Part shown: positions 1-32,171 of the stretch, piece after piece | Numbering within the stretch: the stretch's first letter is position 1 | Layout: every line of letters begins with the position of its first letter | Origin: Elusimicrobiota bacterium | Lineage (GTDB): Bacteria; Elusimicrobiota; Elusimicrobia; Elusimicrobiales; Elusimicrobiaceae | Assembly (NCBI GenBank): GCA_031262415.1 | Contig: JAISHT010000017.1 | Location: forward strand, 1-32,171 | Direction: 5' to 3' | Length of the DNA: 32,171 nt | The notes under the pieces: model-generated | The model's input: only the letters and a program-made list of their open reading frames with translations | Told to the model about the DNA's origin: nothing | The model's database searches: none | Position numbers and translations under genes: made by a program

Positions 1-1056
1 GACCTTTCTCAAACCAAATATGTAATTTGGGACGAAATGGATAGAATGCTTGACTTGGGCTTTATCCACCAAATTGAAGATATTATGAAGAATTTGCCAA
101 AAGAGCGGCAAACGATAATGCTATCAGCCACATTTCCAAAACGGATTGCGGCCTTGGCAAGCAAGTATTTAATTGACCCTGTCCGCGTGGAAATTGACGC
201 CCCCAATAGCGTATCAACAAATGTTAAACAAGAAACTATAGAAGTTGAGGGCAATGCTAAATTAAAAGAACTTACAAAACTTTTAGAAAGTTTTAAAAAA
301 CAGCAAGTATTAGTTTTTGCAAAAACGCAACGCACCGTGGGCGAAATGGCAAAATATTTAGCTAAAAGCGGTTTTGCCGCTAGAGCATTACACGGGGGGC
401 TAAAACAATCTAAGCGGGACGAAGTTGTAAAAGATTTCCGCGCGGCGGCCTTTAATGTTTTAATTGCTACAGATGTTGCGGCTAGAGGGCTAGATATACC
501 AAAAATAGCCTATGTTGTTAACTATGAGCTGCCCCAAGTGCCAGAGGAGTATATTCACAGAATTGGCAGAACAGGCCGGGCCGATAAAAAGGGCACCGCT
601 TTTACCTTGCTTGCTAGGGCGGATAAAAGCAAGTGGAAACAAATAAAAAAATTCTTACAAGGCGACGACGGCAAAATGCCTGCGCAAATAAAATGGCCTG
701 CAAAAGCTGAGCAAATTATACCAACTAGCGGCGAGCCATTACAAAAGCCAGAAAAAATTACTAGGAAAACACCGCCTGCGCAGATAAAACGCAAATTTGG
801 CTTTAAGGCTGAAAAGGAGGAAATAAACAAAAAATCTGTTATTAAAAAAATCGCAGTTAAAAAACCTGCTGCAATTGCTCCAGTAAAAGCGGAAAAAAAG
901 CCTGAGAAAAAAGGGGCTTTTAAAATTTCTTATGTCGGCAAAAAGAAAGAAGAAAAGCCAAAAAAATATGGCCGCCATCAATCAAAAAAATGGGCTTTAA
1001 TAGCCGAGCGTAAGTATAATCACGGTAAAAAATTTAAAAAGAGAAAAAAGAGATAA
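1..1056 (+). CDS. DEAD-box ATP-dependent RNA helicase, 5' partial, with DEMD motif II
   Basis: The gene is cut by the left edge of the window. The reading frame is open from base 1, upstream of the first ATG at 37, so the N-terminal motifs Q, I and Ia are missing. Visible motifs in order are II (VIWDEMDRM), III (SATFP), IV (VLVFAKT), V (ATDVAARGLDIP) and VI (HRIGRTGR), which together give a clear RecA-like domain 2 of a DEAD-box helicase. These proteins use ATP to unwind short RNA duplexes in ribosome assembly, mRNA decay or cold adaptation. The last roughly 130 residues form a Lys-rich, low-complexity tail of the kind that adds non-specific RNA affinity in RhlE/CsdA-type proteins. The oddity is motif II, which reads DEMD instead of DEAD. 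The subfamily (rhlE-like or other) cannot be fixed without the N-terminus. Confidence 0.93.
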   Translation, partial: DLSQTKYVIWDEMDRMLDLGFIHQIEDIMKNLPKERQTIMLSATFPKRIAALASKYLIDPVRVEIDAPNSVSTNVKQETIEVEGNAKLKELTKLLESFKKQQVLVFAKTQRTVGEMAKYLAKSGFAARALHGGLKQSKRDEVVKDFRAAAFNVLIATDVAARGLDIPKIAYVVNYELPQVPEEYIHRIGRTGRADKKGTAFTLLARADKSKWKQIKKFLQGDDGKMPAQIKWPAKAEQIIPTSGEPLQKPEKITRKTPPAQIKRKFGFKAEKEEINKKSVIKKIAVKKPAAIAPVKAEKKPEKKGAFKISYVGKKKEEKPKKYGRHQSKKWALIAERKYNHGKKFKKRKKR

Positions 1057-1125
1057 AAAGCGGGTTTAATATGCAAAATTAGGGCTAAAACCCCCGCCCA
1101 TATTCAAATTTGATATACTAAGTTT

Positions 1126-1650
1126 ATGATTTCGTTTATTATAAGAGTATTTATTGTAATAGTTGTGTTTTTAGCTGGGGTAATGGTCGGCAATATTTTT
1201 ATGCCGCAAAAACAGCTTGAAGAACACGCCATAACCGCCGTGCGGGAGCCAGCCACAACTTTGGATTTGGCCGCCCCGCTTGATACGCAGGCTATGTTAG
1301 AAGATGTTTCAAAAATTCAAAGTGTTTTGCAAACTTGCCCCGCTGGTCAAGAAAACAATCAAAACACCGCCCAGGACACAAAAAAAGCCTTGTTGCTTGC
1401 GGCTTTTAAGGCGGCGCAGTATCAATACAAACTTGAACTTTTAAAAGTGCACGAAACGCCTGAACATAAAACCGCCTATATAAAAGCGCGCGATAATTAC
1501 CTAAAAATAATTGAAACTATTGAGGCTGATTTCCCCCAAACCTCAACCCAAATAGAAATAATTAAACCGCAGGAAAGCGACCTAACGGCAGAGGCAACCC
1601 TAGCGGCAACAACGCAGGCTGAAATTACGCCAACGGCAACTAAAAAATAA
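1126..1650 (+). CDS. Small membrane-anchored hypothetical protein
   Basis: I do not recognise a family for this 174-residue protein. Residues 1 to about 24 form a single hydrophobic helix with a Gly-rich end (FLAGVMVGNIF), which reads as a signal anchor. The rest would lie outside the membrane and is Ala/Gln/Glu/Thr-rich, with a probable helical stretch around residues 75-140 and a Thr/Ala tail. There is one Cys in the body (QTCPAG). No Shine-Dalgarno sequence precedes the ATG, but TATACT lies six bases upstream, which could make the transcript leaderless. It ends 10 bases before the OsmC-like gene and probably shares its transcript. The function is unknown. Confidence 0.7.
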   Translation: MISFIIRVFIVIVVFLAGVMVGNIFMPQKQLEEHAITAVREPATTLDLAAPLDTQAMLEDVSKIQSVLQTCPAGQENNQNTAQDTKKALLLAAFKAAQYQYKLELLKVHETPEHKTAYIKARDNYLKIIETIEADFPQTSTQIEIIKPQESDLTAEATLAATTQAEITPTATKK

Positions 1651-1660
1651 GGAGGCAACT

Positions 1661-2047
1661 ATGCCCAAATCAAAATTCACAGGAAATAAAAAAGTTGAGA
1701 TGGAAGTCAATGGTTTTACCTTGCAGGCAGATTTACCAAAAGAAGGCTTTGGCGGCGATAATAGCGCGCCCGACCCAATGGCACTGTTGCAAGCGGCATT
1801 ACTTTCCTGTGCGTCAATACACGCTTTATTTTTCATTGATAAAATCAATTACCCCAAAGAAAAAGTTACCCTTGAGCTTAAACCTGTTTTCAATGAAAAC
1901 GGAGATATAACAAAGGCCTCTATTTTAATTTATGTGCCTGCTGATTTCCCTCAAGATAAGGAAAAACTTTTAATTTCCATAGTAGAAAACTGCAAAGTTG
2001 GCACGCATGTAAAATTCCCAAGAGAAATTATTATAGTAAGGCATTAG
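1661..2047 (+). CDS. OsmC/Ohr-family protein
   Basis: The protein has 128 residues, close to the usual OsmC-family length. It contains the family signature PDPMALLQAALLSCASI, with the first conserved Cys, and a second Cys in the C-terminal helix (ENCKVGTHV) where OsmC/Ohr proteins carry their second redox Cys. Family members reduce organic hydroperoxides through this Cys pair, and some OsmC-like proteins have other or unknown substrates. The start is well supported: a perfect GGAGG lies six bases before the ATG. It follows the membrane protein by 10 bases, and a strong hairpin terminator lies just downstream. The subgroup (OsmC, Ohr or YhfA-like) cannot be settled by eye. Confidence 0.85.
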   Translation: MPKSKFTGNKKVEMEVNGFTLQADLPKEGFGGDNSAPDPMALLQAALLSCASIHALFFIDKINYPKEKVTLELKPVFNENGDITKASILIYVPADFPQDKEKLLISIVENCKVGTHVKFPREIIIVRH

Positions 2048-2085
2048 ATTTAAAGCAGTGAATTTAAAGCCAGATATTTGATGAG

Positions 2086-2120
2086 AGAAGCCTTAGTGTT
2101 ATTACCCTAAGGCTTCTTTT
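2086..2120 (+). terminator. Intrinsic terminator of the OsmC-like transcript
   Basis: An 11-bp perfect stem, AGAAGCCTTAG with CTAAGGCTTCT, encloses a 10-base loop and is followed by TTTT on the + strand. The right arm is also the last coding part and stop codon of the convergent Nudix gene, so one sequence serves both. No T-run follows the hairpin on the minus strand, so it acts mainly in the + direction. Confidence 0.8.
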
Positions 2121-2533
2121 AATAATTCTCTATAGTTAACAAATTGAGGCGTGGGGATTGCGTCTAGGCTATCAACCCAAAGCCACTGGGCGCATTTTTC
2201 TGGCTCCATTATTTTTGGTGTTTCTGCTTTGGACTCTGCTTTCATAAAAATGATTATTCTATGTGAATCTTCTTTTTGATGCTTGCCTTTAAAAAACAAA
2301 ACATTTGCTATTTTAATTATGCTGGTTTTTTGGATTTTAAGGCCTGTTTCTTCCAACACTTCACGGTATGCGCAGGCTTGAGGCGTTTCCATAAATTCCA
2401 ACTTTCCCCCGGGCAAAGCCCAAGTGCCGCCACCGTGAGGACCTAGCCGCTGGCCAACTAAGAACTGCCCTTTTTTATTAAAAACGAAAACACCGCACCC
2501 CACCCCAATTGTATTATCCGTTTTTTGTTCCAT
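2102..2533 (-). CDS. Nudix hydrolase (MutT-like)
   Basis: The protein has 143 residues and a complete Nudix box: a Gly-Gly turn (WALPGGKLEF), the spacing Glu, and REVLEETGL, matching GX5EX7REUXEEXGU. The Glu residues bind Mg2+ and hydrolyse a nucleoside diphosphate linked to another group. The N-terminal part (GVGCGVFVFNKKGQFLVGQR) and the length resemble small cytosolic nucleotide-cleaning Nudix enzymes of the NUDT15/MutT kind. The substrate cannot be read from the sequence. The gene lies 36 bases downstream of the HEPN gene on the same strand. TAAAAT sits five bases before the ATG, so it may have its own promoter. Its 3' end overlaps the terminator of the convergent OsmC-like gene. Confidence 0.92.
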   Translation of the reverse strand: MEQKTDNTIGVGCGVFVFNKKGQFLVGQRLGPHGGGTWALPGGKLEFMETPQACAYREVLEETGLKIQKTSIIKIANVLFFKGKHQKEDSHRIIIFMKAESKAETPKIMEPEKCAQWLWVDSLDAIPTPQFVNYRELLKEALG

Positions 2534-2569
2534 TTTTGATTTTACCTTATTGTAAGATTAAACAGTTTT

Positions 2570-3187
2570 TTATTTAACACATTCATATATCGCTTTACCT
2601 AATTTTTTTATGAAATCAATCGCTATCTTGGTATCTCCTTCTATTATATTTTGTCGCCCCAAAGAAGCAGCTTGATAATCACTCTCATGAACAATCTGGT
2701 CTCTACGAGTTGATATATTTGATAGTTCGGTTTTGACTTGCCTTTCATCTCGTTTCATTTGTGCAGATATTTTTTGCCATTTCTGTGCTTCTTCCCAGAT
2801 ACAAGCTAAGCCCTCAGCAATTTTTTCAGGCTTTTGGAATGATTTAAAGCTATTAGCCTCAATGATAAGTTGTTGTAGCGACGATAGACGTTCTGATTCG
2901 CTTTTAGAACTATCAAAGTCCACTATAATATTGTGAAGATTTGTTGCCTTAAATGATTTTAAGGCAGGTGTTATTGGTCTTTTCTTCAAATAAACATTAG
3001 TAATACCTGCAAGTATCAAATCGTGCATAAACTTATCAAGAGCTGAAATCACTTGTACCCACTGAAATCTTAACAAATCAGAATAGTCAATTGCATTAAA
3101 ATTATTTTGTTTTAGATACTGGTATATAACATTTGCCTTTTCTGTTTCGGCAATCATTGCTACAAAAGTATTATATGACTTTTTCAT
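2570..3187 (-). CDS. Predicted HEPN-domain ribonuclease paired with a ParA-like ATPase
   Basis: This all-helical protein of 205 residues has no membrane segment. The key observation is RRDQIVH at residues 161-167, an R-X4-H motif in the style of RiboL-PSP/MAE-type HEPN families. An earlier helix, SALDKFMHDLI (about 48-58), fits the first HEPN core helix. HEPN proteins with an intact R-X4-6-H motif are metal-independent endoribonucleases in many toxin, abortive-infection and CRISPR-linked systems, so an RNA-cutting effector role is inferred. The ATG overlaps the ATPase stop codon by one base (TAATG), which implies translational coupling. Base composition is AT-rich compared with the flanks, which suggests acquisition with its partner. 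The HEPN assignment rests on the motif and helical pattern only. Confidence 0.72.
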   Translation of the reverse strand: MKKSYNTFVAMIAETEKANVIYQYLKQNNFNAIDYSDLLRFQWVQVISALDKFMHDLILAGITNVYLKKRPITPALKSFKATNLHNIIVDFDSSKSESERLSSLQQLIIEANSFKSFQKPEKIAEGLACIWEEAQKWQKISAQMKRDERQVKTELSNISTRRDQIVHESDYQAASLGRQNIIEGDTKIAIDFIKKLGKAIYECVK

Positions 3188-4200
3188 TATATTCTTGTTA
3201 ATAGAGGCGTTGCAATATCATTAAAATTTTTAACAAAAAGATCCTTATTTACTATATTTGTACTGTGCACTACACCCTGCCCTAAATCATTATTCGTTAG
3301 TGCTATTATAGGAACACCTTTTTCTGTGGCTGTTTGTTGTAATCCACCAAAATCCTTAATTTCAGTTAAGCAAAATTCACTTTGCATATTTTTAATCATT
3401 CCTTCTTTTTGTAACGCTGGGACCAAGTCTTCTTTTACTTCTTTTTTAATACTGGTTATCTTATTTCTGTAATAGGCTGCAGGCTTAGCGTTTCTTACGG
3501 CAAATCTAGATATAACTTCCCCAATGAAATACATTTTTTTATCTGGCAGAGGATAAGATGCCTCTTTGGTTAAATTTGACAATTCTGTAGCTTGTTTTTT
3601 CCATCTAGGTAGTATAATTTTAAGAGTTTTTAACGCCATAATAGAAAAAGGATCTGGATTTGTAGGCACTATAAAGGCATCAGAAGACATAAATAAAACT
3701 TGATTAATTGCACTTAAACTAGGATTTAAGTCAATTATTACGTAATCTATACTATATTGTTCAGAACATAATCTAATAAGTTCGGCAAAGGCACCAGGTA
3801 AATTTTGGAGCGTGGTTAAAGTTGCGCTAGTGGTAAGAGCTAAATTTAATTGTGGTTCGTAAGCGGATAAATCCATATGACCAGGAATTAAAAAGAGATT
3901 TTTATTTTGTGTGTGATTAGGACATTCTATAGCTTTGATAGGCTCTGGCTTAGCATCAAAAGCCTGTCTAACGCCATCTTTTATATTATGACTTTTTGTT
4001 TCATCTTTTTCATAATAATCATTAAAATTATCGCTTAATACAAGAGCTGTTAAATTGCATTGAGAATCTCCGTCCACTAGCAGTACCCTTTTTTTCTGAT
4101 TAGTAAGAGACCACGCCAAGTTATAAGCGATGGTTGTTTTAGCAACACCCCCCTTGTGGTTGAATATAGAAATTACTTTTGCTTCTTCTTTTGTTTTCAT
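3187..4200 (-). CDS. ParA/Soj-type P-loop ATPase of a HEPN-linked cassette
   Basis: The protein has 337 residues from the chosen ATG. It has the deviant Walker A of ParA/MinD ATPases (HKGGVAKTT, about residues 15-23, with the signature Lys after the first His), a Walker A' (LLVDGDSQCNLT, about 40-51) and a Walker B region (YVIIDLNPSL, about 153-162). The gap between A' and B is long for a chromosomal ParA. The C-terminal half (KMYFIGEVISRFAVR and following) resembles ParA-like proteins of accessory islands, not Soj. The ORF track starts at 4236, but AGGAG lies seven bases before the ATG at 4200, so I use that start. No ParB or parS is visible next to it. Its immediate partner is the predicted HEPN nuclease, so a sensor or regulator role in that module is more likely than plasmid or chromosome partition. 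Confidence 0.88.
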   Translation of the reverse strand: MKTKEEAKVISIFNHKGGVAKTTIAYNLAWSLTNQKKRVLLVDGDSQCNLTALVLSDNFNDYYEKDETKSHNIKDGVRQAFDAKPEPIKAIECPNHTQNKNLFLIPGHMDLSAYEPQLNLALTTSATLTTLQNLPGAFAELIRLCSEQYSIDYVIIDLNPSLSAINQVLFMSSDAFIVPTNPDPFSIMALKTLKIILPRWKKQATELSNLTKEASYPLPDKKMYFIGEVISRFAVRNAKPAAYYRNKITSIKKEVKEDLVPALQKEGMIKNMQSEFCLTEIKDFGGLQQTATEKGVPIIALTNNDLGQGVVHSTNIVNKDLFVKNFNDIATPLLTRI

Positions 4201-4207
4201 TGAATTG

Positions 4208-4246
4208 CTCCTATTTATTATCAGCACCAGAGCCATAGATTTTATA
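4208..4246 (-). promoter_or_regulatory. Candidate -10 box and ribosome binding site of the ParA-HEPN cassette
   Basis: In the short gap after the GGDEF gene, TATAAA (4241-4246, minus strand) is a plausible -10 box. AGGAG (4208-4212) is a good Shine-Dalgarno sequence for the ATG at 4200. I see no convincing -35 element. This would give the cassette its own transcript, separate from the long upstream operon. Confidence 0.4.
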
Positions 4247-4258
4247 TGGTTATACGAT

Positions 4259-5791
4259 CTACTTATCCGTTTTGCCGTTGCTAGCGTCCTGTTTATCTTT
4301 CTCTTCCTGTTTTATGGCGTCGCTGTAAGATGCCCAGTTGCCACGGCCTGTTTCTTTAACATAATACAAAGCTTTATCGGCGCAGTTAATTAAATCCTGC
4401 CCGTTAGTAGCGTCGTAGGGGAAGACGGATAAACCTTGGCTTATTGAAAGTTTTATATCAGCCCCGCGCGTAACCCTACTGGGCAGTTCAATCTCGCTCA
4501 CTTTTTTCATAAGGCGTTTTGCAATATGCTCCGCCTCTTCCCCCGTTGTGCGGGGCAGCATTATCAAAACTTCGTCGCCGCCGTAGCGGCAGGGGATATC
4601 CGTCTGCCTAAGGCTAGCGCGGATAACCTCGCTAACGGCTTTTAAAGCCTCGTCGCCGACGGCGTGTCCGTAAGTGTCGTTAATACCTTTAAAATGGTCA
4701 ATATCTAAAAGTATTAAAGAAAAAGTTAAATTAAAACGCTCGGAGCGGTAAATTTCCTGCTCAAGATGTTCGTTAAAAAACCGCCTAAGCGCAAGTTTTG
4801 TAAGGTCGTCAAAATTGGATAATTCCTGCACTCTCTCAAACAGGCGGGCATTATCAATAGCCAAAGCTATTTGCGACGAAAACTGCCTAAGCGACAAAAC
4901 ATCTTCGTCGGATATTTGCATACGGGAAAGCATATTATCAAACACAAGCCAGCCCAAATGCTTGTTTTGCACTATCATAGGCAGGCTTAAAATAATGTCG
5001 GATTTTATTAGCGGCGTGCATGCTTGTTTGGAGCAAGCCTCGCTAACGCCGGCAATAGCGGCTTCTTTTATATCAATTTCTTTTATTTCGCCGGATAAAT
5101 CAGATGTATAAGCCTCTTTAAACTCCCCGCTTTTAGGGTCGTTTAAAAATAGGCTTGTTCTATCAAATTGGAAAGTTTTTTGTATGCTTTTTAAAATATC
5201 TGCAATACCGTCGCTAAGGCGAAGTGATGTTGCAAAGACTGCGGCAAGCTCGTTTAAAGCCAAAGCTCGGCGAAGTTGGGTAGTATTGTAGTGGTCAACT
5301 TCGGTTATATTTATTTTTACGGAAAGCTCCCGGCAAAGGCCGGATAAAATTTCCCTATCGCTTTGCGAAAAGGGCTTATTTTTTTTGAGCCTTTCAATGC
5401 GAATTACGCCGTATTGATTGCCGGCTGGCGCGCCGCTTTGTATTGTTTTTAAGCTATCTAGCGGAGTGCGCCATTTAAGCAAATTATATACGGCAGGATA
5501 GTCTAACGTGGGCGAGTCCCCTATACCGTCTTCCATAAATTTAATAATTTCTGGGGAGTTTTTATCAACAAAAACATCTTCCTGCATATAATAGGATTTA
5601 TTGCCAATGCACATCATTTTAAGCGAGATTATGGATTGCTCCCCAATCCAATCAAAAAAGAAAATCCTATCAGCGTTTAGATATTCGGCCATAAGCGGCA
5701 ATGCCTTTTTGAGCAAAGAGCCTATGCTTTCATATCTATCTGAAAGGCTTTGGTAAAAATCATAAAAAAGCGATGTGCGTTTATCTATCAT
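4259..5791 (-). CDS. GAF-GGDEF diguanylate cyclase
   Basis: The protein has 510 residues and no transmembrane segment. Two GAF-like sensory regions (roughly residues 5-165 and 175-320) precede a GGDEF domain (about 330-490). The domain contains FDDLTKLALRRFF, ILLDIDHFKGINDTYGH and the active-site loop RYGGDEV at about residue 400, so the A-site is GGDEV, an accepted active variant. RQTD just upstream matches the RxxD inhibitory I-site. It should make cyclic di-GMP from two GTP in the cytoplasm, with product inhibition. It begins two bases after the stop of the solute-binding-like gene (TAA TT ATG), so the two are almost certainly co-translated. A hydrophilic Lys/Asp-rich tail follows the domain. 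The ligand of the GAF domains is unknown. Confidence 0.93.
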   Translation of the reverse strand: MIDKRTSLFYDFYQSLSDRYESIGSLLKKALPLMAEYLNADRIFFFDWIGEQSIISLKMMCIGNKSYYMQEDVFVDKNSPEIIKFMEDGIGDSPTLDYPAVYNLLKWRTPLDSLKTIQSGAPAGNQYGVIRIERLKKNKPFSQSDREILSGLCRELSVKINITEVDHYNTTQLRRALALNELAAVFATSLRLSDGIADILKSIQKTFQFDRTSLFLNDPKSGEFKEAYTSDLSGEIKEIDIKEAAIAGVSEACSKQACTPLIKSDIILSLPMIVQNKHLGWLVFDNMLSRMQISDEDVLSLRQFSSQIALAIDNARLFERVQELSNFDDLTKLALRRFFNEHLEQEIYRSERFNLTFSLILLDIDHFKGINDTYGHAVGDEALKAVSEVIRASLRQTDIPCRYGGDEVLIMLPRTTGEEAEHIAKRLMKKVSEIELPSRVTRGADIKLSISQGLSVFPYDATNGQDLINCADKALYYVKETGRGNWASYSDAIKQEEKDKQDASNGKTDK

Positions 5792-5793
5792 AA

Positions 5794-7005
5794 TTAATCT
5801 ATATAAAAGCGTAAAATATTATCAATTTCTTTTGCGGCATTTTGCAACTCGTCCTTTAGAATTTTTCTATCGTATTTATGCATTAAAATAGAGCTTGCTA
5901 TAACCGACATTATATTTGCCAACATCTCCATAATAGTGCCTGTTATTACAAAATTAGGCAGTAAGCTGGCAGAAGCTATAATGCCTGTATAATTTTGCAA
6001 ACGCTGGGGCGAGGCCATTAAAAAATTATCAAAACTGGATTCCATAGCGGGGAAGGCTTCCGTCTTGGCGGCATATTCAATTTGCGTATCGGGCTGGGTA
6101 AGCCATTTAAGTAATTTTAGGGCGTTTTCCCGCTGGGTCCCGCCTTTTACTATAGCTAAATTAACGCCGCCCATATAGTTTGCATAATTATCGCCAGTGC
6201 GAGGCACGGGTAAAGTTTTAAATTTTATGCTTTTTTGATTGCCCTCAAACATTGTAAGGCCTTGGCGGCGGGTCATCATAAAAGTGGATTTATTTGAGGA
6301 AATTAGCCCTAGCGAGCTTCTTTCCTTTAAAATCGGCATATAGCCCTTTAGCGCAAGCTCTATAAAATCGGCCATACCTTGCTCAAACTCAGGCTTATCA
6401 AGGCCGCAGGTTTTGCCGTCGGGGCTTAAAATATATGCGCCGCGGCTCCAAAGGCAAGGCAAAACAGAGCGGTGCGAAAGCGAACCACGCCAATCATTAT
6501 TTTGCATGGGGTAGTAGCCTTCTTCGCTACCGCTAAAATGTTCTTTTAGTAGACGGCAGGCCTCAAGCAATCCGCCCCAAGTAGAGAGCATTGTTTCAGC
6601 GTCGTCGGTTATAAGTTTAAGATGGTCTTCCCTAAAATGCAAGGCGCTTATATCCATCCACCACGGGAAAGAGTAAATATCTGCGGTATCTTTTTTGTAG
6701 CTTGACGGTTTTAGCAAATCAAGGCAGTTGTCAACACGCAGGGTTTTATCAAGCTCGGTTAAATTTTCAAGGACATCGGCTTTAATTAAAAGCTCCGTCC
6801 AATAATTTGGCATGGCAATTAAATCTGGGCAGGAATCATGGCCGACTTTGTGCTTTAGAGTGAAAATGCGGGTCCACAAATTGCGTCTATTAATGATTTT
6901 TATTTGGACATCTATATCTGGATTTTCCGCGCGAAAAGGAGCTAGCAGGTTATCCATAATATCCTGTGTATGGGTTGCATTATCGGGCATCATCCAAAGT
7001 ATCAT
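5794..7005 (-). CDS. Extracellular solute-binding protein family 1-like, without signal peptide
   Basis: This 403-residue protein has the pattern of an ABC-transporter sugar-binding protein: a beta strand at the very start (ILWMMP), LLAPFRAENPDIDVQI, PDLIAMPNYW, SFPWWMDISALHFRED, and a C-terminal hinge region with NALKLLKWLT. Normal members have an N-terminal signal peptide or lipobox before the first strand. Here the ATG overlaps the tsaD stop codon (ATGA) and the frame is closed by TAG six codons upstream, so none can be encoded. No ABC permease or ATPase gene is in the window. The downstream partner is a GAF-GGDEF cyclase. I infer a cytoplasmic ligand sensor or adaptor for that cyclase, not a transporter part. 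The ligand is unknown. Confidence 0.82.
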   Translation of the reverse strand: MILWMMPDNATHTQDIMDNLLAPFRAENPDIDVQIKIINRRNLWTRIFTLKHKVGHDSCPDLIAMPNYWTELLIKADVLENLTELDKTLRVDNCLDLLKPSSYKKDTADIYSFPWWMDISALHFREDHLKLITDDAETMLSTWGGLLEACRLLKEHFSGSEEGYYPMQNNDWRGSLSHRSVLPCLWSRGAYILSPDGKTCGLDKPEFEQGMADFIELALKGYMPILKERSSLGLISSNKSTFMMTRRQGLTMFEGNQKSIKFKTLPVPRTGDNYANYMGGVNLAIVKGGTQRENALKLLKWLTQPDTQIEYAAKTEAFPAMESSFDNFLMASPQRLQNYTGIIASASLLPNFVITGTIMEMLANIMSVIASSILMHKYDRKILKDELQNAAKEIDNILRFYID

Positions 7006-8009
7006 TTTTTCTTCCAGTTCCTAAGCGTCATATTAGGGTTAATATTTATTTTACCCTTTGCTGCGCCATATTGCAATTTTTTGGAGGCGCAAAGCGCAAT
7101 CATTGCGGCATTATCCGATGATAAACGCCTGTCAACAAACCTTGCTTTTATACCTGCTTTTTTAGCCTCTTCTATCATTGTGCTTTTTAAAAGCTCATTT
7201 GCCGCTACCCCGCCGCCAACCGCAATATACTTAACTTTATATTTTTTTGCGGCTTCCACGGTTTTTTTTACTAAAGTTTCAACCACCGCCGTCTGAAAAG
7301 ATGCGCAAACATTAGCTATATTTATGTCTTTGTGGTCCCTTAAATAATAACTTACCGCAGTTTTTAGCCCGCTAAAAGAAAATTCAAAAGTGCCGGGCAT
7401 AAACGGCCTTGGGAATTTTATGGCCTTACTATCCCCTTTTAAAGCCTGAGCGGAAACCTGCGGCCCGCCCGGGTATCCGAGGCCGAGCAATTTAGCCACT
7501 TTATCAAAGGCCTCGCCTGCGGCGTCGTCACGGGTTTTGCCAAGCAGTTTATATTGGCCGTATCCCTTAACCAGCCAAAGCTCGGTATGCCCTCCTGATA
7601 CTATAAGGGAAATTAGAGGAAATTCAAGGGGGTCAAGTTTTGGCGTTGAAGTAAGCTCGCACGCATAAAGGTGGCCCTCCAAGTGATTTACGCCGATAAT
7701 TGGCGCGCCGTAAAACTCTGCCAGAGTTTCGGCGGCAACACGGCCAACTAGTAAGCCGCCGGGCAGCCCGGGGCCGTTAGCAAAGGCAATATAATCTGGC
7801 TTTAGCGGGCCTAGCGCCTCTTTAACTACGCCTGCAATTTTAGCGGCGTGAGCGCGGCTTGCAAGCTCCGGCACTACGCCGGCATATTTTTTGTGTATAT
7901 CAATTTGAGTGTAGACAACATTTTTTACAACCTCGCTGCCGTTTTTTAATACGGCGGCGGAGGTTTCGTCGCAAGTCGTCTCCAAAGCTAGGATTAAACT
8001 ATCTTTCAC
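7002..8009 (-). CDS. tsaD: tRNA N6-adenosine threonylcarbamoyltransferase TsaD
   Basis: The protein has 335 residues, the standard family length. It contains LALETTCDETSAAVL at the N-terminus, the metal-binding HLEGH motif (NHLEGHLYA), the ASKHA-fold phosphate loops (VSGGHTELW, GGGVAANELL) and SSDNAAMIAL near the end. With TsaB and TsaE, TsaD transfers the threonylcarbamoyl group from TC-AMP to A37 of ANN-decoding tRNAs in the cytoplasm. TsaB, TsaC and TsaE are not in this window. It starts two bases after the ctpA stop codon and its own stop overlaps the next start codon by four bases, so it lies inside the long minus-strand operon. Confidence 0.97.
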   Translation of the reverse strand: MKDSLILALETTCDETSAAVLKNGSEVVKNVVYTQIDIHKKYAGVVPELASRAHAAKIAGVVKEALGPLKPDYIAFANGPGLPGGLLVGRVAAETLAEFYGAPIIGVNHLEGHLYACELTSTPKLDPLEFPLISLIVSGGHTELWLVKGYGQYKLLGKTRDDAAGEAFDKVAKLLGLGYPGGPQVSAQALKGDSKAIKFPRPFMPGTFEFSFSGLKTAVSYYLRDHKDINIANVCASFQTAVVETLVKKTVEAAKKYKVKYIAVGGGVAANELLKSTMIEEAKKAGIKARFVDRRLSSDNAAMIALCASKKLQYGAAKGKININPNMTLRNWKKK

Positions 8010-8011
8010 TC

Positions 8012-9382
8012 TTATTTGCCGCCTTTGGCCTTATTTGTTTTTGTAGCTTTTGTATCAGTTGTATTATTTGCCGTTTGGGCCGCCGCTTGGGTTGCCGCTT
8101 GGGGTTTTAAATTAGCTAAAACATTCCTTGCTTTTAAAACTTCTAAGGCTCTATCAAGCTGTATGTCCTGCGTTTTTTCTTTTGATTCAGGCTCGGCTGT
8201 TTTTTTGGACGGCGAGTAGACTAGATTAGTTGTATTATAAGTAATGCGTCTAGCGGTGGACAAATCAAAAGGTATAACCATATCTGGCACAATACCGCCA
8301 TGATTAGTTTTTTCCTTAAAATTTCTATGTATCATTCTACCTAGCGGCGTATAGTATTTGGCTACTGTAATACGCAGGCCATTATCGCCGGGCAACATAA
8401 TAACTTGCTGCACGCTGCCTTTGCCAAAAGTTCTATTGCCAATTAAAACGGCCCGTCCGTAATCTTGCAATGCGCCAGCCACAATTTCACTGCCGGAGGC
8501 GGAACCCTCGTTAACCAATAAAACTATCGGTATATCGGGATACTGCGCTTTTGCATTGCTTTTGTATTCTTTAAAGTATTCTTCCTTGCGGCCTTTTGTA
8601 TAAACTATAAGTTTATTTTCGCCAATAAAAAGCTTTACCATATCTACGGAAGCGTCCAGCAAACCGCCGGGGTTAAAGCGCAAATCAAGCACCAAAGCCT
8701 TCATACCTTTCTTAGTAAGGTCTTGCATTGCTTTGTTGAAAGTTTCCATTGTGTGTCCCGAGAAATCGGCCACAAAAATATAGCCAATTTCTTTATCCAA
8801 CATTTTGGAAAAAACTACTTCTGGTATAATTCTTGATCTTTTAAGATTAAAGGTTTTTTTAATTGTTTTGCCTGTTTTGGGGTCTTTACGCTCAACGGTA
8901 AATTTAACTTTTGAGCCAACTTGCCCCCTTAATGCGGCAACAGCCTTTTCCGTGCCGATATCGGCAACTTTTTTGCCGTCAACATCTAAAATAATATCGC
9001 CCGGCTCAACGCCCGCTTTATAAGACGGGGAATTTAACATTGGGGAAACAACAGACAAAACGCCTTCCCTTGAAGTTGTAAGACGCAGGCCAATACCGCC
9101 AAATTCGCCTTTTGTTTCCTCCTGCATACGCTTCATAGAATCCCCGCTGATATATTCCGAAAATTCGTCAAGACTACCAACCATACCCTCCAATGCGCCG
9201 TCAACAAGCTGCTTAGCGGTAGTTTCCTCAACATAGCTATCTTGTATTTTATCCATAACATCAACCATAACTTTTAGCTGCTCAAGCCCGCTATCAACCC
9301 CAGAATAAGCAAACGGAAACAAACTGCCTATAAAAAAAGCCGCCACCATTAAAATTACATATACATTTACTTTCTTTTTCAT
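8012..9382 (-). CDS. ctpA: C-terminal processing peptidase, S41 family (CtpA-like)
   Basis: The protein has 456 residues. A single N-terminal hydrophobic segment (about residues 5-25) should act as a signal anchor and place the enzyme in the periplasm. It is followed by an N-terminal helical part, a PDZ domain (about 95-175, with GGIGLRL and AGVEPGDIILDVDG) and the S41 catalytic core. The catalytic Ser lies in GSASGSEI and the Lys in TFGKGSVQ, the Ser-Lys dyad of the family. CtpA/Prc proteases trim or degrade envelope proteins, often peptidoglycan hydrolases. The EnvC-like gene just upstream (12-base gap) makes that link plausible here. The tail is an Ala/Gln/Thr/Lys-rich low-complexity stretch. 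An AAAGGA sequence precedes the ATG at suitable spacing. Confidence 0.95.
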   Translation of the reverse strand: MKKKVNVYVILMVAAFFIGSLFPFAYSGVDSGLEQLKVMVDVMDKIQDSYVEETTAKQLVDGALEGMVGSLDEFSEYISGDSMKRMQEETKGEFGGIGLRLTTSREGVLSVVSPMLNSPSYKAGVEPGDIILDVDGKKVADIGTEKAVAALRGQVGSKVKFTVERKDPKTGKTIKKTFNLKRSRIIPEVVFSKMLDKEIGYIFVADFSGHTMETFNKAMQDLTKKGMKALVLDLRFNPGGLLDASVDMVKLFIGENKLIVYTKGRKEEYFKEYKSNAKAQYPDIPIVLLVNEGSASGSEIVAGALQDYGRAVLIGNRTFGKGSVQQVIMLPGDNGLRITVAKYYTPLGRMIHRNFKEKTNHGGIVPDMVIPFDLSTARRITYNTTNLVYSPSKKTAEPESKEKTQDIQLDRALEVLKARNVLANLKPQAATQAAAQTANNTTDTKATKTNKAKGGK

Positions 9383-9394
9383 ATTTTTATCCTT

Positions 9395-10543
9395 TTATTT
9401 TTTACTTAACCAAATTTCCGGGTCAGATGCGCTGGTGCCGTTGCGTATTTCAAAATAAACCGCATTGGCGCCGCTGCCCATGGCCGAGCCTTGCGTATCT
9501 CTGCCGCATAATCCTAGAGTAATGCCTGCGGCTACTTGCTGGCCTACAACTACTTTAATTTCCCTAAGGAAGCCGTATATTGTAAAGAATCCGCCGCCGT
9601 GGTCCAAAATAACCACATTACCGTAAGAGCGAAATTCCCCCGCAAAAATAACTGCTCCCTCTGCCACGCTTTTAACTTCTGCGCCTTGCTGGGCCGAAAT
9701 TTTTATGCCGTCTCTAAAAATCCAAGTTTTTAACTGGCTATTATATTCTTTGCCAAACCTACTTATTATTTTACCACTAACGGGCCAAGGTAGGGAGTTT
9801 TTTTCAATATTTATAGCGGATTTTGAAACTTGCGTCCCTTTGTTTCTTGCCTGCGCGCGGCGTTTGGCTTCGGCCGCTTTTAAAATCTTTTGCATTTGCT
9901 CGGCGGAATGTTTAAGCTCCGCCAAATCGGCCTGAGCCTTCTCGTAAAGCTGATGGGCCGCTAGCATATCTTCCCGCTTTTTTTGGGAGTCGCCCTTAAT
10001 ATCCTTCTTTTGACTTTCAACTTTATTTTTGCGAGCTAAAAGGGCCTGATTTTTGCCTTGCATATCTTCTAACTTTTCCTGACTCTCTTGGACTTCGCCG
10101 TTTAATTTATGCAAAAATACCAAATGGGTTTGAAGTAAAGCTAAGGCCGCTAGGTTAGCCTCTAACTCGCCAGAGTTAAAATATTTTGTTTTTAATGCGT
10201 CTTGTAAGACATAATTTGAAACTTCTTGTTGAAGAAGGTTTTGCCAAAGCGGCAAATTATCTTCCATTAATGCTTTATGCTCAAGCGTTTTAGCTTTTTG
10301 GGACTGGACGACCTCAATATCGCCAGCTATTTTTACGCTTAAAATTTCGGCCTGTTTTTCTTTTTGGGTTAAGGTTTTAATTTCACGGGCAAGGCGGGCC
10401 TCCTGCTCTTTATATTTCTTTATTTGCTCTTCTTTCTCTTTAGTTTGACGGTTAATTTCGGCAAGGTCTTTACTGCTGGCGGCGTGAAGCGGGCCAGCTA
10501 GCAAAACAAATGCTGATAAAAAAACTATTAAAACTTTTTCCAT
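9395..10543 (-). CDS. envC: EnvC-like murein hydrolase activator with degenerate LytM domain
   Basis: I start this at the second Met (10543) because the protein then begins with a good signal peptide (MEKVLIVFLSAFVLLAGPLHA). The ORF-track start would place polar residues first. The mature protein has a long Gln/Lys/Glu-rich coiled coil (about residues 20-230) and a C-terminal M23/LytM domain. The metal-ligand positions look lost: FRDGIKIS replaces the usual His/Asp motif, YGFL replaces YxHL and VYFE replaces HxHFE, while HGGG is kept. This is the pattern of EnvC, which has no hydrolase activity but activates cell-wall amidases at division under FtsX control. The gene overlaps the FtsX-like gene by 16 bases, which supports that pairing. 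No amidase gene is visible here. Confidence 0.87.
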   Translation of the reverse strand: MEKVLIVFLSAFVLLAGPLHAASSKDLAEINRQTKEKEEQIKKYKEQEARLAREIKTLTQKEKQAEILSVKIAGDIEVVQSQKAKTLEHKALMEDNLPLWQNLLQQEVSNYVLQDALKTKYFNSGELEANLAALALLQTHLVFLHKLNGEVQESQEKLEDMQGKNQALLARKNKVESQKKDIKGDSQKKREDMLAAHQLYEKAQADLAELKHSAEQMQKILKAAEAKRRAQARNKGTQVSKSAINIEKNSLPWPVSGKIISRFGKEYNSQLKTWIFRDGIKISAQQGAEVKSVAEGAVIFAGEFRSYGNVVILDHGGGFFTIYGFLREIKVVVGQQVAAGITLGLCGRDTQGSAMGSGANAVYFEIRNGTSASDPEIWLSKK

Positions 10544-11295
10544 TTTGCAAGCGTCCAACCCGCCGCTAAGCAAAGCGCAAAAACTAATATTTGCGTATGG
10601 CTAAACATTTCATACTTTAAAGCGGGGGCAAGGGTATTTAGCGCCGTAGCTGCAAAGTATACTACGCCAAAAGCCAAAGCATAGGATAGGCAAGCCGAAA
10701 ACAAACCGCCCGCCCTTTCTCTAAAAGATGATATTTTAGTGTAATAAGCCTCCACAAAAAAGCCAAAAGAGAGAAAGCCAAATAAAGCCGCAAGCAGTAT
10801 TATATTTACAAAGTTAACAAGTCCGTTTAAATAGACTGCTAGGCGGGCTTGGTCTTCTTTATAATATACGGCGGCGTTTGGCTCCAAAACCGCAATATTA
10901 TTTTGAACCCATACTTTTGGATTAAGCATAGCCTGCGTATTAACTTTAAGCTCAAAAAACTTTGGCAAGAAATCTGGGTTAATGGCCTGCGTCGCCGCTT
11001 TAAGACGGCTGCTTGACCCAGTAGCTTTAGCAAGCGTACGCATAGGGTCAATGCTGCTAACTTCTTTTACATCTTTTAATGCGGTTAATTTCCCTTGGAA
11101 ATCAGCCGCTTGCAAATTAGAAACATTATTTAAAGTTATTACTAGGCGAAAATCGCTATTAATTAAATTAAGCGCAGTTTTTGCCCTATCTTGCAAAAAA
11201 GCCGCCGCCTGCAAGAGCATCGCTAAGGTAAAAATAAGCAAAAATACTCTTCTATATCCACGGAAAACTACTTTTGAATAGTCATTATTTTGCAT
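10528..11295 (-). CDS. ftsX: FtsX-like ABC-type permease subunit
   Basis: The protein has 255 residues with the FtsX topology: one N-terminal membrane helix (about 16-34), a periplasmic domain of about 120 residues, then three helices (about 160-182, 197-219 and 231-250). FtsX works with the ATPase FtsE to transmit a division signal across the membrane to EnvC-like activators. The following EnvC-like gene overlaps it by 16 bases, which fits that role. No ftsE lies beside it, which is unusual. The gene ahead is an alkaline phosphatase that overlaps it by 11 bases. The family call rests on topology, length and neighbour more than on strong motifs. Confidence 0.78.
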   Translation of the reverse strand: MQNNDYSKVVFRGYRRVFLLIFTLAMLLQAAAFLQDRAKTALNLINSDFRLVITLNNVSNLQAADFQGKLTALKDVKEVSSIDPMRTLAKATGSSSRLKAATQAINPDFLPKFFELKVNTQAMLNPKVWVQNNIAVLEPNAAVYYKEDQARLAVYLNGLVNFVNIILLAALFGFLSFGFFVEAYYTKISSFRERAGGLFSACLSYALAFGVVYFAATALNTLAPALKYEMFSHTQILVFALCLAAGWTLAKWKKF

Positions 11296-12730
11296 TTAAA
11301 AAATCCATTATTTTTTCATTAATTTGCGTATTATGCATAACGCCGCCTTTAATGCCATCTTTTGCGCCGTAAAAAACTACAAAAAGCGGGGCGGCGGTGT
11401 GATACTTGCTTGCCCAAGCAATGCCAAGCCTGCGGACGACTTCATCTATAGCCGCATTAAAAGAACCTGCCTTTTCAATATCTTGCAAGGTCAAATCATA
11501 AGCCAAATAATCTTTGATAAGTTTTTGCATAGTTTGCGGAGTTTGTTTAGATTTATCAAGTTTATTAAAGTCTTTTATAAGCTCATAGGCGCTTCTTTTT
11601 TGTTTGGCAATAATATCTAAATTGGCTTTGGATACGAAATCCTCCCCGCCAAAAATATAGCCGCCTGCCTCCTTTGCTTGGTTTGCCTTGCTCTCTTCCT
11701 CTGTTGCGTAGTGATAGGCAAAAGCAAAGCCGCTTGTATCGTGATCGGCAGTTAAAACAAGCAAAGTATCCGGGTGCGTTTGAACCCAGTCGGTTAAATA
11801 ACCCAGCAAATCATCTAATTCTAATAATTCCTGCAAAACTGCGCCTTGGTCGTGATTATGAGCGGCCCAATCTAACATACCCGCCTCAGCCATAAGGAAA
11901 AACCCATTTTCGTTTTTGGATAAAATTTCCAATGCTTTTTGCGTCATTTCCCGCAAAGTAGGGTAAGAGGATTTTGGATTTGTATCAATAGTTTGCGGCA
12001 AAGCTGCCCCGGCAAACAAGCCAAATAATTTTGGGCCTTTGGCTTTAGCTAGGTTTTTTTTGTGAAAGACAAGAGGATAGCCGCTAGAGAGTAGTTGCTT
12101 AAAAATTTCGTCGTCTTTTGCGCGAGGCGCAAGAGTAGAGCTATATGGCACTTTTTGCAAAATATTTTCATATTTCGGGTCTTTTAAATTATTTTTTGAC
12201 ATAAAATAATTTAACCCGCCGCCCAAAACGACATCAAGTTTTGAATCTAATAAATCTTTGGCTAAATTATCATAATCCTTGCGATTAGCCCTGTGAGCGC
12301 CAAAAACAACTGGCGTAGCGTCCAAAACAAAAACATCTGTTAAAACGCCTGTAGCTTTGCCTAGTTTTTTAGCCTGCTCGGCTAAATTAAGTAGCGGCTT
12401 GCCTTCTGCGTCAACGCCGATAGAAAGCGGATTTGTACGCCCGCCGCTTGCTATTTGAGTGGCGGCGGCGGCAGAATCGGCCACAAGAGTGTTTTTGGTA
12501 TCATTTAAAACTATGCCTAAAACGCCCTCGTTAAAAATCTTTTCTATATTAGACAAGCGGTCTTTATAGGGCGAGTTTGGTGCGTAGCGGGCATATTGCA
12601 TAAGTAAAGCCATTATGGAAGGCCCGCCGCCATCGGCAATAACTAAAATAACATTTTTCTTCCCTTGGCTATAGGCAAAAGAAGCAAAAAGGCAAGAAAA
12701 TAAAATTATCCCAAAGAACTTCTTTACCAT
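11285..12730 (-). CDS. phoA: Periplasmic alkaline phosphatase (PhoA family)
   Basis: The protein has 481 residues with an N-terminal signal peptide (about 1-21, ending FAYSQ). The metal and catalytic residues of the E. coli-type enzyme can be found: the first-strand Asp in VILVIADGGG, the nucleophile Ser in VADSAAAAT, the Mg/Zn ligands in AEAGMLDWAAHNHD, Asp-His in TADHDTSGF, and the last His in SKYHTAAPL. It should hydrolyse phosphomonoesters in the periplasm through a phosphoserine intermediate and two Zn2+. It is usually controlled by phosphate starvation, but here it sits between glgA (7-base overlap) and the ftsX-like gene (11-base overlap). I see no Pho box, so it is probably expressed with the operon. 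Confidence 0.93.
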   Translation of the reverse strand: MVKKFFGIILFSCLFASFAYSQGKKNVILVIADGGGPSIMALLMQYARYAPNSPYKDRLSNIEKIFNEGVLGIVLNDTKNTLVADSAAAATQIASGGRTNPLSIGVDAEGKPLLNLAEQAKKLGKATGVLTDVFVLDATPVVFGAHRANRKDYDNLAKDLLDSKLDVVLGGGLNYFMSKNNLKDPKYENILQKVPYSSTLAPRAKDDEIFKQLLSSGYPLVFHKKNLAKAKGPKLFGLFAGAALPQTIDTNPKSSYPTLREMTQKALEILSKNENGFFLMAEAGMLDWAAHNHDQGAVLQELLELDDLLGYLTDWVQTHPDTLLVLTADHDTSGFAFAYHYATEEESKANQAKEAGGYIFGGEDFVSKANLDIIAKQKRSAYELIKDFNKLDKSKQTPQTMQKLIKDYLAYDLTLQDIEKAGSFNAAIDEVVRRLGIAWASKYHTAAPLFVVFYGAKDGIKGGVMHNTQINEKIMDFLNAK

Positions 12731-14172
12731 TTTGCGCCCCTTTTTACGGCTTCTTTAAAACACTTAAAATACTGTGTTGAGGAATTTTCCCAAGAAAAAT
12801 CGGCAAGCATACCGTTTACCATTAATTTATGCCAAATACTTTTTTGGCTATATGCCTGCAATGCTTTATCTATTGCTCCAGCTAGGCCTTTTGCGTCTAA
12901 AGTATCCATAAAAAACCCTGTTTGCTGCGGCGTTCCATTGCCCTTTACGGTATCAAGCAAGCCGCCCACTTTTGAAACTATAGGCAAAGCGCCGTATCTC
13001 ATAGATATCATTTGACTAAGGCCGCAAGGCTCAAAGCGGGACGGCATTAAAAATATGTCGCTAGCGGCGTAAATTTTATGAGCCATTTCCTCATCCACAA
13101 CTTTTTGGAAAGAAACTTTTTTTGGGTTTAAAGAAGCAAGGCGGCTAAAAGCTTCTTCCGTCCTAGCGTCGCCACGGCCCTGTATTACAAATTGCGCTTT
13201 ATTATTAAATTGCGGGATAATATCGGACACTAAATCAACGCCTTTTTGATAGGCTAGGCGGCTTACCATACCAATAAGCGGAATATTTGGGTTAACTTCA
13301 AAACCAAGTTCTTTTTGCAAAGTTTCTTTACAAACCGCTTTGCCTTTTAGAGATTCATCATCGTATCCCATAGGCAACATTGTATCGGTTTGCGGATCCC
13401 AGACTTCGGTGTCAATACCGTTTAAAATGCCCATAAAGTCTGCGCCTTTGCTCTTTAAAATACCTTCCATACCAAAACTATTTTGTCCGTTAAGAAGTTC
13501 CTTAGCATAGGTTGGGCTGACGGTATTTGTTTTATCGGCAAAAACTATGCCTGTTTTTAAATAACTTATACCGCCCCAATATTCAAATTTATTTGGGGTA
13601 AAATCAGCGTCGTAAAAACCGGCTTTTATAAATGAGGCGCGGCTAAAATACCCTTGATAGGCAATATTGTGTATGGTAAACATACTGCGGGTGCGGGTAA
13701 AGAAAGCATCGCTTTTGTATACGGTGTTTAAATAAGCTGGCAGCAGGCCTGCTTGCCAATCGTGCGCATGGATAATATCTGGGCGAAAGCCAATATACTT
13801 ACAGGCTTCTAGCACGGCTCTGGAATAAAAAATAAAACGCTCGTCATTGTCGGGATAATCGCCTGCGGCGGTTTGGTAAAGCTCATCACGGTCAAAATAT
13901 TTACGGGATTGTATAAAGAAAACCAGAGCATTGCCCCATTTTAAATAAGAGATTTTTGCAGGCTCAAGCCGCGCGCCTATTGGTATAAAAAATGCGCCCG
14001 GCACTGTTTTTAGCGAAGAGGCGTTTTTTATGCTTCTGTAATGCGGTAAAAACAAAAGAACTTTTGTGCCGCGCGCACGGGAAAAATCCTGCGTAAGCGC
14101 GCCGACGACATCTGCCAAACCGCCGGTTTTACAAAATGGGAAGGCTTCGCTTGCGGCTAAAACTATATTCAT
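12724..14172 (-). CDS. glgA: Glycogen/starch synthase, ADP-glucose type
   Basis: The protein has 482 residues, the usual length of a GT5 glycogen synthase. The ADP-glucose binding motif KTGGLADV lies at the N-terminus (about residues 15-22). The middle has HAHDWQAGLLPAYL, and the C-terminal GT-B domain has the catalytic-site stretch EPCGLSQMISMRYG. It extends alpha-1,4-glucan chains using ADP-glucose in the cytoplasm. A strong AGGAG precedes the ATG, the best ribosome binding site in this part of the operon, and the gap from scpB is 18 bases. Other glycogen genes (glgB, glgC, glgP) are not in the window, so glgA is isolated from its pathway here. Confidence 0.96.
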   Translation of the reverse strand: MNIVLAASEAFPFCKTGGLADVVGALTQDFSRARGTKVLLFLPHYRSIKNASSLKTVPGAFFIPIGARLEPAKISYLKWGNALVFFIQSRKYFDRDELYQTAAGDYPDNDERFIFYSRAVLEACKYIGFRPDIIHAHDWQAGLLPAYLNTVYKSDAFFTRTRSMFTIHNIAYQGYFSRASFIKAGFYDADFTPNKFEYWGGISYLKTGIVFADKTNTVSPTYAKELLNGQNSFGMEGILKSKGADFMGILNGIDTEVWDPQTDTMLPMGYDDESLKGKAVCKETLQKELGFEVNPNIPLIGMVSRLAYQKGVDLVSDIIPQFNNKAQFVIQGRGDARTEEAFSRLASLNPKKVSFQKVVDEEMAHKIYAASDIFLMPSRFEPCGLSQMISMRYGALPIVSKVGGLLDTVKGNGTPQQTGFFMDTLDAKGLAGAIDKALQAYSQKSIWHKLMVNGMLADFSWENSSTQYFKCFKEAVKRGAKW

Positions 14173-14190
14173 ATTAAAATCTCCTAAAAA

Positions 14191-15057
14191 TTAATTTTCT
14201 GCTTTTTCAGTTTGCTCGTCTGTTTGTTTACCTGTTTGCTCATCGGTTTGGGCGGTAACGGCGGCGTCTGCGTCGCTGTCTGCGGCGACGGCGTCAGTGT
14301 TTGCGTTTTCGTTTAATGACATATCGTCGCTAGCTACCGAGGATATAAAAATATCTTCCTCTGTTTGGCGCACAATATGGTTATGGCGCACGGCTTCCTC
14401 TGCGGTTAGGGGTAAAATATTTTCCCTTATATCGGGCAAATTATCGCTAAAGGGCAAATCGCTTTGGACTTCTCTTGGTCCTTTGGCGGAAAATGTTTTA
14501 AGCTCGGGCAGTTCTGATATTTTATTTAAGCCAAAAAGCCTTAAAAATTCCTCGGTAGTGCCATATACCATAGGCTTGCCCGGCGCATCTTTTTTGCCGA
14601 CTATTCTAACAAGTCCGCGCTCCATAATTTTTTCAAGCGGGGCGACAATGTCTACCCCTCTTATAGCCTCAATTTCCGCGCGGGTAACTGGTTGTTTATA
14701 GGCAATTATGGCCAAAGTTTCAAGAGCGGCGGGCGATAGTTTTGCCGTCATCTTCTCGTTGAAAAGTTTGCGTATCCATCGGCCATATTCTGGCTTAGTA
14801 GCCATTTGAAAACCGCCGCCAATTTCTAAAATTTGTATAGCCCGAGCGGTTTGGGCGTATTCTTGTTGAAGAGCGGCGACGATATCACGAGTAAGCTCAA
14901 TATTATTAATATCTGCCACTTGCGAAAGTTTTGTTAGGCTTAGCGGCCTATCGGTTATAAAAAGCAAATTTTCTATAATTCTTTTGTAATCTTCCCTTAC
15001 AAGCAAATCCTGGGCGGATAATGTTTGCTCCTGTGTTTGGGGGTTATTATTTTGCAT
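14191..15057 (-). CDS. scpB: Segregation and condensation protein B
   Basis: The protein has 288 residues. The conserved core of two winged-helix domains covers about residues 20-185 (NLLFITDRPLSLTKL, LETLAIIAYKQPVTRAEIEAIRGV, PMVYGTTEEFLRLFGL). ScpB dimerises, binds ScpA and completes the SMC-ScpAB complex that compacts and segregates the chromosome. The C-terminal extension of roughly 100 residues is acidic and low-complexity and ends in a Gln/Thr repeat (TDEQTGKQTDEQTEK). This is longer than usual and probably disordered. The start overlaps the scpA stop by 11 bases. No smc gene is in the window. Confidence 0.95.
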   Translation of the reverse strand: MQNNNPQTQEQTLSAQDLLVREDYKRIIENLLFITDRPLSLTKLSQVADINNIELTRDIVAALQQEYAQTARAIQILEIGGGFQMATKPEYGRWIRKLFNEKMTAKLSPAALETLAIIAYKQPVTRAEIEAIRGVDIVAPLEKIMERGLVRIVGKKDAPGKPMVYGTTEEFLRLFGLNKISELPELKTFSAKGPREVQSDLPFSDNLPDIRENILPLTAEEAVRHNHIVRQTEEDIFISSVASDDMSLNENANTDAVAADSDADAAVTAQTDEQTGKQTDEQTEKAEN

Positions 15058-15856
15058 CTTCTTGCTCCTTTTCTTGCGGGGTTTTTAACTCGCCGCTTTT
15101 CTGGCTGTTTTCGTCTAAAAGCGTGTGGAAATCTAAATCCTTTTTATCGGGGTTAAGATAAAGCCTAATTTCAGTATTTTGTTTATCTTGACGGGCAAAA
15201 ATTTTGCCCACTTTCAAAAGTTCTAAAACCGCTAAAAAACAGGTTAATACGCCCCGTTTTTTGGTTTCGCCACGAAAGACATCTTCTATTAAAACCCAAT
15301 CTCGCTCCTCAAATAAAGAGAGCACTTTTTCCATCTTTTTTTCTATGGGGAATTCTTCTACTTTCAGTAAATCAGCGTGCTGACGCTCTTCTAACTGGTC
15401 AAATGCTCTACGCACAGCGGCTAGCAAATCAAAAAGTTGAACATTTAAAACCTTTTCTCCAGAGTCAAAAATAGGCGTGTTTTTATAGAAATTATCTTTA
15501 AATTTATCAAAATTACCCTCTAAAAATTTAGATGCTTCCTTAAATTTTTGGTATTCCACAATTTTTTCTATAAGTTCTTTTGCCGGGTCCGGGCCGTCTT
15601 CCTCGGAAGTGGGCGCTTGAGAGGGCAAAAGCTGCTTAGCTTTAATTTGCATAAGCGTGCTTGCCATAACAAGGAAATCCCCCGCTATCTCAAGGTTAAG
15701 CTCTTTCATAACATCAAGGTAAGCCAAATACTGCGCTGTTATCTCGGATATATTAACATCGTAAATATCTAAATTATCTTTTTTAATGAGATGCAAGAGA
15801 AGGTCCATAGGCCCTTCAAAAACATCTAAATGTATTTTAATACTTTCATTTAACAT
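15047..15856 (-). CDS. scpA: Segregation and condensation protein A
   Basis: The protein has 269 residues. The N-terminal kleisin helix region is clear (IHLDVFEGPMDLLLHLIKKDNLDIYDVNI), followed by EYLAYL-type and LLPSQ segments and a C-terminal winged helix (about 175-245, VLTCFLAVLELLKVGKI). ScpA is the kleisin that bridges the two SMC heads. It begins two bases after the trpS stop codon and overlaps scpB by 11 bases, the standard scpAB arrangement. A Lys/Glu-rich tail follows the domain. Confidence 0.96.
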   Translation of the reverse strand: MLNESIKIHLDVFEGPMDLLLHLIKKDNLDIYDVNISEITAQYLAYLDVMKELNLEIAGDFLVMASTLMQIKAKQLLPSQAPTSEEDGPDPAKELIEKIVEYQKFKEASKFLEGNFDKFKDNFYKNTPIFDSGEKVLNVQLFDLLAAVRRAFDQLEERQHADLLKVEEFPIEKKMEKVLSLFEERDWVLIEDVFRGETKKRGVLTCFLAVLELLKVGKIFARQDKQNTEIRLYLNPDKKDLDFHTLLDENSQKSGELKTPQEKEQEDAK

Positions 15857-15858
15857 AA

Positions 15859-16947
15859 TTATTTAACGCACAAATTCATTGTTTTTTGCACTTCTTTTAA
15901 TGTTGCCGCTGCGCTTGCCTCTGCGGCCTGGGCGCCTTCTTTAATAATTTTATCTAAAAGGGCATTGTCTTGGGAGTAGACTTGACGTCTTTCATTAAAC
16001 GCCTTTAGCTCTGGCTCCATTAATTCAAAGAGTTGTTTTTTGCAGGCAACGCAACCCAATGCGCCGCTTTTGCACTCTTCGTAGCGGGCGCAAGCTTGCG
16101 GATTATAAATTTTATGGAAAGCAAAAGCCGTGCAACCGTCTGGATTACCCGGGTCACTAGCTCTTTTTTTATTCGGGTCTGTAAACATAGCCATTACTTT
16201 TTTGCGCACGGATTCAACATCTTCCCCCAACTCTATGGTGTTGCCGTATGATTTTGACATCTTACGCCCGTCTAAACCCGGCACTTTTGGAATAGCGGTT
16301 AATAAAGGTTTTGGCTCAACTAAAATATCAGCCTTAAACATATCATTAAACCTTCTTGCAATATCTCTAGAAATTTCCAAATGCGCAATTTGGTCTTGCC
16401 CAACTGGCACATATTGCGCTTTGTGGATTAAAATATCCGTCGCCATCAAAACGGGATAGCCCAAAAAGCCAAAAGAAGACATTTCCGAAATTTCCTTTTC
16501 CGTAAGCAAAGCCATTTTTTCAGCCGCCGCCGTTGGAGTGGTGGGATTTACCGCCTCCGCCTCGCCAGTTTGCCCGGCGTATTTTTTCTTAAAAATCTCG
16601 TTTAACTGCTCTTTGTAGGTTGGATTGCGCAGCAACCAGCCAAGCGGGGTAAGCATACCAAGAAGAGTGGTAAGCTCGGAAATTTGCGGCACATGGGATT
16701 GTATAAACATTGTGCATTTTTTGGGGTCAAGCCCAGCAGTTAGCCAATCAATTAGCATATTGCGGCTATCTTGCGCTAGGGTTTGGGTTTTATCATAAGC
16801 GGTTGTAAGGGCGTGCAAATCAGCTATAAAAAAATAACATTTATGCGTTTCTTGCAGGGCGACAAAGTTTTTAAGCGCGCCAAAATAATTACCTAAATGC
16901 ATTTTGCCCGTTGGGCGTATGCCTGATACAACAATATTTTTATCCAT
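15859..16947 (-). CDS. trpS: Tryptophan-tRNA ligase
   Basis: I use the ATG at 16947, which has GGAG at correct spacing (GGAGTGTCCTATG) and gives a normal start (MDKNIVVSGIRPTGKMHLGN). The ORF-track start lies seven codons earlier. Class I signatures are HLGN (HIGH-type, about residues 16-19) and GRKMSKSYGN (KMSKS). The enzyme charges tRNA-Trp in the cytoplasm. A Cys-rich stretch near residues 285-310 (CARYEECKSGALGCVACKK) could bind a metal, as in some TrpRS subgroups. It overlaps the end of the M50 protease gene by eight bases and ends two bases before scpA. Confidence 0.97.
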   Translation of the reverse strand: MDKNIVVSGIRPTGKMHLGNYFGALKNFVALQETHKCYFFIADLHALTTAYDKTQTLAQDSRNMLIDWLTAGLDPKKCTMFIQSHVPQISELTTLLGMLTPLGWLLRNPTYKEQLNEIFKKKYAGQTGEAEAVNPTTPTAAAEKMALLTEKEISEMSSFGFLGYPVLMATDILIHKAQYVPVGQDQIAHLEISRDIARRFNDMFKADILVEPKPLLTAIPKVPGLDGRKMSKSYGNTIELGEDVESVRKKVMAMFTDPNKKRASDPGNPDGCTAFAFHKIYNPQACARYEECKSGALGCVACKKQLFELMEPELKAFNERRQVYSQDNALLDKIIKEGAQAAEASAAATLKEVQKTMNLCVK

Positions 16948-17569
16948 AGGACACTCCAATAAAAGCAAAAATTAATCTTAAAACAAAATTGAAAATGGGC
17001 ATAACTATTTTGCTAAAAATACCGCTAACTAGCAAGATAATTACTAGCAGCATACCATATCTTTCTAATTGCATATATTTAAACGCCGCGCGGTTTGGCA
17101 AAAAGCTAGCTAAAATTTTGCTACCGTCTAATGGCGGCAATGGTATTAAATTAAAAATAGCCAAAATTAGGTTTATCATTATGGCGTAAACAAGCATTGA
17201 GCCCAAAATACCAATACTAAGATTAGCGGCAACCGCCGTTTTTAATATAAGGGCGGCAAGTATCACCAAAAACAAATTGGACATTGGCCCGGCAAAAGAA
17301 ACTTTTGCCGTATCAGCCTTAGGATTATGAAGCCGCATAAAATTGACGGGCACCGGCTTTGCCCAGCCAAACATAGGTATATTGGCAAAATAACAAAACA
17401 TAGGCACCGCTATAGTGCCCACTAAGTCAATATGCGCCATTGGATTAAATGTAAGGCGGCCCATAAGATAGGCGGTATCGTCGCCATACTTATAGGCTGT
17501 AAAGCCGTGGGCAAACTCGTGCAGTATTACGGAAAAAAATAAAATTGGCAAATATATTAGCATTTCCAT
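16940..17569 (-). CDS. Site-2 protease family (M50) membrane metalloprotease
   Basis: The protein has 209 residues and is almost entirely membrane-embedded, with about five to six hydrophobic segments. The zinc-binding HEFAH lies in the first helix (VILHEFAHGF, about residues 15-24). FNPMAHIDLVGT and NLIPLPPLDGSKIL supply the third ligand region typical of the short YwhC/Rip-type group. It would cut substrates inside the membrane, but which ones is unknown. It is the first gene of the long minus-strand operon. TAAAAT lies about ten bases upstream of the ATG and no Shine-Dalgarno is evident. A second in-frame ATG two codons in is an alternative start. Confidence 0.93.
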   Translation of the reverse strand: MEMLIYLPILFFSVILHEFAHGFTAYKYGDDTAYLMGRLTFNPMAHIDLVGTIAVPMFCYFANIPMFGWAKPVPVNFMRLHNPKADTAKVSFAGPMSNLFLVILAALILKTAVAANLSIGILGSMLVYAIMINLILAIFNLIPLPPLDGSKILASFLPNRAAFKYMQLERYGMLLVIILLVSGIFSKIVMPIFNFVLRLIFAFIGVSYG

Positions 17570-17650
17570 ATATGTTATTATTTTACTATTTTAATAGCCT
17601 GCTTGTAAGCCTATTTTTAGCGAAATTAACAGATTTTTAAAGTAAGGGGG

Positions 17651-17679
17651 TTGACAAAATAACTATATTTGGTTATTCT
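17651..17679 (+). promoter_or_regulatory. Strong sigma70-type promoter facing a gene-less interval
   Basis: TTGACA (17651-17656) and TATTCT (17674-17679) are separated by exactly 17 bases on the + strand. The -35 is a perfect consensus and the -10 matches four of six positions. No coding region starts downstream on this strand. The predicted start of transcription is near 17686, just ahead of one arm of a 9-bp long-range stem. This is the most convincing two-element promoter I can see in the window. Confidence 0.65.
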
Positions 17680-17685
17680 ATCAAT

Positions 17686-17915
17686 ATAAATATCTGGTAG
17701 AGGCAAAATAGCCGCTTTATGCTCTGCGGGGAAATGAGGGTAAAAAGTAGAAGCCGTAAAACACAAAAGCGACTTAAATTGAAGTATTAATGGGCAAGAC
17801 CCTGCCGTAAAAGGGTTTACCATTTAGTCGTAGGGGTGCGGGCGCAATTAGACCAGATATATAGCCTGCCACTCAAAGCACACAAGGGCTAGACGCCAGT
17901 CTAGCCCATTTTTTT
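17686..17915 (+). ncRNA. Candidate structured non-coding RNA, 6S-like in shape
   Basis: This interval lies between two minus-strand genes but has a + promoter at its start and a + terminator at its end, giving a predicted transcript of about 230 nt. ATATCTGGT (17690-17698) is perfectly complementary to ACCAGATAT (17852-17860), so the first part can close into a roughly 171-nt hairpin. Inside it, GGTAAA (17739-17744) pairs with TTTACC (17816-17821), extended by AAAT with ATTT, and GCCGC (17711-17715) can pair with GCGGGC. A closing stem, an inner bubble, a distal stem and this length match the plan of 6S RNA. I do not see the conserved cores of tmRNA, RNase P RNA or SRP RNA. The family is not established, and the alternative is an unnamed sRNA. 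Confidence 0.5.
17886..17915 (+). terminator. Perfect intrinsic terminator of the candidate RNA
   Basis: GGGCTAGAC and GTCTAGCCC form a perfect 9-bp stem with the four-base loop GCCA, followed by A and seven T on the + strand. There is no T-run on the minus side, so it does not serve the flanking minus-strand genes. It is the strongest terminator in the window and the main reason to believe in a + transcript here. Confidence 0.85.
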
Positions 17916-17947
17916 GGCTAAATTACTAGCGTTTTAAGGCAAAAGCC

Positions 17948-19051
17948 TTATTTAAGTTTAAGGTATTTTAGGGCTTGCGCTTTTGTATTTACAAGGCCTT
18001 TAAATTGCGCTTTGGCGATATTATTAAGAGCAAGATTAATAGCCGGGCCTTTTAAGCCTAGTTTTTGCAACTGGCCGCCTGTTATAACAAGTTTTTTAAG
18101 AGAAGATTTTGGCAACTTGCTATCAAATGCCTTTACTATTTTTTGTTGGCTGGTATTTAGGCCTTTAAGCTGCGCTTCTTTATTTACATAAAAATCAAGC
18201 AAGGGCAAAATTTCGCCCATAGCCAAGCGGCTTAAATGAAGGCTTTTTAAAAAATCTTTACCTTCTTTACCAAGAGATAATGCAAGCAAAGCTAGGCGGG
18301 GTATAATACCTTTAATTTTATTTTTTTGGATTTTTGGATATTTAAGGCCAATGTAAATAAACGGGGTAAGGCCGTAAGTCTTCATAAGTTTAAAAACTGG
18401 GGCGGGGTCTTTTTCTTCTAAAATTTTGATAAGTTCCGCCGCCACACGCTCGCGCGAAAGTAAGGCGGGCAGTTTGTTTTGCACAGCTTGTTTAAAAAGT
18501 TTTTTTGTCTTTGGCTCCAAAACCCAATTAAAGCGGGCGGCAAAACGAAGCGCGCGAAATAGCCGTGTTGGGTCGTCAATAAAACTTTGGGAATGCAAAA
18601 TTCTTACAAATTTTTTATCAATATCTTTTTGTGAGCCAAACAAATCATAACTTGCCAAAAACTCACCCGGCAGCAAACTTAAAGCCCAAGCATTAGCCGT
18701 AAAATCCCGTCTATACAAATCGTCTTTTAAGTTTGACGGGCTGACTTTTGGCAGGCTGGCGGGTTTTGGGTAAACTTCTTTTCTACAACGCACAAAATCA
18801 ATTTTTAAACCGTTTTTTAAAACAACACGGGCCGTGCCAAAAGTTTTAAAATATTCTACCGAGCCGCCAAAATTTTTTATGCAAAAATCAACAAAAAGCT
18901 TTATATTACCCTCTGCGCACACATCAATATCAAAGGTTTTTTTGCCTAAATATAAATCTCTTGCAAAGCCGCCAACAGCCCAAGCCTTTATATTATTTTT
19001 TTTAGCTACCAGCCCAATTGATTGCAGGATTTTTTTTTGCTCTTTTATCAT
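17948..19051 (-). CDS. CCA tRNA nucleotidyltransferase / poly(A) polymerase family protein
   Basis: The protein has 367 residues. The class II nucleotidyltransferase head is clear: VGGFARDLYLG, then the metal-binding DID in TFDIDVCAEG (about residues 40-48), then RRDFTANAWAL and DPTRLFRALRFAARFNW, with ERVAAELIKIL in the neck domain. No HD phosphohydrolase domain is present. Members add CCA, or only CC or A, to tRNA 3' ends, or add poly(A) to RNA, and motif reading alone does not separate these. CCA addition is plausible because the nearby tRNA-Arg gene does not encode CCA. TATAAT lies upstream with a short A-rich leader. The stop codon is inside a 6-bp inverted repeat (TAAGGC/GCCTTA) without a T-run. 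Confidence 0.92.
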   Translation of the reverse strand: MIKEQKKILQSIGLVAKKNNIKAWAVGGFARDLYLGKKTFDIDVCAEGNIKLFVDFCIKNFGGSVEYFKTFGTARVVLKNGLKIDFVRCRKEVYPKPASLPKVSPSNLKDDLYRRDFTANAWALSLLPGEFLASYDLFGSQKDIDKKFVRILHSQSFIDDPTRLFRALRFAARFNWVLEPKTKKLFKQAVQNKLPALLSRERVAAELIKILEEKDPAPVFKLMKTYGLTPFIYIGLKYPKIQKNKIKGIIPRLALLALSLGKEGKDFLKSLHLSRLAMGEILPLLDFYVNKEAQLKGLNTSQQKIVKAFDSKLPKSSLKKLVITGGQLQKLGLKGPAINLALNNIAKAQFKGLVNTKAQALKYLKLK

Positions 19052-19069
19052 AATTTCTTTATTTTTTTA

Positions 19070-19705
19070 TTATATTTTCTCTGGCAAAGGTTTGCCTGCT
19101 TTTAAATCTTTCTCCAAAGCGGTAAGTAAATGCCAAGAGGGGTTAATTTTAAGTATTTCCCTAGCGGCTGATAAGACGGAGGCGGCATTATAATCCCCCC
19201 CGTCAACAGGGATATAAAACGGATAGCCCTTTAGCCTTGCGCCGTAGCGTTTTAAAGCCGCAATTTTATAGCCTTTCTCTGCGGCGTATGCGGCTATTAC
19301 TTCGCTCTCTTGCGTTATATGCTCTTCATACTCAAGCATAGCTTTAAGTTCTTCTAGGCCTGCTAGATAAAACGGGTCGTAATCAATGGAGAGGCTAGTC
19401 ATATTATCTTTTAAAAGTTTAAAATCTTTTTGCATTTGCGTCTTTATTTTATCAAAATCTTTTTTATCCGCTTTTGGCGAAACTAAAGCAAGCAGCTCTA
19501 TAGAAGGGTCAAAATAAATAAAATTTCTATCGTGATAAAAAAAAGTTTCGCACTCTGGGCAACGTAGTAAATTAAGCTCCCCTCCGAGTAATGCGGCTTT
19601 AAGTTCAGTGTCCTGGTCGCCTCTAATCAGCGTCCAAAACTCAGCGTCAAAAGGTTCGCAACCGTTAGGGCAATTGGCCTGCCCTTGGCCTTTAATAGAT
19701 TTCAT
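19070..19705 (-). CDS. CpXC-domain protein
   Basis: The protein has 211 residues. The N-terminal part (about 10-70) contains paired Cys motifs, CPNGC and LLRCPECETFFYHD, with the spacing of the CpXC domain, a probable zinc-binding module of unknown role. The first pair is CPNGC, not a clean CPxC. The remainder is predicted to be helical and charged, with a Glu/Lys-rich middle and ILKINPSWHLLTALEKDL near the end, which looks like a TPR-type helix. There is no signal peptide, so it is probably cytoplasmic. It is divergently oriented from the tRNA-Arg gene and lies 18 bases upstream of the nucleotidyltransferase gene on the same strand. The function is unknown. Confidence 0.8.
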   Translation of the reverse strand: MKSIKGQGQANCPNGCEPFDAEFWTLIRGDQDTELKAALLGGELNLLRCPECETFFYHDRNFIYFDPSIELLALVSPKADKKDFDKIKTQMQKDFKLLKDNMTSLSIDYDPFYLAGLEELKAMLEYEEHITQESEVIAAYAAEKGYKIAALKRYGARLKGYPFYIPVDGGDYNAASVLSAAREILKINPSWHLLTALEKDLKAGKPLPEKI

Positions 19706-19769
19706 ATATAATAATTTAGCAAAAATAATACTACCTTGGCTATCTATTAATATAATAGAATATATATAA

Positions 19770-19843
19770 GCCCCGGTAGCTCAATTGGCTAGAGCATCGG
19801 TCTTCGGAACCGAGGGTTGTAGGTTCAAATCCTATCCGGGGTA
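19770..19843 (+). tRNA. tRNA-Arg, anticodon TCG
   Basis: A complete cloverleaf folds by hand. The acceptor arm GCCCCGG pairs with CCGGGGT, with a G-U pair at position 1-72. The D arm is GCTC/GAGC, and the anticodon arm TCGGT/ACCGA has loop CTTCGGA (U33, anticodon TCG). The variable region has five bases, and the T arm GTAGG/CCTAT has loop TTCAAAT. The discriminator base is A and no CCA is encoded. TTTTT follows directly and may end transcription. The anticodon reads CGA (Arg). TATAAT at 19751-19756 is a possible -10 box, with no clear -35. Confidence 0.95.
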
Positions 19844-19915
19844 TTTTTGCGGGTGGTTTATTACTTGCCTGCAATTTGCTAGAATATTCTATACATTTTT
19901 AAAGGAGTCATTATT

Positions 19916-20671
19916 ATGGGTGGACATTCACATTGGGCAGGTATCAAACACAAAAAGGCTTTAGTTGACGCAAAAAAAGGCAAAGTATTTACAAAAATTA
20001 TTCGCGAAATCACCATTGCCGCAAAAATCGGCGGGGCTGATTTAACAAGCAATGCCCGCTTGCGTAAAGCCGTTGACGACGCCAAAGCCGCCAATATGCC
20101 GGCTGACAATGTAAAGCGCGCAATTATGAAAGGAACGGGCCAACTACCCGGCGCAATTTATGAAGAAATTACTTACGAAGGCTACGGCCCGGGCAGCGTT
20201 GCGGTTATTGTGGAATGCACAACAGATAATAAAAACAGAACTTTTGCCGAAATCCGCAAGAAATTTTCCGATAGAGGCGGCAGTATTGGCACATCGGGCT
20301 GCGTTTCTTATATGTTTGCAAAAAAAGGCATAATTTTGGTTGATAAAGAAGCGAAATCTGAAGAAGAAATGATGGATATTGCCCTTGAAGCCGGCGCAGA
20401 AGATATTAAAACCCAAGCCGAAGGTTATGAAATTATAACCGCCATGGAAGATTTGGATAAAGTAAAAACCGCCCTTGAAGCAAAGGGTATTACCCCTGTT
20501 TCCGCCGAGCTTACTATGATACCCGCAAACGAGGTTGAAATTAAAGACCAAGAAACAGCGGAAAAAATATTAAATATGGTGGACTCTTTAGACGATCACG
20601 ACGATACTAAAGCAGTTTACTCAAACTATAGTATACCAGAAGATATACTAGCCAAAATTGAAAACAAATAA
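19916..20671 (+). CDS. yebC: YebC/PmpR family protein
   Basis: The protein has 251 residues, the usual length, and begins with the family hallmark GGHSHWAGIKHKKALVDAKKG. It is followed by NMPADNVKRAIMKGTG, YEEITYEGYGPGSVAVIVE and the acidic C-terminal domain. Members were first described as transcription regulators, and newer work links YebC-type proteins to relieving ribosome stalling. Either role would be cytoplasmic. AAAGGAG nine bases before the ATG is a good ribosome binding site. It overlaps ruvC by 14 bases, the conserved yebC-ruvC linkage, and leads the Holliday-junction gene run. Confidence 0.97.
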   Translation: MGGHSHWAGIKHKKALVDAKKGKVFTKIIREITIAAKIGGADLTSNARLRKAVDDAKAANMPADNVKRAIMKGTGQLPGAIYEEITYEGYGPGSVAVIVECTTDNKNRTFAEIRKKFSDRGGSIGTSGCVSYMFAKKGIILVDKEAKSEEEMMDIALEAGAEDIKTQAEGYEIITAMEDLDKVKTALEAKGITPVSAELTMIPANEVEIKDQETAEKILNMVDSLDDHDDTKAVYSNYSIPEDILAKIENK

Positions 20672-21233
20672 AGTATTAGGTATTGACCCAGGTTTAGACA
20701 GAACCGGCTGGGCCGTTGTAGAAGACAACGGGCCGGCCGGTCTTGTTTTAAATGCTTGCGGCTTAATACACACCGCCGCTGGCACGCCACTACCTCAGCG
20801 TCTTGAAGAAATTTACACAGAAATCCGCAAAGTCGCCGAAGTTTTTGCCCCCGAGGCCGCCGCAATGGAAGAAATGTTTTTTTTGAAACGGGCTTTAACT
20901 ATGTCGCACACCATACAAACCCGCGGCGTCATTATGCTGGCTTTGCATCAAAAAGGCCTTAGCATAAACGCTTATCCGCCAAAGCGGGTTAAAATGGTTG
21001 TTTGCGGCAGCGGCTCGGCTGATAAAAAGCAAGTTCAGCGTATGGTGCAGCTTACGCTTAAACTTAAAGAAGCGCCTAGGCCCGACGATGTCGCCGATGC
21101 CGCCGCAATTGCAATATGCCACTTAAAAACATCTCCGCTAATGGCTAAAATATCGGCGCAGCAAAAATTCCTTGATAAACTTAAAGAAGCAAAAAAGCAA
21201 CAAGTTGCGGCTTTAAAATCCAAACTTCGTTAA
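20658..21233 (+). CDS. ruvC: Crossover junction endodeoxyribonuclease RuvC
   Basis: The protein has 191 residues, a little longer than usual because of a Lys-rich tail. The four acidic catalytic residues can be placed: Asp in VLGIDPGLDRTGW, Glu in MEEMFF, and two Asp in RPDDVADAAAIAI. SADKKQVQRMV is the conserved central motif. RuvC cuts Holliday junctions symmetrically in partnership with RuvAB. The start codon is TTG, placed inside the end of yebC with a 14-base overlap and no obvious Shine-Dalgarno, so translation probably depends on coupling to yebC. Confidence 0.95.
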   Translation: MKTNKVLGIDPGLDRTGWAVVEDNGPAGLVLNACGLIHTAAGTPLPQRLEEIYTEIRKVAEVFAPEAAAMEEMFFLKRALTMSHTIQTRGVIMLALHQKGLSINAYPPKRVKMVVCGSGSADKKQVQRMVQLTLKLKEAPRPDDVADAAAIAICHLKTSPLMAKISAQQKFLDKLKEAKKQQVAALKSKLR

Positions 21234-21277
21234 TTTTGTAAAAAGCAAAAAAAGTTCAAAAAAAGTAAAATAAATTT

Positions 21278-21883
21278 ATGATAGCGTATTTAAAAGGTGA
21301 AGTTTTTGAAGTTTCAAATAATGCCATTATTTTATTAGTTGGCGGCGTGGGCTACTATGTTAATATGGCCTCGCCTTCGCTGACTACGCTTGAAAAGGGC
21401 CAACAGCTTGAAGTTTATATAACGGAATCACTCTCCCCCTACGACGGCACCGCTCTTTACGGCTTTTTAACTAAAGAAGACAAAGAACTATTTTTACTCT
21501 TTAAAGAATCTATCCCAAATACTGGCCCTAAAAAAGCTTTGGAATTTTTAGCAAAAGCATTGCGCAGCGTGGCGGATTTCCACCGAGCTATTATAAACAA
21601 AGACCCAAAAATACTTACAACTATTTTTGGCTTTACCGCAAAAACGGCGCAAAAACTTATTGATTCGCTTAAAGACAAAATGGACACCATAACCGTGCAG
21701 GGCGAAGTCAAAATTAAGACGGCCGAAATACCTTTTATGAGCGATGTTATGGCTGCCTTAACTGCTCTTGGCTACTCGGCCCAAGAATCTAGGCGGGCCA
21801 TAGAAAAAATTTATCAACAGGGCGCAAATAATAATACCGTTGAAGAAAATATTAAAGCCGCCCTAAGGATACTACGCAAATGA
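21278..21883 (+). CDS. ruvA: Holliday junction DNA helicase subunit RuvA
   Basis: The protein has 201 residues, the typical length. The N-terminal OB-fold ([31 protein letters not shown]) is standard, and the C-terminal RuvB-contacting domain is present ([19 protein letters not shown]). RuvA tetramers hold the four-way junction and recruit RuvB. The middle domain normally has two helix-hairpin-helix motifs. Here they read [11 protein letters not shown] and [13 protein letters not shown], and each has lost one of the usual Gly positions. No Shine-Dalgarno is visible, but TAAAAT lies six bases before the ATG. The stop overlaps the ruvB start by four bases (ATGA). Confidence 0.93.
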
Positions 21884-22902
21884 CCCAGCTTAAAAACGAA
21901 TACCTTAATTTATCGGCCAGTGAAGAAGAAAAATCTTCCATAGAACACGCTTTGCGCCCGACGACGCTAGGGGAATTTGTCGGCCAAGATAAACTTAAAG
22001 ATAATCTCAAAGTTTTTATTTCCGCCGCCAAAAACCGCAAAGAAGCCTTGGACCATTGTTTATTTTACTCCCCCCCCGGTCTTGGTAAAACAACGCTTTC
22101 AAATATTTTAGCTCACGAAATGGGCGTAAATATTAAGGTAACTTCCGGCCCGGTTTTGGCCCGCCCGGGCGATTTGGCCGCTATGCTCACAACCGAACTT
22201 AACGAGGGCGATATTTTATTTATTGACGAAATCCACCGCCTCAACCCCGCTGTGGAAGAAGCGCTATACCCCGCAATGGAAGATTTTACTTTCTTTATTA
22301 ATACCGGCAAAGGGGCGGGTTCAACGACGCTAAAACTTGCCGTGCCTAAATTTACTTTAGTTGGCGCAACAACCCGCAGCGGCCTTTTAACAAGCCCGCT
22401 TAGGGACCGCTTTGGCATTATTTTTAATTTAGGTTTTTACGAAATTAAAGAAATAACTGATATTTTAGAACGTTCCGCCCGTCTGTTAAATATTGACGCA
22501 GAGCGCCAAGGCCTTGTTGAAATTGCCAAACGCTCCCGTGGCACGCCCCGCATAGCAAACCGCCTTTTAAGAAGGGTTAGGGATTTTGCGCAAGTAAAAG
22601 GCAATGGCATTATAACGGCTGATATTGCTATAGTCGCCATGGAGGCTTTGGATATTGATAAAGAAGGCCTTGACACCGTGGATAAACAAATTTTAAGCGC
22701 ATTAATTGAAAAGTTTGGCGGCGGCCCGGTTGGCATGGATAATTTGGCTATTGCCGTCTCGCAAGAAGCGGATACTCTTACCGATGTTATAGAGCCTTAC
22801 CTTATTAAAGCCGGCTTTATAACACGCACTCCAAGGGGACGTGTGGCAACGCCAAAAGCGTATTTGCACCTAGGCCACAAAAGCCCCAATACTCTTTTTT
22901 AA
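21880..22902 (+). CDS. ruvB: Holliday junction DNA helicase subunit RuvB
   Basis: The protein has 340 residues, the standard length. It has the RuvB N-terminus ([19 protein letters not shown]), Walker A ([11 protein letters not shown]), Walker B ([10 protein letters not shown]), sensor 1 ([11 protein letters not shown]), the Arg-finger region (SPLRDRFG), and a C-terminal winged helix ([18 protein letters not shown]). It is the AAA+ motor that drives branch migration with RuvA. It is translationally coupled to ruvA by an ATGA overlap. Confidence 0.98.
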
Positions 22903-22926
22903 TGCAAGTTTAATTAAAGAATTTTA

Positions 22927-24021
22927 ATGAAAAAACTACTACTTTCTTTTCTTTTTTTATCTTTTACTTTGGGCCTTTACGCTCTTGATGTTAAAGTGCT
23001 TATTTTAGGCCCCGTTAACTCTGCTACCGTGCAAGCTAGCGGCCCATTTAGCCTAAAAGATTTGCAAACAAACAAAATATATAAAGTAGAAAAAGGCGGC
23101 AGCTTTAATATCTCCCAAAACGCTCAAACGCTTAAAGTAGGCTCCGTAAAAACAAATAGCGGGGTTTTGATAACGGCAGAAAATAACGGACATTTCACTA
23201 TTAAAAATAATCAATACGAAGGCAAATTAATAATAAAACCAGCTGCCAAAGGCTTTAATATTATAGAGCAAATTGATTTAGAAAATTATCTCTACGGCGT
23301 TTTGCCTTATGAAATGAGTTATAGCTGGCCGCTTGAAGCCTTAAAAGCGCAAGCAGTAGCCGCGCGCACATATACTTTAAAATCGCTTGAAGACAAGAGA
23401 ATGAAAGATTTTGATTTGTATTCTGATGTTCGCAGCCAAATGTATAAAGGAAGCGTAAAGAAATATGACAGCGTTAAAAAAGCTGTGGACGGAACTAAAG
23501 GACAAGTTTTAAAATATAAAGATAAATTATTTTATACTTACTATCACGCTAATTGCGGCGGACATACCGACCAAGCCGCCTGGGTAAATAAAGCAGAGGA
23601 TATAAAACCCCTGCAAGGCGCAAAATGCGGATATTGCAATAAAAGCAAAAACGCTACTTGGAAATATCAAGCGCCGCAGGCAGATATTAATAATTTCCTA
23701 AAAAAGCAAAAAGTAAAAGGCTCTATAAAAAAAATAAAAGTGGGCGATAAATTTAGCAGCGGCAGGGCAAAAAATCTGGTTTTTACTACGACGCAAGAAA
23801 AAAAGACTATCAATTGCAACACTTTTCGCTTAGCCATAGGCTCAACAAAACTTAAAAGCTGTTTTATAACAAAAATAGACGGCTTTAATTTTGAAGGCCG
23901 TGGATATGGCCACGGGCGCGGTATGTGCCAAGACGGCGCAAAAGGTATGGCGCAAGACGGTAAAAATTACAAATTTATTTTAAGCCGCTTTTACCCAAGT
24001 AGCGATTTAACAAAAATATAA
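22927..24021 (+). CDS. SpoIID/LytB-domain protein, exported
   Basis: The protein has 364 residues with an N-terminal signal peptide (KKLLLSFLFLSFTLGLYA). The SpoIID/LytB domain begins about residue 115 with ENYLYGVLPYEMSYSWPLEALKAQAVAARTY, the family signature with the active-site-region Glu. It ends with the conserved GRGYGHGRGMCQDGAKGMA motif. SpoIID proteins are lytic transglycosylases that cut glycan strands lacking stem peptides, and LytB proteins modify amidase activity. A four-Cys group (NCGGH, AKCGYCNK) lies in the middle. No sporulation gene is near, so a cell-wall or division role is more likely. It follows ruvB by 24 bases and precedes queA by 41. Confidence 0.92.
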   Translation: MKKLLLSFLFLSFTLGLYALDVKVLILGPVNSATVQASGPFSLKDLQTNKIYKVEKGGSFNISQNAQTLKVGSVKTNSGVLITAENNGHFTIKNNQYEGKLIIKPAAKGFNIIEQIDLENYLYGVLPYEMSYSWPLEALKAQAVAARTYTLKSLEDKRMKDFDLYSDVRSQMYKGSVKKYDSVKKAVDGTKGQVLKYKDKLFYTYYHANCGGHTDQAAWVNKAEDIKPLQGAKCGYCNKSKNATWKYQAPQADINNFLKKQKVKGSIKKIKVGDKFSSGRAKNLVFTTTQEKKTINCNTFRLAIGSTKLKSCFITKIDGFNFEGRGYGHGRGMCQDGAKGMAQDGKNYKFILSRFYPSSDLTKI

Positions 24022-24062
24022 CAAGAGCGTAGTAAAAAAATCAATCAAACAACTAGGTATTT

Positions 24063-25100
24063 ATGGCATTTGAACGTTTTAAAAAATTTAATATTGACGA
24101 GTTAATAGCAAAAAACCCCGCCGAGCCGCGCGACTCCAGCCGTCTAATGGTTTTAAACCGAAAAACAAAAACTATAGAGCATAAAATCTTTTACGATTTG
24201 CCAAACTACTTAAAAGCGGGCGATACAATAATTATCAACAATTCTAAAGTTTTCCCCGCAAAAATATTTGCCACCAAAGAAACAGGCGGCAAAATTGAAC
24301 TTTTACTTGTGCACCCGCTGGAAGATAAATCCATTTGGGCGGTTTTAGTAAGAGAGTATAAACCGGGCGTTAAACTTACTTTTGAAGATGGTTTAACTGG
24401 CGAGATTATAGGCAACACCGAAAATGGCGAAGCTTTAATAAAATTTAACACCACCGATATTTTGCCCTATGCCCGCAAATACGGCCATATGCCGCTGCCG
24501 CCATATATAGAAAAGGCCCGCAAGCACGCTGGCTTGCCAAAAGAAATTATTACAGATAAAGAAAAGTATCAAACTGTTTACGCCGCTGAGGAAGGCTCCA
24601 TAGCTGCGCCGACGGCGGGATTTCACTTTACGCAAAACTTGCTAGATAAAATTAAAGCTATGGGCGTAAATATTGCCTATATTACTTTACATGTCGGCTG
24701 GGGCACTTTCAAGCCGCTACGCACCGAGCCTAGCGAGCATAAAATGCTTGCCGAACTTGCCGAAATCTCCAGCCAAACCGCAGACATTATAAATAAAACC
24801 AAACAAACTGGCGGGCGGCTAATTGCCGTTGGCACAACAAGCACAAGAACGCTTGAGAGTTTTACTAGTGAAAATGGCACAATTTCGCCCGGGCAAAAAT
24901 GGACAAATTTATTTATCTATCAAGGCTATAAATTTAAGGCGGTTGATACGCTTATAACAAATTTCCACTTTCCCGATTCCACCCCCCTTTGCCTTGCCAG
25001 CGCATTTGCCAGCGAAGATTTTATTTACTCTGCCTACACTCAAGCCGTGGCGATGAAATACCGCTTTTATTCTTTTGGAGATGCAATGTTAATTTTGTAA
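24063..25100 (+). CDS. queA: S-adenosylmethionine:tRNA ribosyltransferase-isomerase QueA
   Basis: The protein has 345 residues, the family length. Recognisable stretches include PAEPRDSSRLMVLNR, the conserved YQTVYA...GSIAAPTAGFHFT region, ITLHVGWGTFKPLR, GTTSTRTLES and TLITNFHFPDSTPL. QueA transfers and rearranges the ribosyl part of SAM onto 7-aminomethyl-7-deazaguanine in tRNA, giving epoxyqueuosine at the wobble position of GUN anticodons. It is directly followed by tgt (12-base gap), the enzyme that acts one step earlier, so the pair forms a queuosine mini-operon. Confidence 0.97.
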   Translation: MAFERFKKFNIDELIAKNPAEPRDSSRLMVLNRKTKTIEHKIFYDLPNYLKAGDTIIINNSKVFPAKIFATKETGGKIELLLVHPLEDKSIWAVLVREYKPGVKLTFEDGLTGEIIGNTENGEALIKFNTTDILPYARKYGHMPLPPYIEKARKHAGLPKEIITDKEKYQTVYAAEEGSIAAPTAGFHFTQNLLDKIKAMGVNIAYITLHVGWGTFKPLRTEPSEHKMLAELAEISSQTADIINKTKQTGGRLIAVGTTSTRTLESFTSENGTISPGQKWTNLFIYQGYKFKAVDTLITNFHFPDSTPLCLASAFASEDFIYSAYTQAVAMKYRFYSFGDAMLIL

Positions 25101-25112
25101 AATACTAATTCT

Positions 25113-26273
25113 ATGGATATTATTTCACCTTTTAAAATAACCGCTAAAGATACAAAAACCAATGCCCGCTCTGGCGTATTATATACAAAGCACGGGGCTG
25201 TAAAAACGCCTGTTTTTATGCCTGTTGCCACGCAAGCTAGCGTAAAAGCCCTAACAGACGAAGATTTAAACCATATCAAGGCCGAGTGTATTTTATCTAA
25301 TACCTATCATCTTTATTTACGCCCGGGCACTGAGCTGCTGGAAAAAATGGGTGGCCTGCATAAATTTATGCACTGGCAAGGCTCTATTTTGACGGATTCG
25401 GGCGGGTTTCAAGTGCATAGCCTGTCGCATCTGCGTAAAATAACGGAAGAAGGCGTTTGGTTTAAAAGCCACCACGACGGTAGCAAACACTTTTTTACGC
25501 CCGAAAATGTTATAGAATACGAAAGTAAAATAGCCTCAGATATTTGGACTTGCCTTGATGTCCTTATCCCCTCAACTGCAAAAGAAAGCGACGCTAGGCG
25601 CGCGCTTGAAATTACTAAACGCTGGGCAAGGAGGGCGGCGGCAAAATATCACGCCCTAATCCCACAAGCTATAGCAAAAAACAATGACGGCAGTTTTAAT
25701 GTACCGCACTCACTTCTTTTTGGCATTATACAAGGCTCCATTTACCCAAAATTGAGAGAAGACGCCGCCAAAGATATGGCAACGCTGCCTCTTCACGGTT
25801 TTTGCATAGGCGGCTTATCCGTCGGCGAAACACGGGAGGAAATGAATTTAGCCCTAAAGCATACTATCCCCCATTTGCCCGAGCAAAAACCCCGCTACTT
25901 AATGGGGCTAGGCACCCCGCAGGAAATGCTGGATTGTATAGAGAGGGGCGTTGATATGTTTGATTGCGTTTGGCCTACCCGTGTTGCAAGAAACGGCCAA
26001 GTTATGACCAGTAGCGGCAAATTTAATATCAAAAATAATACTTATAGAACCGACGAGCGGCCGCTTGATGATACTTGCGATTGCTTCGTCTGCCAAAAAT
26101 ATAGCAGGGCGTATCTTTCTCATCTTTTCCGCTCGGGCGAGCTTACAAGCCACCGCCTGCTTTCCGTGCATAATATCCGCTTTTTAACCCGCCTTATGGA
26201 ACGTGTGCGCCAAAGCATAGCTGACGGCACCTTCCTAGAACTAAAAGAAGAAGTTGAAAAAAATTATAAATAA
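25113..26273 (+). CDS. tgt: Queuine tRNA-ribosyltransferase (bacterial TGT)
   Basis: The protein has 386 residues. Substrate-pocket and catalytic motifs are present: ILTDSGGFQVHSL with the catalytic-base Asp, GIIQGS, and IGGLSVGE. VDMFDCVWPTRVARNG has the nucleophile Asp and would normally read closer to PTRNARNG or PTRSGRNG. The zinc site is CDCFVCQKYSRAYLSHLF with a downstream His (SHRLLSVHN). The enzyme exchanges G34 of Asp, Asn, His and Tyr tRNAs for preQ1. It follows queA by 12 bases and has no strong Shine-Dalgarno. It converges with the minus-strand membrane protein gene, only 13 bases away. Confidence 0.97.
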   Translation: MDIISPFKITAKDTKTNARSGVLYTKHGAVKTPVFMPVATQASVKALTDEDLNHIKAECILSNTYHLYLRPGTELLEKMGGLHKFMHWQGSILTDSGGFQVHSLSHLRKITEEGVWFKSHHDGSKHFFTPENVIEYESKIASDIWTCLDVLIPSTAKESDARRALEITKRWARRAAAKYHALIPQAIAKNNDGSFNVPHSLLFGIIQGSIYPKLREDAAKDMATLPLHGFCIGGLSVGETREEMNLALKHTIPHLPEQKPRYLMGLGTPQEMLDCIERGVDMFDCVWPTRVARNGQVMTSSGKFNIKNNTYRTDERPLDDTCDCFVCQKYSRAYLSHLFRSGELTSHRLLSVHNIRFLTRLMERVRQSIADGTFLELKEEVEKNYK

Positions 26274-26286
26274 CATGGCTTGAAAG

Positions 26287-26781
26287 TTATATTTCAACAA
26301 CGACTTCATCTTTTCTGGAGATTGTCTTCTTGTTATTAGGCTTTTTAGTTTTCTTTGGGGTGTCTGTTAGGACAAAAAGTAAATAAGTTTTTATTATTTC
26401 AAGCGAAAATAAAGCGGATATTAAAGCCATCTCCCTAAAATAAAACCAGCCATAATCCATATTAGGCCAAAGGGCAGATGTAAGCATTTCTACGGCATTA
26501 GCTAGCGGAAGGAAAGTAAAATCCTCGTAAACATAAACACAAAATAAGGCTTGCACGGCGGATATTATCCAGGCTTTGCGCTCTTTCATAAAAATAAAAA
26601 GAATTTGCGCAAAATAAATAACCGACATAGCAACAAAAACTCTAATGGCTATATTGGAATAGTCCAAGCCAAAACGAAATAGTTGCAAAATATTACGCAA
26701 AAAACCCGCTAAACAAAAAAATAAAATTAAGTAAAGCCAAGCGTCTATGGAGCGTAAATATTTAAGTATTTTTGTTTTCAT
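26287..26781 (-). CDS. Small polytopic membrane protein downstream of ddl
   Basis: I do not recognise a family for this 164-residue protein. Hydrophobic segments lie at about residues 14-34, 45-65, 72-90 and 113-138, which suggests four membrane helices, with aromatic-rich loops (VYEDFTFLPL, NMDYGWFYF). The C-terminal tail of about 25 residues is highly basic (KKTKKPNNKK), ends in an acidic stretch, and would be cytoplasmic. It starts 11 bases after the ddl stop codon and probably shares that transcript, so a role at the cell envelope is possible but not shown. Confidence 0.75.
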   Translation of the reverse strand: MKTKILKYLRSIDAWLYLILFFCLAGFLRNILQLFRFGLDYSNIAIRVFVAMSVIYFAQILFIFMKERKAWIISAVQALFCVYVYEDFTFLPLANAVEMLTSALWPNMDYGWFYFREMALISALFSLEIIKTYLLFVLTDTPKKTKKPNNKKTISRKDEVVVEI

Positions 26782-26792
26782 TTTTACCCATT

Positions 26793-27854
26793 TTACCTTT
26801 CAAGCGAGTATGCTTTGCGCTCGCTGTGGCGTTTTATAGCCATATCAATAAGGAGGTCAAGCACTTGGGGATATTCTTTGCCGCTGGCTTGCCAAAGCTG
26901 CGGGAACAAGCTGCTAGCAGACAGGCCGGGGATTGTATTAATCTCGGAAAAATAAAATTTACCATCTTTGCCGTATAGGAAGTCAACCCTAGCCATACCC
27001 TCGCCCCGCAAAACTTTAAAAATATCAAGGCTATATTGACGCATTTTATCTTGCGCTTGGGAGGGTATTTGGGCTGGGATTTTCATATCGCAGCCGTGGG
27101 GGTCTTCATACTTTGCTTTATAATCAAAAAATTTGCTGTTTACTGTAGCAAGCTCGCCGCAAAGGGAAGTATGCGCTTTTGCGCCGCTACCTACGACGGC
27201 GCAAAAAAATTCTCTAGCCTCGTCAATGCCCTTTTCCACAAGGATATTACCCTCGTATTCAAAAGCTTTTTTTATTGCGGGCTCAAGTTCAGCTTCGTTT
27301 TCAACACGCGTTACGCCAATAGAGGAACCCAAGCTCATCGGCTTTACAAAAAGCGGATAGCCCAAAGCCAAAACTGCTTTTTTTAAATCTTCCAAAATAT
27401 AATTTGCGCCCTTTTCAAGTTTGATATATGGCACTATCGGCACGCCGTAAAAAGAGGCTAGCAATTTGCAAAGTTCTTTATCCATACCAATGGCGGAAGT
27501 TAAAACGCTAGAGCCCACATAAGGCGTATTTAAAATTTCAAACAAGCCCTGCATGGTGCCGTCTTCCCCCATAGCGCCGTGCAAAACGGGGAAAAACACA
27601 TCAACCTTAAAACTTTTGCCGTCTTTGGTATACAAATTTGTATCTGGGGAAATTACTGGGGATATTTCTCTGTCGCTTGTGGCGGCGGGGCCTATGTTTT
27701 CCTGCAAAAACCAGCGGCCTTCTTTTGATATAAAAATTTTATAAACTTCATATTTTTTTTGCAAAATTTCGCCCACATCAAATGCGGAATGAATAGAAAC
27801 ATCGTGTTCGCTGCTTTTGCCCCCGTAAAGCAAGGCTATTTTTAATTTCTTCAT
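26793..27854 (-). CDS. ddl: D-alanine--D-alanine ligase
   Basis: The protein has 353 residues, the ATP-grasp Ddl length. It begins KIALLYGGKSSEHDVSIHSA, the family N-terminal motif. It has HGAMGEDGTMQGLFEIL, the ATP-grasp lid region (PLFVKPMSLGSSIGVTRV), and the C-terminal metal and substrate motif FSEINTIPGLSASSLFPQLW. It joins two D-Ala for peptidoglycan precursors in the cytoplasm. GGGA lies eight bases before the ATG, and TATAAT lies slightly further up (27867-27872) without a clear -35. The gene may be transcribed with the upstream coiled-coil gene (51-base gap) or from its own start. Confidence 0.97.
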   Translation of the reverse strand: MKKLKIALLYGGKSSEHDVSIHSAFDVGEILQKKYEVYKIFISKEGRWFLQENIGPAATSDREISPVISPDTNLYTKDGKSFKVDVFFPVLHGAMGEDGTMQGLFEILNTPYVGSSVLTSAIGMDKELCKLLASFYGVPIVPYIKLEKGANYILEDLKKAVLALGYPLFVKPMSLGSSIGVTRVENEAELEPAIKKAFEYEGNILVEKGIDEAREFFCAVVGSGAKAHTSLCGELATVNSKFFDYKAKYEDPHGCDMKIPAQIPSQAQDKMRQYSLDIFKVLRGEGMARVDFLYGKDGKFYFSEINTIPGLSASSLFPQLWQASGKEYPQVLDLLIDMAIKRHSERKAYSLER

Positions 27855-27881
27855 TATTGTATCCCAATTATATCTAAAAGA

Positions 27882-27917
27882 TTAGTTTTTAAATTAGTCT
27901 TTGAGTTAGTCTTTAAA
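27882..27917 (-). repeat. Three 12-bp tandem units covering the stop codon of the coiled-coil gene
   Basis: On the + strand the sequence reads as three 12-bp units starting at 27882, 27894 and 27906: TTAGTTTTTAAA, TTAGTCTTTGAG, TTAGTCTTTAAA. Read on the minus strand, each unit contains an in-frame TAA, so the true stop codon is followed by two more stops four codons apart. This looks like local tandem duplication of the gene's last four codons. Confidence 0.85.
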
Positions 27918-30900
27918 AAGCGACCATTTTATCCTAAAAAACATACTTTTTGTTCTTTTGAGGAAGTCAGAATAAGGCTCTGTCCCGTCGTAAGTTTGCG
28001 GCACCCGTAGCGCCGACTTGCGGGCTGTGCCTTGCGGTTTGGCGGCGTGATCTTGCGTATCGTCATCATAATCTGGCACTGGGGAAAAGGGTTGTTTAAA
28101 CGGGACTGGCGGCAAAGTTGGCGGCATACTGTTAAGGCCGTCTCTTGCTTTTGCGCTGGGGCTTGCGCTAGCGTTTGCGTTAGTGGCGGGGACTGGCGCA
28201 TCTTCTTTTGGCAAATCGTCGCCAAAAATCATACTAAGGTCCATACCGCTGCTTTTTACATCAATAACTTCGCTATCCTCGGCTTCCTTTACTTCGGGGA
28301 AATCTAAAAGAGAGAAAGCGTCGTCTTTTTCCTCTTCAGGCGCATTTTGCTCTTTGGGCGTTATAGGGCGGGCGTCGCTAGTAAAAATTTTTGCCGGGCT
28401 GGTAAAAGTTTGTGTTATATTGGCTTTGATTTCCCGAGTATTTTTGGCCGCTTGGATTGGTTGCACAGTATCCTGCTTTGCCGCGCCCTGCTGAGCAGTA
28501 TTTTGCGCAGCCTCTTCCGTAGTATCCGCCTTACTAGGTTCAATAGCCGCCGTATCACTTTGCTCGGTATGATTTTGTATAACTTGGACTAGCGGACTCC
28601 TAAAAGTAGAAGTGAGTTTTTTATTTTCTGTTTCAACTTCCTCTATTTTATTTGTTAAAGTTCGCTCTCGTCTTAAACTATGTTCGGCGCTGGCGCGTAA
28701 ATTTTCGTTTTCAGAGGTAAGCCTGACGATATCAAGTTTAAGTTTTTCAATAACCGCATCATTGCCGTCAATTTTCTCTTTAAGCGAAATAAGCGTGCTT
28801 GCCATCTTTTTCTCGCTGGCGGTAAGCGTTTGTATTTGCGCTTGCCTTTCTTCAAGCTGGGTTTGTAAAGCGGCTTTTTCATTATTTATCTTGGCAATTT
28901 GCGCGCTTAAGGCGGCGGCTTTTGCCTTGATAAGGGTGGACTGGTCTTTATCTTTCTTCACATAGTCGCCAAGTTGCGCTTCAAGGCTGGCGGCTTTTTG
29001 AGATAAAAGATTAAACTCGTTTTCAATTCTAATTCTCTCGCTTTCGGCGTCTTTAAGGCGGGTATTATCCGTGCGCAGGCTTTGGATTTCCTTAACCTGC
29101 TCTGCAAATTTAGCGGAAACATCTTTTAACTCGCCCTCAATTTTTTCAATTTTGGCTTCGTATTCTTTGCGTATGGAAATTATGCCGTTTTGGAAATCAA
29201 GCGTATGCATACCGCTTTCCGCGCGGGAAAGTTGGGAGCGAAGCATTAAAATTTCTTTTGCTTGGTCGGCGGATTTTTGCAAGGCTTCCATCTTTTCCGC
29301 TTGGACTTTTTTGATTTCTTTATCCAAAGCAAAGTTAACGGCTTTTAATTTTGAAGTATGCTCCTGAAGTTGTTTTATAGCTATTTCATCTTCTTTAATT
29401 TGCTTGCCGGCATTGGCTAAATCTTGATGCAAGGCGGCAATTTCTTGCTCTTTTTCTTGCAAATCTTTTGCTATTTTTTCGTTTTCTAAGCGCAGTTTTT
29501 GCATTTGGTCGTCTAACTGGCTTGTTTGGGTCTGTTTTTGTTTAAATTGATCTTTAAGCTGATCCAGCAAAACGGTATCTTGCAAGAATCTATTTTCCGC
29601 CTTAGCTAGTTGCGATTTAAGCGCAAGGATTTCCTCGGCCTGTTCAACCATTTTTTTAACATTAGCGGCATTAGCTTGGCTTGTGGCGGCGGAATTTTGC
29701 CCGAGGGAGTTTTTTTCTTCCTCAAGCGTTTTAATTTGCCCTTTAAGCTCCGCTACCGTTTTTTCTTCGGATTGCAGCCTTTGAGCGGCTTCGCTAAGTT
29801 TAGTTTCAAAAACTTGGGCTTGAGCGGCGTTTTCATCACGCAAGGTTTGTATTTCTTGCTCGTGTTTTTGTTGGAAAGCAGTAAATTCTTTTGTGGTATC
29901 TTCCAGTTGTTTTAAAAGGCTTAGCCTTTCAATAGCGGCTTTTTTAGCCTCTTCGTCAATTAAAGCCTTGCCCCTTTCTAAAGACGCTACTTCTGATTTA
30001 AGCGAGGCAACTATACTATCTTTCTCATTCAAAGCAAATTTTAGGCTTGTTAGAGAAGTTGTTATTTGCGCAGCGTCAGCCAAAGCTGTTTTTAGTTTAT
30101 TTAAGACGGAAGAATGCTCGCTTCTTAAAGTTTCTATTTGGGTAAGATAGGCTTCGTTTTGTTTTAAAGAATCTTTGTTTTGCGATAAAAGGCGTTTGAT
30201 TTCCTCGTTAAGCGTCGCCTTTTCCGCCTCTACATTTTGGAGCTGGTCGCTTAATGTTTTATAATTTTCCTCAAGGCGTTGAAATTTGGTTTGGGAAGAA
30301 GCAAGCTCGGCATTTAAATTTGCTATTTGACGGGTATGATTTTCTTTTATAAAAGCTTCCTCTCCAGTTAAGGCGGAGGATTTACCCTTTACTGCGGCCA
30401 AAGATACTTCTATATTTTTAAGGTCGTTATCAAGCGATTCAATTTGTAGTTTTAAAGTTTTTACAAAATTTTCTTCCTGCCTGTATTTACCCTCGACCCG
30501 TTTGAGTTCTTGGGCAATGGCGTTTGATTCCTGCTCTTTTTGGCTCTTTAAAAGCTCTATTTCTTGTATTTGCGCCGCTTTTAAATTTGATATTTCCCGC
30601 TCGTGCGTTAAGCGGGCAATTTGCAAAGCGTTTAAAGCCTCATCCGCTTTAAACAGAGCATCGGCCTTTTCTGAGCTAATGCGTTGAAGTTGCGTTTCAA
30701 GATTTAAAAGAGTTTCCCTAAGTTTGCCGGCTTGAGAAGCCTCTGCTTTAAGCTGCTCCTGCGACGAGGCCAAATCTTGCTTTAAATTTGATATTTCCCG
30801 CTCTTGAGCAGCGGCGCGACGGTTGGCTTCTTCTCTTTCTGAGCGAGTGGCGTAAATGGCATTATCACGTTCTGCCCGTTGTTTTTCTAAAATTTGCAAT

Positions 30901-31982
30901 TGCTCGCGCAAGGAGGCGGATTTTAATTCCTCTTGGCGGAAACGCTCTTCCGTTTTAGAAAATTCTAAACGAAGAGCCATAATTTCTTTTGCCTGCTGGG
31001 AAGTTTCTTTTAAAGAATTAAGTTTTTCTTCTCTAATTTTTTGGATTTCACTATCAAGCGTCGCCTTTTCTTCATTAACTATAGAAAGCTGTTGTTCAAG
31101 GCGGGATAGTTTAAAATCGCCGTGGCGGGCCTTTTCTTCCACTTTGGATAATTGCATTCTTATGGAAAGCAATTCTTTTGTTTGCTCGGCGGAGCGGCGC
31201 AGTGATTCCAGCTTTTCGTTTTTAGCTCGTTTGACTTCGCTATTTAAAGCTAAATTGATGGCTTTTAGACGGCTTGTTTTCTCCCGCAGGCGGGTTATTA
31301 AAGTTTGGTCTTGGCGTAAAATATTTTCTTCGTAAAGCAACCTTGCGCTTACAATATTTTCAAGGCTGCCTTTTAAAGTTTCTATCGTTGAAGAAATATT
31401 GTGGAAAAATTCATCGTTAGATTTAACTTGCGGCGTATATTGGCCTTCGTCTTTATCGCCGTCAAGTTCGGCCGACAGGGCGGCGTTAAGAGATTTTTCT
31501 TTATTAGCGTCAACAAAACGGGTTTCCAACTCGGCTATTTTTGCTTCAAGGTGTTTGATAGACTGCTCTTTTAAATCATCTTGAAAATCAAGGTTAAAGT
31601 CTTCTAAATTTTCTAATGCTGGCTTTGTCGCAGGCTCCGCTTTTGGGGCAGAGGGTTCTTTGTCGTTTTTAATCGGCTCCGCTTGAGCGGACGGACTTGC
31701 TTGATTAGTTAAATCTGGCTGAGCAGGCGTTTGGTTTTGGGTTTTAGGCTCAAAATTATAATCTTGTTTTTGGGTTGTTTTTACCTGAGGTAGTTTAATT
31801 GAGGTTAAAGTTCTTTCAAGAGGGTCGTTATTTGCTTTAACGAAAGCGTCCATATCAAAATCGTCAGAGAAAGGAAAGCCGTCCCCGCCAATTTCACTGC
31901 CTTTGGCAGTCTTGTCGTCTTTTAGAGATTTTAAAAACTCAGAAATATCTTGATTAAGGTTGCTATTTTCCTCTGATGCCAT
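27906..31982 (-). CDS. Giant coiled-coil protein (1358 residues), function unknown
   Basis: This is the largest gene here. Residues 1 to about 145 are acidic and then Pro/Gln/Ala-rich, and probably disordered. Residues about 145-1125 are almost continuous heptad-type coiled coil rich in Glu, Lys, Gln and Leu. The last roughly 230 residues are again low-complexity and acidic/Pro-rich, with a short basic end (KRTKSMFFRIKWSLF). There is no signal peptide, membrane helix, Walker motif or SMC head. A stretch of about 50 residues near 231-282 recurs near 869-920 with roughly half the residues identical, so the rod grew by duplication. GAGGGG gives a good ribosome binding site. It lies upstream of ddl on the same strand. 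A structural or scaffold role is inferred only from shape. Confidence 0.88.
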   Translation of the reverse strand: MASEENSNLNQDISEFLKSLKDDKTAKGSEIGGDGFPFSDDFDMDAFVKANNDPLERTLTSIKLPQVKTTQKQDYNFEPKTQNQTPAQPDLTNQASPSAQAEPIKNDKEPSAPKAEPATKPALENLEDFNLDFQDDLKEQSIKHLEAKIAELETRFVDANKEKSLNAALSAELDGDKDEGQYTPQVKSNDEFFHNISSTIETLKGSLENIVSARLLYEENILRQDQTLITRLREKTSRLKAINLALNSEVKRAKNEKLESLRRSAEQTKELLSIRMQLSKVEEKARHGDFKLSRLEQQLSIVNEEKATLDSEIQKIREEKLNSLKETSQQAKEIMALRLEFSKTEERFRQEELKSASLREQLQILEKQRAERDNAIYATRSEREEANRRAAAQEREISNLKQDLASSQEQLKAEASQAGKLRETLLNLETQLQRISSEKADALFKADEALNALQIARLTHEREISNLKAAQIQEIELLKSQKEQESNAIAQELKRVEGKYRQEENFVKTLKLQIESLDNDLKNIEVSLAAVKGKSSALTGEEAFIKENHTRQIANLNAELASSQTKFQRLEENYKTLSDQLQNVEAEKATLNEEIKRLLSQNKDSLKQNEAYLTQIETLRSEHSSVLNKLKTALADAAQITTSLTSLKFALNEKDSIVASLKSEVASLERGKALIDEEAKKAAIERLSLLKQLEDTTKEFTAFQQKHEQEIQTLRDENAAQAQVFETKLSEAAQRLQSEEKTVAELKGQIKTLEEEKNSLGQNSAATSQANAANVKKMVEQAEEILALKSQLAKAENRFLQDTVLLDQLKDQFKQKQTQTSQLDDQMQKLRLENEKIAKDLQEKEQEIAALHQDLANAGKQIKEDEIAIKQLQEHTSKLKAVNFALDKEIKKVQAEKMEALQKSADQAKEILMLRSQLSRAESGMHTLDFQNGIISIRKEYEAKIEKIEGELKDVSAKFAEQVKEIQSLRTDNTRLKDAESERIRIENEFNLLSQKAASLEAQLGDYVKKDKDQSTLIKAKAAALSAQIAKINNEKAALQTQLEERQAQIQTLTASEKKMASTLISLKEKIDGNDAVIEKLKLDIVRLTSENENLRASAEHSLRRERTLTNKIEEVETENKKLTSTFRSPLVQVIQNHTEQSDTAAIEPSKADTTEEAAQNTAQQGAAKQDTVQPIQAAKNTREIKANITQTFTSPAKIFTSDARPITPKEQNAPEEEKDDAFSLLDFPEVKEAEDSEVIDVKSSGMDLSMIFGDDLPKEDAPVPATNANASASPSAKARDGLNSMPPTLPPVPFKQPFSPVPDYDDDTQDHAAKPQGTARKSALRVPQTYDGTEPYSDFLKRTKSMFFRIKWSLFKD

Positions 31983-32023
31983 CTTCCCCTCTTTAGTAAC
32001 ATAGCTTACCTACTGCTCTACAT

Positions 32024-32053
32024 AATTTAATCACATAAAGGGCTTTTTGTCAA
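32024..32053 (-). promoter_or_regulatory. Possible hybrid promoter formed at the IS boundary
   Basis: Read on the minus strand, TTGACA (32048-32053) sits at the tip of the insertion element. TTAAAT (32025-32030) follows 17 bases later, or TAAATT (32024-32029) 18 bases later, in the flanking DNA. The -35 is a perfect consensus and each candidate -10 matches four of six positions. A transcript would start about 35 bases before the coiled-coil gene's ATG. Confidence 0.45.
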
Positions 32054-32171
32054 TGGAATGTTAGACATCAATACATATGAGACTTTTGGACAACTTGGAT
32101 TTGAGCTGTGGGACGGCTTAAAATATATTCCATTGGAGTAATATATTTTAAACCTTTGTGTACTCTTTCAG
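32048..32171 (-). mobile_element. 3' end of an insertion sequence (IS3/IS481-like DDE type), cut by the window edge
   Basis: The stretch holds the end of a transposase gene and, 20 bases past its stop codon, a plausible terminal sequence starting TGTCAATGGAATG. IS481-like elements often begin with TGT. The other end lies outside the window, so the inverted repeat and target duplication cannot be confirmed. The outer boundary at 32048 is an estimate. Confidence 0.55.
32068..32171 (-). CDS. Transposase C-terminal fragment, 5' partial
   Basis: This was not in the ORF track because no start codon lies inside the window. The minus frame beginning at 32169 encodes 33 residues before TGA. It contains ERVHKGLKYITPMEYIL, the Arg-x-His-x-Gly-Leu...Thr-Pro-x-Glu-Tyr pattern found at the end of the DDE integrase core in IS3/IS481-type transposases. 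A short tail (SRPTAQIQVVQKSHMY) follows. The catalytic DDE residues are upstream and out of view, so whether the element is intact is unknown. Confidence 0.75.
   Translation of the reverse strand, partial: ERVHKGLKYITPMEYILSRPTAQIQVVQKSHMY

Follow-up and report, generated by a model that had tools for sequence, protein, structure and literature searches.

What a ParA-family ATPase does when the gene directly behind its own encodes a predicted HEPN ribonuclease is the question raised by a two-gene pair at positions 2570-4200 on the minus strand of the window, that is, of the whole 32,171-nucleotide stretch of Elusimicrobiota DNA analyzed here, in which the ATPase gene comes first and the HEPN gene second. 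The answer favored here, by a modest balance of probability, is that the pair represents a horizontally acquired module of the toxin-antitoxin or abortive-infection type, in which the HEPN ribonuclease would be restrained by the ATPase. Both open reading frames of an earlier sequence-only reading, which had described a ParA-type ATPase and a 205-residue protein joined by a one-base TAATG overlap, are present (Table 1). The ATPase frame as listed spans 3187-4236 and opens 12 codons upstream of the ATG at 4200 (349 versus 337 residues); this ATG, with AGGAG ahead of it, is the likelier start and agrees with the end coordinate of 4200 in the sequence-only reading. The TAATG overlap suggests translational coupling of the two genes, and overlapping or abutting genes are also found in most homologous pairs. 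On the upstream side, the GAF-GGDEF gene closes a gene run conserved in the genus (TsaD-family, solute-binding and GGDEF genes). The NUDIX gene on the other side was considered as a third part of the module and was set aside on its normal GC content as probably not belonging to it.

Table 1. Features of the two-gene pair and its immediate flanks, in window coordinates
Feature	Positions	Strand	Basis
NUDIX hydrolase, other flank, probably outside the module	2102..2533	-	Pfam; GC 0.414
HEPN protein, 205 aa, PF18735 (HEPN_RiboL-PSP)	2570..3187	-	Pfam 1.4e-9, above cut-off; helical AlphaFold2 model, pLDDT 84.8
R162-D-Q-I-V-H167 codons, R-x4-H motif	2687..2704	-	R162 and H167 unchanged in all 49 full-length homologues
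TAATG stop/start overlap of the ATPase and HEPN genes	3185..3189	-	one base in common
ParA-family ATPase of 337 aa, with its start codon at 4200	3187..4200	-	AAA_31 5.5e-32; member of the HEPN-linked clade; model matches ParA/Soj structures
HKGGVAKTT codons, deviant Walker A with both lysines	4132..4158	-	read directly; KGGVxKTT kept in most homologues
AGGAG, probable ribosome-binding site for the start at 4200	4208..4212	-	read directly
GAF-GGDEF protein, native flank, outside the module	4259..5791	-	Pfam; congeners with the same gene order

Judged from base composition and gene order, the pair is foreign to the Elusimicrobiota genome and horizontally acquired. The third-position GC content of the ATPase and HEPN genes (0.22 and 0.25, respectively) lies about 4 SD below the mean of the 28 other open reading frames (0.387, SD 0.037) in this comparison within the window, and a profile search for the HEPN protein gave no match in 17 congeners, 42 other relatives and the remaining genomes of the 341 searched in the phylum. 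After the same GGDEF gene, three congeners (G008, G001 and G017) carry two different genes, for proteins of 122 and about 388 residues; beyond these come the genes for OsmC, orf174 and the helicase, which in the window lie past the pair. With matching flanks and different inserts, the site is shared among these genomes and its content differs. The NUDIX gene is absent from that spot in the same three congeners. A search for repeats at the ends of the module, which would be a sign of transposition, returned only weak AT-rich matches.

The assignment of the 205-residue protein to the HEPN superfamily is supported by its match to PF18735 (38.6 bits, cut-off 28.4) and by an intact R-x4-H motif, predicted to be catalytic, which bears out the earlier recognition of RRDQIVH as a true motif of this kind. 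Beyond the motif Arg and His, for which conservation had been proposed as a check, the residues I165, D170 and W137 are also invariant across the 49 full-length homologues, and R40, D51 and H55 are nearly so. The residue following the motif Arg is Asp in the window protein and Asn in 47 of the 49 copies (Asp or Asn in 48 of them). Searches of NCBIfam profiles returned nothing meaningful for this protein, and PF18737 gave no match to it at E<=1 in Pfam, a family that is matched weakly by a few of its relatives. Structural modeling, suggested in the sequence-only reading as a further check, was borne out in part: the AlphaFold2 model, built from six sequences, is confidently helical, with long helices at residues 2-27, 36-66, 148-166 and 183-204 and R162 near the end of the third, but a Foldseek search with it yielded no PDB match at E<=0.001. 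The weak matches repeatedly include HEPN-MNT toxins (e.g., 7bxo; TMt 0.55), along with one viral fold annotated as a MAE-28990/MAE-18760-like HEPN, and no solved structure was found by sequence search at E<=1. Because the fold search gave no significant match, the assignment owes more to the motif and the Pfam match. Most of the cyanobacterial copies (L042-L062 and L067) are longer, at about 245-261 residues, and carry an insert relative to the 205-residue form.

The ATPase matches AAA_31 and, less strongly, CbiA (9.3e-14) in Pfam, and its NCBIfam matches are exclusively of the ParA type, all falling below cut-off. Among solved structures, the ATPase comes closest to DIP2308 (3pg5) and ParA/Soj proteins, both by sequence (9.1e-23) and with the structural model (1.1e-11), a model of moderate quality (pLDDT 69.9) in which the C-terminus is poorly resolved. 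Three homologues bear altered P-loops (HEAGLGKT in L040, KGDVSKT in L051 and KGGVGST in L056), each adjoining a full-length HEPN gene, and any restraint of the HEPN protein may thus not need ATP turnover.

The pairing of the two genes is strongly supported by its recurrence in sequenced genomes. A HEPN gene lies directly behind an ATPase gene of the same clade in about 50 distinct loci from several bacterial phyla, and every locus bearing a HEPN gene, except for one with only a HEPN fragment (L066), has the same kind of ATPase gene just upstream in the same order, overlapping or abutting, in keeping with the co-occurrence expected by the sequence-only reading. Two of these loci (L006 and L078), at which the pairing is less apparent, are paired as well, their HEPN frames simply opening at an upstream start. 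The carriers include cyanobacterial chromosomes, Pseudanabaena (ATPase at 6983-8008 and HEPN at 8001-8609 of locus L001), the filamentous Pseudomonas inovirus Pf1 and its relative WX-TY, plasmids of Burkholderia glumae, some of the carrier Burkholderia plasmids being conjugative, B. arboris, and other viral contigs, including a prophage apparently of Bacillota, its host being deduced from its genes. A match to the HEPN profile at E<=1e-6 occurs in 29 of 386 sampled cyanobacterial genomes. The window proteins share 46-52% (ATPase) and about 31-39% (HEPN) identity with these relatives. Across ten cyanobacterial regions of 15 kb, the pair is the sole content common to all, and it thus behaves as a self-contained cassette.

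The same association is seen from the side of the ATPase. Relatives at 80 loci were gathered from viral contigs without regard to HEPN. In a 94-row tree, which was quickly built and has some long branches, the 50 HEPN-linked ATPases required only 2 label changes, compared to a mean of 31.3 for shuffled labels, and none of 500 shuffles was as low. The only unpaired ATPase inside the HEPN-linked clade (L089) is truncated.

The direction in which the two proteins depend on one another is suggested by naturally broken copies. Five loci combine an intact ATPase gene with a broken HEPN gene. In Pf1 (L004:9741-10268; AY324828), the HEPN frame is shifted after an A-run and before the last helix, and in the plasmid of B. 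glumae 257sh-1 (L202:3535-5550), an IS21-family insertion severs the HEPN gene ahead of the R-x4-H motif, leaving intact an ATPase that another B. glumae plasmid carries in identical form. The three cyanobacterial copies (L052, L063 and L064) are broken by one frameshift, one truncation and one in-frame stop. An intact HEPN gene without its ATPase gene was found at no locus among those collected. The chance of all five breaks falling in HEPN, weighted by gene length, is about 0.01, for a sample of five in which errors in draft assemblies can look like frameshifts. This asymmetry of five to none fits a toxin that is dispensable and a partner that must stay, and in this way it supports the view of the HEPN protein as a toxin restrained by the ATPase. 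The HEPN gene of Pf1 is unannotated in its record, where it lies behind Orf317, a gene annotated as Soj-like from a late start that leaves out the P-loop.

The preferred reading may then be set out as a mechanism. The HEPN protein would be a metal-independent endoribonuclease with R162 and H167 as its predicted catalytic residues, and the co-translated ATPase would bind to it directly, such that the nucleotide-bound, and possibly DNA-bound, state of the ATPase keeps the ribonuclease inactive. Phage entry or loss of the element, for example, could act as the trigger that frees the ribonuclease, and the benefit would presumably be either protection or retention of the element. The ATPase gene lies 5' of the HEPN gene, as antitoxin genes often do relative to their toxins (PMC3710099). 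The phenotypes published for prophage ATPases of the ParA type, GiPD474 (PMC12724215) and STM14_3218-3220 (PMC9879122), described below, also speak for this reading by way of parallel. Several points count against the reading of the HEPN protein as a toxin, namely the altered P-loops, the small size of the asymmetry, the lack of clear enrichment in defense islands described below, the Foldseek result for the HEPN model and the weak modeling of the ATPase C-terminus; control by the ATPase may also run in the activating direction.

A defense role for the pair would be plausible; superinfection exclusion or addiction would suit its occurrence on phages, prophages and plasmids equally. The profiles of PADLOC-DB 2.0.0 gave nothing beyond weak generic matches, the best for the HEPN protein being 0.029, and the match of the ATPase to PDC-M28B (5.8e-7) covers only 45 residues of the P-loop region. 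A named defense system was accordingly set aside, neither protein having a PADLOC or NCBIfam match that supports one. The sequence-only reading had proposed enrichment beside known defense genes as a check; in a small sample of 89 neighbor proteins at 10 cyanobacterial loci and 105 control proteins, PADLOC matches were few in both sets, with no clear excess near the module.

Relatives of the ATPase are also found alone. Sister ATPases (L100-L132) occur in prophages with no HEPN gene downstream, often adjoining CI-like repressors, and a stand-alone relative is located between c2 and gp24 in the P22-like Salmonella phage ST160 (L200:2540-3613). These stand-alone relatives are annotated as ParA-like partition proteins. 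In another viral contig (L142:831-2647), the gene of a distant ParA-like ATPase lies ahead of, and overlaps, that of a RelA_SpoT-domain protein (match to PF04607 at 7e-13), which hints at another type of effector beside such ATPases.

A broader proposal, put forward tentatively, is that a clade of ParA-type ATPases found on phages, plasmids and islands would act as a common switch in abortive or superinfection immunity, either alone or with exchangeable effectors, these being predicted HEPN ribonucleases in the clade described here and, in one distant relative, the RelA/SpoT-domain protein. The main rival to the preferred reading, and less likely than it, casts the ATPase as a sensor through which phage infection would switch on the HEPN protein; the HEPN protein alone would be idle, so that the pair would function purely in defense or superinfection exclusion and not as a toxin-antitoxin system. 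It draws on the placement of the stand-alone sister ATPases in the immunity regions of P22-like phages, beside CI repressors, where superinfection functions are usual, and on two studies of Gifsy prophages. The ParA-type ATPase GiPD474 of a Gifsy prophage confers phage resistance (PMC12724215), and an RNA-damage signal is abolished by insertions in, or deletion of, STM14_3218-3220, the deletion abolishing RtcR activation and raising the titers of Gifsy phages, with the HEPN-domain gene STM14_3211 being dispensable for the signal (PMC9879122). The five loci with a broken HEPN gene and an intact ATPase gene would nonetheless be unexpected if the HEPN protein were the sole output, and no profile of a known system matched the pair, nor were the sampled neighbors clearly enriched in defense genes.

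That the pair only secures retention of its carrier phage, plasmid or island, with no role in defense, appears improbable. Carriage on conjugative Burkholderia plasmids, inoviruses and prophages would suit such an addiction or stabilization function, as would the mobility of the pair as a lone unit among varied chromosomal sites, but many of the cyanobacterial copies are chromosomal and outside any recognized element, and retention alone, without benefit to the host, seems insufficient to account for them. Least credible of all is the notion of a partition or positioning ATPase with an incidental HEPN neighbor, which has the ParA-family fold in its favor. Against it, no ParB gene was identified adjoining the ATPase, and a search of the window for parS-like sites that tolerated up to 3 mismatches gave none, in line with the absence of ParB and parS nearby noted in the sequence-only reading; the canonical ParA-ParB pair of the same genome lies on contig C95, away from the module, and the ATPase is tightly linked to HEPN across phyla. 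A partition locus was ruled out on these grounds. The genome also holds a second, weaker ParB-like match (4.3e-7) on contig C112 (293-499), away from the ParA-ParB pair of C95.

Comparison with known systems places the module, taken again as a putative HEPN toxin restrained by its ATPase, beside several known arrangements. It shares with the ParABS systems (Soj/ParA) the ATPase fold and the KGGVxKTT motif, but no ParB gene was identified beside it and no parS in the window, and its ATPase falls in a clade of its own, with a long and distinct C-terminal region and a HEPN partner. GiPD474 and STM14_3218-3220 appear similar in offering a ParA-type ATPase without ParB, theirs being situated in a prophage immunity region; no PF18735 HEPN partner is described there, however, and the parallel drawn with the clade of the window ATPase is a functional one. 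The HEPN-MNT systems (HepT-MntA, type VII) are likewise two-gene units that join a HEPN ribonuclease, predicted as such in the present case, to a regulator encoded by the 5' gene, although the partner here is an AAA_31/ParA ATPase instead of an MNT nucleotidyltransferase and the HEPN protein belongs to another family.

The nearest precedent was reported by Anantharaman et al. 2013 (PMC3710099) as a "less common gene dyad" that couples a ParA/Soj-like ATPase to a HEPN of the MAE_18760 family, and the earlier supposition that the pair is undescribed does not hold. In that proposal, the ATPase occupies the antitoxin position and the HEPN protein is an RNase toxin, inhibited through a nucleotide-dependent conformational change or phosphorylation (PMC3710099). 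Both arrangements present an intact R-x4-6-H HEPN directly behind a ParA/Soj-like ATPase gene, but the window HEPN belongs to PF18735 and that of 2013 to the MAE_18760 family, as compared by description, and the RiboL-PSP family is tabulated in the 2013 work in fusion with L-PSP or in an operon with ParB, not ParA (PMC3710099). No such ATPase lies within the fetched flanks of the 30 best cyanobacterial loci of PF18737 (MAE_28990/MAE_18760-like), and this family was rejected as the parent. The pair thus appears to be a PF18735 variant of the kind of dyad predicted in 2013, with an apparently different HEPN family. In the open-access literature searched, no experimental follow-up of the 2013 prediction of an ATPase antitoxin and a HEPN toxin, and no later named ParA-HEPN system, was found. 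The module is now sharply defined by one ATPase clade, one HEPN branch, a set of invariant residues and natural broken copies, and if the favored reading is true, restraint by a ParA-family ATPase would be a new mode of HEPN control beside nucleotidyl transfer by MNT and the sensing of cyclic oligoadenylates.
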